Shown here piece by piece: positions 1-64,000 of a stretch of DNA of 64,000 nucleotides (positions within the stretch are counted from its first letter, which is position 1; the number at the start of each line of letters is the position of its first letter). Under the pieces are notes generated by a model, which was not told the origin of the DNA, made no database searches, and saw only the letters and a program-made list of their open reading frames with translations. This DNA is from Amedibacillus dolichus DSM 3991 (GTDB lineage: Bacteria > Bacillota_I > Bacilli_A > Erysipelotrichales > Erysipelotrichaceae): positions 62,001-126,000 of the forward strand of contig NZ_DS483476.1 of assembly GCF_000154285.1 (NCBI RefSeq), written 5' to 3'. The position numbers and the translations under genes were made by a program.

Positions 1-58
1 TTTACTTTCGCTTTGTTAAGATATGTTTGATATGCTGTTTTCATAGGGAGGGATCGAC

Positions 59-1120
59 ATGCTTGCATTGTTATTGTCGAGTGTTTGCTTTGTTTGCTTT
101 TTCTTATGCTTTGCTTATGAATTGCATAAGTTAAGGATCAAGCCAAAAACGTATGTGTGTATAGCCATGCTACTGGCACTTCCGGCTTGGGATATTCATA
201 GCATCGTATTTGCTTTTGAAATTCATTTTATCATCTTTTATGAAATTGCCAAGCTGTTTACGATATGGTTGAAGGGCGGTAAAACAAGAGTGCTTGCTAT
301 TGGAGCATTGTCTTTGTTGTTAGCCGGTGCTTGGGTAGGATATGGTTTCTATAATATGAAGCATATCGTGCGTAGAGAATATGTCATTCAAAGTGAGAAG
401 CAACTGAATCATAATTATACGATTGCCGTATTATCGGATCTTCACTATCCAACCACGATGAATAAGCAAGAACTTGCTGAACTAGTACAGCAAATCCAAC
501 GTGAGCAAGCAGATATTGTTTTGCTTTGTGGGGATATTGTTGATGAATATACTTCCATGAAAAAGCGAGAGGAGGTTTTTTCACTCTTGGAAGGCTTATG
601 CACGAAGTCCGATGTATTTTATGTATTCGGAAATCACGATACCGGACAGTATTCCTTTCAAAATGCTATATCAAAAGAAGAATTACGTTCACTTATCGAG
701 GCACATCATATTCGGGTGTTAGAAGATGAAGTTGCTTGTGTTGATGACAAGCTGTGCCTTGTGGGAAGAGATGATTATCGCATGCATAATCGAAAGAGCG
801 TCGCCACATTGTTGTCAATGATGCCGGATAACTGCTACAAGATTGTGGTGGATCATCAACCACGGGAATTGGAAAAAAGTGCGGAATTAAAGGTGGATTT
901 ACATATTTCCGGACATACGCATGCCGGACAGCTTTTTCCTCTTTATTATATATTTGAATGTTTCCATCTCAATGAACTAAACTATGGAAAAGAAACCATT
1001 GCGCAAATGGAAGCCATCAATACTTCAGGAGCAGGGGGCTGGGGCTTTGCGATTCGCAGCGATCATCATAGTGAGTATGTTATTTTAAAGCTGCAATCCA
1101 CTTCTGCTTCAAATCGGTAG
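59..1120 (+). CDS. Membrane-anchored metallophosphoesterase
   Basis: The first 100 residues carry about three hydrophobic membrane segments. A calcineurin-like phosphoesterase domain follows, with its metal-binding motifs in order: SDLH at about 126-129, GDIVDE at 158-163, GNHD at 191-194, VDHQP at 264-268 and GHTHAGQ at 285-291. This order is typical of the YkuE/YaeI type, which hydrolyses phosphomonoester or phosphodiester bonds (UDP-diacylglucosamine is one known substrate in the family). The domain would sit at the membrane face. The real substrate cannot be read from the sequence. A GGAGGG ribosome site precedes the ATG. It is the first gene of a closely spaced cluster running into priA. 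Confidence 0.85.
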   Translation: MLALLLSSVCFVCFFLCFAYELHKLRIKPKTYVCIAMLLALPAWDIHSIVFAFEIHFIIFYEIAKLFTIWLKGGKTRVLAIGALSLLLAGAWVGYGFYNMKHIVRREYVIQSEKQLNHNYTIAVLSDLHYPTTMNKQELAELVQQIQREQADIVLLCGDIVDEYTSMKKREEVFSLLEGLCTKSDVFYVFGNHDTGQYSFQNAISKEELRSLIEAHHIRVLEDEVACVDDKLCLVGRDDYRMHNRKSVATLLSMMPDNCYKIVVDHQPRELEKSAELKVDLHISGHTHAGQLFPLYYIFECFHLNELNYGKETIAQMEAINTSGAGGWGFAIRSDHHSEYVILKLQSTSASNR

Positions 1121-1177
1121 TGATTGAGAAACAAGGAAGTCTATGATAGAATGTATCTTAGAATGCGGAGGATCTTT

Positions 1178-3343
1178 ATGAAGCTTGCACACGTCTTTAT
1201 CGAACATTCTACCATGCACTTAGATCGCACCTTCAGCTATGGCTGCGATGGCTTTACTGTATGTCGTGGAATGCGTGTTGTTGTCCCCTTTGGCGCAAAG
1301 ATAATTGTCGGCTTTGTGGAGCGTGTTGAAGAAATCAGTGCGCAAGAGGCAGCAGCTTATGACTTTGAAATAAAAAGGATCATACGTGTGCTAGATGAAG
1401 AACCTTTGTTAAATGAGGAATTGTTTGAACTTGCAAATATGATGGCGAAGCGATACATTGTGCCACGTATTGCTTGTTTTCAATGTATTTTGCCGGCTAA
1501 GCTGAAACCTCGCTCTACGGCAAAATGCAGAAAATTAGAGACATGGGTTCGATATGAAAAGGATATTGCATCTTTGACCAAAAAGCAGCAGGTGGTTTTA
1601 GAAGCGATGAAGGAAGCTAAGGAGATGCTTCGTACTACTTATTATCAAATGTATAAATCCGTAGGAAAAAAGTTAATTTCTTTAGGTTGTGTAACGGTAT
1701 TTGAAAGGGAAGCACAGGCAGTACTTGGGTGTGAGGAGCCATCGGGTCCGGTTTTCGATTTGAATGCCCAGCAGCAACATGCAGTTGATGCAGTCTTACA
1801 CCATTCGGCAATGGTAACCTTGCTGCATGGAGTTACCGGAAGTGGAAAAACGGAAGTTTTTTTGCATTTGGCAAAGGCAATGCGAGAGCGTGATAAGCAG
1901 GTGTTGATTTTAGTACCGGAGATTTCCTTAACCCCGCAAATGATTGCACGTGTTAAGCAGCGCTTTGGTGCGCAGGTAGCTATTTATCATTCGGCTTTGA
2001 ATGAACAGGAAAAATATGAACAGTATCAGTTAGTTAAAAAACATCAGGTGGATATTGTAGTAGGAACACGCAGTGCGGTGTTTATGCCTTTTGATCATCT
2101 CGGCTTGATCGTGATGGATGAGGAGCATGATACAAGCTATAAGCAGGATCGAGGGGTGCGTTATCATTGCCGTGATATTGCTTTGCAAAGGGCAAAGATA
2201 CATCAGGCAAAGCTTGTTTTGGCAAGTGCCACGCCGTCCTTGGAATCCTATGCACGAGCGCATAAAGGAATTTATCAGCTGGTGGAGATGCCCAAGCGTA
2301 TCAATGAACAATTTCCACAGGTAAAGTTGGTGGAAATGCGTGAGGCGGTTAAAAAGAAAGAAAGCTATCTGATGTCGAATGCTTTGTTAGATGCTATTTA
2401 TACACGATTACAGCGTAAGGAACAAGTAATTTTATTGTTAAATCGACGTGGCTATACACCGATTTTACGCTGCATGGAATGTGGCTATGTGCAGATGTGT
2501 CCAAACTGTGAAACAGCTATGAGCTATCATAAAGAAGAGGGTGTGCTGAAATGCCATATTTGTGATAGCGTGATGCCTGTGCCAACCCATTGTCCAAGCT
2601 GTCATAGTGCTGCTTGGCGTTATATGGGAATGGGAACGCAAAAGCTGGAGGAGTTTATTCAGATTAAATTTCCGCAAGCCAAAATTATTCGTATGGACGC
2701 CGATACGACACACAAAAAGCATGCGCATGAAAACTATTTGCGAGATTTCGGTAAGCATAAAGCCGATATTTTGCTAGGCACACAGATGATTGCCAAGGGC
2801 TTGGATTTTGAAAATGTAACCTTGGTGGGAATCTTAAATGGTGATGCTTTGTTAAATCGCAGCGATTATCGTAGTGCAGAGCTTTGTTATGATTTGCTTG
2901 AACAAGCCTGTGGAAGAAGCGGGCGAGGAGAAAAGCAAGGGGAGGTCATCATTCAAGCGTATGATACCAAACATTATGCGATTCAATGTGCCGCTCATCA
3001 TGATTACAAGACCTTTTTTAAAAACGAAATGAACTATCGTCATTTGGCAGGCTATCCTCCTTATACATATTTGATATCGCTCACGTTTTCTCATAAGCAA
3101 GAAGAATTGGCTTATCAGGGAGCACAGCTTGCCTTTTCTCTTTTGAAAGCCAAGAGTGAGGTACGTGTACTTGGACCAACTGCTTTGCATAAGCTGCGTG
3201 GAGAATGCCGCATACGCATCTTATTGAAGGGAAAGCAAGAAGAACTTTTGACAGCCTATGCAAAAGATGTATATGAGCAGCATCTTTATAAGAAACAAAA
3301 AGCACGTTTGGATATTGATCTTTCCCCATTGTATTTAGATTAG
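1178..3343 (+). CDS. priA: Primosomal replication restart helicase PriA (primosomal protein N')
   Basis: This superfamily 2 helicase reloads the replisome at stalled forks. The N-terminal DNA-binding domain begins AHVFIEHSTMHLDRTFSYG. Walker A GVTGSGKTE lies at about 218-226, the DEEH box at about 313, and paired CxxC zinc cysteines at about 430-480. The conserved GTQMIAKGLDF helicase motif follows. An in-frame TTG at 1124 would add 18 residues. The ATG at 1178 is preferred because a GGAGG site precedes it and it gives the canonical PriA N-terminus. About 721 residues, slightly shorter than many family members. Upstream and downstream genes lie within a few tens of bases, suggesting one transcript. 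Confidence 0.95.
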   Translation: MKLAHVFIEHSTMHLDRTFSYGCDGFTVCRGMRVVVPFGAKIIVGFVERVEEISAQEAAAYDFEIKRIIRVLDEEPLLNEELFELANMMAKRYIVPRIACFQCILPAKLKPRSTAKCRKLETWVRYEKDIASLTKKQQVVLEAMKEAKEMLRTTYYQMYKSVGKKLISLGCVTVFEREAQAVLGCEEPSGPVFDLNAQQQHAVDAVLHHSAMVTLLHGVTGSGKTEVFLHLAKAMRERDKQVLILVPEISLTPQMIARVKQRFGAQVAIYHSALNEQEKYEQYQLVKKHQVDIVVGTRSAVFMPFDHLGLIVMDEEHDTSYKQDRGVRYHCRDIALQRAKIHQAKLVLASATPSLESYARAHKGIYQLVEMPKRINEQFPQVKLVEMREAVKKKESYLMSNALLDAIYTRLQRKEQVILLLNRRGYTPILRCMECGYVQMCPNCETAMSYHKEEGVLKCHICDSVMPVPTHCPSCHSAAWRYMGMGTQKLEEFIQIKFPQAKIIRMDADTTHKKHAHENYLRDFGKHKADILLGTQMIAKGLDFENVTLVGILNGDALLNRSDYRSAELCYDLLEQACGRSGRGEKQGEVIIQAYDTKHYAIQCAAHHDYKTFFKNEMNYRHLAGYPPYTYLISLTFSHKQEELAYQGAQLAFSLLKAKSEVRVLGPTALHKLRGECRIRILLKGKQEELLTAYAKDVYEQHLYKKQKARLDIDLSPLYLD

Positions 3344-3354
3344 GAGGTAGGTAT

Positions 3355-4131
3355 ATGACAAAAAAGGAATGGATACCGTATGTGTTAGCTTGTGCATTGC
3401 TACTGTTTGGCAGCTATTATGACTATACGATAACAGATCGTTTATATGGCAGCTTACCAAGTGTAGGAATCTTTTTTGAACGCTTGATTTTAGTTCCGAT
3501 TCAGGGAGTTATTATTTGGACCTTTTGTTTGTTGTATGTGGAGAAAAAGCAGCTGTGGAAGCTGTTATGTGCTTTTATTGCCAGTATGTATGCCGTTATT
3601 GATGCGATGCATTATTGGTTTACCATAGATATTGCTTTGTGTGTAGCGGCGATTTTGGTTTCCATCGTTTTGTTGTGTAGCATGCTTGCAGTATTAAATC
3701 ATTTGCCGATTGCTTGGATTCAGAAGCATCGCAGCTTTTTTCTGTTTTTTACATGTGTTTTGTTGTCCTCTATGTTGATAACTACACTTTTAAAAAGTGT
3801 ATGGGGAAGAATTCGTTATCGTGATCTACATAGTATGGCAGAGTTTTGCGTGTGGTATAAGCCATGTGGAAGAATCAGCAATTATTCCTTTCCAAGTGGG
3901 CATACGGCAGCAATTTCGGTGATTCTATGTTTCTTGCAATGGAAGCATAATCCTTATGAAAGAGTATCGCTTTTGCGCTATGTTCTTGTTGCCGGTGGTA
4001 TTGCCTTGATGGCAATTTCCCGTATGATGATGGGGGCACACTTTTTAAGTGATACGATAGCAGGCTTTTTAATTACTTATACATTGTATCTTATTTGGAA
4101 GTATCATTTTCGAAAGCGAGGAATTTTATGA
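3355..4131 (+). CDS. PAP2-family membrane phosphatase
   Basis: A 258-residue polytopic membrane protein with the three-part PAP2/acid phosphatase signature: K-x6-RP-like KSVWGRIRYRD, then PSGHT, then SRMMMGAHFLSD. The family removes phosphate from phosphatidic acid, undecaprenyl pyrophosphate or similar lipids at the outer membrane face; which one is used here is not visible. AGGAGG precedes the start, 11 bases after priA. Its stop overlaps the rsmB start (ATGA), so the two are translationally coupled. Confidence 0.85.
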   Translation: MTKKEWIPYVLACALLLFGSYYDYTITDRLYGSLPSVGIFFERLILVPIQGVIIWTFCLLYVEKKQLWKLLCAFIASMYAVIDAMHYWFTIDIALCVAAILVSIVLLCSMLAVLNHLPIAWIQKHRSFFLFFTCVLLSSMLITTLLKSVWGRIRYRDLHSMAEFCVWYKPCGRISNYSFPSGHTAAISVILCFLQWKHNPYERVSLLRYVLVAGGIALMAISRMMMGAHFLSDTIAGFLITYTLYLIWKYHFRKRGIL

Positions 4132-5375
4132 ATGCACGAGCATACGCCTTTGCACTGTTAAAGGAGATTTGTATTGATGAGGGATATAGCAACTTACTTT
4201 TACGCAACAAGCTGCAAAGTGTTGATCCTAAGGATAAGGCGTTGGTTACCCAGATTGTTTATGGTACATTGCAAAACTATCGCTTGGTGCGCTATCAATG
4301 GCAAAGCTATGTGAAAAAAGAGCCTTGTAAGGAGGTTGCGTTGCTATTGGACATGAGTGTTTATCAGTTGCTTTACATGGATAAAATGCCGGCTTATGCG
4401 GTCATTGATGAAGCGGTAAGAATAACCAAGAAAAATATTCACCCACGCTTTTCGGCATTGGTTAATGCTGTTTTGCGTCAGGTTGAACGAAATGGTAAGC
4501 GAGAGCTTGAAGGAAATGCAATCGAGCAGTTAGCCTTGGAAACCTCTCACCCTACATGGCTGGTGGCTATGTGGAAGGCACAGTATGGTTGGCAGGAATG
4601 TGAAAAGATATGCCATAGTGATCTTGAAATCCGTAAGCAATGCGTGCGTGTCAATACGATGAAGGCAAGTGTTGAGGAATTGCTGGCAAGCGGGGAATTT
4701 GTAAAGGGAAACTTAGCCGAGCATGCTTTATATTATTTGGGAAATGATATTATTCACAGCAATTATTACAAGCAGGGCTTGGTTTCTATTCAAGATGAGG
4801 CGAGTCAGCTGGTTGCACAGTATGTCGATCCACAGCCGCAGGAGCGCATTTTAGATGTTTGCAGTGCTCCTGGGACAAAGGCTTGCCATATAGCCGAGCG
4901 AATGGGGGATAAAGGTAGTATTGTATGTGGGGATATTCATGCACATCGTGTAGAGCTGATTAAAAACGGGGCAAGGCGTTTGCAGCTTCAATCCATTCAA
5001 GCACAGGTGATGGACGCAACGAGCCTGAAAGAAATCGAAGGCGAAATGTTTGATCGTGTCTTATGTGATGTTCCTTGCAGCGGCTATGGAGTCTTGGCAC
5101 GAAAAAGTGATATTAAGTATCATGCAAAATCGACCGATATGGATACGCTCATACCTTTGCAGCAACAAATTTTACAAAGTGCAAGCAAACATGTTGTAAA
5201 AGATGGTATTTTGGTTTATTCGACCTGTACGTTGAATAAGAAAGAGAATGAAAAGCAAGTAGCTGCTTTTCTTGCACAGCATGAAGAATTTGAATGTTTA
5301 CAGCAGCAAACGATTTTTCCTTATACGCATCATAGTGATGGCTTTTACATTGCGAAGCTGAAGAGGGTACGATGA
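4128..5375 (+). CDS. rsmB: 16S rRNA (cytosine-967-C5)-methyltransferase RsmB
   Basis: The protein has an N-terminal NusB-like helical RNA-binding domain (about residues 1-130) and a C-terminal Rossmann methylase domain. The SAM loop is LDVCSAPGTKA, and the two catalytic-site cysteines lie in DVPCSGYGVL and YSTCTLNKKENE. It methylates C967 of 16S rRNA with SAM. A longer reading starting at 4095 exists, but the ATG at 4128 overlaps the previous stop, has a GAGGA ribosome site, and starts with the usual NARAYAFALL sequence. About 415 residues, normal for the family. Confidence 0.93.
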   Translation: MNARAYAFALLKEICIDEGYSNLLLRNKLQSVDPKDKALVTQIVYGTLQNYRLVRYQWQSYVKKEPCKEVALLLDMSVYQLLYMDKMPAYAVIDEAVRITKKNIHPRFSALVNAVLRQVERNGKRELEGNAIEQLALETSHPTWLVAMWKAQYGWQECEKICHSDLEIRKQCVRVNTMKASVEELLASGEFVKGNLAEHALYYLGNDIIHSNYYKQGLVSIQDEASQLVAQYVDPQPQERILDVCSAPGTKACHIAERMGDKGSIVCGDIHAHRVELIKNGARRLQLQSIQAQVMDATSLKEIEGEMFDRVLCDVPCSGYGVLARKSDIKYHAKSTDMDTLIPLQQQILQSASKHVVKDGILVYSTCTLNKKENEKQVAAFLAQHEEFECLQQQTIFPYTHHSDGFYIAKLKRVR

Positions 5376-5803
5376 TTCGAAGCTTTGAAAAAGAAGATCT
5401 CTGTGAAGTCCTGCAACTGTGGCTGAGTGTTAATTTGGAAGTACATAGCTTTGTGAAAGAAAGCTATTGGTTAGAGCATCGGGATACGGTGGCAGCGATG
5501 ATGCTAGAGGCAGACATCTATGTATGGGAGGAGCAAGGAATCAAAGCCTTTTTAGGACTTATGGATACGTATATTGCCGGTCTTTTTGTGGAACGTGAAT
5601 ATCGCGAAAAAGGGATTGGAAGAAAACTTTTACACTTTGCTTTTCAAAAGCATGCCCAGCTGACACTTGATGTTTATGCCGAAAACAAAGCGGCAATTCG
5701 ATTTTATGAGCGAGTCGGTTTTGTGAAGGTGAAGGAATATGATGAGAAGGCAACAAGACAGCTGGCGTATACGATGACAGCTAAGAATGAGCTTATATTA
5801 TGA
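5372..5803 (+). CDS. GNAT-family N-acetyltransferase
   Basis: A 143-residue single GNAT domain. The acetyl-CoA pyrophosphate loop is visible as FVEREYREKGIGRKLL (about 70-85), followed by the usual DVYAENKAAIRFYERVGF strand-helix-strand. The start overlaps the rsmB stop (ATGA), so it is coupled to the upstream cluster. Substrate unknown. N-acetylation of a small molecule or protein is inferred from the family only. Confidence 0.85.
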   Translation: MIRSFEKEDLCEVLQLWLSVNLEVHSFVKESYWLEHRDTVAAMMLEADIYVWEEQGIKAFLGLMDTYIAGLFVEREYREKGIGRKLLHFAFQKHAQLTLDVYAENKAAIRFYERVGFVKVKEYDEKATRQLAYTMTAKNELIL

Positions 5804-5853
5804 TGAAACACATCAAAAATGATTGCTTATTTCTTCATTTAAACAAATGATAA

Positions 5854-5905
5854 AAAAGGAGATTTCTTATTTGAATGATAGCATATCAAATTTGAAATCT
5901 CTTTT
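5854..5905. terminator. Terminator-like stem-loop after the GNAT gene
   Basis: AAAGGAGATTTC pairs with GAAATCTCTTTT through one bulged G across an AT-rich loop of about 27 bases, between convergent genes. T-rich sequence follows on the plus strand and A-rich sequence precedes it, so it may serve both directions. Confidence 0.5.
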
Positions 5906-5952
5906 AAAATGTTTTGTTGAAAAAATGTTTTCTTGTCTTTCAATTTTTATAA

Positions 5953-6813
5953 TTATTTGATATTCAGATAATTTGCAATATTGGCATTAGAATCAAGAAC
6001 CGGGTGAATGGTCGATTCTCGTGATGTTAAAATAATGGTTAAACCGGGACCATGCCCACTGGTAAAGGAATCAGAATGAACAACAACTCCGATAGATATT
6101 GCACCTTTTAAATAATGTGGTCCGTTATGATTGTCATGATCCATTACCGCCACTAGATCACCAAAGCGAAGCTTATCAATGCCATGAAGCTTATTTGCTT
6201 CTTTATCCTGTGTCATGATATCGTAATCTCCAAGCATCATCTCTGAGCTTCCCAAGCCACTTCCCATCAGATGAGCAGGAACACAGGCTGCGACCGGTAC
6301 ATGAATACCGTCCTGCTCTTCTGTGATGTCAAGCTTATCCAACAGCTCGGGATCGATATTCATAACCTGAATTTCACGATGATTTAAAAGCTTTAAGCCA
6401 AGCCCGCAAGCCTGTACAAGAATTTTATCATCACAGGTCATCATTTCTAAGGTTTCACGATCAAAATAAGCCATGACATGATCGATACCACCATGCTTTC
6501 CGGTTACATAACCACATCGTCCTTTTGCTTCTCCACTAATAATTTTGGCTTTATTTCCGATGCAGGAAAAAGCAAGAAATGCTTTGTTTTCCCGTTCATT
6601 GGGATTTTTCATACTCACACCCGGTTCGATGTGATCTCCTTCGATTCCCATGCAGCAATCACCGATTTTATAGTTATAAACAATACCGCCGGTCGCCATT
6701 GTGATTCTTCCATAACCATCATAACCGACACGATAGCCGCTGCCACTCATCGTCGGGTGATCGACACTAGCTTGTACGCTCATCATTACTAAATGCTCTT
6801 TGTTCGTTTTCAT
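5953..6813 (-). CDS. DUF4438 domain-containing protein
   Basis: About 286 residues, matching the DUF4438 family by its opening (SVQASVDHPTMSGSGYRVG) and its glycine-rich, histidine-rich C-terminal section (FGDLVAVMDHDNHNGPHYLKG, then HSDSFTSGHGPG). The family has no established function. The repeated His/Asp clusters suggest metal or ligand binding, which is inference. ATGs occur at 6819 and 6813. The second lies 8 bases after GGAGG and is preferred. Divergent from the retropepsin-like gene, sharing a promoter region of about 100 bases. Confidence 0.8.
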   Translation of the reverse strand: MKTNKEHLVMMSVQASVDHPTMSGSGYRVGYDGYGRITMATGGIVYNYKIGDCCMGIEGDHIEPGVSMKNPNERENKAFLAFSCIGNKAKIISGEAKGRCGYVTGKHGGIDHVMAYFDRETLEMMTCDDKILVQACGLGLKLLNHREIQVMNIDPELLDKLDITEEQDGIHVPVAACVPAHLMGSGLGSSEMMLGDYDIMTQDKEANKLHGIDKLRFGDLVAVMDHDNHNGPHYLKGAISIGVVVHSDSFTSGHGPGLTIILTSRESTIHPVLDSNANIANYLNIK

Positions 6814-6819
6814 TTGCAT

Positions 6820-6920
6820 AACCTCCTACTAACTACGCATATTATAACATTGCATTTGTTTATTTTGCTATGGTTTTTCTTTTCGTATGCTATAATACAG
6901 ACAGATAAGAGGTGAATGCT
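6820..6920. promoter_or_regulatory. Divergent promoter region
   Basis: The sequence between two divergent genes contains TATAAT on the plus strand at 6891-6896 and its mirror ATTATA at 6841-6846, a plausible minus-strand -10. The -35 boxes are poor on both sides. Confidence 0.4.
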
Positions 6921-7877
6921 ATGGCATGTAAAGTAAAGAGTAAGGAGGCAACACGAATTGATGAGGAAATCTATGCACATTTTGCGGATATCGTAGAGCA
7001 TAGAAGCTTTCGTGATGCTATATCCAATGCCGCAAAACAGCTATCCAAAGGAAGTATCATGGAAAAGCGGGTCTATGCTTCAAGCTTTTCTTTACCTATG
7101 AAGCGTAACGTGTTTGGCTTATATACGATTGAGGTTGCGCTCAATCATCGTCGATGTCGCTTTCTTTTGGATAGTGGTGCACAGATCAGCGGCATTCGTG
7201 CATATAAGGCAAAAGAGCTTGCTTTGCCCAAGACTGATGGAAGCCTAACTGTCGGCAGTATCGGAGGAACGAAAAAAGAGCTTTTTGGTTGTATGGTCGA
7301 AAGCTTGCATCTAGGAGGAATCGAATATTTACAGCGAGCTTTGGTTGTGTTAAGTGATAAAGACTTCGCTTTGCGTTTTGCAGGTATGGATATGCTTGGC
7401 TTTGACGGTATTCTTGGTTGGGATATATTAAGTCAGTTGGATTTTGAGCTAGATGATATTGCAAAGCGTTTTAAGGTCATTGATAATCATTGGAAGCTTC
7501 CTAATCCCAATATGTTGTTGGGAGGCTTTCCATGCTTGATCATGCAGTATGAGGATCAAAGCTATGGTCTGTTTGGCTTTGACAGCGGATCAAAGCACAG
7601 TTGGTTTGGGGAAGCTGCGATGCGTAAGCATTGTCGCTTAGAGGCAAGACAAAAGGTGCTTGGTATGGGAGTTCATGGCTTAGAAAAGTTGGATATGAGC
7701 ATTGCCAAGAGCTGTCGTCTTTATTTGGATAAGGCAAGCTTGGAGCTGAAGCATATTATGAGCGGACCGGTTCAAATATTTCCAAACTTTGTATTTGATG
7801 GTGTGTTAGGCAATGAAATCTTTGCCGGGCGAAGAATTCGTTTTATAAACAGCAGGTGTATGGTTTTGCTGGCTTAA
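6921..7877 (+). CDS. Retropepsin-like aspartic protease domain protein
   Basis: About 318 residues. After an N-terminal charged stretch, FLLDSGAQISGI (about 80-92) matches the active-site D-S/T-G-A motif of retropepsin-like proteases, followed by a flap-like VGSIGG. A second FGFDSGSKHSW occurs about 140 residues later, as if two protease-like lobes lay in one chain. The hydrophobic LGWDIL and LGNEIF sequences that usually follow each lobe are also present. No signal peptide. Proteolytic activity is inferred. A GTG at 6912 is possible, but the ATG at 6921 sits better behind AAGAGGTGA. Confidence 0.7.
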   Translation: MACKVKSKEATRIDEEIYAHFADIVEHRSFRDAISNAAKQLSKGSIMEKRVYASSFSLPMKRNVFGLYTIEVALNHRRCRFLLDSGAQISGIRAYKAKELALPKTDGSLTVGSIGGTKKELFGCMVESLHLGGIEYLQRALVVLSDKDFALRFAGMDMLGFDGILGWDILSQLDFELDDIAKRFKVIDNHWKLPNPNMLLGGFPCLIMQYEDQSYGLFGFDSGSKHSWFGEAAMRKHCRLEARQKVLGMGVHGLEKLDMSIAKSCRLYLDKASLELKHIMSGPVQIFPNFVFDGVLGNEIFAGRRIRFINSRCMVLLA

Positions 7878-7922
7878 ATAAAATCATACGACTAAGGCTT
7901 TCTAGTTATGGCTGTTCAATGC

Positions 7923-7928
7923 TATAAT
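7923..7928 (+). promoter_or_regulatory. Probable -10 box of the cyclophilin gene
   Basis: A perfect TATAAT lies 53 bases before the cyclophilin ATG. The -35 region (TTCTAG) is weak. Confidence 0.4.
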
Positions 7929-7980
7929 AGAGATGTTTCTGAAAAAGAAATCATAGATTTGTAGGAAAGGAAGATGTTTT

Positions 7981-8418
7981 ATGATATTACATGGAAAAAT
8001 TGTATTAGAGAATGGTGCAGAGCTGCCATTTGAGTTGTATCCGGACGATGCGCCGATTACGGTAGAAAACTTTGTGAAGCTAGTAAAGGAAGGCTATTAT
8101 GATGGGAAAACCTTTCATCGTGTAATACCGCATTTTGTATCACAGGGTGGCTGTCCTTATGGAAACGGCAGTGGCGATTTAGGCTACACGATTCCATGTG
8201 AAACCAAGAACAATCCTCATCGTCATATAGAAGGAAGCTTGTCTATGGCGCATCGTGGAAAGGATACCGGCTGCTGTCAGTTCTTTATTTGTCATGAGCC
8301 ACAGCCGCATTTAGATGGAGTGCATACGGTATTCGGTCGTGTTACAGACAATATGGGTGCGGTTCGTAATATGCAAAACGGCGATGTGATGACACATGTC
8401 ATCATCGAGGAAGAATAG
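7981..8418 (+). CDS. Cyclophilin-type peptidyl-prolyl cis-trans isomerase
   Basis: A 145-residue single-domain cyclophilin without signal peptide, so cytoplasmic. The catalytic region YDGKTFHRVIPHFVSQGG contains the conserved F-H-R, followed by GSLSMAHRGKDTGCCQFFI and LDGVHTVFGRV. It speeds prolyl bond isomerisation in protein folding. A GGAAAGGAAG ribosome site precedes the ATG. The small membrane gene downstream follows after one base. Confidence 0.92.
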   Translation: MILHGKIVLENGAELPFELYPDDAPITVENFVKLVKEGYYDGKTFHRVIPHFVSQGGCPYGNGSGDLGYTIPCETKNNPHRHIEGSLSMAHRGKDTGCCQFFICHEPQPHLDGVHTVFGRVTDNMGAVRNMQNGDVMTHVIIEEE

Positions 8419-8419
8419 C

Positions 8420-8764
8420 ATGAGTGATACCAAGCGTTTGGGTATGCCGCTGCTTGTGATGGCGGTTTCCACGCTGCTGTTTTATTTGATGAATAAGCTG
8501 CTTCCTAATAGCATTGCTTATACATGTATTACACTGATGTGTGATATTGCTTTGTTTTTATTTGGTATGGCATTGAATGCCAAACGAAATTCACGTGGAG
8601 TGTATCGTAAGGTGATTGCGCTTGTATGTGCTATTATTTTGGTGTTTATTCAATTAGGCGTTGTTTCTATGCCTTGGGTAGAAACCTTACAAACGGCTTT
8701 TTCCATCAATCCATATTTGCTTAGTATGCTGTTTATTTATTTCGGATTTTTATTTGCCGATTAA
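8420..8764 (+). CDS. Small membrane protein of unknown function
   Basis: About 114 residues with four predicted hydrophobic segments and a short positive N-terminus. A longer start at 8396 lies inside the cyclophilin gene. The ATG at 8420 follows GAGGAAG and begins one base after the cyclophilin stop, so it is co-translated. I do not recognise the family. Confidence 0.7.
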   Translation: MSDTKRLGMPLLVMAVSTLLFYLMNKLLPNSIAYTCITLMCDIALFLFGMALNAKRNSRGVYRKVIALVCAIILVFIQLGVVSMPWVETLQTAFSINPYLLSMLFIYFGFLFAD

Positions 8765-8844
8765 AATTGATAAAGAAAGAAATTTCCAATGATAACGATA
8801 TAGCTACTAAACATAATAGAAGGAGATTTTCCTTCTAATAGAAT

Positions 8845-8875
8845 AAAGGTAATCCTGTGCGGATTACCTTTTTAA
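8845..8875. terminator. Bidirectional intrinsic terminator
   Basis: AAAGGTAATCC and GGATTACCTTT form a perfect stem around TGTGC, with T-run downstream and A-run upstream. It sits between convergent genes. A smaller hairpin (AGAAGG/CCTTCT) lies just before, at 8819-8836. Confidence 0.85.
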
Positions 8876-9603
8876 AAAGTATTTTTTTGACGTACAAGTT
8901 CAAAGGCAAAGATGGCTGTTGAGGCAGCGGCGGTCATTGCATTGCGAAATTCACTGCGGTAGGGGATAAATAGGTTTTGATCGCTTTGTGCCATCACAGC
9001 TTTGCTTAAGCCACGCATTTCACCGCCAATCGCAATACAGCATTTTTTCGGAAAGTGATAATCATATAGGGATATGGCATCTTTGCGTTGAGCACATAGA
9101 AATGTGATTTGCTGCTTCTTCATTTGTTGAATGGTAGCCTCCATATCTTCACTTACAAAAATATTGATGTATTCACTGGCACCGGCACTGGCACGTGTTA
9201 CCGTATTTACCGCACTTGTCCAATTCCGCTTTCCTACAATGATACCATCACAGCCTGCTGCATAAAGTGTACGTAAGACATAACCGAAATTGAAAGGATC
9301 CTCAACTCCTTCCACAAGTGCTAAAAAAACATTTTCTTTGGATATAATATCTTCTATGCTTTGATATCTACGTTCTCCGCAATAGGCAAGAATACCTCCA
9401 TGTGTTTTTCCTTGTGCTAAGGTGTCGATTTCTGCTCTTTGGGCAGCTTGAATTGTAATTCCTTGTTTTTTTGCTAATCGAAGGATATAAGATGTGTCTT
9501 TATCCTTTTTTTTAGCATCGACAACAATGCGCTGAACGACTCTACGCTTTGCTTGTAAAACGGCTTTTACCGATATGTTACCTTCTACGATATATGTTTC
9601 CAT
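8872..9603 (-). CDS. TrmH/SpoU-family RNA 2'-O-methyltransferase
   Basis: A 243-residue SPOUT methylase with an N-terminal substrate-binding domain (residues 1-80) and a trefoil-knot catalytic domain. Visible motifs are ALVEGVEDPFNFGYVLRT (family motif 1, N-x-G-x-x-x-R), IAIGGEMRGL (motif 2) and the final RSEFRNAMTAAAS (motif 3, N at the SAM site). This resembles RlmB-type 23S rRNA methylases. The exact nucleotide target is not determinable. GGTTATT precedes the ATG at a normal distance. Confidence 0.85.
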   Translation of the reverse strand: METYIVEGNISVKAVLQAKRRVVQRIVVDAKKKDKDTSYILRLAKKQGITIQAAQRAEIDTLAQGKTHGGILAYCGERRYQSIEDIISKENVFLALVEGVEDPFNFGYVLRTLYAAGCDGIIVGKRNWTSAVNTVTRASAGASEYINIFVSEDMEATIQQMKKQQITFLCAQRKDAISLYDYHFPKKCCIAIGGEMRGLSKAVMAQSDQNLFIPYRSEFRNAMTAAASTAIFAFELVRQKNTF

Positions 9604-9761
9604 AATAACCTCTAGCTTTCTGTTGATATTATACGCTAGAGGTAGGAAAAAGACAATGCAATTCTATGGCTTTACTAGGGATATTATATGCACCCTTCTT
9701 AACAACGTCTTGAAAAAATGTTATGATTACTACAAAGTCAATAGGAGGTCAAGAGATCAAT

Positions 9762-11414
9762 ATGAAGGTAGCTCTTGTTACAATGAATGTATTGCAGGGA
9801 AAATGTGAAGAAAATTTTTCTTTTATGATGGATAAGATTCAGCAGGCAAAAAAAGATCATGTGGATATGATTGTATTTCCGCAAAATGCAATCAGCGGTT
9901 ATTTGCTGGGGGATCAGTGGTTAGATGATGCATGGTGTCGCTATGTAGATAGCTTTAATGATCGATTGGTTGAGGAAAGTGAAGATATTGCGATTGTTTG
10001 GGGGAATATCCGCTATCGCAATCAACGCAGATTCAATGCTGCTTTTTTTGCCTATCAAAAGAAAACGCACATGCGTGTGAAGAAGAATGTCAATGCGGAT
10101 TATCAATGTGATGCACGCTATTTTGAAGAAAGCTCTATCAACAGTGCGATTGAATTTAAAAATTATGTCTTAGCTTTAAATTTTCAAAATGAAATTACCT
10201 TGGCAGATTTGAATATTAACATTGATGCCCACCCATACGATATGGAGGAGGCTAATGGCTTGTATGGCAATGTGGTTTATGTGAATGCTGTCGGAATGCA
10301 AAATCAGGGGAAAAATGTGATGGTGATGCAGGGAGGAAGCTATGTGCATAACCAGCGCAAATTGCTGTATCAGGCATCATATTTTCAAGCGGATTATGCG
10401 GTGGTGGATATTCATGCTCAAAAAGAGGTACAGCCACAGAAAAAGCATCTATTAGATGCTTTGACATTGGGAATTCGGGAATTTGATAAGCAAATTTTCA
10501 ATGCTAAAATGCCTTGGATCATCGGATTATCCGGAGGACTTGATTCCAGTGTGAGCTGTGCATTGCTTGCGTATGCTTTAGGTGCGAAGCGTGTGCATGG
10601 CTTTAATATGGCAACGAAATACAATCGAGATACGACGATATCCAATGCGCAAAAGGAAGCAGCTGCTTTAGGAATCCATTATCATGACGGTTCGATTCAG
10701 ATGCTTGTAGATGCTAGTCGTGATACCTTTTTAAAGGAGTATGGCTTTGATGCGCAAAAGGATTCTACCTTAGTTATGGAAAATATCCAAGCACGTGCTC
10801 GTGGGTATTTGCTTGGAGGATTTGCCGGTATTTTGGGTGGTGTGATTGCGAATAACGGAAACAAGGTTGAATATATGCTAGGCTATTGCACACTTTACGG
10901 AGATAGCGTCGGTGCGCTTTCACTAATTGGAGATTTAACCAAGGTGCAGCTGTTTGCATTGGCTGAGGAATTGAATAAACGCTTTGCAAAAGAAGTTGTA
11001 CCAATGAACTTATTACCGGTGCTTGAAGAAAACAAGCTGCATTGGGAAATGGCTCCAAGTGCGGAATTAAAAGAGGATCAATATGATCCGATGAAATGGT
11101 TTTATCATGATTATTTAGTGGATCATTTGGGAAGAGATCTTGATGTTTTATCTTTGATGGAGGGGTATCTTAATCATACACTTGAGGAAGAACTTATGAA
11201 ATGGATAAAATACTATCAGCTTGATGAGCCACAAAGCTTTATAGAGGATATGGATTGGTTTTTGAATACAGCAAGCCGCAATGGCTTCAAGCGTTTGCAG
11301 ACACCACCGATGCTATGTGTTCATAAGCGTAGCTTAGCTTCCCAAATTGATGCGCAAATGCAGGTGGATCGCACGCAATATGAGCAATTAAAGCAACGTA
11401 TCTTGGCAATGTAA
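9762..11414 (+). CDS. nadE: NAD synthetase with a degenerate glutaminase (nitrilase-like) domain
   Basis: About 550 residues: a nitrilase-like N-terminal domain (about 1-225) fused to an NAD synthetase domain with the PP-loop LSGGLDSS (257-263). It makes NAD+ from nicotinate adenine dinucleotide and ATP. In glutamine-dependent enzymes the N-domain uses Glu-Lys-Cys. Here the Glu position reads FPQNAISGY (Gln41), a Lys remains near 108, and the Cys position reads LALNFQNEI with no cysteine. The enzyme is therefore probably ammonia-dependent. Start chosen at 9762, not 9723, because AGGAGG lies between them and MKVALVTMN is the usual beginning. Confidence 0.88.
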   Translation: MKVALVTMNVLQGKCEENFSFMMDKIQQAKKDHVDMIVFPQNAISGYLLGDQWLDDAWCRYVDSFNDRLVEESEDIAIVWGNIRYRNQRRFNAAFFAYQKKTHMRVKKNVNADYQCDARYFEESSINSAIEFKNYVLALNFQNEITLADLNINIDAHPYDMEEANGLYGNVVYVNAVGMQNQGKNVMVMQGGSYVHNQRKLLYQASYFQADYAVVDIHAQKEVQPQKKHLLDALTLGIREFDKQIFNAKMPWIIGLSGGLDSSVSCALLAYALGAKRVHGFNMATKYNRDTTISNAQKEAAALGIHYHDGSIQMLVDASRDTFLKEYGFDAQKDSTLVMENIQARARGYLLGGFAGILGGVIANNGNKVEYMLGYCTLYGDSVGALSLIGDLTKVQLFALAEELNKRFAKEVVPMNLLPVLEENKLHWEMAPSAELKEDQYDPMKWFYHDYLVDHLGRDLDVLSLMEGYLNHTLEEELMKWIKYYQLDEPQSFIEDMDWFLNTASRNGFKRLQTPPMLCVHKRSLASQIDAQMQVDRTQYEQLKQRILAM

Positions 11415-11484
11415 AATCTTTCTATATTGTAAGGTGCAGATATGGAAAAGCATGATAAAATATTGACAACAGGGGTGAATAGAT

Positions 11485-12669
11485 ATGCGATTTAAAATGA
11501 CAGATGAAATTCATAAGAAGGTGTGGATGTATAGCATTATTGTAGCAGTTGGTATTTTGCTGTATTTTGCACTTTATCGTTTTCAACAGTTAGCTTCTTT
11601 TTTCAGCTCTTTCTTTTCCTTGCTGATGCCCTTTATTTTAGGTTTTGCCATTGCGTTTATTTTGAATGGACCGATGATGTTTTTTGAAGCTAAGCTATTT
11701 GGCAAGCTGCGTTGCTCGAAACAGGTAAAGCGAAATTTATCAGCTCTTTTATCGCTTGTATTGTTTATTGCAATTGTTTGCTTCCTTTTGGCTTTATTGA
11801 TTCCACAGCTTGTAGAAAGCATTGCTTCGTTGGTAAAATCATTTCCCGGCTATGCTGCTGACTTTCAGGTGTTTGCGATTGATTTTATGAAAGAGCATGA
11901 TATCAATGTGGAAATCATCAATAAGTTTATCAGTGATTATAATATTGTTGGGAAGCTAACAGAATTTGTAACTTCCGCTTTACCGCAAATGGCAAAGCTG
12001 ACATATCAATTAGGCAGCACGCTTTTAAATGTACTGCTTGGAATTATATCCGGATTGTATATGATGATGGACAAGGAGCGTTTGCTGCGATATTTTAAAA
12101 AACTAAATTATGCGATTTTTCCTAAAAATGTAGCAGAATATACACATCGCTTAATGCTGTCAAGCAGTCAGATTTTTAATAATTTTATTATCGGAAAAGC
12201 AATTGATTCTTTGATCATCGGTATTTTATGCTATGTAGGGAGTATATTATTAGGATTTCCTTATGCAATTCTATTATCGGTAGTTGTCGGTGTTACCAAT
12301 ATGATTCCGGTTTTCGGTCCTTTTATCGGAGCAATTCCGGGAATTGTATTGCTGTTTATCATTCACCCAATCACAGCTGTATATTATGCTTTGTTTATCC
12401 TAGTGTTACAGCAATTTGATGGTAATATCCTCGGACCGTTGATCCTAGGAGATAAGCTGGGGCTTCCAAGTATCGGAATTTTGTTTTCCGTTGTAATCGG
12501 AGGCGGTTTATTTAATGTTGTCGGAATGTTTATCGGTGTTCCTTGCTTTGCGGTCATTTATATGGCAGTTAGAGAGTGGACACATTATCGTTTAGAAAAA
12601 AGACATGTTGATTTAGATGCATCAAGTCAAAGTGTACATGATGCTATGCACGTAGAAATGGTGGATTAA
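11485..12669 (+). CDS. AI-2E family transporter (PerM-like membrane protein)
   Basis: 394 residues with about eight hydrophobic segments in the pattern of the AI-2E/UPF0118 family. The conserved C-terminal section has TNMIPVFGPFIGAIPG and LGPLILGDKLGLPSIGIL. Family members export small molecules or act in Na+/H+ exchange; the name does not prove AI-2 transport. The ATG follows AGGGGTGAAT. It ends at a strong terminator facing the rpiR gene. Confidence 0.85.
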   Translation: MRFKMTDEIHKKVWMYSIIVAVGILLYFALYRFQQLASFFSSFFSLLMPFILGFAIAFILNGPMMFFEAKLFGKLRCSKQVKRNLSALLSLVLFIAIVCFLLALLIPQLVESIASLVKSFPGYAADFQVFAIDFMKEHDINVEIINKFISDYNIVGKLTEFVTSALPQMAKLTYQLGSTLLNVLLGIISGLYMMMDKERLLRYFKKLNYAIFPKNVAEYTHRLMLSSSQIFNNFIIGKAIDSLIIGILCYVGSILLGFPYAILLSVVVGVTNMIPVFGPFIGAIPGIVLLFIIHPITAVYYALFILVLQQFDGNILGPLILGDKLGLPSIGILFSVVIGGGLFNVVGMFIGVPCFAVIYMAVREWTHYRLEKRHVDLDASSQSVHDAMHVEMVD

Positions 12670-12677
12670 GGAATAGG

Positions 12678-12748
12678 CAGTCAATCGCTTGGATTGGCTG
12701 TTTTTTTTGTGCCTTTACATGAAAAAAAAGATGCACAAGGCATCTTGT
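12678..12748. terminator. Back-to-back terminator module, copy 1
   Basis: CAGTCAATC/GATTGGCTG followed by eight T (12678-12708) ends the plus-strand transporter gene. AAGATGC/GCATCTT preceded by an A-run (about 12724-12748) ends the minus-strand regulator gene. A near-identical module occurs at about 18593-18660. Confidence 0.85.
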
Positions 12749-12772
12749 AAATAATCGAAATCGAGTTCTCGT

Positions 12773-13642
12773 TTATATCAAATGACCCAGCTGTTTAAAT
12801 TTCTCGCGAAAATCTTTGACACTGTTGGTGATAGAAGCATAGTCTTTACATGCGATTGTTAAAAATAAAACATCAATAACCATAGATTGAAGAATAATTG
12901 AGGTTTGAGAAGCCAATCGCAGATTATTCTCGATAATCGATGTATAAAGAGCAATATCTGCTTTTTCAGCAATTTGTGAATTACCGAATTGTGTAATTAC
13001 AATAATTTTTGCTTTTCTTTCATGTGCGATATCTATAAGCTCATAGTTTTCCTTAGATGCTCCAAGGGTGGTAAAACAAATAAAAAGATCGTTCTTTTTT
13101 AGATTTGCGCATGCTTCAAGACGCAGGTGAATATCCTCAAAAAAGATTGTTTGAATATTCAATCGCATCATTTTGATTTGAAATTCATGTATTAAAACAG
13201 TGCTGGCACCCATACCGGATAAGAAGATTTTTCTATTTTGCTTAGCCGCTACATAAATGTAATTTGTAGCATTTTCTAAATCATTTGCATCTAATGTATT
13301 CAGTGTACTATTTAAGCTGTTGATCGTAAAAGATGCAAGTTTGCGATAAATCTCAATAGCACTATCGTTAAGGTTTACCTTAACTGGTGTAGAATCGATT
13401 TGATTCGAAATAAAATTTGCAGATAAATGTAGTTTGAAATCCTTATAGCCTTGAAAACCCAATCGTCTTGTAAAGCGAATCAATGTAGGTTCACTGATAT
13501 CACAGGCTTGCGAGAGCGCACTTGTGGACATATCAGTAACATCTTTAGGGTGAGTTAAGATGTAGTTTCCTAATTTTTGTTCACTTTTAGACAGAAAAGG
13601 CATTAAGGATTCGATTCGTGTTAAAATTTCATTATTTTCCAT
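12773..13642 (-). CDS. MurR/RpiR-family transcriptional regulator
   Basis: About 289 residues: an N-terminal RpiR helix-turn-helix domain (LSKSEQKLGNYILTHP, then TRRLGFQGYKDFK) and a C-terminal SIS sugar-phosphate-binding domain (IFLSGMGAST, then CFTTLGASKENYEL). Such regulators sense sugar phosphates. It is divergent from the oxidoreductase/PTS operon, whose promoter carries repeated palindromes that are its probable operators. The ATG at 13642 with an AAGGG site is preferred to the longer reading at 13699, which would overlap its own promoter. Confidence 0.9.
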   Translation of the reverse strand: MENNEILTRIESLMPFLSKSEQKLGNYILTHPKDVTDMSTSALSQACDISEPTLIRFTRRLGFQGYKDFKLHLSANFISNQIDSTPVKVNLNDSAIEIYRKLASFTINSLNSTLNTLDANDLENATNYIYVAAKQNRKIFLSGMGASTVLIHEFQIKMMRLNIQTIFFEDIHLRLEACANLKKNDLFICFTTLGASKENYELIDIAHERKAKIIVITQFGNSQIAEKADIALYTSIIENNLRLASQTSIILQSMVIDVLFLTIACKDYASITNSVKDFREKFKQLGHLI

Positions 13643-13670
13643 GAAAACAGCCCTTCTTTTCTCTATTTTT

Positions 13671-13699
13671 ATGATAGCAGAAATATGTGGATTTCTCAA
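13671..13699 (-). promoter_or_regulatory. rpiR-type gene promoter
   Basis: On the minus strand, TTGAGA (13699-13694) and TATCAT (13676-13671) are separated by exactly 17 bases, about 30 bases from the start codon. Confidence 0.6.
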
Positions 13700-13714
13700 T
13701 CTTTTACCTAAATA

Positions 13715-13792
13715 TGTAGTAAAACTAATTTTTTTGAAAAATACTATTGTAGTAATACTACTTTTATGTTATATTTTTTGTAGCAAAACTAC
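13715..13792 (+). promoter_or_regulatory. PTS operon promoter with three RpiR-type operators
   Basis: Three copies of a palindrome occur: TGTAGTAAAACTA (13715-13727), GTAGTAATACTAC (13749-13761) and GTAGCAAAACTAC (13780-13792). A promoter TTGTAG-N16-TATATT lies at 13748-13775. Copy 2 overlaps its -35 and copy 3 lies just after its -10, a layout that would block RNA polymerase. Copy 1 lies upstream, toward the regulator's own promoter. Confidence 0.7.
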
Positions 13793-13811
13793 AAGAAAGG
13801 TGGATAACGAT

Positions 13812-14846
13812 ATGGAAAAACTAAAAGTTGCAGTTGTAGGGGCAGGTATATATGGACAAAACCATTTGAACGCCTATACTTGGAATCCCAATGCAGATCT
13901 TGTTGCTGTATGCGATAGGAATCCTGAAATTACGAAAAGAGTAGAGGAAGAGTATCACGTGAAAACATACAACGATATTGAAGTTATGTTGGAAAAAGAG
14001 GAAATTGATGTCGTTTCGATTGCTACTCCTGATCCTTTTCATAAGGAGCCTGTATTAGCGGCAATTCGTTATGGTAAGGACGTTTTGGTTGAAAAGCCAT
14101 TAGCTACTACATCTCAAGACGCTTATGAAATTATTGAAGCTGCCAATACCGCAGGAGTTCGTGTTATGGTTGATTATCATAAACGTTGGGATCCGGCTTC
14201 TATTGCAGTTAAGAACAAACTCAATGAAGCTACTACCGGAAAACCGGTTCGTGGGTATATGCGAATGGATAACATTTATGATGTTGCTTTAAATTGGTTG
14301 AATTGGTCATCGAAATCGAGTCCTGTTCATTTTGTTGGAACACATTGCTATGATTTGATTCGTTGGTACATGGGGTGTGAAGTTACAGAAGTGTATGCAG
14401 TAGGGCATAAAGGAATTTTACAATCAAAAGGAGTAGATACCTATGATTCCATTACTGCTAATTTAACATTTGAAAATGGCTGTACTTGGACAGTTGAGAA
14501 TGCTTGGATTCTTCCTAATGGCTTTGCAAAGGCTGATGATGGGTGTACCGAGATTCTTTGTGAAAATGAAATGATTCGCGTTGATTCACAAAAACGAGGC
14601 GTAGAGTTCTTTGATGAAAATAAACTAAGCACACCGAATGTTTGCTTTATTCAGAATTATCAAGGACGCTCTATGGGATTTGGTATTGATCCATTAAATG
14701 ATTTTGTTAATTGCATTCAAAAAGATTTACCGTTTATGGCAGATATGTACGATGGCTTAGAAGCGGAATTGATTGCCGAAGCTGTTCATAAGAGTGCGGA
14801 TATACATCAAATCGTTAAAATTGAAAGAAAAAATATTAAAAAATAG
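13812..14846 (+). CDS. Gfo/Idh/MocA-family NAD(P)-dependent oxidoreductase
   Basis: About 344 residues. The N-terminal Rossmann fold begins VAVVGAGIYGQNHLNAY, the conserved EKPLATT motif lies at about residue 95, and the C-terminal alpha/beta domain contains HFVGTHCYDLIRW, including the DxxH-like region. The family oxidises or reduces sugars and cyclitols. As first gene of a PTS operon it probably acts on the imported sugar phosphate or a derivative; the substrate is unknown. The reading frame extends upstream to 13641, but the ATG at 13812 follows AGAAAGGTGG and gives the proper fold start. Confidence 0.88.
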   Translation: MEKLKVAVVGAGIYGQNHLNAYTWNPNADLVAVCDRNPEITKRVEEEYHVKTYNDIEVMLEKEEIDVVSIATPDPFHKEPVLAAIRYGKDVLVEKPLATTSQDAYEIIEAANTAGVRVMVDYHKRWDPASIAVKNKLNEATTGKPVRGYMRMDNIYDVALNWLNWSSKSSPVHFVGTHCYDLIRWYMGCEVTEVYAVGHKGILQSKGVDTYDSITANLTFENGCTWTVENAWILPNGFAKADDGCTEILCENEMIRVDSQKRGVEFFDENKLSTPNVCFIQNYQGRSMGFGIDPLNDFVNCIQKDLPFMADMYDGLEAELIAEAVHKSADIHQIVKIERKNIKK

Positions 14847-14879
14847 CGTTATTCAAAAAAAGAAAGAAGGAAGCTGACT

Positions 14880-15356
14880 ATGGCAAAGATTAAAATGTCG
14901 CGTGTAGATTATCGTATGGTACATGGACAAATTGTAGCAAAATGGATTAAGTTTCGTCCGGTAGATCGTTTGATCTTGGTAGATGATTTACTTGTAGACG
15001 ATGAATTTATGGCAGATATTTATCGTATGGCTGTTCCCGATCGTCCGGTAGATATTTGTAAAATGGCTGATGTTCAAAGTACTTTGGATAAAACTGATGA
15101 TTCTATTATGTTGATTTTTAAAGATGTATCAAGTGCTTATGCAGCTGTACAAGCCGGACTTAAACTTACCGAATTGAATGTAGGCGCGCTACAAAATAAA
15201 GCGGATCGCAAATCTGTTATTCAAGGTGTTTCATTATCACCAGAGGAGTACAATTTGTTAACAGAACTAAAAGATCAGGGAGTTGATGTTTATTTACAGC
15301 CGATTCCTGAAAATGATCCTGTCGGATTGAAATCAATTGAGAAAAAATTTAAATAA
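14880..15356 (+). CDS. Mannose-family PTS component IIB
   Basis: 158 residues of PTS IIB (mannose/fructose/sorbose family). The phosphorylated histidine lies in RVDYRMVHGQIVAKW (His about 15), followed by DRLILVDDLLVDDEFM. It transfers phosphate from IIA to the incoming sugar. First PTS gene after the oxidoreductase, 33 bases apart. Confidence 0.92.
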   Translation: MAKIKMSRVDYRMVHGQIVAKWIKFRPVDRLILVDDLLVDDEFMADIYRMAVPDRPVDICKMADVQSTLDKTDDSIMLIFKDVSSAYAAVQAGLKLTELNVGALQNKADRKSVIQGVSLSPEEYNLLTELKDQGVDVYLQPIPENDPVGLKSIEKKFK

Positions 15357-15370
15357 GGAGAATTAAGATT

Positions 15371-16135
15371 ATGGAAGGCACACAATTGTTTATCATGGCT
15401 ATCGCAATGGGGATTATGTATTGGTTGGCGCGAGGCATGATTGGGGGATATTTTGCATTGTTCTTTATAGCAAGTCCGATTGCAATTGGAGTAGTTGCAG
15501 GACTTATTTATGGTGATGTTACAAATGGTTTGATTTTGGGTGGTGGAATTGCGGCAGTCTTTGCCGGTATTATTGCACCGGGTGGTAATTTACCAACAGA
15601 TTCTGCTTTAGCAGCAACTACGGTTATACCGATTGCGCTTGCCACCAGTCTTTCCGTTGAACAGGCGATTGCCTTTGCGGTTCCAATGGGGTTAATCGGT
15701 GCATTTGTAACAAATTTACGTAAAATGCTGAATGTTGTTTTCGTTCATAAGGCTGATGAATGCGCTGCAAAAGGAGACTTGAAGGGATTACGTAATTGCG
15801 CAGTGATATATCCTCCTTTGGTTGAACTGCCACTGTTATTTTTACCGGTATTTTTAGTTGTAATGTTTGGTCAAGATGCTATGACAGCATTTATGAATAA
15901 TGTGCCTACATGGGTAATGCATGGTATGGAGGTTGCCGGTGGTGTGATGCCTGCAATCGGATTTGCCTTGATTATGAACATGATTGGCAAACCTCGTATG
16001 ATTCCTTATACTATTATCGGATTTATCTTAGTAAAATCATTAGGACTTAATAATGTTACAGCAGGCTTAGTAGCTGGTTCTATCGCTTTCTTAGTTGTGA
16101 TGGGTTTTGCACGTAAAGAAAAGGAAGGAGTTTAG
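15371..16135 (+). CDS. Mannose-family PTS component IIC (permease)
   Basis: 254 residues with multiple membrane spans, of the sorbose-type IIC family. Seen: a GGGIAAVFAGIIAPGGNLPTD segment and the PAIGFALIMNMIGKP segment typical of these permeases. With IID it forms the sugar channel. AAGGAGA precedes the ATG. It lies between IIB and IID. Confidence 0.92.
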   Translation: MEGTQLFIMAIAMGIMYWLARGMIGGYFALFFIASPIAIGVVAGLIYGDVTNGLILGGGIAAVFAGIIAPGGNLPTDSALAATTVIPIALATSLSVEQAIAFAVPMGLIGAFVTNLRKMLNVVFVHKADECAAKGDLKGLRNCAVIYPPLVELPLLFLPVFLVVMFGQDAMTAFMNNVPTWVMHGMEVAGGVMPAIGFALIMNMIGKPRMIPYTIIGFILVKSLGLNNVTAGLVAGSIAFLVVMGFARKEKEGV

Positions 16136-16139
16136 GGGT

Positions 16140-16961
16140 ATGTCTGAGGAAAAGAAAATTGTACTTACTAAAAAAGACGTTAATAAGGTTATTACCAGAT
16201 GGTATGTTTCAAATGAAATGGCATTGAACTTTGAGCGTATGCAATCCATTGCCTTTACTTATTCACTGGTTCCGGCATTAAAAAAACTATATCCTAATAA
16301 AGAAGATATGATACCGGTATTACAAAGACACATGGAATTGTTTAATACCAATGCAACTGCCGGAGGTCTTATTTTAGGGACTACATTAGCAATGGAAGAA
16401 GAAATTGCGAATAATCCCGAATCAATGCCTGGGGAAGCAGTAATTGCCGTAAAAACCGGTCTTATGGGTCCGGTAGCAGCCTTTGGTGATTCGTTTAGTG
16501 CAGGAACCTTAACGACCTTATTTATTTTAGCGGCTTGTTCTGTTGCTCAAGAAGGCTCTATGATGGGATTGTTTATCCTATTCTTAGGATCAATGGTTAC
16601 GCTTGTAGAATTGATTCTTACGACAAAGCTGACTTATACAAAAGGACGTTCTGCAATTAAAGGAATTATGTCAAGTAAGTTGATGAAAGATGTCATTGAA
16701 GGGGCTAATATTCTAGGTATGGCGATGATGGGTGTTTTATCTGCTTCCATGGTAAATCTAAGCATTGCTTTTACGGCTAATTTCGGTGAATCTGTTTTCA
16801 GTGTACAAGAAAAAATTGATGGTATTATGCCCGGGATTCTTCCGTTAAGTGTTTTGTTTATCTATTACTATCTAATTAGTAAAAAGGGTGTCAGCATAGC
16901 TAAGCTTGTTTTAGCAACTTTGGTACTAGGTATTGTAACTGCATTTATCGGATTGTTTTAG
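16140..16961 (+). CDS. Mannose-family PTS component IID
   Basis: About 273 residues. Family features include FERMQSIAFTYSLVPALKKLY, HMELFNTNATAGGLILG, and the small-residue stretch KTGLMGPVAAFGDSF, ending with a hydrophobic membrane tail. IID partners IIC. The ATG at 16140 follows GGAAGGAGTTTA. A longer reading from 16107 overlaps the IIC gene and is not needed. Confidence 0.92.
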   Translation: MSEEKKIVLTKKDVNKVITRWYVSNEMALNFERMQSIAFTYSLVPALKKLYPNKEDMIPVLQRHMELFNTNATAGGLILGTTLAMEEEIANNPESMPGEAVIAVKTGLMGPVAAFGDSFSAGTLTTLFILAACSVAQEGSMMGLFILFLGSMVTLVELILTTKLTYTKGRSAIKGIMSSKLMKDVIEGANILGMAMMGVLSASMVNLSIAFTANFGESVFSVQEKIDGIMPGILPLSVLFIYYYLISKKGVSIAKLVLATLVLGIVTAFIGLF

Positions 16962-16972
16962 AAGTATGAGTA

Positions 16973-17082
16973 GGGTATCTTACAAAGATGCCCTTTACTG
17001 ATTTTTACAAATTGTTGTAACCGTAATCAGCGTGGAAGAAGGCTGATAGAGAGGAGGATATAGCGATTTACTTATTCGCTAT
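16973..17082 (+). promoter_or_regulatory. Structured intercistronic leader before the IIA gene
   Basis: The region holds hairpin GGGTATCTT/AAGATGCCC (16973-16993) with a partial T tail and the nested stem CTGATT/AATCAG with TTACAA/TTGTAA (16998-17030). A competing stem ATCAGC/GCTGAT (17026-17047) shares bases with it. A 7-bp hairpin ATAGCGA/TCGCTAT (17060-17082) lies between the only AGGAGG (17052-17057) and the ATG at 17096. This looks like an attenuator or translational control element. Confidence 0.5.
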
Positions 17083-17095
17083 ACGAAAGAATTAT

Positions 17096-17512
17096 ATGAA
17101 AGGTATTGTTTTAACGAGTCATGGGTTGTTAGCAGATGGAATGCTGGATACTATTAAAATATTTTCAGGAGAACCTTCGCAAATAAAAGCTCTTTGCTTA
17201 ATGCCGGGAGATGATATGGCAAAATTCTTAGGTGATCTATGCGATGCAATTGATGAAGTAGATACAGGAGATGGTGTCTTAGTTTTCTGCGACCTTTTAT
17301 TTGGAACACCATGCAATTGTAGTGGAGCCTTGCTTGGAAAAAAAGAATATAAAGAAAGAGTTCAGGTTATTACCGGTATGAATTTAGCGATGCTGTTAGA
17401 ATATATAGGAATGCGTGATAATGGAATGAAACCAAGTGAAATCATAGATACCGGAAAGTGTGGAATTGTTGATTTTAATGAGCTTCATAAGCAGCGTAGT
17501 CAAGAGTTATGA
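17096..17512 (+). CDS. Mannose-family PTS component IIA
   Basis: 138 residues of EIIA-Man type. The phospho-accepting histidine lies in GIVLTSHGLLADGML (His9), and LVFCDLLFGTPCNCSGALL matches the family's second conserved block. It receives phosphate from HPr and passes it to IIB. Unlike many systems, IIA is a separate gene placed after IID and behind a structured leader. The nearest strong ribosome site is separated from the ATG by a hairpin. Confidence 0.9.
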   Translation: MKGIVLTSHGLLADGMLDTIKIFSGEPSQIKALCLMPGDDMAKFLGDLCDAIDEVDTGDGVLVFCDLLFGTPCNCSGALLGKKEYKERVQVITGMNLAMLLEYIGMRDNGMKPSEIIDTGKCGIVDFNELHKQRSQEL

Positions 17513-17913
17513 AGGAAAGTGATGTAGAGGGCATACTTCACCGTCATGGGTATGTTTTTCAAGAGCATGCAACGATTTATGCAACAATTAAACCAGGTGT
17601 AGCTGCTTATCAAATTGGTTTAAAGCAAACAATGTTTAGTAATAAAGAGCATTTATTACATGTAAATGAAAAGGGAATTATTATTCTTGTGCTAGATGAG
17701 ATGTCAGGAACTATTTTAGAAGATTCGATTGTTCTTTTACCATTAGAAGATATACAACAGGTTGAGATCATACCTAAGTCTTTCGCATTTCGATTGGTTA
17801 TACGAACAAAGCAAGGAGATTTGGAATACAATATTAGAAAAACAACGCTAGGAGCACCATGGCATAAACATAATTTGATATATTTTTTGCATGCATTTGA
17901 GGTATCTTCATGA
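17509..17913 (+). CDS. Conserved-looking small protein in PTS operon, unknown function
   Basis: 134 residues, alternating hydrophobic/polar pattern suggesting mostly beta strands, perhaps a PH-like fold (VNEKGIIILVLDEMSG, then VEIIPKSFAFRLVIRTKQ). No membrane segment or known catalytic motif. Its start overlaps the IIA stop (ATGA) and its stop overlaps the start of the HAD gene, so it is translationally coupled on both sides and probably works with the PTS. Confidence 0.6.
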   Translation: MKESDVEGILHRHGYVFQEHATIYATIKPGVAAYQIGLKQTMFSNKEHLLHVNEKGIIILVLDEMSGTILEDSIVLLPLEDIQQVEIIPKSFAFRLVIRTKQGDLEYNIRKTTLGAPWHKHNLIYFLHAFEVSS

Positions 17914-18572
17914 TTAATGCAGTTATTTTTGATATGGACGGGGTGCTGTTTGATACAGAATTGGTATTTGATCAGATTTGGACAATGCTTGCGAAAAAAT
18001 ATGGATATGTAATTCAGTAGCAAATGTTGAATAATTTACGAGGAACAAGTGGAAAACAAATGGCAAATATCATTGAAAGCTATTGGAAAGATGCAGATGG
18101 CTTTTTGATTATTGATGAATTTTTTGCGAATGCGAAAGCATATTTAAGTCAAAAGGTTCCTTTAAAACCTGGTGTATGTGAATTGATTGATTTTTTATGG
18201 CAGCATAAAATGCCAATGGCAGTAGCAAGTGGTTCTTTCAAGGATTTGGTTTTAAGTAATTTAAAGGTTTCAGGACTCATTCATTATTTTCAAGTGATTA
18301 GCAGTGGAGATGAGGTTTCGAGTGGAAAGCCGGAACCGGATATTTTCTTATTGACAGCAAAGCGATTATGTCAAAAGCCGCAAAACTGTTTGGTTTTAGA
18401 AGATGGTATACATGGTGTACTTGCAGGAATACGTACAGGCTGTGAAACGTATATGGTTTTAGATAAGGTATCACCTACAAAAGAAATATTAGAAAAACAA
18501 GTGCCTATTTATAATGATTTAACAGAGGTGCTTGCTGATTTAAAAGCAAACGTAATAAAACAGGATAGTTAA
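17910..18572 (+). pseudogene. HAD phosphatase (beta-phosphoglucomutase-like) interrupted by in-frame TAG
   Basis: The frame opens at ATG 17910, overlapping the preceding stop. It starts INAVIFDMDGVLFDTE, the HAD nucleophile motif with both aspartates. A TAG at 18018-18020 (codon 37) stops it. The same frame then continues without further stops to 18572, with cap-domain and core motifs (AVASGSFKD, SSGKPEPDIFLL, CLVLEDGIHGVLAG). Whole length would be about 221 residues, normal for the family. The downstream part alone lacks the catalytic aspartates, so the gene is probably inactive unless the TAG is read through or is a sequence error. Confidence 0.8.
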
Positions 18573-18592
18573 AAATAGCCATTATGAGGAGC

Positions 18593-18660
18593 AGTCAATC
18601 GTTTGGATTGGCTGTTTTTTTTGCTTTTACATGAAAAAAAGATGCATAAGGCATCTTTAA
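18593..18660. terminator. Back-to-back terminator module, copy 2
   Basis: CAGTCAATC/GATTGGCTG with T-run ends the sugar operon. AAGATGC/GCATCTT with its A-run ends the minus-strand Na/Pi gene. Sequence and layout are nearly the same as at 12678-12748. Confidence 0.85.
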
Positions 18661-20321
18661 GCGATTTGTTCTTTCATTGTTTCATCATTGAATAATGCGA
18701 AATTACATCGTTGACATTCCTCGACAATATTCATAATGTGGTCGGATACACGTTCGATATCTGTCATGATTTCACTGTAAACGACACAATCGTTTGCGCT
18801 GACTTTTCTGTTTTTCAAACGATCGATTTGTGCTTGTCGATAAGCAAAGGTCAATTCATCAATTCGATCCTCGATTCGGGATATTTTTTCAAAAGCATAC
18901 TCACTATCGTCAAAGCGGCTTCTTAATAATAAAGAGAAGCTTTTTTCTAATAGTTCTTTTAGTTGCATAAGTTCATCTTTTACCAACTCGGTAGAGGTTA
19001 GATATTGATCGCTTTTAGAATCACTGTATTGCAGGATATTGATGGCATGATCACCGATACGTTCAATATCCGCATAGGATTTATATAATGCGTTGCAGGT
19101 AGTAGTATCTATATCATTCATGTTTAATTGACTAACCTGCGTCATATAATTTGTCATTTCCATAGTAATGAAGTTGATGCGTTTTTCCCGACTTCTAATC
19201 TTTTCTTGATCGTGATTAGCACCTACCAACATTTCAATCGCATTTAAGAGATTTGTTTCACACATCTTCAGCATAATAAGGGCTTCCTTACGCAAATTGG
19301 ATATCGCAATCGGAATGGAGCTGATATTGTGGACATCAACGAAAATAAGGGGAAGATTCTCAGAAGAAACAGGTGCTTCTTCATGTGTTTCAGGCAAAAT
19401 TCTTTGTGCCATTTTTGCGAGTTGATTGCCAAATGGAAGCAGTAGCAGGGTTGTGGAAATATTGAATAATACGTGCATATTGGCGATTTGTCCGGCGGCA
19501 TTTCCAGGAGTCCAGCTAGCAACTATCTCTGTTAACGGGGTAAACATACAAATAAGGGTAAAAATCACTGTTCCGATAAGATTAAAGCTTAAATGTAAAA
19601 TGGTTGTTTGCTTTGCTTGCCGACTGGTTCCGATAGATGCCATGATAGAGGTAATGCAGGTACCAATATTTTGTCCGAATAATACATAGACAGCATCGCT
19701 TAGTCCAATTGCACCTGTCATCGCAAGCGCTTGTAAAATACCAACTGATGCACCGGAGGATTGAATAAGAGCGGTAAATCCGGCACCGACTATGATACCG
19801 ATGAGCGGATTTGAGAAATGCGTAATTATTTCTGTAAATAATGGCCAATCTCTTAGAGGCATCATGGAATCGGACATCATATTCATACCGATAAAAAGAA
19901 TTCCTAATCCGGCAATACAGCTGCCATAGTAGCCGACTTTCGGCTTTTTCGAGAATACGGTCATAAAGACACCGATGGCAGCAAACAGTGGAGCTAAGGC
20001 CCCCACATCAAGAGCCACCAAGAGTCCGGTTGTTGTTGCGCCGATATTCGCTCCCATAATTACCCATACCGCTTGCGATAAGCGCATCATATTGGCATTT
20101 ACAAAGCCAACGACCATGACAGTCGTAGCACTGGAACTTTGAATAACCGTTGTAATACCGGCTCCGACAAGTACACCGAGAATCCGATTGCTTGTGAGAC
20201 GTTCAAGAATTCCGCGCATTTTATCACCGGCAGCACCCTCCAAGCCGCTGCTCATCATTTGCATACCGTAAAGGAATAGAGCAAGTCCGCCTAGCAGACC
20301 GAGAACAATATCAAAGGACAT
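18657..20321 (-). CDS. Na/Pi-cotransporter family protein with PhoU-like tail (paralog 1)
   Basis: About 554 residues. The N-terminal half is the NptA/YjbB-type membrane domain with the duplicated QSSSATTVMVVGFVN and QSSGASVGILQALAM inverted-repeat motifs. Residues from about 330 on are a soluble helical PhoU-like domain (RIGDHAINILQYSD, then DIERVSDHIMNIVEE). It is likely to import phosphate with sodium, the PhoU part being regulatory. The start at 20321 has GGAGG at 7 bases; the 20336 start does not. Very similar to the next gene. Confidence 0.88.
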   Translation of the reverse strand: MSFDIVLGLLGGLALFLYGMQMMSSGLEGAAGDKMRGILERLTSNRILGVLVGAGITTVIQSSSATTVMVVGFVNANMMRLSQAVWVIMGANIGATTTGLLVALDVGALAPLFAAIGVFMTVFSKKPKVGYYGSCIAGLGILFIGMNMMSDSMMPLRDWPLFTEIITHFSNPLIGIIVGAGFTALIQSSGASVGILQALAMTGAIGLSDAVYVLFGQNIGTCITSIMASIGTSRQAKQTTILHLSFNLIGTVIFTLICMFTPLTEIVASWTPGNAAGQIANMHVLFNISTTLLLLPFGNQLAKMAQRILPETHEEAPVSSENLPLIFVDVHNISSIPIAISNLRKEALIMLKMCETNLLNAIEMLVGANHDQEKIRSREKRINFITMEMTNYMTQVSQLNMNDIDTTTCNALYKSYADIERIGDHAINILQYSDSKSDQYLTSTELVKDELMQLKELLEKSFSLLLRSRFDDSEYAFEKISRIEDRIDELTFAYRQAQIDRLKNRKVSANDCVVYSEIMTDIERVSDHIMNIVEECQRCNFALFNDETMKEQIA

Positions 20322-20466
20322 AAAGCTAACCTCCATGAAAATTCCATTAAAATAAGTATATAGTAAATATCCCTTGGTAACAATATAATTATGAATTTTC
20401 TGTTAAGAATTTGTGAATTTTTGATTAACTAAAGTATATTTTCGTGATATGCAATGCAAAAAGTAT

Positions 20467-20505
20467 ATTAAAAAACAGCTTTTTTTGTAAAAGCTGCTTT
20501 TGTGA
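20467..20505 (-). terminator. Terminator of the second Na/Pi gene
   Basis: On the minus strand AGCAGCTTTT pairs with AAAAGCTG across a short loop, followed by a T-run. Confidence 0.6.
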
Positions 20506-22134
20506 TTAAGCCTGTTCTTCGATTAAGGTGAAGCTGCAACGCTTAAATTCCTCTATAATATTCATCAAATGATCGCCGACACGTTCAATGTCGCTCATAA
20601 TAGCACTGTAGAATACGGTATCTTTTGCATCTACTTGCTTTTCTTTTAAACGCTTGATTTGGGCATCGCGATAATTTGCGGTAAGTTCATCAATTCGCTG
20701 TTCAATATGTTCAAACTTCGTGAAGCTATCTTCCTCATTATCCATTCCATAGTTTAATAATAGGGAGAAATTCATGGATAACAGTTCGTTTAGCTTTTCC
20801 AGCTCTGCTTGTACCGGTTCGCTGGATTTTAGCTTAGTTGCTTCGTCTTTTGTATATTTCAAAATGTTAATGGCATGATCGCCGATACGTTCAATATCCG
20901 CAAAGCACTTATATAAGGCATTGCAGGTTATGGAATCACGATCGTTCATATGTAGCTGACTTACCATGGTCATGTAGTTTGTGATTTCGTAATTGATAAA
21001 GTTGATACGCTTTTCACGCTTCATGATTTTTTCAGCATTGTATGGGTGTCCATAAAGTGCTTCGATGCTTTCGTTAATATTTGCTTGAGCAAGATGTAGT
21101 GTTGCTAATGCTTCCTTGCGAAGAGAAGAAATTGCAATCGGAACAGAACCGATATTATCCATATCAATGAAGGTTAGCGGTACATCGAATTTGTCCTTGT
21201 CCAATTCTTCTTCCTTAATCGGTAAGATGATTTCCGCAAGACGTGCCAGCTTCTTTCCAAACGGTAGCAGCAATAAGGTAGTTACGATATTAAAGATCGT
21301 ATGTGTATTGGCAATTTGTGCCGCAGGATTGTCGGTTATGGAAACCATGAAATCTACAAACGGTGTAATGCTTGTAAAGATCATGAACAGAATCGTACCG
21401 ATAATATTAAACGATAAATGAATAATCGTTGTACGCTTTGCATTGCGGTTGGCATTTAAAGATGCAAGTGCAGAGGTGATGCAGGTACCGATATTTTGTC
21501 CGAAGATAATATAAATAGAGCTGCTTAACGGAATCAAACCGCTTAAGGCAAGTGCTTGCAAAATACCAACTGATGCACTGGAACTTTGAATAAGGGCAGT
21601 GAATCCGGCACCGACCAATATAGCAAGCACTGGGTTTGAAATCGTTGTAATTAAATCAAGGAATATCGGAGATTCACGAAGTGGCTCCATGGCACTGCTC
21701 ATGGTTCCCATACCGATGAATAGAATACCGAGTCCGGCAAGAATTTCACCAATGGCATTTACTTTTTTATTTTTTAAGAAGGTTACCATAATTACACCGA
21801 TAATAGCAAGCACCGGTGCGATCTCACTGGCGTTTAGAGCAACCAATTGTCCGGTTATGGTTGTACCGATGTTGGCACCCATAATGATCCATACAGCCTG
21901 CTGAAGTGTCATCAGTTGTGAGTTTACAAAGCCGACAACCATGACGGTTGTGGCACTGGAGCTTTGAATGACGGCAGTAATTAAGGCTCCTACAACAACA
22001 CCTAAAATAGGATTGCTGGTAAGTTTTTCCAAAATAGTTTTCATACGGTCGCCGGCAGCGGATTCCAAACCGGTGCTCATCATGTGCATACCGTATAAGA
22101 ATAGGGCTAATCCTCCAAGTAACGATAATATCAT
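20506..22134 (-). CDS. Na/Pi-cotransporter family protein with PhoU-like tail (paralog 2)
   Basis: About 542 residues with the same architecture as its neighbour: membrane half with QSSSATTVMVVGFVN and QSSSASVGILQALAL, and a C-terminal PhoU-like half with RIGDHAINILKYT and DIERVGDHLMNIIEE. The two genes are a tandem duplication that has diverged, each with its own ribosome site and terminator. ATG at 22134 with GGAGG at 7 bases is preferred to the 22158 start. Confidence 0.88.
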   Translation of the reverse strand: MILSLLGGLALFLYGMHMMSTGLESAAGDRMKTILEKLTSNPILGVVVGALITAVIQSSSATTVMVVGFVNSQLMTLQQAVWIIMGANIGTTITGQLVALNASEIAPVLAIIGVIMVTFLKNKKVNAIGEILAGLGILFIGMGTMSSAMEPLRESPIFLDLITTISNPVLAILVGAGFTALIQSSSASVGILQALALSGLIPLSSSIYIIFGQNIGTCITSALASLNANRNAKRTTIIHLSFNIIGTILFMIFTSITPFVDFMVSITDNPAAQIANTHTIFNIVTTLLLLPFGKKLARLAEIILPIKEEELDKDKFDVPLTFIDMDNIGSVPIAISSLRKEALATLHLAQANINESIEALYGHPYNAEKIMKREKRINFINYEITNYMTMVSQLHMNDRDSITCNALYKCFADIERIGDHAINILKYTKDEATKLKSSEPVQAELEKLNELLSMNFSLLLNYGMDNEEDSFTKFEHIEQRIDELTANYRDAQIKRLKEKQVDAKDTVFYSAIMSDIERVGDHLMNIIEEFKRCSFTLIEEQA

Positions 22135-22330
22135 AATAGTCCTCCATAAAATAACCATTCATAGTATAGCGTGGAAATTGTAAAGTTTTGTTAATTCTCT
22201 GTTAAAAATTTACGAAAAATTTACTTAGTTTGGATTAAAATGCTATTTTTATTACGATATGTAAGAGAATTTAATCTATTTTATGGGTTTGATTTTTTAC
22301 ACTTGATTATGAATTGCTTGTTAATATAGA

Positions 22331-22891
22331 CTAGGAGGACATAAAAAAGTTTTCACTCATAGCGTATAAAAGAGTAGCCATGATGGTGATGAAAGATACC
22401 TCTAATAAGGCAGTAACGCTGCCGTAAAGCAGGAAAAAGAGTGCTTCTAAAATTACTAGCGTTGTGTAATAGGACATACTTTTTATATAAAAGGTATAGT
22501 CCTTTTTCATAATGTCCGTTAGCAAATGAAAAAATAATAAGAGATAGGAAGCAACACCTAGCATTGCCAAGCGTACGTGCCATTTGGATAGTATGGGAAA
22601 ATCGGCTGCATCATAGGGTAAGAAAACCGATAATGCCATGCTTAGGCAGCTAAGTAGGAGACAGTAGCGAAGAAAACGGTAAGGATAGTGAAACTGTTTC
22701 ATCAGCTGATGTGTATAGCAATAAAAAAACATGGCAGCGCTTGTTCCCCATACGATCAAAAAAAGCTGTGTGGGGGTGCCATTCGCAAGCAAGGAAAGGT
22801 TTTCCTGTAGTGGAGAAATCCATATAAGGGTGCTGAGGTTACCTATGATAAGAGCAAGAAATAGAAGCTTTTTGGTTGATATGAATGACAA
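22331..22891 (-). CDS. Integral membrane protein, unknown function
   Basis: 186 residues with about six hydrophobic spans and no motif I recognise. It appears to start with TTG at 22891, behind AGAGGG at a good distance; the first ATG inside would remove the first membrane segment. This is the last host gene before the prophage. Confidence 0.6.
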   Translation of the reverse strand: MSFISTKKLLFLALIIGNLSTLIWISPLQENLSLLANGTPTQLFLIVWGTSAAMFFYCYTHQLMKQFHYPYRFLRYCLLLSCLSMALSVFLPYDAADFPILSKWHVRLAMLGVASYLLLFFHLLTDIMKKDYTFYIKSMSYYTTLVILEALFFLLYGSVTALLEVSFITIMATLLYAMSENFFMSS

Positions 22892-22979
22892 AGTAATCCC
22901 TCTTTTCCGGTAGTATTATAGCATTTTAATTATGTGAAAATATGTGAAAATCGAAAAAGTTTCGTTTTTTTTCTTTCAT

Positions 22980-23091
22980 TTTACGTATTACCTTGTGTAA
23001 TATATACATGTTATTAAAACCCTTTATTAAAGGTATTTTTATGAATATCATTTATAATTTGGTGTAAATTTGGTGTAAATTTATAAATAAA
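22980..23091. other. Candidate left attachment region (attL) of the prophage
   Basis: Between the last host gene and the integrase lie a perfect palindrome CCTTTATTAAAGG (23021-23033) and two tandem copies of ATTTGGTGTAA (23057-23078). The tandem copies look like integrase arm-type sites. The core duplicate cannot be confirmed because the right end is outside the window. Confidence 0.4.
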
Positions 23092-24219
23092 TTACATATT
23101 ATTAAGTTTATCTACCATTTTGTTTTGTGCATTTTGAAACCAATGCCCATAAACATTATTAACCATATCAACTGAATGTCCTAGCCTTTTAGCTATGTCA
23201 AATGCACTAAAGCCTAAATTGATCAATAATGAAACATGAGAATGTCTTAGATCGTGTATACGAATTCGTTTTACATGAGCTTTAGCAATCCATCTATCTT
23301 TTCTTATTTTAATAGTGTCTTGATTTAATGGCTTTTCAAAATGGAAAATATATTTTTGATTATCAAATCCTATTATCTGTTTATCATGCTCAAATAGCTT
23401 GCTCACTGCGTCAAAACATTTATCAGGCATTATTACAGTTCTGTAACTGTTTTGTGTCTTAGGATTTGTTATTCTATGTTTATAGTCAGAGTATGATTTG
23501 TTAATTCTGATAGTTTTTTTATTAAAGTCAATATCATTCCAATTTAGAGCAAGAGCTTCTCCTATTCGTAATCCACACCAATATAAAACATTAAAAAGTG
23601 TTAGATATACTATATCATCTACAACTTCGATAAACTTATAAAATTCTTCCGGCTGCCAAAAATCAACTTCCTTTTTCGATTCATCTATGTTTATAACTTT
23701 TTTAAATGATAGAATATGCATGTTTTTTATATATGATTTTTCATATGCAAAGGCAAGCAAAGATTTTAATTCTTTTTGTATTAATTCTAATGTTGAATTT
23801 TTTAAAACTTCACCATTTTGTTTATTAACGGTTAATAAATCATGTTGATATTTTTCTATTTTTTCTAGTGTTAAATTGGATAATTTTATATTTCCTAGAA
23901 CTGGTAGTATATGTTTTTTGAAACTAAGATCTGTTTGATAAAATGTTCTTTCTCTTATAACTAACTTTTTTTGATCCATGAATTTTATATACAGATCATT
24001 TACAGTCATATTCGAAGATACACCAGTTGTAGACTCCAATAAGAATACGCGTTCCCATTCCTTCGCTTCATCGGCAGTAGCAAATCCACGTTTGTGGTAT
24101 CTCTTTTGGCTTCCGTTTGCATCTATATATGAACCTTCGCATTTATAGGTAATCTTTTTAACTAGCTTATCTTTCCTCTTTTTGCTCTTTACCATTCTTT
24201 CATCTTTTTTAACTGCCAT
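23092..24219 (-). CDS. int: Prophage tyrosine integrase
   Basis: 375 residues: an N-terminal arm-binding domain (YKCEGSYIDANGSQKRYHKRG), a core-binding SAM-like domain, and a C-terminal catalytic domain. The catalytic Arg is in YWCGLRIGEALAL, the HxxR in HDLRHSHVSLL, the second His in LGHSVDMVNNVYGHW, and the tyrosine nucleophile is in VYGH. It integrates and, with an excisionase, excises the phage. It ends next to the candidate attL, as expected. Confidence 0.93.
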   Translation of the reverse strand: MAVKKDERMVKSKKRKDKLVKKITYKCEGSYIDANGSQKRYHKRGFATADEAKEWERVFLLESTTGVSSNMTVNDLYIKFMDQKKLVIRERTFYQTDLSFKKHILPVLGNIKLSNLTLEKIEKYQHDLLTVNKQNGEVLKNSTLELIQKELKSLLAFAYEKSYIKNMHILSFKKVINIDESKKEVDFWQPEEFYKFIEVVDDIVYLTLFNVLYWCGLRIGEALALNWNDIDFNKKTIRINKSYSDYKHRITNPKTQNSYRTVIMPDKCFDAVSKLFEHDKQIIGFDNQKYIFHFEKPLNQDTIKIRKDRWIAKAHVKRIRIHDLRHSHVSLLINLGFSAFDIAKRLGHSVDMVNNVYGHWFQNAQNKMVDKLNNM

Positions 24220-24291
24220 TGCCTTATACCTCCATTTCGTGTAAAATAGGGTATAGAAAAAGTATTAACGTGCTAGGTTAAATTTTTTCTA

Positions 24292-24350
24292 TGCAAGTGA
24301 TATTGGCGTATCACTCATGCACTCCCTGTTGGCGCAGGGGGTGTTTTTTT
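24292..24350 (+). ncRNA. Candidate small RNA end: two hairpins with identical TTGGCG loops
   Basis: On the plus strand AGTGATA-TTGGCG-TATCACT (24296-24315) is followed at once by CACTCCCTG-TTGGCG-CAGGGGGTG (24320-24343) and seven T. No plus-strand gene lies upstream, and both flanking genes are on the minus strand. A short plus-strand transcript ending here is inferred; its promoter was not identified. Confidence 0.4.
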
Positions 24351-24648
24351 ATATCATGTTTAGTAAGTTTATAATCATTTGTTTACCATCGTCATTAAGT
24401 TCTCGATATTTGTTAATAACGAACGCTTCCTCTAAAGTTAGTTGATAATCTACGCGTTCTTCGTTGATGAAATAACGTAACGGAACATCTAGTGCCTCAC
24501 ACAGTTTATTGATTGTTTTTAAATTTGGCTCGCTTTTGCCGTTTTCCCAATTACTGATTGTCTGTGTTTGGACACCGAGTAACTTTCCAAGTGCTGCTTG
24601 AGATAAACCCTTTTGCTTGCGTACAGCTTTTAACTTTTCGTTGAACAT
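24349..24648 (-). CDS. XRE-family helix-turn-helix regulator
   Basis: About 99 residues. The N-terminal HTH reads KAVRKQKGLSQAALGKLLG, then QTISNWENGKSEPNLKTI, a classical Cro/CI-type DNA-binding domain, followed by a short helical tail. The start at 24648 has AGGAAG at 6 bases; the longer reading from 24681 runs into the neighbour. It lies 10 bases after the CI-like repressor gene and is probably cotranscribed with it. Confidence 0.85.
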   Translation of the reverse strand: MFNEKLKAVRKQKGLSQAALGKLLGVQTQTISNWENGKSEPNLKTINKLCEALDVPLRYFINEERVDYQLTLEEAFVINKYRELNDDGKQMIINLLNMI

Positions 24649-24658
24649 AATAATCTTC

Positions 24659-25369
24659 CTAATAATACTTTTCAATATCATCGGGGTTCATGTGCCATAT
24701 CACTCTACCTATAATGCTAACAGTATCTATATCCGTATTTATCATGATTGGTTGATGCGATTTATCACTACTATCAGGCATTAAAGTTATTTGATTTCCA
24801 TTTACATACAGACGTTTTACAGTTGCTAAACCATTTACCCAAGCCACAACAATCTGTCCATCTTTTAAATTAAGCGCAGATTGCACATCTTCTGCAACAA
24901 CAATCGAATTATCAGCAATAATGTTATTCATACTTGTACCATTCACTTTAAAGGCATGAAGTTTTTTCTTTATCATTTGATATTTGATAGGCACATACAC
25001 GATTGCATCGGGTTCGCTATCGAGCAATTCTTCGAGCGTTCCTGCGGATAGGTTAGTTGAGTAATGTAAAGGGAAGTAATCGTTATATACTATTGGAATT
25101 TCTACAAGCCCCGATTTATTTAATTCGTCTTTTGCGTTATTGATTACATCTACATAATTTAGTCCGATTTGATTACATATTTTTTCCAGCATATCCATTT
25201 CAATTCGTGATGAACCGTCCTCATACCTTTTAAGTGTGGATTTTGTCTTTTCTCCATTTATTAGTTCTGATAATGTATCTAAACTAATTCCTTTAAGGTT
25301 TCGAGCGTTTTTGATTTGTTTTCCTATAATTGCATATAATTCCATATCAATTAAGTTTTTTTCTGGCAT
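24659..25369 (-). CDS. CI-like phage repressor, HTH plus S24 peptidase domain
   Basis: About 236 residues: an N-terminal XRE domain (GKQIKNARNLKGISLDTLSEL) and a C-terminal LexA/S24 self-cleavage domain. The latter has the serine in VNGTSMNNIIADNSIVV and the lysine in GLATVKRLYVNG. Such repressors maintain lysogeny and are inactivated by RecA after DNA damage. The ATG at 25369 follows AGGTGAGAG; the reading upstream to 25432 lacks a ribosome site. Divergent from the Cro-like gene. Confidence 0.9.
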   Translation of the reverse strand: MPEKNLIDMELYAIIGKQIKNARNLKGISLDTLSELINGEKTKSTLKRYEDGSSRIEMDMLEKICNQIGLNYVDVINNAKDELNKSGLVEIPIVYNDYFPLHYSTNLSAGTLEELLDSEPDAIVYVPIKYQMIKKKLHAFKVNGTSMNNIIADNSIVVAEDVQSALNLKDGQIVVAWVNGLATVKRLYVNGNQITLMPDSSDKSHQPIMINTDIDTVSIIGRVIWHMNPDDIEKYY

Positions 25370-25457
25370 TCTCTCACCTACTTCCTTATTGCAACTATAT
25401 TGTACCAAAAAAATGGGAATTTTCAATAACAAAACATAAAAAAATCATAAAATAGTG

Positions 25458-25486
25458 TTGCATTTTTATGAAACATGGTGTATATT
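25458..25486 (+). promoter_or_regulatory. Early rightward phage promoter
   Basis: TTGCAT and TATATT are separated by 17 bases, upstream of the Cro-like gene and between the divergent repressor and early genes. Confidence 0.7.
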
Positions 25487-25491
25487 ATTGG

Positions 25492-25511
25492 TGTGCCAAA
25501 TATACGGCACA
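25492..25511. promoter_or_regulatory. Candidate repressor operator, copy 1
   Basis: TGTGCCAAATATACGGCACA: perfect 6-bp arms with 8 bases between, at the expected transcription start. A second copy lies at 25730-25749. Confidence 0.55.
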
Positions 25512-25532
25512 AAAAGAAAGGACGGTGAGAAC

Positions 25533-25739
25533 ATGGATAGATATACACCTGAGCAGGCTAGAAAACTAAGAAATATTTCTCAAGTTAAAATGGCAGCTTT
25601 AATAGGAATGTCGGAAAATACATATATCAATAAAGAAAAAGGGGAAACAAAGTTCTATATTGATGAAGCATGTAAATTTTGTGAGGTAGTAGAAATGCCA
25701 CTTGAAAGAATTATTTTTTTTAAACACGATGTGCCATAA
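25533..25739 (+). CDS. Cro-like helix-turn-helix protein
   Basis: 68 residues with an XRE-type HTH (ARKLRNISQVKMAALIGMSENTYINKEKG). First rightward gene opposite the CI-like repressor, the usual position of Cro. The start at 25533 follows AAGGACGGTGAG. Its last codons overlap the second operator-like palindrome. Confidence 0.8.
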   Translation: MDRYTPEQARKLRNISQVKMAALIGMSENTYINKEKGETKFYIDEACKFCEVVEMPLERIIFFKHDVP

Positions 25740-25749
25740 AAACGGAACA
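25730..25749. promoter_or_regulatory. Candidate repressor operator, copy 2
   Basis: TGTGCCATAAAAACGGAACA repeats the arm/spacer plan of the 25492 site with one changed base in an arm. It lies at the Cro-like stop codon, before the next gene. Confidence 0.45.
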
Positions 25750-25785
25750 TGCGGGGAAACAGAGGACAAAATGAAAGGAGGACTT

Positions 25786-25944
25786 ATGAAAATAAATTAC
25801 GAAGAACACTTATTATACTTTTTAAATGAAATAGCAAAAATTTCGAATGAAAAAGCATCAATTAGAAATTGTTTGAAAATCAAGGTTTTAACAGATGTTA
25901 TTTCATCTATTTATCTAATTATGGGTTTAAAAAAAGGTCAATGA
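25786..25944 (+). CDS. Small early phage protein, unknown
   Basis: 52 residues, helical and charged, no recognised motif. AAGGAGG lies 6-7 bases before the ATG, which argues it is real. Part of the early rightward transcript. Confidence 0.55.
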   Translation: MKINYEEHLLYFLNEIAKISNEKASIRNCLKIKVLTDVISSIYLIMGLKKGQ

Positions 25945-25956
25945 ATTATTCAAAAC
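25940..25956 (+). repeat. Leader direct repeat, copy 1
   Basis: AATGAATTATTCAAAAC followed by a GGAGAG ribosome site; the same 17 bases and a similar ribosome site recur at 26449. Confidence 0.6.
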
Positions 25957-25975
25957 GGAGTAAGGAGAGAATCCT

Positions 25976-26107
25976 GTGAAAAAAAGAAAAAAGAAAAAGG
26001 CTTTACTCAAATCTGTCAATTTGAAAAAGCCAAAAATAATCACACGATTAATACTCGATGGTAAAGAAATATCCAGGTCTATTTACCATCAGGGAAATCA
26101 CGATTAA
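25976..26107 (+). CDS. Small basic phage protein, GTG start
   Basis: 43 residues beginning KKRKKKKALLKSVNLKKPK, very basic, possibly nucleic-acid binding. GTG start preceded by AAGGAGAG. Its end overlaps the end of the minus-strand gene at 26079 by 29 bases. Confidence 0.4.
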   Translation: MKKRKKKKALLKSVNLKKPKIITRLILDGKEISRSIYHQGNHD

Positions 26108-26309
26108 AAGCGTTAAGAGCGGTCTTATATATTTCCATATATTCGACATAGGCATCTACTGAAGATTTCGTTTCGATACACCCACTGGCTAACTCTTCTT
26201 CAGTAGCATTTGCTATTGTTTCTTGATTTATCGCTTCTTGCTTTAATTTCATTACATCTTTTAAAAGAAAAAGCGTTAAATCGTGGGCTCTTTTTTCGTT
26301 ATCAGTCAT
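26079..26309 (-). CDS. Small minus-strand phage protein, unknown
   Basis: 76 residues, acidic and helical, no recognised domain. A strong GAAAGGAGGA site on the minus strand precedes the ATG, which supports it despite lying against the direction of the early genes. Confidence 0.6.
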   Translation of the reverse strand: MTDNEKRAHDLTLFLLKDVMKLKQEAINQETIANATEEELASGCIETKSSVDAYVEYMEIYKTALNAFNRDFPDGK

Positions 26310-26448
26310 TTTCTATCCTCCTTTCTTTATTAGATGAATTATAGCACAGGATAGGTAATTGGGGATAATGGAGTAATCAAATTTTATTCATTAACAAAGG
26401 GGTATTTTAAGAAAATTTATTTTATAAAACAAATTGTGGATCGAAGTT

Positions 26449-26465
26449 AATGAATTATTCAAAAC
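26449..26465 (+). repeat. Leader direct repeat, copy 2
   Basis: Second copy of AATGAATTATTCAAAAC, again just before a ribosome site (AGGAGAGG) and a tiny gene. Confidence 0.6.
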
Positions 26466-26484
26466 AGAATAGGAGAGGTGGGAA

Positions 26485-26574
26485 ATGGAAGAACATACAT
26501 ATTTTATTGTATGGGCAATTACAACAGTCATTTGTTGGATAGCTATTTATTTGTACTCTAAAAATAGATGGTAA
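26485..26574 (+). CDS. 29-residue single-span membrane peptide
   Basis: MEEHTYFIVWAITTVICWIA and a short basic tail: one membrane helix. AGGAGAGGTGGG precedes the ATG at a normal distance. Function unknown. Confidence 0.5.
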   Translation: MEEHTYFIVWAITTVICWIAIYLYSKNRW

Positions 26575-26593
26575 AACAAATGTTTTATCAAAT

Positions 26594-26706
26594 AGTTATT
26601 ACCTTGTATGAGTTAGACCACTACATAAATTATGTCATTTATAAATATCTCCTTTTTTGATTCATACATACCGCTTATGTGGTCTAGCTCACACAGGGTA
26701 ATAGCT
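26594..26706. repeat. Long imperfect inverted repeat (28-base arms)
   Basis: Arms at 26594-26621 and 26679-26706 pair over 28 positions: 24 Watson-Crick, 3 G-U wobbles and one mismatch, if transcribed on the plus strand. The 57-base loop contains CTCCTTTTTT, complementary to the AAAGGAG ribosome site of the gene at 26730. Could be an RNA switch or a tiny mobile/binding element. Confidence 0.6.
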
Positions 26707-26729
26707 AAAAAAAGAAAGGAGGGAGCGAA

Positions 26730-27041
26730 ATGTCAAGAATTAACTACGTAGATGGTCTTGCGATTGAACGAGAACAAATATTGTTAAAAATATATCTAAC
26801 AAAAACGGATATAAGAAATTTCTTACGCTGCGGTTGTCCGGAAGCTAGTGCTATCTATGAGCAAGCACGTGAATTATGTGAAAAACAAGGCAAAAAAAAT
26901 CTACCACGGAAAGCATATTACAAAAACTTTCTCGAAATTGTCGGAATCAACGAGAAAGATGTTCATCGCATGGCAAAAATTGAAATTGAAAGAAATGGAT
27001 ATAAAAAAGATGCGCCAAGTTTGACCGACCAACGCATCTAA
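26730..27041 (+). CDS. Phage protein, probably DNA-binding, unknown
   Basis: 103 residues, helical. The pattern TKTDIRNFLRCGCPEASAIYE resembles a winged or simple HTH as in small excisionase/regulator proteins, but no family is certain. GAAAGGAGGG precedes the ATG, and the preceding inverted repeat could mask this site. Confidence 0.5.
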   Translation: MSRINYVDGLAIEREQILLKIYLTKTDIRNFLRCGCPEASAIYEQARELCEKQGKKNLPRKAYYKNFLEIVGINEKDVHRMAKIEIERNGYKKDAPSLTDQRI

Positions 27042-27107
27042 TCCCTTATAAAAAGACCAATCAAATTATAAGGGATTTCCAAACAAAAAACAAGAGGAGG
27101 AAATTTA

Positions 27108-27587
27108 ATGAATAAGTATGCAAAATGTGCTTTAGGTTGCTCGTTAGTATTGAATGTAGCGTTTGCGATTATATGCAATGATATGAGCAATACGGCATCT
27201 AAAGCATTCGATGATCTAGCTATCGCTCAACAAAAAGTAAGTGATATTCAACATGATATTGAAGATTTGAAAGCCAAGCAAGAAGTACAACAATTAGAAG
27301 CTAAATGAACTTCACTAGGTACTTTCAAAATCACACATTACGGAGCAGACTGTGTCGGGTGCAGCGGTATTACAGCAACGGGAACAACGCCGCAAGAGGG
27401 TAGAACCATTGCAACGGATTGGAGCATCATTCCTGCCGGTAGCGAAGTGATGATAAATGGAAATACCTATATCGTAGAAGATCGTGGAGGTGCAATTCAA
27501 GGAAATGTGATTGATATGTTCGCAGGAACAGAGGCAGAGAGTGTTGAGCGTGGAGTGTTCTTTGCAGAAGTATTTGTAAAGGAGTAA
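27108..27587 (+). pseudogene. 3D-domain protein with N-terminal anchor, split by in-frame TGA
   Basis: ATG 27108 with GAGGAGG opens a frame with a signal/anchor segment (about residues 5-24) and a coiled coil. TGA at 27306-27308 stops it after 66 residues. The same frame continues directly into a complete 3D (Asp-Asp-Asp) domain: ITHYGADCVGCSG, TATGTTPQEGRTIATD, YIVEDRGG and VIDMFAG, ending TAA at 27587. 3D domains occur in cell-wall lytic or wall-binding proteins. Either a nonsense mutation separated the parts or TGA is read through. The second part has no own ribosome site. Confidence 0.7.
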
Positions 27588-27593
27588 TAAAAA

Positions 27594-27812
27594 ATGGAGC
27601 AAAACGATGTTATGGAAAACTTGGATTTCCAACTTGAAAAGAAATACGAAATGGAACAGGAAACAAGATCCTATTTAGTTTGTGATTTATGTGGTGAGCA
27701 TATTTCACTTAATCAGAAAATTATTCAGCAGCACGATGGTACATTGGTTCATTTAGATTGTATTGTGCAAAGAGTAAAAGAAGAAGCGTTTGATGCCGAG
27801 GACTTTATGTAG
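27594..27812 (+). CDS. Small protein with zinc-binding-like motif
   Basis: 72 residues; CDLCGEHISLNQK and HLDC could bind one zinc ion. Seven bases after the 3D-domain frame, with a GGAG site. Function unknown. Confidence 0.55.
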   Translation: MEQNDVMENLDFQLEKKYEMEQETRSYLVCDLCGEHISLNQKIIQQHDGTLVHLDCIVQRVKEEAFDAEDFM

Positions 27813-27819
27813 GTGTTGT

Positions 27820-28506
27820 ATGGAAACTTTATATCAAGATACGGAACAGTATATATGTCATAAATATAAAAATCGTGATGAATGGAAAGAAAAACGCATT
27901 CAAGGGATAGGTGGAAGCGATGCTAGCACTTTAGTTGGTCTTAATCCTTGGAAAGATAACAATACTCTTTGGAAAGAAAAGAAAGGTGTTATTGAAGCTG
28001 TGGATATATCTGATCGTCCATATATTCAATATGGAATTGAAGCAGAGGACTTATTAAGAAAATTGTTTGCTTTGGATTTTCCATATTACGATGTGCAATA
28101 CATTGATAATGTAACGCTTCAATCGAAAGAGATACCTTGGTTGTTGTATTCGCCCGATGGCTTGTTAATTGATAAACGTACTAGTATGAAAGGCATCTTT
28201 GAATGTAAAACAACAAACATTCTTCAATCAATGCAAAAAGAGAAGTGGAACAATCGAATACCGGATAACTATTATGTGCAGGTCTTACATGGATTGCTAG
28301 TTACCGGGTTTGATTTTGTTATTTTAAAGGCTCAACTTAAAACGGAATATAAAGATGGAAATATTACATTGGTTACAAAGCATTACATTATTTATCGTGA
28401 TGGAGTTTTAGAAGATTTGGAGTGGTTGAAACAAAAAGAAATTGAGCAGTACGAAACATACTATATCAAAAACATAGAGCCGCCTACAATCTTACCGATG
28501 TTATAA
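27820..28506 (+). CDS. YqaJ-type (lambda exonuclease family) recombinase nuclease
   Basis: About 228 residues. Family motifs are RIQGIGGSDASTLVGLNPWK (start of the nuclease fold), then YSPDGLLI (catalytic Asp) and GIFECKTTN (E-x-K). It is a 5'-3' double-strand exonuclease giving single strands for annealing. ATG at 27820 behind AGGTG; the reading from 27790 overlaps the gene before. It forms a Red-like module with DUF1351 and RecT. Confidence 0.88.
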   Translation: METLYQDTEQYICHKYKNRDEWKEKRIQGIGGSDASTLVGLNPWKDNNTLWKEKKGVIEAVDISDRPYIQYGIEAEDLLRKLFALDFPYYDVQYIDNVTLQSKEIPWLLYSPDGLLIDKRTSMKGIFECKTTNILQSMQKEKWNNRIPDNYYVQVLHGLLVTGFDFVILKAQLKTEYKDGNITLVTKHYIIYRDGVLEDLEWLKQKEIEQYETYYIKNIEPPTILPML

Positions 28507-28522
28507 AAATGAGGAGGACAAC

Positions 28523-29395
28523 ATGGAACAAACAGAAGCAAGGAAGCAAAGTTTTGAATTAGATTTACGTATGACGGAAACAGGAATTTTAAGCAATGTA
28601 GAAGCTTTAAAAACAATGCTTCCCAATTTACTTAAACCGTACGATTACGTTGTATCAGTAAACAATATCAAAGATGCTAAAGCTGATAGAACGAAGCTTA
28701 ATACCACGCGAGATATTATTAAAAACAAACGAATGCAGTTTGAAAAAAATGAGATGGAAAGTTGGTTAAATGCTAAAAAATCAATTATGGAGCTAGAAAA
28801 AATGATTGATGAAGCTTCCAATAAACTAGGTGATGGTATTAAGAAAATTGAAGAAGAAGAAAAAATAAGCAAAATGGAAGAAGTAAGGCAATTATTTGAA
28901 ACAATCTTAGATGCTTTACCGGTAAAGGTAGCTTTTGAAGCTTTGTATATCAGAAAAGAATATGACAAGAATTCTATGACTGTTAAAAAGATTTTGGAAG
29001 ATATGCAAGTAAAGGTAAACAAGCTTATTACCGATTGGAAAATGCTTGAAGCTTATCTTCCTACGGATCCTGCAGATATAGAACAAGTGAAAGTAGTTTT
29101 TGCAAATACACTTGATATTGGTTTAGCGAAAGCAAAAGCTGATGAATTGAATAAAATTAGGCAATCCGTTAGCGAACAACGTGTTATTGCAGAACCTAAA
29201 AAAGCTATGCCGCAGCCACAGATTGTTGAACAAACAATAATGGGAAAACCAACAATTCAAAAAATCAATTTTGCTATTACTGCAGAAAGAGAATTCTTCG
29301 ATTTGTTAAATAGAATAGTCGCAGAAAATAAGCATCTTATCAAAAATTTAGTAGTCATTTCAAAGGAGGAAATAGAAGATGGCGTTACAAAATAA
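28523..29395 (+). CDS. DUF1351 phage protein
   Basis: 290 residues, with a long charged helical centre (KKSIMELEKMIDEASNKLGD) and pattern of the DUF1351 family, which is usually found between YqaJ nuclease and RecT genes, as here. Biochemical role unknown. Its end overlaps the recT start by 17 bases. Confidence 0.8.
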   Translation: MEQTEARKQSFELDLRMTETGILSNVEALKTMLPNLLKPYDYVVSVNNIKDAKADRTKLNTTRDIIKNKRMQFEKNEMESWLNAKKSIMELEKMIDEASNKLGDGIKKIEEEEKISKMEEVRQLFETILDALPVKVAFEALYIRKEYDKNSMTVKKILEDMQVKVNKLITDWKMLEAYLPTDPADIEQVKVVFANTLDIGLAKAKADELNKIRQSVSEQRVIAEPKKAMPQPQIVEQTIMGKPTIQKINFAITAEREFFDLLNRIVAENKHLIKNLVVISKEEIEDGVTK

Positions 29396-30293
29396 TTTAT
29401 CAGCACAAGGAACAGGGAAAAGAAAATTTAGTGTTGTTATTCAAAGTGAGAGTATTCAAAAGTTAATCAATAATACACTAGGAGATACTAAGAAATCACA
29501 GAAATTCGTTACAGCGATTTCAAGCGCAGTTGCAGTTAATCCACAGTTACAAGAATGTGATGGATTCTCAATTGTTAATGCAGCGTTGCTAGGCGAAACA
29601 TTACAGTTATCTCCAAGTCCGCAGTTAGGACATTACTACATGGTGCCGTTCAATGATAAGAACAAAGGTAAAGTGGCAACGTTCGAGCTCGGCTACAAAG
29701 GATATCTCCAATTGGCTATTCGTTCCGGACAGTATAAAAAGATTAACGTGCTGGAAATCAAAAAAGGCGAATTGATTAACTTCGATCCATTAAATGAAGA
29801 ACTTGAAATCAATCTAATTCAAGACGAATTGGAACGTGAGAAAGCTGAAACCATCGGTTATTACGCAATGTTTGAATTAGTGAATGGATTTAAAAAAGCG
29901 CTTTATTGGAGCAAAGAAAAAATGTTATCTCATGCAGATAAATATAGTGCTGCATTCAATGCAAAAAGCTATAACGATCTAATGACAGGAAAAATACTGG
30001 ATAAAGATAAGTGGAAGTACAGTAGCTTTTGGTATAAAGATTTTGATGGCATGGCATTTAAGACAATGCTACGTCAATTGATTTCTAAATGGGGCATTAT
30101 GTCCATCGAATTGCAGGCAGCGTTTGAGGGTGATTATACGTTTAAAGACGCAAGTGGTAATAGTACATACGTGGAGGAAACTAATGAACCACTCATTAAT
30201 CCGGATATTGAAGTAACACAGGTTCACGAAGAAGTAACGCCACAAGCTGCATTCGATACGAAAGAATCAGCACAAAACATTCAACTATTATAA
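29379..30293 (+). CDS. recT: RecT-family single-strand annealing protein
   Basis: 304 residues. Family hallmarks are VTAISSAVAVNPQLQECDG, LGETLQLSPSPQLGHYYMVPF and ELGYKGYLQLAIRSGQYK. It anneals single strands and promotes recombination of phage ends with the upstream nuclease. The ribosome site AAGGAGG lies inside the preceding gene. Confidence 0.93.
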   Translation: MALQNNLSAQGTGKRKFSVVIQSESIQKLINNTLGDTKKSQKFVTAISSAVAVNPQLQECDGFSIVNAALLGETLQLSPSPQLGHYYMVPFNDKNKGKVATFELGYKGYLQLAIRSGQYKKINVLEIKKGELINFDPLNEELEINLIQDELEREKAETIGYYAMFELVNGFKKALYWSKEKMLSHADKYSAAFNAKSYNDLMTGKILDKDKWKYSSFWYKDFDGMAFKTMLRQLISKWGIMSIELQAAFEGDYTFKDASGNSTYVEETNEPLINPDIEVTQVHEEVTPQAAFDTKESAQNIQLL

Positions 30294-30317
30294 ACATAAT
30301 TGAGGAGGACAAATAAA

Positions 30318-30935
30318 ATGTTGTTTATTGATACAAAGGAATTAAGAGAAAAAGGATCTATTGCATTATTGCAAAATGGCGCATTGATTGAAGCGATTGA
30401 TAAAGAGATGCTGAAAGTATTAGATGATATTGAAGATATCTCCACTAACCCAAAGGAAAAAAGAAAAATTAAACCGGAGCTGATTATTTCGGCTAATGCA
30501 AGTAGAACTGCCATTAATATGGAAGTCGTTATTGCTGTTCAACTTGCGAAACGTGGTGTTATGCAAATGAACATGAACTTAGAGAAAGCTGTTGATGATG
30601 ATGGACATTTATTATCTTATACACTCCAACAGGAAGCAGAAGAAGCGGAAGGACAACAGGATATTGACGGCAATGAAACACAAAGAGAAACAGTTAAAAT
30701 CCCTTACCACGCAAATGCAGTTGAAGCTGAATTCACAGAGAAAGAAACGGACGAATTACAGGGCGATACAGATAAGAAAAATGTAGGAGATACAGAAACA
30801 TTGGAAAATGAAGAAAACCTCTACAATGAAGCAGAACGAAGCGATAAAGCAGAAAATGAAGCGATTGACAGTTATGTTGACGCAGAGATAGAAGATTTCC
30901 CAAATATCAACGATGATACCCATGACTACTTTTAG
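30318..30935 (+). CDS. Phage early protein, acidic C-terminus, unknown
   Basis: About 205 residues. The N-terminal half is an ordered helical region (IDKEMLKVLDDIEDIS); the last 100 residues are very acidic and likely disordered. GAGGAGGAC precedes the ATG. Placed between RecT and RusA, so probably in recombination or replication. Not recognised. Confidence 0.55.
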   Translation: MLFIDTKELREKGSIALLQNGALIEAIDKEMLKVLDDIEDISTNPKEKRKIKPELIISANASRTAINMEVVIAVQLAKRGVMQMNMNLEKAVDDDGHLLSYTLQQEAEEAEGQQDIDGNETQRETVKIPYHANAVEAEFTEKETDELQGDTDKKNVGDTETLENEENLYNEAERSDKAENEAIDSYVDAEIEDFPNINDDTHDYF

Positions 30936-31353
30936 TTTCACAGTACCGGGAAAACCATTTGGAAAACAGAGACCTAAAGCAACGCGTAGAGGAGTGCATG
31001 CATCAGTATATACACCTAAAGAAACAGTTAATTATGAAAATCTTGTAGTGGCGATGTTCAAACAAAAATATCCATTAGATAAACCGATTGATGGAGAGGT
31101 AAGAGGTACGATTCGTGCCTTTTACCAAATCCCACAATCAAAATCAAAAAAAGTAAAGGAACGCATGCTAAACGGAGAAATAAAACCAATGGTTAAGCCT
31201 GATTTAGATAATATACAAAAGGTAATTTATGATGCTTTAAACGGTATTGCATATACAGATGATTCGCACATTATTGCAATGCGGTGTGCTAAGTTTTATT
31301 CAGATGTTCCGAGGGTCGAGGTACTGATTGAAGGAGCGGTGAATGATGAATGA
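30922..31353 (+). CDS. rusA: RusA-family Holliday junction resolvase
   Basis: About 143 residues. TVPGKPFGKQRPKATRRG and the catalytic PMVKPDLDNIQKVIYDALNG with TDDSHI match RusA (conserved aspartates). It cleaves four-way junctions left by recombination. Two ATGs (30913, 30922) lie inside the previous gene without a good ribosome site, suggesting coupling; 30922 gives the usual MTTF start. Confidence 0.9.
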   Translation: MTTFSFTVPGKPFGKQRPKATRRGVHASVYTPKETVNYENLVVAMFKQKYPLDKPIDGEVRGTIRAFYQIPQSKSKKVKERMLNGEIKPMVKPDLDNIQKVIYDALNGIAYTDDSHIIAMRCAKFYSDVPRVEVLIEGAVNDE

Positions 31354-32173
31354 TGGATTTATTAAGTTGCACAGAAAGATCATAGATTGGGAATGGTACG
31401 ATGATATTAACACAAAAACTTTGTTCATTCACATTTTACTGATGGCTAATTTTGAAGATAGAAAGTGGCACGGCGAGACTGTAAAAAGAGGTAGTTTTCT
31501 TACTTCTTATCAAACTTTAGCAACACAAACAGGTCTTACAATGCAACAAGTAAGAACATCAATAAAAAAGTTATTATCAACAAACGATATAACAAAGGTA
31601 ACAAGTAATAAAAACACTGTAATTATCGTACCAAATTACGATTTGTATCAATCGGTGCAACAAACAGAAGAACAAACAAATAACATTGAAGAAACAAACG
31701 AGCAACATTCAAATAACATTCAAGTAACAACAACTAAGAAAGAAAAGAATGTAAAGAATGATAAGAATATTAGAAAAAAAGAAAATACCAAAGAAAAAAA
31801 GACCGTGAGTTTTTCTTCGATTCTTGATGGCTACACCCAAAACGATGAACTTAAAAAAGTTTTGCTATCGTATGTCGATATGCGGAACAAAATGAAAGGT
31901 TTTACCACACACGCTTTAGAGTTAAACCTCAAAACGTTAGATTCACTTGCAGGAGATGATAAAACGAAAATTGAAATCGTGAACCAAACAATCGAACATT
32001 CTTGGAAATCGTTCTACAAAATCAAGAATGACGGATACAGCAAACAACAAATATCAAAATCGAAAGAATTGCCATCTTGGTATCACGATCAATCGAACAT
32101 AAAAATTGATACCGAAGATTTTAACGAAGCAGAAATGATTGAATTGCAAAATCAGTTGAGAGGTGGAAGATGA
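31343..32173 (+). CDS. Replisome-organizer-like phage replication protein
   Basis: 276 residues. The N-terminal winged-helix-like domain (DGFIKLHRKIIDWEWYDD, then GSFLTSYQTLATQTGL) is that of phage replication initiators. A low-complexity Asn/Lys/Glu linker and a C-terminal helical domain follow. Likely recruits host DnaC/DnaB-type factors to the phage origin, by family. AAGGAG precedes the ATG; start could also be 31346. Confidence 0.75.
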   Translation: MMNDGFIKLHRKIIDWEWYDDINTKTLFIHILLMANFEDRKWHGETVKRGSFLTSYQTLATQTGLTMQQVRTSIKKLLSTNDITKVTSNKNTVIIVPNYDLYQSVQQTEEQTNNIEETNEQHSNNIQVTTTKKEKNVKNDKNIRKKENTKEKKTVSFSSILDGYTQNDELKKVLLSYVDMRNKMKGFTTHALELNLKTLDSLAGDDKTKIEIVNQTIEHSWKSFYKIKNDGYSKQQISKSKELPSWYHDQSNIKIDTEDFNEAEMIELQNQLRGGR

Positions 32174-32868
32174 AAGTACATTGCTTATTTGAACAATCAG
32201 GAACATTCAAGAATGAATTTAAAAAGCTAGGGTATGAAGCTTTTGACTATGATGTTTTGAATGATTTTGGACAAACAGATTTCAAAGTTGATTTATTCGA
32301 TGAGATACGTAAAGCATACCAAGAGGAAGAATCAATATTTGATAATTTCAAAAATGATGATTTAATTCTTGCTTTCTTTCCTTGCACAAAGTTTGAAACA
32401 CAAATACCATTACATTTTAAAGGAGAAGCAAGGCAGCAAAGGAATTGGACGGATATTCAAAAACTAGAATATGATATGAAACTTCACAATGAATTACATG
32501 AGTTGTATGAATTGCTTTGTATGATATGTGTAGTTGTTATCCGCAAAGACTTAAAAATGATAATTGAAAATCCAAGTATGCCACCGCATTACTTAACAAC
32601 TTATTGGTGCATGAAACCAAGTTTGGTTGATAAAAACAGACAAGATGATGGAGATTACTATAAAAAACCTACTCAATATTGGTTTATCAACTGTGAAGTA
32701 CAAAACAATTTATGTTTTGAACCACTTGAAATTATTGAGAAGAAAAAGGTAAAAAAATGTAAAAAAAATGATGGGTGTAGTAGAAAAGTCGAAAGGTCAT
32801 TGATACACCCACAATACGCAAGAAGATTTATTAAACAATACATTTTGGAGGATAAAAAGAATGATTGA
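32170..32868 (+). CDS. C5-cytosine-methylase-like phage protein
   Basis: 232 residues. The opening LFEQSGTFKNEFKKLGYEAF resembles motif I of C5 methylases, LAFFPCTKFE the motif IV Pro-Cys, and IIENPS a motif VI-like ENP. Target-recognition and other motifs are reduced, so activity is open. Start overlaps the preceding stop; ends inside the MazG-like gene start. Confidence 0.6.
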   Translation: MKVHCLFEQSGTFKNEFKKLGYEAFDYDVLNDFGQTDFKVDLFDEIRKAYQEEESIFDNFKNDDLILAFFPCTKFETQIPLHFKGEARQQRNWTDIQKLEYDMKLHNELHELYELLCMICVVVIRKDLKMIIENPSMPPHYLTTYWCMKPSLVDKNRQDDGDYYKKPTQYWFINCEVQNNLCFEPLEIIEKKKVKKCKKNDGCSRKVERSLIHPQYARRFIKQYILEDKKND

Positions 32869-33148
32869 AACTGTAAATATGACAAAAGTTTTAAAACAAG
32901 CCATTGAAACGTATGGCAAAGAAAATCAAAGCATGATGGTGCTTGAAGAAATGGCAGAACTTCAAAAAGAAGTATGTAAGAGCTTGAGAGGTAATAATAA
33001 CCACGATGAAATTGTTGAAGAAATTGCCGATGTACTGATTATGATTGAACAACTAAAAATTATGCACGATGTGAAATACAGAGAATTAAACGAAATGTTT
33101 AACTTCAAAATTAACAGATTGAAAGAGAGGTTGGATTCAAGTGATTAA
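32861..33148 (+). CDS. MazG-like NTP pyrophosphohydrolase
   Basis: 95 residues with the metal-binding helices of the family: MMVLEEMAELQKEV and EIVEEIADVLIMIEQL. These are all-alpha NTP pyrophosphatases that clean nucleotide pools or lower alarmone levels; the role in phage is inferred. GGAGG lies in the previous gene. Confidence 0.8.
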   Translation: MIETVNMTKVLKQAIETYGKENQSMMVLEEMAELQKEVCKSLRGNNNHDEIVEEIADVLIMIEQLKIMHDVKYRELNEMFNFKINRLKERLDSSD

Positions 33149-33620
33149 CAGAGCAGTAATTGTTGGACGATTGGTAAGAGATCCGGTTTTACGCAAAACA
33201 ACAAGTGGAGCAAGTGTTACTTCCTTTACGGTTGCGGTGGATAGAAAGTTTAAAGCGGAAGGACAGCCAACTGCGGATTTTATTCAGTGTACTTCGTGGA
33301 ACAAGGTCGCTGATAATGTTGCTAAGTACATGAAGAAAGGATTTCTTATCGGCGTTGAAGGAAGATTGCAGACAAGGAGTTATGAGAATAAGGACGGAAA
33401 GAAACAGATTATTTGTGAGTTAGTGGCAGAGTCCACTGCATTCTTGGAACAAAAAGATAATCGCAATACAGCGTTGCAGAGCGATGAAAGTGTTGGAGGG
33501 TATAAATATACGACTGACACTACAAATTCATTACCACAGGAACAACAGAGTGGTTATAGCGAGAATTATGGTTATGGTAACGATGGTTTAGATATCGCCA
33601 GTGATGATTTGCCATTCTAA
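33141..33620 (+). CDS. ssb: Single-stranded DNA-binding protein
   Basis: 159 residues: OB fold (MINRAVIVGRLVRDPVLRKT, then GVEGRLQTRSYENKDGKK) and the acidic tail DDLPF that contacts partners. GTG start at 33141, overlapping the previous stop. Confidence 0.95.
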   Translation: MINRAVIVGRLVRDPVLRKTTSGASVTSFTVAVDRKFKAEGQPTADFIQCTSWNKVADNVAKYMKKGFLIGVEGRLQTRSYENKDGKKQIICELVAESTAFLEQKDNRNTALQSDESVGGYKYTTDTTNSLPQEQQSGYSENYGYGNDGLDIASDDLPF

Positions 33621-33654
33621 TGAAATTTAATTATTGCAACAAAGGAAGAAAGAA

Positions 33655-33957
33655 ATGGACAAATACAGAGAAGAAATTGAAAGTAACATAAATGGAGTGA
33701 ATGAGTATATCAATAGGCAATTGAAAATGCATCATTCTCAAGATTTTATCAATCGAATTATGAAAAAGATTGAAGTGATACGCAATTTATCAGTTGAGTA
33801 TGGAGTGATTGTTGGAACAGAAAAATTATATGAGAAATTAGCATTACAGGAAAATGAAATCTATACGCAAAAAAAGAAGATAAAGGAACTTGAAAAAGAC
33901 TTGGAGGTTTATAAGAAAAGATGGTCAAGGTTACAGAAAAATACTACATCGAAGTAG
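33655..33957 (+). CDS. Coiled-coil phage protein, unknown
   Basis: About 100 residues, with a predicted coiled coil at the C-terminus (KKKIKELEKDLEVYKKRW). ATG at 33655 after AAGGAAG. Overlaps the next gene by 37 bases. Confidence 0.5.
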   Translation: MDKYREEIESNINGVNEYINRQLKMHHSQDFINRIMKKIEVIRNLSVEYGVIVGTEKLYEKLALQENEIYTQKKKIKELEKDLEVYKKRWSRLQKNTTSK

Positions 33958-34202
33958 AAGCGGATTGTTGCACTGTTTATGAGCGGTTATGGAGCGAAAA
34001 GAGACAGGAACATTATTATAATTCAGTATGTTTCCCACGTGATTTATGGGGCGCATTGAACGCTATAAAAAGGCATATATACGCAGATAAATTGAGTGGC
34101 TGTGATATGTCTATCGGCGAAGCATTAGCTTTGTTGAAGCAACTAAATGATGAATTTACATCAAAACTTGATGAGATTAAAAGGTTGGTGGAATTGAAAT
34201 GA
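33921..34202 (+). CDS. Small phage protein, unknown
   Basis: 93 residues, no recognised motif; begins with beta-like KYYIEVEADCCTVYE and ends in a helix. Stop overlaps the next ATG (ATGA). Confidence 0.5.
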   Translation: MVKVTEKYYIEVEADCCTVYERLWSEKRQEHYYNSVCFPRDLWGALNAIKRHIYADKLSGCDMSIGEALALLKQLNDEFTSKLDEIKRLVELK

Positions 34203-34471
34203 ATAAGTATCAGAATGCGTTAGAAAAAGCAAGTTTATGTTGTTTATGTACAGATACGGCAGAAGAAGCACATGAATATTTAGATGTATTAAAGGAACTA
34301 GTCGATAAGGCTACACCGAAGAAAGTAGAAAAAAATATTGAAGGTGCAAGTTATTGCCCTAACTGCAAAGTGGTTGTTGCAAACAAGAATATAATAAATG
34401 ACTTGAACTACTGTCATTATTGCGGAAAAGCGTTAGATTGGAGTGATGAAAAAAATGAATATAACAAATAG
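34199..34471 (+). CDS. Small zinc-ribbon phage protein
   Basis: 90 residues; CPNCK and CHYCG, 27 residues apart, form a zinc ribbon at the C-terminus. Coupled to the gene before. Function unknown. Confidence 0.6.
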   Translation: MNKYQNALEKASLCCLCTDTAEEAHEYLDVLKELVDKATPKKVEKNIEGASYCPNCKVVVANKNIINDLNYCHYCGKALDWSDEKNEYNK

Positions 34472-34676
34472 ACAATATCTAATAGAACAATTAGAAGATC
34501 CTAACTTCATTGATGATAGTGGTGCAAGCTATGAAGCAACAATTTATTACAATATCGCTTGTCCATATTTTTGTGTCGATGAAAGAGCGTTGTGTCATAA
34601 AAAAATGGATAAGGTAAATAGAGAAATGTGTTTTAAATGCAAAGAAAAATGGCTTGATAGTGAAATTGATACGTAA
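34455..34676 (+). CDS. Small cysteine-containing phage protein
   Basis: About 73 residues with four scattered cysteines plus CFKC near the end, perhaps metal binding. ATGs at 34446 and 34455; the second is better spaced from GGAG. Overlaps its neighbour. Confidence 0.5.
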   Translation: MNITNRQYLIEQLEDPNFIDDSGASYEATIYYNIACPYFCVDERALCHKKMDKVNREMCFKCKEKWLDSEIDT

Positions 34677-34690
34677 AGGAGTGAGTGAAG

Positions 34691-35101
34691 ATGCTGACTA
34701 AAGGAAAATATTTAGAAATTATAAAGGAATTCGAAGATGATTTTTTTCTACATACACCAAGATTTGTAACATATCATTCTCCAAGATTTATGAAAAACAT
34801 TTATGAATTAAATCAACTAATCAAAGAACACTTTGAACTTGTTGAAGAATATAACACGCTGCTAACACCCTGCAATGCGTTATCACAACCATACAAATTT
34901 GAAGATTTGAAAAAAGGTATGTGGGTTTGGGATAACCAATTAAAATGGTGTTTTGAAATTGCAATTTGTAAAGTAGAAATTAAAGGTTATGAAAATTTGA
35001 AAATGTTTAAGGTCAAAAACTATGATGATAGTTTAACATTGATGATATTTGAAAAAAATCGTTTCTATCCTGTGCAAATGGCGAATGTGAGGTGTGAGTG
35101 A
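34691..35101 (+). CDS. Phage protein, unknown
   Basis: 136 residues. The C-terminal half (FEDLKKGMWVWDNQLKWCF) suggests a small beta-barrel-like fold. AAGGAG precedes the ATG. No function assigned. Confidence 0.5.
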   Translation: MLTKGKYLEIIKEFEDDFFLHTPRFVTYHSPRFMKNIYELNQLIKEHFELVEEYNTLLTPCNALSQPYKFEDLKKGMWVWDNQLKWCFEIAICKVEIKGYENLKMFKVKNYDDSLTLMIFEKNRFYPVQMANVRCE

Positions 35102-35364
35102 TGTTTAAAACAGATGATACAAACTTAATTTATGAACAATTAGAGAAAATAAAACCAATTCTTGAACAAGAAAAAATAAAAGCAATTCTTGAACAAGAAA
35201 AAATAAAAGCAAAAGTTATTGAAAAACCAAAACCAAATAGAAAAGAATATGATTTTACAAAAGTCAATCTAAAAAGCTTTTCAAAAAAGCATTTGATTAA
35301 GATTATTTATGGATTGCAGGCAGAACTTAATCAGTATAAAGAGGTGTTTAATAATGCTAGCTGA
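35101..35364 (+). CDS. Small phage protein with duplicated 9-residue unit
   Basis: 87 residues. ILEQEKIKA occurs twice in tandem, encoded by an exact 27-base repeat near 35158-35211, in a charged helical protein. Start overlaps the preceding TGA. Confidence 0.5.
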   Translation: MFKTDDTNLIYEQLEKIKPILEQEKIKAILEQEKIKAKVIEKPKPNRKEYDFTKVNLKSFSKKHLIKIIYGLQAELNQYKEVFNNAS

Positions 35365-35632
35365 TATCGAAAAATTCATATACAATGACAAGATTTATTC
35401 GAAGTGCAACGCTGCGGATAAAGAAATGATTGATACATGCCTTCATGGAGTGCGTCAGCAAATCGAAACTTTCAAAGATGCGTATAAACAAGCGCAAGAG
35501 GAAATAGCGTTGCTAAAACGTGAAAATAAAGCATTATCTGATGATAATGAAATGAAGTGTGATGAAATAGCTAAATTAAAAGCAGAAAATAGAGAATTGA
35601 GAGGTGGAAGATGTCAACAGCTAGTGAATTGA
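35354..35632 (+). CDS. Coiled-coil phage protein, unknown
   Basis: About 92 residues; the C-terminal part is a coiled coil (EEIALLKRENKALSDDNEMK). AGAGGTG precedes ATG 35354. Overlaps both neighbours. Confidence 0.5.
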   Translation: MLADIEKFIYNDKIYSKCNAADKEMIDTCLHGVRQQIETFKDAYKQAQEEIALLKRENKALSDDNEMKCDEIAKLKAENRELRGGRCQQLVN

Positions 35633-35976
35633 TGTCATTTGTGAAAGGCGATGAATTAAATATTCTCAATATCCTTGAAGATCAAAATGTTGCACAAAGA
35701 ATAATCAAGCGTGTTCAAAAAAAGTTACATGATATGCAAGCACACTCTTGTATGTACGGGCAGGTTATGACACAAAAAGGTATTCCGACAAACAAAGAAA
35801 AAGAAAGATACATACAATTACTTAATAAAAATGAAGAAATCATATCTAAAAATCAATTATTAAAAGACGATATACGAGAGTTGAAAAAACAACTTGAGAA
35901 GAAGCAGAGGATTATTGATTATTATGACAATATAATTGGTAAAGAAAAACCAAATGAGGATACTGATGAAGATTAA
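35611..35976 (+). CDS. Coiled-coil phage protein, unknown
   Basis: 121 residues, helical, coiled coil toward the end (LKDDIRELKKQLEKKQRI). AGAGGTGG ribosome site inside the previous gene. Confidence 0.5.
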   Translation: MSTASELMSFVKGDELNILNILEDQNVAQRIIKRVQKKLHDMQAHSCMYGQVMTQKGIPTNKEKERYIQLLNKNEEIISKNQLLKDDIRELKKQLEKKQRIIDYYDNIIGKEKPNEDTDED

Positions 35977-36169
35977 GGTTACAAAGAATTTGTTGGATAT
36001 TCCGGAAAGGTATCGTCCGAGAGTTGGATATGTATTTGATGTGTTGGATATTAAATGCGGTTTATATAAACCATGCGAGAATAATTTAAAAATGATTGAA
36101 TGTTGCGGTCATATCATCGCTGTTTCGCCAAGTGAATGTGAAATCGTAAAGAAGCGAGATAAGAGATAA
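35966..36169 (+). CDS. Small phage protein, unknown
   Basis: 67 residues, beta-rich, three cysteines. ATG 35966 behind GAGGA. Last gene before the structured gap ahead of the ArpU-like gene. Confidence 0.5.
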   Translation: MKIKVTKNLLDIPERYRPRVGYVFDVLDIKCGLYKPCENNLKMIECCGHIIAVSPSECEIVKKRDKR

Positions 36170-36178
36170 ATAAAAAAA

Positions 36179-36237
36179 GGACATGCTCTCACCAAAGTGC
36201 ATGTCCACTCTCAACGTCTGATATGAATATATCATAT
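36179..36237. promoter_or_regulatory. Hairpin and palindrome before the ArpU-like gene
   Basis: GGACATGC/GCATGTCC (36179-36206) forms a perfect 8-bp stem without a T-run. ATATGA-N5-TCATAT (36221-36237) follows 20 bases before the ATG, possibly an operator. Confidence 0.45.
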
Positions 36238-36257
36238 TCGAGGAGGAAAATCAAACT

Positions 36258-36719
36258 ATGAAAAAATTATTGGTAACAAAAGAAGATATCGACTATATGA
36301 AAAGAGTTTTATCAAATCTACGCTATCATTACGAAAAAGCAAATTTCTTTAAAAAAGAACAAAAAACAGCTGCGAAACTATTGGACGAAGAAATCAAAGG
36401 GCGAGGGATATCTTATGACAGCCTTCCGAGTGGTTCTAGGGGTGTTTCTACATACGAGAATGAACTTATCATAACAGAAGCAAGCTATGCACAGATGGCT
36501 CAAAACGAGCTTAAAAAAGCAAACAATATTTTGGAAGAAGAAAAAATCGAAGATAGATTAGAAGTGTTGAAAGAAAAGGAACTTGAAATCTATGATGATT
36601 ACTTTGTGGACGGAATGACATTGGAACAAATTGCTTTCAAATTCAATAAGAAATCAAAGCAATGGGCAGCACAAAAAATTGATGACATTGTACGCAAGAT
36701 GTTGGAGGTTGAGCTGTAG
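36258..36719 (+). CDS. ArpU/RinA-like phage transcription regulator
   Basis: 153 residues: helical N-terminus and a sigma-region-4-like HTH at the end (LEIYDDYFVDGMTLEQIAFK). Such proteins activate late transcription in Gram-positive phages. The position at the end of the early genes fits. GAGGAGG precedes the ATG. Confidence 0.65.
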   Translation: MKKLLVTKEDIDYMKRVLSNLRYHYEKANFFKKEQKTAAKLLDEEIKGRGISYDSLPSGSRGVSTYENELIITEASYAQMAQNELKKANNILEEEKIEDRLEVLKEKELEIYDDYFVDGMTLEQIAFKFNKKSKQWAAQKIDDIVRKMLEVEL

Positions 36720-36720
36720 T

Positions 36721-37317
36721 ATGAAAAGTGAATTGGTATGTTGGATAGACGTAAAAGTTGAAAATATATACGCTGAATTAAAACGATTATTTGAAGAACA
36801 GTCCGATAAGAAAATTAAGAGCGGAGCATTTAAACACCCGATTATCTGCAAAATATTGAGTATGGATAATCCATCTATTGAACAGGCAAAACGTAGAAAG
36901 TTTAATGATCCCGATGATTTGGAATACTGTTTTCGTAAATATCAAGATGTAATTGCTGAAATTAACTTATATACAATTCTTATTCCGTCTATTGAAACAT
37001 TCTGTATGTTCATGGGTTGGACTGCTGCTACGATGAAAATAGTTGCTAATAACGCTTCACAAGATATACAAGCAGTGTTGGATTTGGTGGAAGATTATAT
37101 TGTTGATTCACAGCTTACAGCAGGGCAAAGTGGTTTTGTACGGGCATCTATTACAAAATTCAGAACACAAGTGAGTGGTGAACATGGGCAAGGTTTAATG
37201 ACAGCAAAAGAAGAACAATCAAAGAAGCATGTTGAAGGTCAAACCAAAAAACGTGATGAACTATTGGCGGACTTAGAAAATCTCGGGTTTATGATTGAAT
37301 TACCGAATAAGAAGTAA
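36721..37317 (+). CDS. Possible gp3-type terminase small subunit
   Basis: 198 residues. The centre (IPSIETFCMFMGWTAATMKI) has the HTH pattern of gp3-like DNA-packaging proteins, and TAGQSGFVRASITKF resembles the following conserved helix. It lies 10 kb away from terL, which is unusual, so the assignment is tentative. GGAGG precedes ATG 36721. Confidence 0.4.
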   Translation: MKSELVCWIDVKVENIYAELKRLFEEQSDKKIKSGAFKHPIICKILSMDNPSIEQAKRRKFNDPDDLEYCFRKYQDVIAEINLYTILIPSIETFCMFMGWTAATMKIVANNASQDIQAVLDLVEDYIVDSQLTAGQSGFVRASITKFRTQVSGEHGQGLMTAKEEQSKKHVEGQTKKRDELLADLENLGFMIELPNKK

Positions 37318-37339
37318 AAAAAGTACGGAGTGATTGGAA

Positions 37340-37534
37340 ATGATTAGAAAGTATTGTGATAAATGCGGTAAAGAGGTTAAGCGTGAAATCAAAGTCAATT
37401 TTGAAACAAACGATGATTTTAATGGTTGTAGTTGGAAAGATATGTTCTCTGTAGATCAACAATTCGAATTGTGCAATGAGTGTGCGAGAGATGTAATTGA
37501 TTTTATTGAGGGTTCTGACAAGAAAGAGGAGTGA
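37340..37534 (+). CDS. Small zinc-finger phage protein
   Basis: 64 residues; YCDKCGKEV and LCNECARDV give two CxxC pairs binding one zinc. ATG 37340 behind GGAG. Confidence 0.55.
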   Translation: MIRKYCDKCGKEVKREIKVNFETNDDFNGCSWKDMFSVDQQFELCNECARDVIDFIEGSDKKEE

Positions 37535-37540
37535 TGAAGA

Positions 37541-37798
37541 ATGAAAAAAACTTACGATGATATTGAAAACTTAGCGTTTGAATTGCCGGATTATCCTGAC
37601 GATTTGAAAAAACTTTTTAAAGAAACAGGAGATTTTATTAGAGAATTACCACTTAGTGTTAAACAAAATGATATATTGGTTGAAATGCTAGTCGAAAACG
37701 TTAAAAGTGCAAGAATAAATGGCTTTTCTGTTGGTTTCGGAACGGCGTTGGGGTACGGCGGCGCAAAAATAAAACGTATTGACGAACAATTAAATTAA
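37541..37798 (+). CDS. Small acidic phage protein, unknown
   Basis: 85 residues, helical, no motif recognised. AGAGGAG lies upstream. Confidence 0.5.
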   Translation: MKKTYDDIENLAFELPDYPDDLKKLFKETGDFIRELPLSVKQNDILVEMLVENVKSARINGFSVGFGTALGYGGAKIKRIDEQLN

Positions 37799-37816
37799 GC
37801 TAAAGGAGGACTAACA

Positions 37817-38548
37817 ATGAACGAATTAAAGGTTTATGACTTTCGAGGTAAGAAAGTTACTGACAGTAGAATAGTGGCGGAGATGATAGGAGTGCAGCAT
37901 AAGAATCTACTACAAAAAATTAAGGGATATGAGGAAATTTTACTGAGCTCAAAATTCAGCTCAGTAGAATTTTTTATCCCAAGCGAATATAAAGATAGTA
38001 CAGGGCGTAATTTAAAATGCTATCTTTTAACCAAGAAAGGCTGTGAAATGGTAGCTAACAAATTAACCGGTGAAAAAGGTATTTTATTTACTGCTCAATA
38101 TGTCGAGGCGTTTAACGAAATGGAAACTAATATGAACCTAAAATCTAAATTACCTACATCAGATTTGGAACTATTGAAATTAGCAGTAAGTGCTATTGAT
38201 GAAACTGATAAAAAAATAGTTGCACTTGAAACTAAAGTAGAGCAGAAGTTTGATGAAATGCCCTTATTTGGAGTAGATCAAGACGAGATAAGACACGCAA
38301 TTAATGTGAAAGTTATTTCATGTCTAGGAGGAAAAGAATCGAAGGCTTATACTGATAATTCTATCAGAGGGAAGGTATATAGTGATATTCATTGTCAAAT
38401 ACGGCGTGAATTTGATGTTGATACATACAAAGCAATACCTAGAAAGAATGTAGAAACAGCCATTGAAGTTATACATGGATATAAATTGCCTATTTCTTTG
38501 TCAGACAAAATAGAGGCAGTTAATAGCCAGCAAATTATGGATATATAA
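37817..38548 (+). CDS. Rha-family regulator / antirepressor with ORF6C domain
   Basis: 243 residues. The N-terminal Rha/ANT domain (SRIVAEMIGVQHKNLLQKI, YLLTKKGCEMVANKLTG, FNEME) and the C-terminal ORF6C domain (IRGKVYSDIHCQIRREFDVD). It is expected to modulate lysogeny/lysis choice. AAGGAGGA precedes the ATG. A perfect 9-base inverted repeat (TACTGAGCT/AGCTCAGTA) lies inside the coding sequence near 37942. Confidence 0.8.
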   Translation: MNELKVYDFRGKKVTDSRIVAEMIGVQHKNLLQKIKGYEEILLSSKFSSVEFFIPSEYKDSTGRNLKCYLLTKKGCEMVANKLTGEKGILFTAQYVEAFNEMETNMNLKSKLPTSDLELLKLAVSAIDETDKKIVALETKVEQKFDEMPLFGVDQDEIRHAINVKVISCLGGKESKAYTDNSIRGKVYSDIHCQIRREFDVDTYKAIPRKNVETAIEVIHGYKLPISLSDKIEAVNSQQIMDI

Positions 38549-38655
38549 TACATGATTAAAGCACTCGTTCTTTGAAAATTGAATAGGGTTCGTGAGATTG
38601 ATAAAAGCATACGGAGGTGGTAGAATATTGTTGAAAGAAGAAGGAGAATATGAGT

Positions 38656-39621
38656 ATGAAAAAATTTTTAACCATTTTTATGGCACTGTTGTTATGTGTC
38701 GGACTTGCAGGGTGTGGGAGTGAGGAAGAAGCAGAGACATCATTTAGGAGTAACGGTAATATTAAAGATGAGTTAGAAGAAGATGGTTGGACTCTTGAAA
38801 TGATAGATAAAAACTTAGTTGAATTAGAAAACGATGAAAATGATGATATTTTTGAATTTAATATTGATGATGAAATTCTTAAATATAATGGTTATATATA
38901 TGATGAAAACGGTTTTACTTACGATACTGGAGAAGTTATCAATGATTTAATTACAGCAGATGCAAAAGATTGTTTAAAGAAGTACGATTTATCAATTGAA
39001 GATATAATTGAATTTATGAAGTGGTATGCGAAAACACAAGTTTTAATGTATCCTACCGAAGATGGTTCAAGTGAAGAAAATAGCGATAATAATGAAAATT
39101 TAACAACTGATAATTCCAATGAAAGCAAACCAACCGGTCAGTCCAGTAATAACAATCAAACAAACAGTAGCCAACAATCTATTTCTCAAGGACAAAGAGA
39201 AGCTTTAAGAAGTGCTAAAAGTTACTTAAACACAAATATGGCATTTTCATATAAAGGGTTATTAGAACAACTTAAACATGAGGGTTTCTCTGATGCAGAT
39301 GCTACTTATGCAGTCAATAATTGTGGTGCAAATTGGAATAATCAAGCGTTAAAATCTGCGCGTAGTTATTTGAACACAAATATGGCATTTTCATACAACG
39401 GCTTAATAGAACAATTGCAAAGCGAAGAATTTACTTATGAAGAAGCTGTATATGGGGTTAATAACTGTGGAGCAGATTGGAATGCACAAGCAATTAAATC
39501 CGCACAAAGTTACATGGATATAGGAATGGGATTTTCTCGTCAAGAACTAATAAATCAACTAATTCACGAGGGATTTACTCAATCACAAGCTGAACAGGCA
39601 GTAAATGCAATTGGACTTTAA
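38656..39621 (+). CDS. Ltp-family lipoprotein (superinfection exclusion)
   Basis: About 321 residues: signal peptide and lipobox (LCVGLAGCGSEE, lipidated Cys about 21), an acidic region, an Asn/Ser-rich linker, then three tandem repeats of about 48 residues (ALRSAKSYLNTNMAFSYKGL, ALKSARSYLNTNMAFSYNGL, AIKSAQSYMDIGMGFSRQEL). This is the Ltp architecture. The TP-J34 homolog sits outside the membrane and blocks DNA entry of related phages. ATG 38656 is well spaced from AAGGAG; 38650 is too close. Confidence 0.85.
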   Translation: MKKFLTIFMALLLCVGLAGCGSEEEAETSFRSNGNIKDELEEDGWTLEMIDKNLVELENDENDDIFEFNIDDEILKYNGYIYDENGFTYDTGEVINDLITADAKDCLKKYDLSIEDIIEFMKWYAKTQVLMYPTEDGSSEENSDNNENLTTDNSNESKPTGQSSNNNQTNSSQQSISQGQREALRSAKSYLNTNMAFSYKGLLEQLKHEGFSDADATYAVNNCGANWNNQALKSARSYLNTNMAFSYNGLIEQLQSEEFTYEEAVYGVNNCGADWNAQAIKSAQSYMDIGMGFSRQELINQLIHEGFTQSQAEQAVNAIGL

Positions 39622-39632
39622 TGATATAACAC

Positions 39633-39660
39633 AACCCGCTCTAACGAGTGGGTTTTAATA
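39633..39660 (+). terminator. Terminator of the Ltp-like gene
   Basis: AACCCGCTC/GAGTGGGTT around TAAC with one wobble, followed by a T-rich stretch. Confidence 0.6.
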
Positions 39661-39687
39661 TGTTTTTGCAGAAATATAAAAAACCTC

Positions 39688-39730
39688 TTGCATTCTTGTC
39701 GAACATAAAATATAATAATTTATGTCGAAC
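39688..39730 (+). promoter_or_regulatory. Promoter with GTCGAAC operators
   Basis: TTGCAT-N17-TATAAT (39688-39716). GTCGAAC occurs between the boxes (39698-39704) and just after the -10 (39724-39730). A third copy lies at 39941. Probable self-control by the following RHH protein. Confidence 0.65.
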
Positions 39731-39748
39731 GAGAAAGAAAGGAGGACT

Positions 39749-39916
39749 ATGTCAGATAAAAAAAAGGTGGGTAGACCACCAATCGACAACGCTCGTACCG
39801 AGAGAATGGCTTTCAGAGTAACTAAAGAAGAAAAAGAGGAATTAAAGACATTGGCTCAAAAAAAAGGATTAACAATAACAGAGTTAATCCTGCAAGGTAT
39901 CGAAAAAATGAAATAA
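39749..39916 (+). CDS. Ribbon-helix-helix DNA-binding protein
   Basis: 55 residues: basic GRPPIDNARTERMAFRVTKE then EEKEELKTLAQKKGLTITEL, the beta-strand/two-helix plan of CopG/Arc proteins. ATG 39749 behind AAAGGAGGA. Its own promoter holds GTCGAAC repeats. Confidence 0.75.
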   Translation: MSDKKKVGRPPIDNARTERMAFRVTKEEKEELKTLAQKKGLTITELILQGIEKMK

Positions 39917-39922
39917 AAAAAG

Positions 39923-40043
39923 GGTAACTGTTAGTTTTTGGTCGAACGAGTACAGTTACCCAACACACAACCTCAAGAGATTGCATAACAAGTATATCAC
40001 ATAATGATATACATTTTCAAATAGACATTGCAACCTCTTGAGG
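39923..40043. repeat. Two nested hairpins with an RHH operator in the loop
   Basis: GGGTAACTG/CAGTTACCC (about 39922-39961) encloses GTCGAACGAG. Next, CCTCAAGAGATTGCA (39971-39985) pairs with TGCAACCTCTTGAGG (40029-40043, one mismatch) around an inner perfect hairpin GTATATCA/TGATATAC (39992-40012). AACCTC in these arms could also pair with the GGAGGTT ribosome site of the gene at 40089. Confidence 0.6.
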
Positions 40044-40088
40044 ACACACGCACAAAAGTGCAAAAAGTACACAGGAGGTTTTTTATAT

Positions 40089-40277
40089 ATGCGAAACATT
40101 GAGAAAACTATTGAAGAAACAATAGTAAAAACAGGGTATGACATGAAAGTTGATGAAGTTGTCGCCCTTCAAGAAAAAGGTGCATGCGAAAGTATATGTA
40201 ATGCGTTTGTGTTTGGTTATGCACAAGGAATGAAAGCCTTAAAGGCAGAAATGAAACAGAAGGGAGTTGCACTTTAA
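40089..40277 (+). CDS. Small phage protein, unknown
   Basis: 62 residues, helical. AGGAGG is 10 bases upstream. Its stop overlaps the next ATG (TAATG). Not recognised. Confidence 0.5.
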   Translation: MRNIEKTIEETIVKTGYDMKVDEVVALQEKGACESICNAFVFGYAQGMKALKAEMKQKGVAL

Positions 40278-40513
40278 TGAATGTATTAGAAACGCTTTAT
40301 CATGAATGGTGCAGCAATCTTCAAGACAATAGAGAAGTCGAAGAAGCTGCAAATGAATTAAGCAAATTTGACGAAGAATTAAAAGATGCAATGAAAGATA
40401 ACTGCTTTGATTTAGATTGTGCAATTTTTAACTTTGCATCAGTATCTCAAAAACAAGGCTTCATGGGAGGCTTTGAAATAGCAAGACAATTATTTTTAGG
40501 AGGAAATTTATAA
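40277..40513 (+). CDS. DUF6809-like small phage protein
   Basis: 78 residues; the end FASVSQKQGFMGGFEIARQL matches the usual tail of small DUF6809-like phage proteins. No known function. Overlaps both neighbours by one base. Confidence 0.5.
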   Translation: MNVLETLYHEWCSNLQDNREVEEAANELSKFDEELKDAMKDNCFDLDCAIFNFASVSQKQGFMGGFEIARQLFLGGNL

Positions 40514-41226
40514 TGAACAAATTATCAACATTTAGAAACGATGAATTAAATTTAAAAATTAGAGCAATGGAAAATGAAGATGGTAGCATTTCGGTAAACT
40601 TGGAAGATGCTGCGAGAGGGTTAGGGTTTACGACCGTTGCCACAAGTGGCAACGTGGTTGTTAGATGGAACAGGGTCAATCAATATTTAAAAGAATTTAA
40701 TGTACCCACTTGTGGACGTGATGATTTTATCCCTGAACCAATTTTCTATCTTTTAGCGATGAAAGCAAATAACGATACAGCAAAGAAATTTCAAATTTGG
40801 GTTGCGACTGACGTTTTACCACAAGTGAGAAGAACAGGTGGTTATCGACTTCCACAAACACCTGAAGAAAAAATCCGATTATTATTAGAAGCTAATCAAA
40901 GTGCAAATACCAAGATTGAGAAAGTTGAGGAACGTGTATCAAACTTGGAGGACAATAGATTTCTTAATCCAAATGAATACGGGTATTTGAATACACAAGT
41001 ATCATCACGCATTCGTGAAGTAAAAGACGTACACCAAATGCAGCTAAACCGCAGACAAAACAGTGAATTGTTCAAGGCAATTGGCAGAGATATTAAAACA
41101 ATCACAAATGTGCGATGCCGTTCTCAAATTCGATATAAAGATTTCGACAAAGTATTAGACTTCGTTAAGACGTGGGAACCATCGAAAGCAACAATGGTTG
41201 TAATCAGTCAAATGGGAGCAGCTTAA
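40513..41226 (+). CDS. BRO-N antirepressor with ORF6C-like C-terminus
   Basis: 237 residues. BRO-N-type start (RNDELNLKIRAMENEDGSIS, then FIPEPIFYLLAMKANNDTAK and FQIWVATDVLPQVRRTGGY) and an ORF6C-like end. Such phage proteins bind or counter repressors. It is the second antirepressor-like gene of this prophage. Confidence 0.8.
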   Translation: MNKLSTFRNDELNLKIRAMENEDGSISVNLEDAARGLGFTTVATSGNVVVRWNRVNQYLKEFNVPTCGRDDFIPEPIFYLLAMKANNDTAKKFQIWVATDVLPQVRRTGGYRLPQTPEEKIRLLLEANQSANTKIEKVEERVSNLEDNRFLNPNEYGYLNTQVSSRIREVKDVHQMQLNRRQNSELFKAIGRDIKTITNVRCRSQIRYKDFDKVLDFVKTWEPSKATMVVISQMGAA

Positions 41227-41261
41227 AATAAGCGAGAACAGATAACAGGAGGTATATATAC

Positions 41262-41870
41262 ATGATTTATTCATACACTCGAGTATCAACAAACAAACAA
41301 GATTATCTAAGACAAGACGAAGCAATCAAGAAATGGTGCGCAGATAACAACGTGGAGATTGATGTGTCATTTTCCGATACCATTACAGGAAAAACATTTA
41401 ATCGTGATGGGTATAATCGTATGAAACAGGCAGCAGTTAGTGGTGATACAATTATCATAAAAGAGCTTGATCGCTTGGGTCGTGATTGGGACGGAATAAA
41501 AGAAGAGTGGAAATATTTTGATGATAAAGATATTAACATCGTTGTAATTGATATGCCTTTACTTTCACAAGCAATTTATGACAAAGACGGAAATATTGAT
41601 TTGAATATCAAGTTTTTAAAGGCAATCGTATTTGAAACGCTTTGTTACAACGCAGAACTTGAACGCCAAAAGAACAGCAGAAGAACATCGGAAAAGCTGC
41701 AAGCTATGAAAGCGGAGGGCATTAAGCTTGGCAGACCGGTAAATACAGAAGTAGATAAAACAGTTTGTGAATTATACGCACAGGGTATGAATAAGTCAGA
41801 TATTGCCTTTTATGCAGGTGTTTCAAGACCACAAGTATATACCATATTGAAAAGAAATCATTTGATGTAA
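41262..41870 (+). CDS. Serine recombinase (resolvase/invertase family)
   Basis: 202 residues. The N-terminal catalytic domain has Ser in YSYTRVSTNKQ (about Ser9), DTIIIKELDRLGRDWDG, and ELERQKNSRRTSEKL; a C-terminal HTH reads MNKSDIAFYAGVSRPQVY. Cuts and rejoins DNA by a Ser-linked intermediate. Separate from the integrase, so a DNA invertase or resolvase role is likely. AGGAGG precedes the ATG. Confidence 0.88.
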   Translation: MIYSYTRVSTNKQDYLRQDEAIKKWCADNNVEIDVSFSDTITGKTFNRDGYNRMKQAAVSGDTIIIKELDRLGRDWDGIKEEWKYFDDKDINIVVIDMPLLSQAIYDKDGNIDLNIKFLKAIVFETLCYNAELERQKNSRRTSEKLQAMKAEGIKLGRPVNTEVDKTVCELYAQGMNKSDIAFYAGVSRPQVYTILKRNHLM

Positions 41871-41897
41871 GACAGGCTTTAGGGTTTGTCTTTTTTT
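41870..41897 (+). terminator. Terminator after the serine recombinase
   Basis: AGACAGGC pairs with GTTTGTCT (two wobbles), followed by a run of seven T. Confidence 0.6.
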
Positions 41898-41968
41898 GTG
41901 GACAGTTTTGCATAGGCACATAGGGTATAAAAAAACTGTGAAGTCCTAGTTAGATAACTTAGATCTTT

Positions 41969-42304
41969 TCACAGCTTCTTTGATTTTATTTCGTGCAATA
42001 TATTACGTACTTCAATCATATCTATAACTTGTAATTTTCCACGTTTTTTAATAAAATCGCTTTCTATCAAATTGAGACGTTTACTACATCTAACTGTAGA
42101 TGGCTTATTTAGTCCAGCTTCTCTCCATTTCTTTATTTGATATTCTCCGGGATACATCTTTCTAGGTTCATGAGAAGTGATTTTTAGCGATAAGATAAAT
42201 ATATCTTTAGGTGAAATAACAAGTACAGGACGCCTTTTTAAAGTGTGTGGATCATCTTCAAAAGCTACCTTTGCATCCCATATTTCCCAACTACTAGGCT
42301 TCAT
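41969..42304 (-). CDS. PemK/MazF-like toxin candidate
   Basis: About 111 residues. WEIWDAKVAFEDDPHTLKRR and PVLVISPKDIFILSLKITSH resemble the start of PemK/MazF-fold ribonuclease toxins (W-D-A, R-P-V-L-V). Second gene of a minus-strand pair, overlapping the Panacea antitoxin gene by about 11 bases. AAGGAG just before. The toxin identity rests on pattern and context. Confidence 0.7.
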   Translation of the reverse strand: MKPSSWEIWDAKVAFEDDPHTLKRRPVLVISPKDIFILSLKITSHEPRKMYPGEYQIKKWREAGLNKPSTVRCSKRLNLIESDFIKKRGKLQVIDMIEVRNILHEIKSKKL

Positions 42305-42842
42305 CATACTCCTTAGGAAGAACGTAATTTCCATCTTCGTTGCGATATCCTATGACATCTAATGCTAATACATCATCATAGTTGAATGGAGATAATTTCA
42401 TTTTATCACGAAAGTAATCAGCAATGGATTTTTTACTGATGATTGTATGTTTTGCATCTACATTGAAAACTTGTTGCCAAGGAGAACCTTGTGCATGAGT
42501 GATATCTACAAGTTTTGGAGAGGAATATTTTCCAAATTCTTCTGCGACATTCAATAAAATTTCTAATTCATCAGAAGAAAAATTTTCTACATTGTAGTCT
42601 CCGTATGTTTCATCGATATTTCCTCTGCCACAAACTTTAAATGTTCTATACACAGATGGAACAACAGGGCCATATTTCCATGCTTCAATTTCATCATCAA
42701 ACAAAGGCATTCCTCGTTTGTAAAGGCTATACCCTTGTGCAAAATAAAGGAGTTTGTTAAGACGTAAATTTGAAATATAATCATCATCGGAAGAATTAGC
42801 TAAATCAATAAAAAAGTTTGCATAATCAACAGCTTTTAACAT
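42294..42842 (-). CDS. Panacea (SocA/DUF4065)-domain antitoxin
   Basis: About 182 residues. Panacea-domain hallmarks are SNLRLNKLLYFAQGYSLYKR, DDEIEAWKYGPVVPSVYRTF and HAQGSPWQQVF. The family (GepA/SocA) includes antitoxins able to neutralise many toxin folds. Placed upstream of the PemK-like toxin, the usual order. ATG 42842 behind GGAAGG; a GTG at 42851 is also possible. Confidence 0.85.
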   Translation of the reverse strand: MLKAVDYANFFIDLANSSDDDYISNLRLNKLLYFAQGYSLYKRGMPLFDDEIEAWKYGPVVPSVYRTFKVCGRGNIDETYGDYNVENFSSDELEILLNVAEEFGKYSSPKLVDITHAQGSPWQQVFNVDAKHTIISKKSIADYFRDKMKLSPFNYDDVLALDVIGYRNEDGNYVLPKEYDEA

Positions 42843-42970
42843 ACATAACACCTTCCTTTCATCATGATTATATTATAATGTGTCGTATTTTTCTACTGAT
42901 ACATGCAAAATATTGTTAAAAACATATATAAAGTGGTAAAAAACGATAATAAATAAAAAGAAAATAAAAA

Positions 42971-42995
42971 AACAGTTTTGATATGACACATACCC
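42971..42995. repeat. Operator-like repeat, copy 1
   Basis: A 25-base sequence (AACAGTTTTGATATG, then ACACATACCC). Copies: 43032-43056 (degenerate) and 43353-43377 (one mismatch). Confidence 0.6.
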
Positions 42996-43031
42996 CCATT
43001 TGAAAAAAAATACAATACAAAAAAAGTTGCA

Positions 43032-43056
43032 AACAGATTGCAACCCACACATACCC
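43032..43056. repeat. Operator-like repeat, degenerate copy 2
   Basis: Shares AACAG at one end and CACACATACCC at the other with copies 1 and 3, with a divergent middle. Confidence 0.45.
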
Positions 43057-43085
43057 CCTCAAAAAAAGCACGTTTTCAAAAAAAA

Positions 43086-43340
43086 TTACGTGCTCTTTTT
43101 ATCGTCTTTTTGCAAGTCTGATAGATCGAATGAGAGCAATGGTTTATTTGTTGTTTTATCCTTTATTTCTATTTCATAACCTAAATAATCGCACAACTTG
43201 ATCATATCTTGTAAAGTAATGCGCTCTTGACTTACTTTATTGTTTAATGATTGTTTACTAGACATTTCCCAAATATCCATTAGATCCAGTTGTAACTTAT
43301 TTTTGAATTGCAACATTATTTTTATTTTATTTTTTATCAT
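43086..43340 (-). CDS. Small HTH-like regulator
   Basis: 84 residues. QFKNKLQLDLMDIWEMSSKQ with SLNNKVSQERITLQDMIKLC suggests an XRE-like HTH domain. ATG 43340 with GGAGG at 7 bases. Divergent from the accessory cassette; operator-like repeats flank it on both sides. Confidence 0.6.
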   Translation of the reverse strand: MIKNKIKIMLQFKNKLQLDLMDIWEMSSKQSLNNKVSQERITLQDMIKLCDYLGYEIEIKDKTTNKPLLSFDLSDLQKDDKKST

Positions 43341-43352
43341 ATTTAACCTCCA

Positions 43353-43377
43353 AACAGTTTTGATATGGCACATACCC
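43353..43377. repeat. Operator-like repeat, copy 3
   Basis: Differs from copy 1 by a single base (G for A). It sits just upstream of the HTH gene's ribosome site. Confidence 0.6.
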
Positions 43378-43491
43378 TTTCTAGAATATGATAAGGTTTT
43401 ATCCGTTTTTTGTCAATGGAAAGTAAATATAAAAAGTTATGTTTATAACTTTAAAACTTTATAAGATAATTTCAAAAGTTTACTTTTTTTA

Positions 43492-43520
43492 TTGACAATA
43501 TAACGTAAAAAGTGTACTAT
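43492..43520 (+). promoter_or_regulatory. Strong promoter of the accessory cassette
   Basis: Consensus TTGACA, 17-base spacer, TACTAT, 50 bases before the first cassette gene. Confidence 0.75.
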
Positions 43521-43569
43521 GTATGCGTAAGGTACCTAACGAAGCCAAGAGGCAGGAGGATAAAAAGAC

Positions 43570-43725
43570 ATGAAAACAATTAAAAGAATGGGATTAAGAA
43601 ATTACTTATTAGTTAAATCAAATTGCTTGTATTCGGCTGTGTGGATCAAGTTGAATAGATCCAATAAACACCAATATAGAGAATGTTCAAGCGTTCATAA
43701 AATGATCGTTAGTTTATATAAATAG
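43570..43725 (+). CDS. Small basic cassette protein
   Basis: 51 residues, strongly basic (KTIKRMGLRNYLLVKSNCLY), with AGGAGG before its ATG. First gene after the promoter. Unknown function. Confidence 0.5.
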   Translation: MKTIKRMGLRNYLLVKSNCLYSAVWIKLNRSNKHQYRECSSVHKMIVSLYK

Positions 43726-43739
43726 AGGAGGAAAAGGGA

Positions 43740-44135
43740 ATGAAACTAGAACAATTAAAGGAAAAGCTAACTTGTGATAATTTAATGGAATTGGTAGATG
43801 CTTGCTACAGATGCTACAGATATAATAGCTATTTCGGAAGATTAAAAGTATATGAATTTGATGATGAATTTTTCAATATTCATTTCAATGATCCTATGGA
43901 AGCAGCAAGGGCTACGTTTTTCGGTAATATCCAAAATTGGCTAGATCCTTATATCAGGTTTAACGGCTACGGGAATTTGGAAAGCATAGACGAGGATGAA
44001 TACGAAATGGAGTTAAAGGACAATATAAATGAAATAGTAGAAAAATCACTAGAATTATACAAAGACGGAAATATCACTTTATATGGCGAATTAGAGGAAT
44101 TATTCGATGAATATTTAGAAAACGAGGAGGAATAA
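43740..44135 (+). CDS. Acidic cassette protein, unknown
   Basis: 131 residues, very acidic, with a helical C-terminus (NIVEKSLELYKDG-like stretches). GAGGAGGAAA before the ATG. No family recognised; small acidic phage proteins can mimic DNA, which is speculation here. Confidence 0.55.
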   Translation: MKLEQLKEKLTCDNLMELVDACYRCYRYNSYFGRLKVYEFDDEFFNIHFNDPMEAARATFFGNIQNWLDPYIRFNGYGNLESIDEDEYEMELKDNINEIVEKSLELYKDGNITLYGELEELFDEYLENEEE

Positions 44136-44139
44136 GGAC

Positions 44140-44502
44140 ATGAGAACACAATTAGAAGAACTTAAGAAATATGGGTATAAAATATATGTTAGTGATAAAT
44201 ATACATGGGCTTATATTATTACGTCTAGTAACAACATTTTATACATCGAAGAAAACCACTTTTATGGATATGATGTAAGCTTTGAGTATATCCCAACTGA
44301 TGGTTGCGGCGACGGTTGTTCATGTAAGGGGAAAGGACAAGATAGAATAGATCCAACGGTTATAACAATCGATCTAGAAAGTATCCAAAAGGCAGAAAGA
44401 AACGGTAGTAACTTTGCTTGGGAACTTGGCGCAAAACGCTATAAGAGTGTTGCGCAGTGGTTTGATAGAATGTGGTGTAAAGAGGATTTTTACAAATTAT
44501 AG
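44140..44502 (+). CDS. Cassette protein with cysteine cluster, unknown
   Basis: 120 residues. GCGDGCSCKGKGQDR is a compact three-cysteine glycine-rich motif in the middle. AACGAGGAGG ends the gene before. Not recognised. Confidence 0.55.
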   Translation: MRTQLEELKKYGYKIYVSDKYTWAYIITSSNNILYIEENHFYGYDVSFEYIPTDGCGDGCSCKGKGQDRIDPTVITIDLESIQKAERNGSNFAWELGAKRYKSVAQWFDRMWCKEDFYKL

Positions 44503-44522
44503 GGAATGTGGAGGAAAAGAAA

Positions 44523-44699
44523 ATGAGCGATAAAAGAACTATTAAGGAAACAATCGAATTATTTAAAAACTACGCATATCACTTCGAAGGAGAAGCGCAT
44601 AGATGCAACGATAAAGAAACCGCTGCGAATTGGAGAGGGAAAGCGGAAGCTTATAGATTAGCAGCGTTTGAGATTGAAAGGAACATGAAACATGACTAA
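44523..44699 (+). CDS. Small helical cassette protein
   Basis: 58 residues (TIKETIELFKNYAYHFEGEA), helical. ATG 44523 behind GGAGG. Stop overlaps the next gene. Confidence 0.5.
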   Translation: MSDKRTIKETIELFKNYAYHFEGEAHRCNDKETAANWRGKAEAYRLAAFEIERNMKHD

Positions 44700-44835
44700 A
44701 CTAGAATTGATTATATTTACTATCGGCGTTATTTTGTGGTTTATATATGTTATATGGAGCTTGAAAAAAGGCGTTAATCCGTTTACAATATGGGAAGAAG
44801 AGAAAGACGAGAACGCAGCAAAGGAGGGAAAATAA
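44692..44835 (+). CDS. Small single-span membrane protein
   Basis: 47 residues: one membrane helix (IIFTIGVILWFIYVIW) and a charged tail. Overlaps the preceding gene by 8 bases; an AAAGG site lies upstream. Confidence 0.5.
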   Translation: MTKLELIIFTIGVILWFIYVIWSLKKGVNPFTIWEEEKDENAAKEGK

Positions 44836-44838
44836 GAC

Positions 44839-44916
44839 ATGTTTATATTGAGGGCATTAGCTTCTATCGTAGGAGCGATTATAGGATTGTTTGGAGCTTT
44901 ACTTGGGCATAAGTAA
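44839..44916 (+). CDS. 25-residue hydrophobic peptide
   Basis: A short peptide made of one glycine-rich membrane helix (MFILRALASIVGAIIGLFGA). AGGAGGG lies 11-12 bases upstream. It could be a small membrane-active peptide; very short, so uncertain. Confidence 0.35.
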   Translation: MFILRALASIVGAIIGLFGALLGHK

Positions 44917-44955
44917 TATTGAAATTATAACATAAAAAAAAGAGAGGTTTAAAAA

Positions 44956-45318
44956 ATGAAAAAGTACAAAACGTGGACAGAAGAAAGCGCATCAAGGTCA
45001 ATTTATTTCAATTGGGATTTTATCGATAAAGCATTAAAAGATGAATTCGAAACAGAGGTTGGATATGTAAGTCAATATTTGATAAGACTTTCAGATCACG
45101 AAAGACCTCCAGTAATTGATGGATACGCAACTTATGAACATAAATTTTTCTATGACGCGAGAGACGAAGAAACATATATTTTAGCGGTTAAGTACTTGAC
45201 GGCTGCATTAGATAAATATTGCGATGGAAAAATAAATGCGGAGGAATTGGGCGAACTCTTATTTAATGTGAATTATAATGATTTGATGGAATTGCAATTG
45301 AAAGAAGAGGTTAAATGA
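44956..45318 (+). CDS. Cassette protein, unknown
   Basis: 120 residues, acidic, alpha/beta pattern, no motif recognised. AGAGAGG precedes the ATG. Confidence 0.5.
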   Translation: MKKYKTWTEESASRSIYFNWDFIDKALKDEFETEVGYVSQYLIRLSDHERPPVIDGYATYEHKFFYDARDEETYILAVKYLTAALDKYCDGKINAEELGELLFNVNYNDLMELQLKEEVK

Positions 45319-45319
45319 A

Positions 45320-45514
45320 ATGGGAAGAAAATTGTATATAGAAAGCGTAGAATTAATTGGTGATGATTTAAACGGATCAACACCATTGCAAATTGAAAAA
45401 TACGCAAAGGAAAATAACTTGTATTTTTCACAAGATGATATAGGGAATTGTTATCTTTCTAAAAATGAAGATTGTGAACAATTTGAAGAAGTAGAAGGAT
45501 TTGAAATTGACTAA
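45320..45514 (+). CDS. Small acidic cassette protein
   Basis: 64 residues, acidic. Starts one base after the previous stop; last gene of the cassette, followed by two terminators. Confidence 0.5.
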   Translation: MGRKLYIESVELIGDDLNGSTPLQIEKYAKENNLYFSQDDIGNCYLSKNEDCEQFEEVEGFEID

Positions 45515-45523
45515 TGTAGATTG

Positions 45524-45607
45524 AGCATTTGCGATTATATGCAAGTGCTTTTTTTATTACTGTTTCAGTATGGCTTTATTTCAGCGCTTTAGAGCGCTTT
45601 TTTTAGT
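45524..45607 (+). terminator. Tandem terminators ending the cassette
   Basis: AGCATTTGC/GCAAGTGCT with a T-run (45524-45556), then AGCGCT-TTAG-AGCGCT with seven T (45583-45607). Confidence 0.8.
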
Positions 45608-46520
45608 TTCGGTATATAAGAAGCTACGAAAACATGAAATAACGTTTCTAGGTGGGTTAAAATAAGCGATACAAAGGAATAAAGATGAATGATGTAAGCA
45701 TATATTTATATTATTTCTTATTTTTAATTGTATATGATGTATTTTTATGTATTTGTATATATAGATAGTATATAAGATGAAACAACGCTTAGAACGTCTA
45801 AAAAGGGCAGTTATGGAGAGGTAGTACAGTGGTAGTATATTGCTGCTTCTTAGTATATATATGCACTATGTATATGTAGTATGTAATATACTTACTCTTT
45901 TTATTATTTATTATATGTTTATTTATAATATGTATTATATGTAATATGTATATATAATAGTATGGCGCAGTATATTCATGATCTAATAGAATAAGATAGC
46001 ATATATGAGTATGGTTGTGCTGCTAGTGTAGTAGGTAGTATTATATATATCTACTATGTATATTTAATAATCTATATATAATTATTTTTATTCTTTCTTT
46101 TATTTTTATTATGTATTAAGTATTATATATACTATTATTATATAATATACAGGAGAATGAGAGAGGCATGAGGGCAAAGAGGAGAGGAAATAAAAGCAGT
46201 TTTTCGCGCATATATGAAAATAGAATAGTTTCTATATCCGTGATGGTCCTAGTGTATTTAAAAATTGTTCAAAAAATATAGTATGTATATGATAGTGTAA
46301 TAAAAACGAACCTTTTTTTAACACCAAAACCCTTTAAATAAGGCATATATATAACCCCCTCCCTATTTTTTTATCAATATAGCACCTTAGTTACCCCAAT
46401 CTCCCACACGAAGAATTTTTTCAATTTCACTCTTTTGTATTCATTCGAAATAGCCATACTCAAGAATAATCATGCATATTTTAGACTGCATAATTTCCAA
46501 TACAGTGTGGAAAACTTTTA
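45608..46520. other. AT-rich gap without clear genes
   Basis: About 0.9 kb rich in TATATG/GTATAT runs. Two loosely similar stretches start near 45829 and 46025 (GGTAGTATAT-type). A 37-codon ORF (46168-46281, beginning MRAKRRGNKSSFSRIYENRI) has a weak ribosome site. No tRNA cloverleaf could be confirmed. Nothing else supported. Confidence 0.4.
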
Positions 46521-46526
46521 CTTGAC

Positions 46527-46845
46527 TTGTCAACTTGACAAAAAAATAAAATTGGATATAGTATGAAGTTAGCAGATAAAAAAACTGCAACTCATGGCAC
46601 GTTGATACTGAAAGGTTGATGCGTGCTTTTTCTATGTTTGGTTTCGATTACATAATAAAATCGATGTGCGGTCAATAAGCATATTTTCATATTTGTTGTT
46701 CTCCTTTCACTTTCTAAAAATTTTATAAAATCTTTACAGTTTGGTATTGACCGAAAATACAAAAGCAGATGTATCGTACTTATCGCCTTGTTGATACATC
46801 AATTCATTAAATTATTTGTTAGACCTATAGAGGGTCTTTTTTTTT
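46527..46845 (+). promoter_or_regulatory. Late-operon leader: promoter, operator palindrome and terminator
   Basis: TTGTCAA-C-TTGACAA (46527-46541) overlaps the -35 of a promoter TTGACA-N16-TATAGT (46535-46562). The transcript would contain a hairpin TCGATT/AATCGA, a long-range 9-bp stem CGGTCAATA (46669-46677)/TATTGACCG (46745-46753), the stem GATGTATC/GATACATC, and a terminator AGACC/GGTCT with T8 (46821-46845), all before the first late gene. Confidence 0.55.
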
Positions 46846-46863
46846 ATTTCAGGAGGTGGTCTT

Positions 46864-47217
46864 GTGATTTCAAAAGGTTCAAAGCTAAGAGTTTTGGCTA
46901 ACTATCATTATAAAAATCACCCCGAGAAGAATGTTGATATCTTACTTGGGGAAACGAGAAATGGTAAATATCAACAATTTCAAGTACAAGACGTTAATCA
47001 AGGATTGAATGGAAAAGTGAATACCGGGTATGCCTACGTTAGAGCATTCACGAATGTTCCATTGAAAGTTGGCGATTACGTTACTGTAAAAGAAATTTTA
47101 GCGATTATTAAAAAATACAAAGATACGATCATTCATATCAAAATCGAAGAAACAATGCCCGGTGAATTGGTTGTAGACGATAGCGAAGTTAGTGAGGAGG
47201 GCGTATATGGGTATTAA
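46864..47217 (+). CDS. Phage protein before terminase, unknown
   Basis: 117 residues, beta-rich (VDILLGETRNGKYQQFQVQD), possibly an OB-like fold. GTG start 46864 with AGGAGGTGG. First gene of the late operon. Confidence 0.55.
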   Translation: MISKGSKLRVLANYHYKNHPEKNVDILLGETRNGKYQQFQVQDVNQGLNGKVNTGYAYVRAFTNVPLKVGDYVTVKEILAIIKKYKDTIIHIKIEETMPGELVVDDSEVSEEGVYGY

Positions 47218-47335
47218 AGCTGCACCTTGTCATGCTGGCAAAAAAGAAGCTTGCCCTAGGTCAAGAAATTGTGATTTGGGAAATCGTTGCGAGAAGTATC
47301 GAAAATGGTTAGAAGAATATCGTAAAGGAAGATAA
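47207..47335 (+). CDS. Small cysteine-rich phage protein
   Basis: 42 residues; PCHAGKKEACPRSRNCDLGN then RCEKYRKW gives four to five cysteines spaced as in a zinc-binding knuckle. GAGGAGG precedes the ATG. Overlaps its neighbour and lies 8 bases before terL. Confidence 0.55.
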   Translation: MGIKAAPCHAGKKEACPRSRNCDLGNRCEKYRKWLEEYRKGR

Positions 47336-47343
47336 AAAAGTTA

Positions 47344-48069
47344 ATGGAAGATTTATCAAGTGTCGTTCGAGTTTCAAGAGATGCATTAAGGACTTGTAAT
47401 TTTAACGATATACCAAAGCTGTATAAAGTAGCGAAAGTTATGTACGATGCGATGATACTTCAATATGATTACGCTTATGAAAACAATGATTTAAGACAGC
47501 AATATCGAATATGTCAGTTGATAGATCAAGAAGTTTTACCAAAACTAAAAGAAGCTATTGTACATACCAAAGACTGTAAAAGTGGAAATCGCTTAGCTAC
47601 GAATATAGTGGATTTATTAAAGTTGTTCTTCGCATTATCTGCAAGACGCATCTTAAGGAATTTTGCTTTATATATTGAGCAATATAAACGTAAAAAGGTG
47701 TGGGACAAGACAATGGATACAATGGAGTGTGTGTTTTCGTACGCTGATGAGTTTGCGATATCGGATAATATGAATATTATGCGTACTTCTTGTATGCCCG
47801 GTCTTGGAAAGTCATATTTTGGTAATTTATTTGTAGCTAATGCGCATGGCAATGACCCAAACTTGCAAATATTGCGAATTACATATTCTGATGACTTAGT
47901 TAAGATTACAACGAGACAAACAAAAGCAATTATCAAGTCAAAAGCCTTTGCAGAAATATTCCCTCGCTATCAAAATGTCAAAAATATATTTAAACAAGAA
48001 GATAAGTATTCGTATTGCTTATGTGATTGCGAAGATGAATACAATCTATTCGGTTTTACCCGTGATGGT
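47344..48069 (+). CDS. terL: Terminase large subunit, exon 1
   Basis: Encodes the N-terminal helical region and the ATPase Walker A-like CMPGLGKSYFGNLF (about residues 152-165), up to LFGFTRDG. The open frame itself runs on to 48114, but those last residues are intron. With exon 2 the protein is about 580 residues, a normal TerL, which packages DNA into the capsid using ATP and cuts it. Exact 5' splice point inferred: 48069 or 48073. Confidence 0.8.
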
Positions 48070-48896
48070 CAGTTGGCTCACTGTAGTAGTGATATTACAG
48101 TGAATCCCATCTAATTGCTGGAAACCTAAACCACTATGTGGCATGGCAATCAGCAGCTAAGATTTTGAGAAATTTGTTGGATAACAACCAACCATTTCTC
48201 TTTTATTTTGCGATAAAGGAGGAAATGGAAAATGGAAATTTGGAAAAAAGTGGAAAATTTTAACATGTACGAGATAAGCAATTTAGGAAGATTAAGAAAA
48301 AACTACAAAAAGGGAACAACAAAAATTTTAAAACCTGATGTGATTAACGGAGGCTACCTAAGATACACGCTATCAAAAGAAGGCATAACGTATCGGTTTA
48401 TAGCACATAGAATGGTAGCTAAGCATTTTATACAAAATCCTAACAATTATCCCGACATAAACCATATAGATAATAATAGAACAAACAATAAAGTAGAAAA
48501 TTTAGAATGGTGTACTCCTAAAATGAATGCGGAGCATAGAGAGAAGCAAAACCGAAATCCATCATGTAGAAAGGTATATCAATATGATAAAGATTTAAAT
48601 TTGATAGCAATATACAAATCTACTAGGGAATGCGCAAGAAAAACTAAATATTGTAAAAGTTCTATTCAAGTATGGTGTCAAAATAGGAATATTAAACCTA
48701 AAAATCCATATATTTGGAGTTATTCTCAATTAACAAAATAAAGTTCAACGACTAGGAATTATTCCGTACACCCAAGTGGGTGGAAATGGTGGGTATCTGT
48801 TTTACGACAGATAAAGATATAGTCTGATCTTGTATGAAAGTACAAGCAGTTCTTAAATGAACGGTAGTGTATTAACGACACACTGCGAACAAAGCG
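48070..48896 (+). ncRNA. Group I self-splicing intron in terL
   Basis: Core elements in order: P AATTGCTGGAAACC (48113-48126), Q AATCAGCAGCTAAG (48148-48161), R GTTCAACGACTAGG (48743-48756), S AAGATATAGTC (48814-48824). TGCTG in P pairs with CAGCA in Q (P4); GACTA in R pairs with TAGTC in S (P7). The HNH gene lies between Q and R. Joining TTTACCCGTGATGGT to CAAGCAACGGGTAAG restores the TerL frame and its Walker B region. Splice sites are inferred within a few bases; the alternative junction is 48073/48901. Confidence 0.85.
48232..48741 (+). CDS. HNH homing endonuclease (NUMOD4-HNH) inside the intron
   Basis: 169 residues. NUMOD4 start IWKKVENFNMYEISNLGRLR, HNH core (AHRMVAKHFIQNPNNYPDIN, HIDNNRTNNKVENLEWCTP) and a C-terminal NUMOD1-like DNA-binding part (VYQYDKDLNLIAIYKSTREC). 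Cuts intron-less terL alleles so the intron can copy itself. AAAGGAGGAAA precedes the ATG. It ends 1-2 bases before the R element. Confidence 0.9.
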   Translation: MEIWKKVENFNMYEISNLGRLRKNYKKGTTKILKPDVINGGYLRYTLSKEGITYRFIAHRMVAKHFIQNPNNYPDINHIDNNRTNNKVENLEWCTPKMNAEHREKQNRNPSCRKVYQYDKDLNLIAIYKSTRECARKTKYCKSSIQVWCQNRNIKPKNPYIWSYSQLTK

Positions 48897-49913
48897 CAAG
48901 CAACGGGTAAGCGTGGAAAGATTGTTGTTATTGATGATTTGTTGAAAGGACAAATCGAATGTAATAATGTGCAGCTACACAATCAATTAACACAGCGATA
49001 TTATTCGGATTGGTCATCACGTGCCGATGATGATAAGCAAAAGACGATGCTTTTAGGTACGATGTGGGCAGATACGGATTTACTTAATGTTTTATATGAT
49101 GTGGCGAAATCGAAAGGTTTGAGCGAGGATAAGAAGTATCCTTATGTCGAGATTACAAGTGATCGTTCCGGTTGCTTTATACGAATTCCTGCTCTTGACC
49201 GTAATAATCAATCAACTTGTCATCGAAGATATGCGACAAAGTATTTGCTTGATATAAAGAGAGGAATGACACGCTTTTTGTGGCAAGCTGTTTATCAGCA
49301 GAACCCAATCGCACCGGAAGGTCTTGAGTTTAATTACAATGTACTTCAAACCTACGAAACAAAACCGCTATTTGAGCAAGCGCAATCTCGCTACGCTTCA
49401 CTTGACCCTGCGAGACGTGGTAAAAACTATGTTTCTATGCCGATATGTTACAAAATCGAAGATAAGCATTATCTTGTAGATTTCTTATATCGTAAAAAGG
49501 CGATGAAAGAAATGTACGATGTGATTGTAGATAAGATTATTGAGCATCGCATCAATATCTTGGTGTTAGAAAACAATACCGATACAAGTTTAAAAGAGGT
49601 TTTGGAAGAAAGACTTCGGTTTAAAAACTATCTGCATTGCACCATTATCGAGAAATATTCAACGCAGAACAAAGAGCAACGTATTAAGGACCATCAATCA
49701 GATGTTAGAAATTATATTGTTTTTCCATGTAAAGGAATGTTCTCTTTGAATAGCGATATGGGGTTAGCTATGGAAGAAATAACCGCATATTCTTTTAACT
49801 ACCCTAATAAATTTGATGATGGTATTGATGCGCTTGTTATTTATGCAATGCAGTTTATAGATAGTGGAGTTGAATTCCCCGAGGTTGGCACATTCAAACG
49901 TGGTTACCTTTAA
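48897..49913 (+). CDS. terL: Terminase large subunit, exon 2
   Basis: Begins QATGKRGKIVVIDDLLKG, containing the Walker B-like VVIDD, followed by the motif III-type MLLGTMWAD and the nuclease domain with its aspartates in YASLDPARRG, LVLENNTD and DDGIDALVIY. An open frame with a TTG at 48939 exists, but translation presumably continues from exon 1 after splicing. Confidence 0.85.
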   Translation, partial: QATGKRGKIVVIDDLLKGQIECNNVQLHNQLTQRYYSDWSSRADDDKQKTMLLGTMWADTDLLNVLYDVAKSKGLSEDKKYPYVEITSDRSGCFIRIPALDRNNQSTCHRRYATKYLLDIKRGMTRFLWQAVYQQNPIAPEGLEFNYNVLQTYETKPLFEQAQSRYASLDPARRGKNYVSMPICYKIEDKHYLVDFLYRKKAMKEMYDVIVDKIIEHRINILVLENNTDTSLKEVLEERLRFKNYLHCTIIEKYSTQNKEQRIKDHQSDVRNYIVFPCKGMFSLNSDMGLAMEEITAYSFNYPNKFDDGIDALVIYAMQFIDSGVEFPEVGTFKRGYL

Positions 49914-49933
49914 TTTTGTGAGGAGGTGGAAAA

Positions 49934-51517
49934 ATGTCAGAAAATGAAAAACAAGCAACACGTATTGATAATAGTGTTTATGATGTTATTGATACAGGTA
50001 ATCCAAATCCATCACGAACTTACGGGGATATCGACTATTCCGGTTTTAAGATTATGACGGGAAGGAAAAAGTTAGAAATACCTGTATCAAAAGAAATGTT
50101 AAATGAACACATTATTGAGCGATATCTACCAAAGGTTTTTAATGATTTGAGTAGTAATATTTATGACTATAAGCATCTATTTAATGTTTATGCAGGCAAA
50201 TCAAACATTCAAAAGAAAGAACGAAAAGCTAATCCGGATAAAGAAAACAGTATCGTTGATGAAAGGCATCCGTTTTTTATGGTTGAATTTAAAAAAGGGT
50301 ATTTATATGGCAATGATACGAAGTATTCTTGTGCAGAAAGTGGAAGTTGTACCGATGAATTAACATTTTTATCAAAATATATGACCGAACAGAAAAAGCC
50401 ACGTAAAAATATTGATATTTCAGAAGATGTATATATCGCAGGTGCAGGTAATCGTATGATTTTGCCAAGAAAAAATTATGCTGGTATGGATGTTACCAAG
50501 AAAGCGCCATTTGAAATTTTTAATCTTGAATATACTAGATCGTTTATCGTATATTCCTCGAATTATACACATGAAATGTTATTTGGTGGCATTATTACAG
50601 AAATTCCATCAGATATACCGGAAATACCGAAGTATGAAATTATGATATACGATCATAAGTATTCTTATCGTTTTTCATGTAACACACTATTTCCGAGCAT
50701 AAACGGTGCAAAATTTTTAAGTAAGCAACGACATTATATTGGTTATGTACCTTTTAGTGAATGGAAAATAAATTCCGCTAGAATTGGTATAGTGGAAGTT
50801 GTTGAATCTATTTTAGATGCAGCCAATATGATATCGTCTAACGAAGTAGATAATGTTATTGATTATGTAAATAGCATTTTATTGGTTTATAACCAAAAAA
50901 TATCAAAACAATCAATGGACGGTGTATTAGAAAACAGAGCGATGCAGTTAAATACTACAGATCCATCACGACCCGCAGACGCTAAATATTTAGTAAATGC
51001 CCTTAATCATGGAGATGTAATGCAAAAATATGAAGCACTTATCAAAGTAGCTTATAGCATTGTCGGAGTACCGCAACCTACAACACAATCTACATCAGGT
51101 GGAGATACAGGAGAAGCTAGAAACCTCGGTGGAGGTTGGGCGAGTGCTAGTGTAGTTGCGGATAATGAAGAAATCATGCTTAAGGAATCCGAAAAGAATA
51201 TGCTTGAAATATGTTTGGCTATTTGCATCAAACACCCATCGTGTCCTATCAAAACATTGGATATCACTGATATTGAAATTAACTTCAATAGAAATAGAAA
51301 TGATAACTTGCTGGTTAAAACGCAATCACTACAAAATTTATATTCAATGAATGTTCCAAAAGAAATTTCGTTGAATTATGTTGGTATATCGGCAAATTCC
51401 CATGAAGATGCGCAGGCATGGGATAAAGCGGACAAGGAGGCGAAGAATAATGTTGTAGTTACTCAAAAGGAAGAAACTACGGAAGTAGAAGATGAAATAG
51501 AAGTAACCAAAGAATGA
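49934..51517 (+). CDS. Portal protein (SPP1 gp6 type)
   Basis: 527 residues. Matches SPP1-type portals in order: FFMVEFKKGYLYGNDTKYSC, then ISSNEVDNVIDYVNSILLVY and GDTGEARNLGGGWASASV. It forms the dodecameric DNA gate of the capsid. GAGGAGGTGG before the ATG, directly after terL. Confidence 0.9.
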   Translation: MSENEKQATRIDNSVYDVIDTGNPNPSRTYGDIDYSGFKIMTGRKKLEIPVSKEMLNEHIIERYLPKVFNDLSSNIYDYKHLFNVYAGKSNIQKKERKANPDKENSIVDERHPFFMVEFKKGYLYGNDTKYSCAESGSCTDELTFLSKYMTEQKKPRKNIDISEDVYIAGAGNRMILPRKNYAGMDVTKKAPFEIFNLEYTRSFIVYSSNYTHEMLFGGIITEIPSDIPEIPKYEIMIYDHKYSYRFSCNTLFPSINGAKFLSKQRHYIGYVPFSEWKINSARIGIVEVVESILDAANMISSNEVDNVIDYVNSILLVYNQKISKQSMDGVLENRAMQLNTTDPSRPADAKYLVNALNHGDVMQKYEALIKVAYSIVGVPQPTTQSTSGGDTGEARNLGGGWASASVVADNEEIMLKESEKNMLEICLAICIKHPSCPIKTLDITDIEINFNRNRNDNLLVKTQSLQNLYSMNVPKEISLNYVGISANSHEDAQAWDKADKEAKNNVVVTQKEETTEVEDEIEVTKE

Positions 51518-51541
51518 CACCCATTTGGGTGTTTTTCTTTT
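51517..51541 (+). terminator. Hairpin with T-run after the portal gene
   Basis: ACACCC-ATTT-GGGTGT followed by TTTTCTTTT. Within the late operon it may attenuate rather than end transcription. Confidence 0.6.
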
Positions 51542-51576
51542 GCCCTAGAGAAAGGGTAGATAAATTTCGCAAACAT

Positions 51577-51614
51577 GGACAGAGAAGTCTTAAATCGCAA
51601 AGGACAGAGAAGTC
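51577..51614 (+). repeat. Direct repeat GGACAGAGAAGTC
   Basis: Exact 13-base copies at 51577-51589 and 51602-51614, 25 bases apart, between portal and scaffold genes. Confidence 0.7.
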
Positions 51615-51638
51615 GTATAAAACGCAAGGAGTAATAAA

Positions 51639-52178
51639 ATGAGTGAAGTAAATACACAAACAACAAGTACAACTGATAACAGTGCAAATGCGAACACACC
51701 AGATACAACGAAAGAGGAAGAAGTTGTAGCTAAAGAATTGCTTGATAAAGCAACTAGTGAAGCAGCGGACTACAAAAAGAAATGGAAAGCATTATTGAGT
51801 GAACAAGCACAAAAAGAATTAGAAGCAAAAGAAAAGGAAGAAAGAATGCTTGAAATTGAGAAAGAAAATAAGTCATTGAAAATGAACAATGCACTTGTAA
51901 ATTCGGGGTTTAGCGAAAAAGTAATCAAAGACATTGTGAAAAGTGCGGTAGAGGGCGATGCTGATGCCTTAGCAAAAGCAATTACCGATGGTGCAAAAGA
52001 AGTAACTAAAGAGTTACAAGACAAAATTGCTACTTTAGAACTTGAAAATACCGAACACCCGGCAAATGGAAGCAATAGCAACAATCAAGAGATTACGCTT
52101 GATGTTTCAAAAATGTCTTTAGATGAATTAGAGAAAGCATTCAAGGAACACCCTGAATTAGCAGAAAAATACAAATAA
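51639..52178 (+). CDS. Capsid scaffolding protein (DUF4355-like)
   Basis: 179 residues, nearly all helical and charged with a coiled-coil centre, and the conserved NALVNSGFSEKVIKDIVKSA segment. Helps capsid assembly and is not in the finished particle, by family. Located between portal and capsid as usual. Confidence 0.8.
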   Translation: MSEVNTQTTSTTDNSANANTPDTTKEEEVVAKELLDKATSEAADYKKKWKALLSEQAQKELEAKEKEERMLEIEKENKSLKMNNALVNSGFSEKVIKDIVKSAVEGDADALAKAITDGAKEVTKELQDKIATLELENTEHPANGSNSNNQEITLDVSKMSLDELEKAFKEHPELAEKYK

Positions 52179-52195
52179 TAAGGAGGTAAATAAAA

Positions 52196-53038
52196 ATGTC
52201 ATTAAATCACACACATAGTGGATATAGCAATTTTGTGTTACAAACGAAATTTGAAGATCAGTACAAAAGTTATCTTGATCTGATGCAATTTTGTACAGTA
52301 GATAATTCTTTGGTAGGGGTGCCGGGAAGTAAAATTGTAATTCATACATACAAAGCTACTGATGGTACTGAAACATTAAAAATGGGTGAAGGAAACACCA
52401 AAAATATTGAAGTGTCTATGGAAACGAGCGAAAAGGAAATTGAATTGCTACAGAACCGTTTCCCTTGGTACGATGAAGAATTGATGAATGACCCTAATAT
52501 TATTAAAGATGGTTTGAATCACATGTCTGTTGATATGTTTAACACTGCAAACGCAAAAGCTATGGCAGAATTCCAAAAAGCTACGCTCGAAGTGAAGGTT
52601 GGAAAATTTGATTTTAACGCATTTGTAGATGGAGCAACAATGTTTAACACCGAAAATGATAAACCTAATGTTTTTGCATTATGTCATAAAGAAGATGTTG
52701 CAAGTTTGCGTAAAAATTTAAAAGACGATTTGAAATATGTTGAAGCGTTTGTACGTCAAGGGTATATTGGTACTGTTGCTGGTGTAAATATTTATATTAC
52801 AAAAATCGCAACAAAAGGAACAATTATTCTTGCAACGAAGAAAGCAGTTAAATATTTGAATAAGAAAGGCACTGAGATTGTACAGGAACGTACAGACGAA
52901 AATAAACGTTTGAATACGATGTACTCACGCAAATATGGTGTCTTTTATTTTGCAGATGAACGCGAAGCAGTTAAGTTGACTATTGATCCGGAACTAAGTG
53001 CCAACTTGTTGAAGGAAGAAAAAAATACTGCAAAGTAA
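52196..53038 (+). CDS. Major capsid protein
   Basis: 280 residues, HK97-like by position and pattern (VGVPGSKIVIHTYKATDGTE, then FVRQGYIGTVAGVNIYITK). Follows the scaffold gene with AAGGAGG. Forms the icosahedral shell. Confidence 0.85.
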   Translation: MSLNHTHSGYSNFVLQTKFEDQYKSYLDLMQFCTVDNSLVGVPGSKIVIHTYKATDGTETLKMGEGNTKNIEVSMETSEKEIELLQNRFPWYDEELMNDPNIIKDGLNHMSVDMFNTANAKAMAEFQKATLEVKVGKFDFNAFVDGATMFNTENDKPNVFALCHKEDVASLRKNLKDDLKYVEAFVRQGYIGTVAGVNIYITKIATKGTIILATKKAVKYLNKKGTEIVQERTDENKRLNTMYSRKYGVFYFADEREAVKLTIDPELSANLLKEEKNTAK

Positions 53039-53059
53039 TAAATGTTAGGAGGTGCAGTC

Positions 53060-53389
53060 ATGAAAATTCGGACCGATTTTCCCGATCTAATGAATAGGTT
53101 GGAAGAAAAATACCCAACTACAACCGAACAAGATAGAGAAGAAGCGATAACCTACGCTGTTACACAGTATCTTAAATTAACACACGAAGATACTTATGAT
53201 ATTCAAAATCTTGTTTTTATGGATTGGATAAGACGTGCATGTTTTGAATTACTTGACCGAAAGTATGTGTTAGGCGTTGCGGGAGGTGTGAAACAATATT
53301 CAGAAAATGGATACCAATTCACACTTGATGGCACAGAAATTTCAAATGCTCTTGCTTTTGAAATAGCTAAGGTAGGTTTTCCAAAATGA
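53060..53389 (+). CDS. Head-tail connector (adaptor) protein
   Basis: 109 residues, helical, in the head-completion position after the capsid gene. ATG 53060 behind TAGGAGGTG. Assignment rests mostly on gene order. Confidence 0.6.
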   Translation: MKIRTDFPDLMNRLEEKYPTTTEQDREEAITYAVTQYLKLTHEDTYDIQNLVFMDWIRRACFELLDRKYVLGVAGGVKQYSENGYQFTLDGTEISNALAFEIAKVGFPK

Positions 53390-53730
53390 TGCAAGATATA
53401 TGGATTGCACCTCTTTTAAAAGAAGGTAAAGACAATTTCGATAACCCTGTTAATGAGTATGGAGAACCATATAAAATTAGTGGGGTTAAGCTTAATTCAT
53501 TGAATGGTTCCGTTGAGTTTTATGAGTTTGGCGAAAGGATTAAACACATGGCAAAAGCACTGTTACCCATGTATGCTTATCATGGAGTAATAAATGAAAA
53601 AGACAAAGCTTATTTATACGGTACAAATCCTAATGATGAAGAAATTTATGGAAGTAAAGCTAATTACCGTATTGATACAGTGCGTCCACAAGGTGTTAAG
53701 CTATTGGTTTATTTTGAACGTATAAAATGA
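53386..53730 (+). CDS. Head-closure (stopper-like) protein
   Basis: 114 residues, beta-rich, of the usual size and place for a stopper. Start overlaps the previous stop (ATGA). Gene order is the main evidence. Confidence 0.6.
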   Translation: MMQDIWIAPLLKEGKDNFDNPVNEYGEPYKISGVKLNSLNGSVEFYEFGERIKHMAKALLPMYAYHGVINEKDKAYLYGTNPNDEEIYGSKANYRIDTVRPQGVKLLVYFERIK

Positions 53731-54224
53731 TTGTTGAATTATCTGTTAATGGATTGAATGATTATTATAAAAGACTTAAAAAAGCATCGGAAATGTTTAA
53801 AAAAATGAAGCCTAAATTCATCGAAAAATCTTTATCATATATTCAAGATAAAGCAAATGAACATATACAAACAACAACCGGTAATTCTAGTTGGTATGTA
53901 CTAACGCATGAACTTGAGAATAGTTGGGTAATCAACATATTAGAGAAGTCATTGATAAATTATTGTAGCCATGCAGCATTCGTTGAATATGGTACAGGAA
54001 GTATCGGAAAAGGAACGCACCCGGATAGTAGAAATTATAGTTATGATGTAAAAGGACATGGAGATGATGGGTGGTTCTTTTATGATAAGGACCATAATTT
54101 GCATTGGACAAAAGGTATGGAGGCACATGCTTTTTTATTTGATGCAGTGAATGATTATCTATATCGTGGCGGATTTGATACTATCGTTAATGAAGTGATG
54201 AATGAAGTTTTCGGAGGGTTATGA
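53727..54224 (+). CDS. HK97 gp10-like tail-component protein
   Basis: 165 residues. HAAFVEYGTGSIGKGTHPDS is the hallmark of HK97 gp10/neck-type proteins, with a helical N-terminus. Coupled to the gene before (ATGA). Confidence 0.8.
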   Translation: MIVELSVNGLNDYYKRLKKASEMFKKMKPKFIEKSLSYIQDKANEHIQTTTGNSSWYVLTHELENSWVINILEKSLINYCSHAAFVEYGTGSIGKGTHPDSRNYSYDVKGHGDDGWFFYDKDHNLHWTKGMEAHAFLFDAVNDYLYRGGFDTIVNEVMNEVFGGL

Positions 54225-54225
54225 T

Positions 54226-54636
54226 ATGAAACATTTTGCGTATGATCTGATTAAAAAGAAAATCACGGAAAAAATGGCAAACGAATGTATGTTCAAGCCA
54301 ACTGTTTTGTCATATCCTAAAACATTTCAAAATGAGGTTATCATCACAGAAAAAGACAATACCTTACATAAACGAGACAGTTTTAATATCATTCGTGAAA
54401 GTAAGGTGTTTATTCAATTTGATATCTATACGAAAGATACAGAAATCGAAGGGCAAATGTATTCTCGATATTCTGTTTACCGTGATATAGAAGAAATTGT
54501 AGATAAAGTATGCACAGATCGATACAATCTTAGGGTTATCACAAGTAAACCGACACCTAACTTAGATAGAGATGTATATAAGCATACGATTATTTATGAA
54601 TGCACACAAATTGATACAAAAGGGTATTTTTTTTAA
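54226..54636 (+). CDS. Tail completion protein
   Basis: 136 residues, alpha/beta, in the place of the tail terminator between the gp10-like and tail tube genes. ATG 54226 behind CGGAGGG. Confidence 0.6.
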   Translation: MKHFAYDLIKKKITEKMANECMFKPTVLSYPKTFQNEVIITEKDNTLHKRDSFNIIRESKVFIQFDIYTKDTEIEGQMYSRYSVYRDIEEIVDKVCTDRYNLRVITSKPTPNLDRDVYKHTIIYECTQIDTKGYFF

Positions 54637-54653
54637 AAGAGGAGGAATAACTG

Positions 54654-55421
54654 ATGAACAAATATGAAGTTTCAGAGCAAAGAGCTATGAAAGGTGCAGG
54701 CGGTGGAGTTTATAAATTAGATGAAACCGATGGCAAATATGCTGCACTCATTGCAACAACAAAATTACCTTTTATCACTTCATCCATGAGCGATATTGAT
54801 ATTAAAGTAGTCAATTCAACTATTATTGGTAAAATTGATGGTGTAGAAACACTTGAAGCTTCCGAGACAGAGGCTTATATGCATCGAGATGCAATCAATA
54901 AATTGGAAGAAATCAACGGTAAACTACTTCATTTGATGTCAGTAGCACCGGATTTCACAGGCTATAAATATGACGCAACCATTACCTATACACCTAATGA
55001 GGTAGAAATGGACGCAGCTTGGATGGGTACTATTAAAATCACACCTAAAAACAAACCACAGTATATTGAAAATTGTTTTTCTTTGTTAAAGCCTACTATT
55101 AAATATGTCGATGCGGTTTCTCCAAGCATTACTTTGGAAACAACTACAGGTACTGCAAAACAGTTGATTACTACCGACCCTAAAGATGCAACATTAGAAG
55201 TAAAGAGTGATTCAGATGCTATTGCAACTGTCAAAAACGAAAGTGGAACAGTAACAATTACAGGTGTAAAAGAGGGTTCTACTATTATTCGCTATAAAGC
55301 TACTAAAGATGGTTATGCATCAGCAGAGACAACTACTTTAGTAATTGTTCCAAGTAACAGTGTAGCGGCAGCTAATTTGGCTTTAGAAGAAGAAAAAACT
55401 AAATCTAAAACAACTAAATAA
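54654..55421 (+). CDS. Major tail tube protein with Ig-like domain
   Basis: 255 residues: tail tube domain (residues 1-165) and a C-terminal Big_2-like Ig domain (DATLEVKSDSDAIATVKNES, VTGVKEGSTIIRYKATKDGY). Phage Ig domains decorate the tail and may help adhere to cells. GAGGAGGAA precedes the ATG. Confidence 0.85.
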   Translation: MNKYEVSEQRAMKGAGGGVYKLDETDGKYAALIATTKLPFITSSMSDIDIKVVNSTIIGKIDGVETLEASETEAYMHRDAINKLEEINGKLLHLMSVAPDFTGYKYDATITYTPNEVEMDAAWMGTIKITPKNKPQYIENCFSLLKPTIKYVDAVSPSITLETTTGTAKQLITTDPKDATLEVKSDSDAIATVKNESGTVTITGVKEGSTIIRYKATKDGYASAETTTLVIVPSNSVAAANLALEEEKTKSKTTK

Positions 55422-55426
55422 ATCTA

Positions 55427-55453
55427 CGCACCCCTAATAAAAAAAGGGGTGCG
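55427..55453 (+). terminator. Strong hairpin after the tail tube gene
   Basis: CGCACCCCT/AGGGGTGCG with a short ATTT tail; a partial terminator that may reduce downstream expression. Confidence 0.55.
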
Positions 55454-55479
55454 ATTTCATAATATAAGGAGGAAAGCAA

Positions 55480-55974
55480 ATGTTATTATTTGAATTTGAT
55501 TATGAAGGCAAAAAGTTAGAATTCCGCATGTCTCATAAAGCGAAGGTTGAGCTAGAAAAGATTTCTAAAGAAAAACAGAAAATATTTGAAGATCAAGAAG
55601 TATTAGGAGCAACATTAGATGTTATGGATTTTGCGAATGTCAACCAAGGAGACGCAGAAGAAAAAAGCAAAGAAGATTGCGAAGAAAAGAAGAAACTAAT
55701 TGTCAAACATGCATCAGTTCTATCCAAAGTTATGAATTCAATGGATGATATTGACCCTGTTGATATGATGTATGTATTACTTCATTGCAACCCTAAATTT
55801 AAAGATATTACAAAAGAAGAATGGGATAATATCGAGTTTACAATGGAAGAAGAAATTGGTTACGAAGAATTGATGGATATATTTTATGAAATTCGTGATA
55901 AGGTTTTTACTTTACTGGAGAAGATGGCAGCACCTCGTCAGAAAGCAATTCCAGAAACCAAGCTATTAAATTAG
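55480..55974 (+). CDS. Tail assembly chaperone, short form (gpG-like)
   Basis: 164 residues, acidic and helical, between tail tube and tape measure genes, the place of lambda gpG. It guides tape-measure folding. A second frame follows that lacks its own start signals. Confidence 0.75.
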   Translation: MLLFEFDYEGKKLEFRMSHKAKVELEKISKEKQKIFEDQEVLGATLDVMDFANVNQGDAEEKSKEDCEEKKKLIVKHASVLSKVMNSMDDIDPVDMMYVLLHCNPKFKDITKEEWDNIEFTMEEEIGYEELMDIFYEIRDKVFTLLEKMAAPRQKAIPETKLLN

Positions 55975-56336
55975 ATAAGTACAATTCTTACGAACAATTT
56001 TGTTGGGAAGTATTATTACCTTTTGCTTTAGAGGCTGGATTAACAGCGGATGAATTTTGGTATGATGATATACAACTTGTAGAAATGCGTTGTAAGGCGT
56101 ATGAGAGACGTTTGGATAATCAAGCATGGGTAAATGGGCAGTATGTGCATTTAGCACTAATAAGTGCATTATCGGCAGTCATGAACAAAGACAATTATAT
56201 TGATTACCCTGACATGCCATTAACAGAAAAGGCAAAGCAGAAAAAAGAAACTTTACAACCTAGCAATAAAAAATATGATGATATAGCATTGCAGAAAGAC
56301 CAAGAATATAGAGATTTATGGCTAACTTTATATTGA
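55902..56336 (+). CDS. Tail assembly chaperone extension (gpGT-like), -1 frame
   Basis: In the -1 frame relative to the short chaperone there is no stop from 55902 to 56336. It encodes KYNSYEQFCWEVLLPFALEA, then FWYDDIQLVEMRCKAYERR, typical of the T extension. Its only ATG (56085) lies deep inside and has no ribosome site, so ribosomal frameshifting between 55902 and 55974 is the likely route. No canonical slippery heptamer was found; GGTTTTTAC (55902-55910) is the best candidate. Confidence 0.65.
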   Translation, partial: GFYFTGEDGSTSSESNSRNQAIKLDKYNSYEQFCWEVLLPFALEAGLTADEFWYDDIQLVEMRCKAYERRLDNQAWVNGQYVHLALISALSAVMNKDNYIDYPDMPLTEKAKQKKETLQPSNKKYDDIALQKDQEYRDLWLTLY

Positions 56337-56372
56337 TGGTCTTTTTATTTTAGACGAAGGGAGGGTAAATGA

Positions 56373-59300
56373 ATGGCTGACTATGATAGGACGATAGGGG
56401 TACAAATGCAAGATAATTTCGATGAAGCCTCCGCTGCCCTTGATGTTTTATTGAGTAAAATAGATATTTTGAGGAAACGTGTTAATACTATAACAAATGG
56501 AATTCAAAGATTATCAACTACTTTTGAAGCATTAAGCAAAATCAATAATATGGATTTTAGCAATATCGATAATCAAATTAACAAAATGGTATCAACTGTC
56601 GAAAAGCTTGAAAAGCGATTAAGTCAATTAAAGACACCTAATATGAATTCTTTAAAATCGTTTTTGGATAGCTTTAAAGCATTTAATGTATCTAGCTTTG
56701 AGAAAATGCAAGAGATACCATCTATTATGCGCTCTATTGAAGCTGTTGATGCTTCGAAAGTCGGAAGAGTATTTAGTACACTTGATACACAGATTTCACC
56801 ATTCATACAACACTTAAACGAAGCGAAGTCGAAGTTAGATAACTTTGGCGCGAAAACAAATATATCAAACTTAAACAAGGACTTAGAAACATCTAAGAAA
56901 AAAGTTAAAGATGTAGGAAATGAAGCTTCTAAGACTAGAAAAAGAATCAATCAAATATTCACAGTTGGAAATTTGATTTATTTCTATAATATGTCTAAGC
57001 AGATTTTTCGTGGCATCGGAGAAATTATCGGGAAAGCAATAGATTTTACCGAAGTTGAAAACTACTTCTCACGTGCTATGGGAAATATGCGTGGTGAAGC
57101 TATGAAATTCCAAGAACAGCTTTCTGAAACCTTCGGTTTAGCAATGCCTGATACCATGCAGATGCAAGCAACATTTAAAAACATGCTTGGATCTCTTGGT
57201 GGGATTAGTGAAGAAATGTCTTATATGTTATCAGAACGTGTTACAAAGATGGCGATTGACTTTTCTTCTTTATACAACACTTCAATTGAACAGGCATCTA
57301 CAAAATTTCAAGCAGCTTTATCCAAACAAGTGCGTCCAATCAGGTCTGTATCGGGTTATGACATTACACAGAATGTATTACAGGCAACGATGCAAGAAAT
57401 TGGAATGAACGATGTTAAGATTTCTCAAATGAACGAAATCGAAAAGCGTTTATTGATTATCTTGACATTACAAAGTCAGATGGCTCGTTCTGCTGCGATG
57501 GGGGATTTTGCTAGGACAATTGAACAACCTGCCAACCAATTACGTGTTTTACAACAGCAATTAGCAGAGGTAGGGCGTTGGATTGGTTCGGTATTCTACG
57601 GTGTTATTGGTTCTGTCCTTCCATACATCAACGGGTTTGTCATGGCTATCAAAGAATTAGTGCGAACATTTGCTCTTTTCTTAGGTTATGAGTTACCAAA
57701 TTCAACAGGACAAACCGGAACTATTCTTGATGGACTAGAGGAAGGAATGGGTGGCGTTTCGGACAGTGTAGGAGATATCAATAGCGGTTTAGATGAAACA
57801 AACAAGAAGTTAAAAGAAGCGGTTGGTAGTCTAGCATCTTTCGATAAACTGAATGTCATTAAACCACCAACTGATACTGGTTCTTCCGGTGGTGGAGGTG
57901 CCGGTGGTTTAGGAGGAATGACTGTTGACCCACGCCTTTTAGAAGCTTTAAACAAATATGATTATTTGTTTGGCAGTATCCGTATGAAAGCAATGGATAT
58001 TCGAGATAATCTGTTGCAATGGGTAGATGCTGCTAAGAAATTCTTAGATGTAAACATATTTGAGAAGTTTTCAAATAGTTGGAATAAATATGGACAGTCT
58101 GTTATTGATAACCTATTAAATTCGAGTGAAAACATCAATCATATTCTTGGTGGAGCATTCGATATTGTCGGAGAAAAATGGGGTTCATTCTTTCAAGAAG
58201 CAACGGATTTATTTTTTGGATTATTAGACACTGCTAGTATGTGGGCTGACAATGTAACATACTTTTTTAAGGTAGTTTGGGATAATGGTGGAAGTTATCT
58301 GTTTGAGAAACTTTGGGATTTAGCTGAAGCATTCTTAAAGTTAGCAAATAGTATAAACGACAACTTTGTTAAACCGGTAATAACTTGGCTAAAAGGTTCA
58401 ATTACACCGATATTCGCAAGCCTTGTTGGTGCTGTTCTTGCAGGTGTAGGAAAAATCGTAGATGTATTAGCTAATTTGATTGATTGGCTTGCAGAAACGG
58501 AAGGTGCTACGATTGCTTTAATGTCTATTGCCGGAGGCTTTTATGCTGCATGGAAAATAGGAAAGTTGGTAAAAGATTTCCAAACACTTGGTTCCTCTTT
58601 TACTGTATTTGAAAAACTAATCGTATTACTTACTGATAACAGCAAAATTGCACAGAAATTCTTTGAAATTTTCACCGGTGGGAAGAAAAATATAACCTCA
58701 TTTAAAGATGTGTATGGAGCACTAAATGGAGCTTTAATGAACACGAAAATGTGGCAGATTGTGGCTAAAAAAATAGGTGAGTTTGGAGTATCTCTTACAG
58801 TTAGTGGTGAAGCAGTAGGTGGATTGGCAGGAACAATAAAATCCGGTCTAGGAAGTGCTTTGAATTGGTTGGCATTAAACCCAATGGTCGCAGTTGCTGC
58901 GGGTATAGCTACTCTTGTGGCGGGTATTGCATTGCTTGGTAGCACACAAAAAGAACAGAAGTATGAAATGGAAGATTATACCGAAAGTGTCCAAAAACAA
59001 GCAGAAGCAGCGGACGAATTAGCGAAATCATTAAATGATGCCGAAGAAGCTGCTAAAAATTCGTATGCAGATAAAATAGGAGATATTGGAACAGTCGAGA
59101 AATATCTTCAAAAGCTACGTGAAATGTCAGGCGAAACAGGTTATGTAGACAATGTTAATCTTGCAAAAATGTATGTCGAGGAAATCAATTCATTATTACC
59201 GGAAACAGTACAATTAACTGCTGATGGTAGAGTAGAGTGGTTGAAAAATACAGATGCTATTTATCAAGAAATCGCAGCACTCAAAGAAGAAGCAAGAGTG

Positions 59301-60800
59301 AAAGCTTATCAAGAACTGTACACACAAGCTGTTCGTGATGAGATAAAGGCACGTACAGACCTTACTATGACAACAGAAGAATTGAATAAGAAAGTTCAAC
59401 GGTTAAATGAATTAAAAGCCGATGGTATTTCTGAGGACGAAATAGAAGAAATTGGACAACTTAATGCTGATATTTCAGGATTGAACGATACCATCGGTAA
59501 GCAGAATGAAATCCTTGATAAAACATCTAAATTGCAAGATGAATATATTGCAGGAATGGAAGGCTTAGCGGGAAAAACAGACGAGTATACTGCATCTCTT
59601 AAGTTATCTTATCAAGGACTTTCTGATGCAGGTAACCAAGCATTCAATGATTTAGGTACTAAGATGCAGGAATTCCAAAGACAACATGATGAATATGTTG
59701 CAAAAGGACTTGATAATAACAGTAAAGAGCTAAAGGATATTCAATCTTCACGAAAACTCATTATTGATGAATATACTCAACAGGCTGTGGCGTATGGGAA
59801 AACGTATGATGAGTTGCTTGTCATTTTAAATCAACAAGGTGTAACGTTGACAGAAAATGAAAAAGCGCTGCTCGAAAAATCATACAAGAACCATGAGAAA
59901 AACAGTAAAGAAATTCTTGAGATTGCAAGAAAACAAGGACTTATGTTGAACGAACAACAGAAAGCAGATTTCACAGCGTTCTTGAACACTTTGCAAAATA
60001 ACAATGTTAAGATTAAAAAAGAAAATTCCGATCTGTATATGAATTTGTATAGTGCTTATACAGAGCATGGAAAGAATATGAATGCTGAACAACAAGGACA
60101 GTATCAAAAATTCTTAACTTTGTTAGCACAACACAACATTGATGTCAATTCAAAGAACGGAGAACAGTACCTTAAGACATTTCTTGATTATCAAAAGAAC
60201 GGTAACGAGAGTGGAGAGGCGTATATTGCGTCATTATCAACCGCTTTAGGAGATAAGACAGGTAAGGTATCCAAAAAAGCCGATGATGTATCGAAAAATG
60301 CTAAGAGGATTATTGAGAGTAAAAAACCTAAAATCAATGTGGATATTCCCGATGTTTCTGGTAAGGCATGGAGTGCATGGAGTAAGGTTAATGAAATTTT
60401 TAGAAATAATACCATAAAAGTAACTTTACATGGAGTTATGAATGGTGTAAGTATTGCAACGAATGCCATAGGTTCGCTATTTGGGAGACAAGTAGCTTTT
60501 GCTACCGGTGGTTTTCCTGATGTGGGGCAAATGTTTATTGCTCGTGAACGAGGTCCTGAATTGGTCGGCACTATTCGTGGACGTTCAGCGGTTGCAAACA
60601 ACGATCAAATTATTGCAGGTATTAGCTCCGGTGTGTATAACGCTGTATTAGCAGCTATGCAAGCGATGGGTGGCAATAATTCACAGAGCATAAACCTTGA
60701 GAACTACATTGTTGTTGATGGAAAAATCATACAGAAGCAAGTAACTAAAGCTGATGAAAAACATTCACGTAAAACAGGAAAACCGTTGTTCAAGAAATAA
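56373..60800 (+). CDS. Tail tape measure protein
   Basis: 1475 residues. The start is coiled coil, followed by the FTEVENYFSRAMGNMRGEA and RPIRSVSGYDITQNVLQATM tape-measure segments. Hydrophobic membrane-like segments near 670-730 and 820-860 and a long helical second half follow. It sets tail length and takes part in DNA injection. The end is Gly-rich (FATGGFPDVGQMFIARERGP). Confidence 0.92.
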   Translation: MADYDRTIGVQMQDNFDEASAALDVLLSKIDILRKRVNTITNGIQRLSTTFEALSKINNMDFSNIDNQINKMVSTVEKLEKRLSQLKTPNMNSLKSFLDSFKAFNVSSFEKMQEIPSIMRSIEAVDASKVGRVFSTLDTQISPFIQHLNEAKSKLDNFGAKTNISNLNKDLETSKKKVKDVGNEASKTRKRINQIFTVGNLIYFYNMSKQIFRGIGEIIGKAIDFTEVENYFSRAMGNMRGEAMKFQEQLSETFGLAMPDTMQMQATFKNMLGSLGGISEEMSYMLSERVTKMAIDFSSLYNTSIEQASTKFQAALSKQVRPIRSVSGYDITQNVLQATMQEIGMNDVKISQMNEIEKRLLIILTLQSQMARSAAMGDFARTIEQPANQLRVLQQQLAEVGRWIGSVFYGVIGSVLPYINGFVMAIKELVRTFALFLGYELPNSTGQTGTILDGLEEGMGGVSDSVGDINSGLDETNKKLKEAVGSLASFDKLNVIKPPTDTGSSGGGGAGGLGGMTVDPRLLEALNKYDYLFGSIRMKAMDIRDNLLQWVDAAKKFLDVNIFEKFSNSWNKYGQSVIDNLLNSSENINHILGGAFDIVGEKWGSFFQEATDLFFGLLDTASMWADNVTYFFKVVWDNGGSYLFEKLWDLAEAFLKLANSINDNFVKPVITWLKGSITPIFASLVGAVLAGVGKIVDVLANLIDWLAETEGATIALMSIAGGFYAAWKIGKLVKDFQTLGSSFTVFEKLIVLLTDNSKIAQKFFEIFTGGKKNITSFKDVYGALNGALMNTKMWQIVAKKIGEFGVSLTVSGEAVGGLAGTIKSGLGSALNWLALNPMVAVAAGIATLVAGIALLGSTQKEQKYEMEDYTESVQKQAEAADELAKSLNDAEEAAKNSYADKIGDIGTVEKYLQKLREMSGETGYVDNVNLAKMYVEEINSLLPETVQLTADGRVEWLKNTDAIYQEIAALKEEARVKAYQELYTQAVRDEIKARTDLTMTTEELNKKVQRLNELKADGISEDEIEEIGQLNADISGLNDTIGKQNEILDKTSKLQDEYIAGMEGLAGKTDEYTASLKLSYQGLSDAGNQAFNDLGTKMQEFQRQHDEYVAKGLDNNSKELKDIQSSRKLIIDEYTQQAVAYGKTYDELLVILNQQGVTLTENEKALLEKSYKNHEKNSKEILEIARKQGLMLNEQQKADFTAFLNTLQNNNVKIKKENSDLYMNLYSAYTEHGKNMNAEQQGQYQKFLTLLAQHNIDVNSKNGEQYLKTFLDYQKNGNESGEAYIASLSTALGDKTGKVSKKADDVSKNAKRIIESKKPKINVDIPDVSGKAWSAWSKVNEIFRNNTIKVTLHGVMNGVSIATNAIGSLFGRQVAFATGGFPDVGQMFIARERGPELVGTIRGRSAVANNDQIIAGISSGVYNAVLAAMQAMGGNNSQSINLENYIVVDGKIIQKQVTKADEKHSRKTGKPLFKK

Positions 60801-60815
60801 TAGGAGGTGTCGTAA

Positions 60816-61217
60816 ATGAATGACGTAAGAGGGATTACAAATGATTTTAATGACGAAGAACGTAAAATCCAAGTAAAAGGAACTCCGTTACCATACACAA
60901 GCGCACCTCCTGATTATCAGTTTTCAGATTTAGATAACGAGGGTATTCGACCTTTCAAAACAGGAGTTTTGAGAAGAAACAGAATACGTAAGAATATTAT
61001 GTCCATCGGCTTAAGTTGGGAAAATATCAGTCCTAAAACAGCGGAGAATATCCTTGCTTTAGTCGATGAACAAACATTTAGTGTGAATGTGTATGATAGG
61101 ACACAGAAAAAGCGTGTAAATAAAACAATGTATCGTAGCGCAGATGTTACATATAGGGAAGAAAAATATGTAGGAGGGTATGTCGCCTTCCTTTCTTTTT
61201 CCCTAATTGAATGCTAG
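60816..61217 (+). CDS. DUF6711-like phage tail protein
   Basis: 133 residues, beta-rich, between tape measure and fibre, where small distal-tail or connector proteins lie. Similar to small DUF6711-type tail proteins. AGGAGGTG precedes the ATG. Confidence 0.55.
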
Positions 61218-61231
61218 GGAGGTGTTTTCTT

Positions 61232-64000
61232 ATGTTTCGTCTATTCATCAATAACGAAGAATATACCGATTATATTGTTTCAAATCCCGAAATATCAGGA
61301 CAATTTGTGGAAGATACAATTATAGGTAACACACCTTCACTTGCTTTGAATTTGACACTTGATAATACGGATAAGATTTTTGACAATTTATTAGACTTTC
61401 CTTTTGTTATAAAAGATGAAGAAAAAGTTATTGGTTCTTTCTTCGTAGTTGAAGCTCCGGAACGTATGACAAATCAACTTTATTTAGAAATGTACGATAG
61501 TATGTCATTGACTGATATTCGATACGAAAGTAAATTAAAATATCCGACTACATTAAGAGATCAATTAGACGAAATGTCAAGACTGTTGAAAATGCCAATT
61601 GACTATACTGCTATTCCACAAGATATGGTAACACGAACTGTTGGTATGTACGACAATACGCTATCAATACGCAATCATTTGTCGATGATCGCAGAAGCTT
61701 ATGCTTGTAATGTGTACGCTAAAGAAACGGGTGGATTGATATTCAAAAAGATTTCTTCCAAAACAAAGCATCATATTACAGAGAATGACGTAGAGCAGTT
61801 TGATAAAGAAATGTTGGAAGAATTCACAATATCAAAAGTTACGTTTGATGATACAGTTTTACTTTTAGAAGCTGGCACAAACGAAAAGAATACTCTTTAC
61901 CTAACACAAGATAATATGTATATTGATGATCAAAAAACTGTCGATTATATATATAGTGTGATTAACGGATTAAGCATTTATTCCGTACAAGACTTAAAGA
62001 TTGCGGCGGTTAATGATGCAAGACTTGGAGATATTATTGAATTTGATGGATATTTTCGTTATATGGTTCTTGATTTTAAAACTACTTATTTGAATGGAGA
62101 GTATAACATTCAAGAAATGAACGGTAGGATAAATACCAAAAATCTTGAAACGATGCAAACGACTGTACCATCTGATGTGAAAATAAAACGATTAAAGGTG
62201 CTTGTAGATCAAAATGAGACTTCACTTAAAATTTTAGCTCAAAAGCAAGAAGGACTTAACAATAAAATTAGTGAAATCGAAGTAACCTTAGATGGCATTA
62301 AAACGAAGGTAGAAGATGTTAAAACTTCATATCTTCATATCGCTTATGCCAACTCATCAGATGGTGTAACTGGTTTTAGTACTACGGATTCCACAAATAA
62401 GTTATATATCGGACAATATACCGATTTTGTTAAAGCAGATTCTACTGACCCTAAGAAGTACTCATGGACTAAAATTAAGGGTGAGACTGGACCACAAGGT
62501 CCTAAAGGAGAACCTGGGCTTCAAGGTCTTCAAGGTCTTCAAGGACCAAAAGGGGAACAAGGTATACAAGGACCGAAAGGTGAAGATGGTGCAGACGGTG
62601 CTTCAGGTAAGACTTCATATTTCCATATTAAATATTCTTCAGTAGCAAATCCTACAACATCTAGCCAAATGACTGAAACGCCATCGACTTATATTGGTAC
62701 TTATGTCGACTTCGAACCTACTGATAGCACAGACCCATCGAAATATACTTGGGCACAATTTAAAGGTTCTCAAGGGGCTAAGGGAGAACAAGGTATACCG
62801 GGAACGAATGGCGCTAACGGTAAAACCTCATATTTGCATATCGCTTACGCTAATAGTGCTGATGGTAAAACGGGCTTCAGTGTATCTGATTCAGCAGGTA
62901 AATTGTATATAGGACAATACACAGACTTTACCCAAGCTGATTCCACTGATCCAACAAAATATAGTTGGACAAAAATTAAAGGTGAAACAGGTGCTACCGG
63001 TGCGACGGGTAAAGGAATTAAAACCATAGCTAACTACTATTTAGCTAGTGCAAGCGGTAGTGGGGTAACTGATGCTACATCAGGATGGACGACAACAATT
63101 CAATCCATATCTGCTAGTAAGAAATATTTATGGAATTACGAGCTCATAACCTACACTGATAATAGCACGACAAAGACTACACCATGTATTATCGGAACTT
63201 ATGGCGACAAGGGTCAAACTGGAGATGCAGGGGCTGCGGGTGCAGCTGGCGTTGGTATTTCCGGTATTACTGAATATTATCAAGTATCGACATCTAATAC
63301 AACTGCTCCAACGTCATGGGGTACAACTGTTCCAACGTTAACCGCAACTAACAAATATCTTTGGAACTATGAAAAAATAACCTATACGAACGGTACGTCT
63401 AAAGAAACAGCGAAACGCGTTATTGGTGTATATGGAGATAAGGGGAATACAGGCGCCACTGGTCCTCAAGGTATTGGAGTTAAGTCCTCAACCGTAACAT
63501 ATCAGGCAAGTACTTCAGGAACTACTATTCCGACTGGTAGTTGGGTATCGACTATTCCTACCGTTGCCGCAGGTCAATATCTATGGACGAGAACTATTAT
63601 CACTTATACCAATAACAAGACTACGACATCTTATTCGGTTGGTCGAATGGGTCAAAATGGAGTGAATGGTAGTCCTGGTGCTGCTGGTAAACCAGGAGCT
63701 GATGGTAAAGGTGTTAAATCCACCGCTATTACTTATCAAGCAGGAGCATCGCAAACTTCTGCTCCAACTGGTTCATGGTCTACATCAATACCCAAAACAA
63801 CTCCAGCTCTACCATATTTATGGACTCGTACCGTAATAACTTACACAGACAACACTACAAGCACTTCGTATTCAGTAAGTAGTACGCTGGATAGTGTAGA
63901 AATAGGCGGAAGGAATTTGTTACTAAATTCAAATTTCAAAAACGCTAATAGGAACTGGGCTTTAGAAAATGTAACAGCAAGTGTTATTCATGATGAAATT
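61232..64000 (+). CDS. Tail fibre / minor structural protein with collagen-like repeats (partial)
   Basis: Open for 923 codons and still open at the window edge. Residues 1-330 form a baseplate/distal-tail-like domain ([20 protein letters not shown]). Then come collagen-like G-X-Y stretches ([20 protein letters not shown]) alternating with repeated [10 protein letters not shown]...LYIGQYTDF and [17 protein letters not shown] modules. Likely host-cell adsorption. ATG follows AGGGAGGTG. Confidence 0.88.

Follow-up and report, generated by a model that had tools for sequence, protein, structure and literature searches.

The terL gene of a prophage in the window (the whole 64,000-nt stretch analysed here, part of contig 3 of a 2.19-Mb bacterial genome) is interrupted by an 827-nt element that is very probably a mobile, self-splicing group IA-type intron equipped with a homing endonuclease gene and a hairpin that limits translation of that gene. 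The predicted identity, that of a group I intron whose P6 region holds an HNH gene and which lies in terL after Walker A and before Walker B, has support from the exact joining of the exons, from uninterrupted relatives, from covariation of the core with known phage introns, and from the corresponding domain hits of the encoded proteins.

The terL locus and its prophage

By gene content the prophage spans about 23 kb to past 60 kb of the window. An integrase gene (23092-24219, minus strand) and genes for RecE-/RecT-like proteins are followed by those for the portal, major head, major tail and tape-measure proteins; the portal gene lies directly 3' of terL, and all four of these downstream genes are open. 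The intron-bearing terL belongs to an integrated tailed-phage prophage. Read from its open frames, terL looks split, which the intron explains: one piece occupies 47344-48114, another is an open frame running to 49913, and a separate ORF (48232-48741) separates the two. The features of the locus, all on the plus strand, are as follows.

47344-48069, plus strand: terL exon 1 (242 aa), with the P-loop MPGLGKS (Walker A); matches the terminase large subunit families phrog_4758 and phrog_38 and aligns with L002-L005
48070-48896, plus strand: group IA-type self-splicing intron (predicted splicing), 827 nt; from exon joining, contiguous relatives, the RF00028 match and covariation
48073-48078, plus strand: putative internal guide sequence UUGGCU; best P1 plus P10 combination for these splice sites
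48079-48102, plus strand: P2 hairpin (CACUGUA/UACAGUG); from the free fold
48106-48111, plus strand: 5' strand of P3, CCCAUC, pairing with GGUGGG at 48788-48793; from the free fold
48113-48123, plus strand: P element (5' strand of P4); from the sequence, and paired with Q in the free fold
48148-48157, plus strand: Q element AAUCAGCAGC; from the sequence, with an identical element in phage introns L020 and L024
48192-48228, plus strand: hairpin burying the endonuclease Shine-Dalgarno; from the fold of 48180-48245
48232-48741, plus strand: NUMOD4-HNH-NUMOD1 homing endonuclease gene (169 aa), within the P6 region; from Pfam and phrog_59 matches
48743-48754, plus strand: R element GUUCAACGACUA (5' strand of P7 at 48750-48754); from the RF00028 alignment, with P7 invariant in 14 introns
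48794-48813, plus strand: P8 hairpin; from pair counts
48814-48824, plus strand: S element AAGAUAUAGUC (3' strand of P7 at 48820-48824); from the RF00028 alignment and pair counts
48829-48886, plus strand: P9, P9.1 and P9.2 hairpins; from pair counts
48897-49913, plus strand: terL exon 2, with Walker B (KIVVIDD) and an RNase H-like nuclease domain; matches PF22530 (6e-11) and phrog_38 (4.6e-30)

Elsewhere in the prophage, about 1.3 kb just 5' of the packaging genes (45515-46860) is very AT-rich, carries short degenerate tandem repeats and is free of long ORFs, breaking an otherwise dense gene arrangement. The product of 38650-39621 strongly matches phage superinfection-exclusion families (phrog_4980, 5e-50), and a serine-recombinase (Resolvase) gene at 41262-41870 shares the prophage with the tyrosine integrase.

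Intron boundaries and exon joining

The 5' exon ends in ...GATGGT, with U at 48069, and the intron ends in ...AAAGCG, with G at 48896; together with restoration of the host protein on joining, these termini are those of a group I intron. Since CA is common to the start of the intron and the start of the 3' exon, three registers are possible at the DNA level, of which 48070-48896 alone obeys the U(-1) rule as well as the terminal-G rule. By these rules and the exact exon join, the boundaries that the sequence-only reading had drawn at 48070 and 48896 are correct to the base. Other in-frame U...G pairs exist; 48069/48896 is the only one that yields GQATGKR with no residue gained or lost relative to the relatives. 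Excision of 48070-48896 produces an in-frame TerL of 580 aa with no stops, so the flanking frames do make up one protein, as that reading had held.

Uninterrupted TerL proteins are encoded by four viral contigs (L002-L005; 58-60% identity) and by two genomes of the same bacterial family (L011 and L012; ~57% identity), the latter pair found by a family-level whole-genome search. The alignment with uninterrupted TerL that had been proposed as a check is gap-free at the junction (57-60% identity), where the relatives read TR[E/D]GQ[A/G/S]TGKR, with no residue gained or lost, and the joined exons read TRDGQATGKR. The insertion point falls after the P-loop and before Walker B, as first described. 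It lies a short way upstream of Walker B, within the motif G|Q-x-T-G-K-R, which in the relatives is contiguous at both the protein and the DNA level (empty site GAAGGT|CAAGCAACTGGG in L002 vs GATGGT|CAAGCAACGGGT in the joined exons of the window). The motif is invariant in L002-L005 except at one position. Two further entries in the viral contig collection (L001 and L006) are evidently the window's own phage again. Two TerL scans of the genome contig collection returned no relatives, a tblastn search of phage records with exon 1 gave no matches, and the HNH relatives L007 and L008 gave no TerL match. Searches of viral contigs, genomes and phage records found no second intron at the identical terL site.

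The putative guide UUGGCU is complementary, with G.U allowed, to the whole junction GGU|CAA: UUG pairs with CAA of the 3' exon (P10, 3 pairs), while GCU pairs with GGU of the 5' exon to form P1 with a U.G pair at the splice site. Equally good fits arise in 5% of shuffles, so that the match is modest evidence, consistent with P1/P10. The intron is weakest at P1, which has only 3 contiguous pairs; when folded locally, the end of the 5' exon favours an exon-internal hairpin over P1. The 11-mer CCGTGATGGTC at the 5' splice site (48060-48070) recurs once in the AT-rich region upstream (46238-46248); this recurrence, noticed post hoc, is probably due to chance, because a 64-kb stretch should contain a few 11-mers more than once.

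The ribozyme core and its covariation

All four conserved elements named in the sequence-only reading (P, Q, R and S) are present and pair as it described, with P4 appearing in the free fold and P7 formed by GACTA/TAGTC. An unconstrained fold of the intron freed of its ORF contains P2, P3, P4, P7.1, P7.2, P8, P9, P9.1 and P9.2. The group I core is complete, P3 and P4 coming from the free fold and P7 and P8 from the RF00028 alignment and pair counts. The P7.1/P7.2 extension typical of subgroup IA is present, and in an alignment of 14 introns each of the two helices has pairs that change on both sides.

This alignment sets the 3' ribozyme half beside 13 further phage introns, those of Twort, Lactococcus r1t and LL-H terL among them. 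At the DNA level the 3' core resembles introns of Twort (nrdE), r1t and Staphylococcus, Enterococcus, Bacillus and Clostridioides phages, some of them annotated Intron_gpI, and the 3' half also resembles an intron splitting the thymidylate synthase gene of a Pseudomonas phage. Across helices P7, P7.1, P7.2, P8, P9, P9.1 and P9.2, 90.8% of cells are paired and 25 of the 36 pairs change on both sides. In P8 all 6 pairs do so (98.7% of cells paired), and each of the three hairpins P9, P9.1 and P9.2 also has such changes; P7 never varies and is thus conserved, not covarying. The covariation score is 0.541 vs 0.159 +/- 0.018 after shuffling, with none of 500 shuffles as good by any measure; kinship among the introns can inflate this comparison, but the margin is very large. 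With the partners slid the score is at most 0.127, a contrast somewhat favoured by taking the structure from the window's own row of a plain MAFFT alignment.

A search with the Rfam group I model, put forward with the original reading as a further check, gave a divided answer. In a restricted scan RF00028 matches the 3' core at 38.4 bits (E = 5.8e-8), which is significant yet under the gathering cut-off of 50, and the 5' core separately at 13.6 bits; in a whole-window scan at the gathering cut-off no family passes. The score falls short because the 510-nt ORF between Q and R splits the core match, and partial hits of this kind have been reported where an intron loop holds an endonuclease gene (PMC11878797). 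Formally this is the sub-threshold covariance score that the original reading had named as refuting it, but it is no refutation here, the cut-off being a curation threshold and not a defining biological feature, and Rfam cut-offs can miss introns that carry an endonuclease gene in P6. The element is the sole RF00028 match, and its HNH gene the sole copy, in the 2.19-Mb genome.

The endonuclease gene and its hairpin

The gene described earlier as an intact NUMOD4-HNH gene between Q and R is indeed intact, and its 169-aa product combines an HNH motif with NUMOD DNA-binding motifs in NUMOD4, HNH_3 and NUMOD1 segments (Pfam: NUMOD4 4.5e-9, NUMOD1 7.5e-6 and HNH_3 6e-5, the last slightly below the cut-off). 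The product belongs to phrog_59 (3e-40), its nearest phage relatives sharing ~40% identity, and the same cluster (P59) occurs in group I introns of the Bastillevirinae (PMC11878797).

A Shine-Dalgarno sequence, AAGGAGG (48216-48222), lies 9 nt before the endonuclease ATG and is base-paired within a hairpin. The fold of 48180-48245 reaches -16.1 kcal/mol (z -3.3), a value equalled by 1 of 200 shuffles, and the pairing persists in the fold of the whole intron. Shine-Dalgarno sequences of the T4 intron endonucleases are likewise sequestered in hairpins, and loss of the I-TevI hairpin lowered td splicing (PMC2988022). The hairpin probably limits translation of the endonuclease on the unspliced precursor, a role suggested by its position and by the T4 case.

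Proposed mechanism and alternative explanations

From the structure and the continuity of the exons, we infer that the ribozyme would use a guanosine cofactor to cut after U48069, and that GGU would then be joined to CAAGCA, restoring the Gly-Gln-Ala-Thr-Gly-Lys-Arg codons of TerL. To judge from its family, the NUMOD4-HNH enzyme would cleave or nick terL alleles that lack the intron, either exactly at the exon junction or close to it, the putative target being the intron-free GGTCAAGCAACGGG site, and repair of the cut would copy the intron into that gene. By covering the endonuclease ribosome-binding site, the hairpin may prevent ribosomes from interfering with the folding of the ribozyme, as in T4.

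It is unlikely that the element is a decaying intron, structurally recognisable yet unable to splice, within a prophage that is itself defective, which would leave terL in effect broken. The short P1 and the competing exon hairpin are what such decay might look like, but a decaying insertion should carry damage somewhere, whereas here the core helices pair, the endonuclease ORF is intact, the exons are open with no frameshift, and so are the portal, major head, major tail and tape-measure genes downstream. Nor do we give any real weight to a free-standing HNH gene in terL, or to a terL made as two separate proteins, with no ribozyme splicing involved. The ORF does have its own Shine-Dalgarno and start, and a TTG at 48939 could start the downstream exon; against this, a ribozyme core that covaries with known introns lies on both sides of the ORF, the join is exact to the codon, and both halves would lose the GQxTGKR motif and Walker B.

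A self-splicing intron could, in addition, have been co-opted as a regulatory switch controlling packaging, perhaps one responsive to GTP or growth state, an addition compatible with the mobile intron favoured here and one we regard as improbable. Full-length TerL does need splicing, and an on-switch hypothesis for phage introns has been discussed (PMC11878797), but nothing in the sequence requires it, the uninterrupted relatives manage with no intron, and neither an aptamer nor another RNA family was matched in the whole-window and restricted Rfam scans. It is likewise improbable that intron and endonuclease hairpin together act as a domesticated switch tying terL expression, packaging and lytic outcome to splicing conditions in the lysogen. 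The earlier suggestion that splicing adds a control step to packaging finds no support here and is speculation; a neutral self-splicing parasite accounts for everything seen.

Comparison with known introns

Group I introns in phage terminase genes are already established, and the one described here is a further example at a site that differs from those of LL-H and phiA009. Terminases are among the typical intron targets, since endonuclease sites lie in conserved genes (PMC3984707, a review). The P7.1/P7.2 and P9.1/P9.2 architecture of the present intron matches that of Twort and of a td-like intron; the introns of T4 td and Twort nrdE reside in host genes other than terL. I-TevI is a GIY-YIG enzyme, unlike the NUMOD4-HNH enzyme encoded here. 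In Pseudomonas phage PAP02 (L020 1108-2343), annotated pieces of the RNA polymerase large subunit flank a group I core that has the P, Q, R and S elements, which suggests that an intron there has escaped annotation.

Within terL, Moonbeam carries two group I introns (PMC4299906), and among the Bastillevirinae terL introns that of SIOphi has been shown to splice both in vitro and in vivo, that of phiAGATE in vivo (PMC11878797). Like the present intron, several of those in SIOphi, phiAGATE and Moonbeam contain HNH-class endonuclease genes, although the nucleases of the Bastillevirinae TerL introns, in different phages, also include a VSR-type cluster (P559). The group I intron cited for LL-H terL, with its ORF168 (Mikkonen and Alatossava 1995, cited in PMC4299906), combines the same core type with an HNH-type ORF of nearly equal length (168 vs 169 aa; 38% identity over 98 aa), and the regions from R to P9 align, whereas the TerL sequence itself is very different. 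In Aeromonas phage phiA009 (L025 994-2803) the terminase is annotated as two genes but is apparently a single gene interrupted by a group I intron with a core of the same type, and no endonuclease ORF is annotated in the ~316-nt gap between its halves. With Walker B assigned by eye in both phages, the LL-H intron lies within the motif (after ...IIAVWF) and that of phiA009 at the motif (YSFVGF, then DELTHF), whereas the present intron lies ~14 codons upstream of the Walker B end. The prophage, which has few close relatives in the collections, provides a clean case of a homing intron inserted in TerL at an invariant motif adjoining Walker B. Considered alongside LL-H and phiA009, this case follows the known rule that homing elements insert in the most conserved codons.
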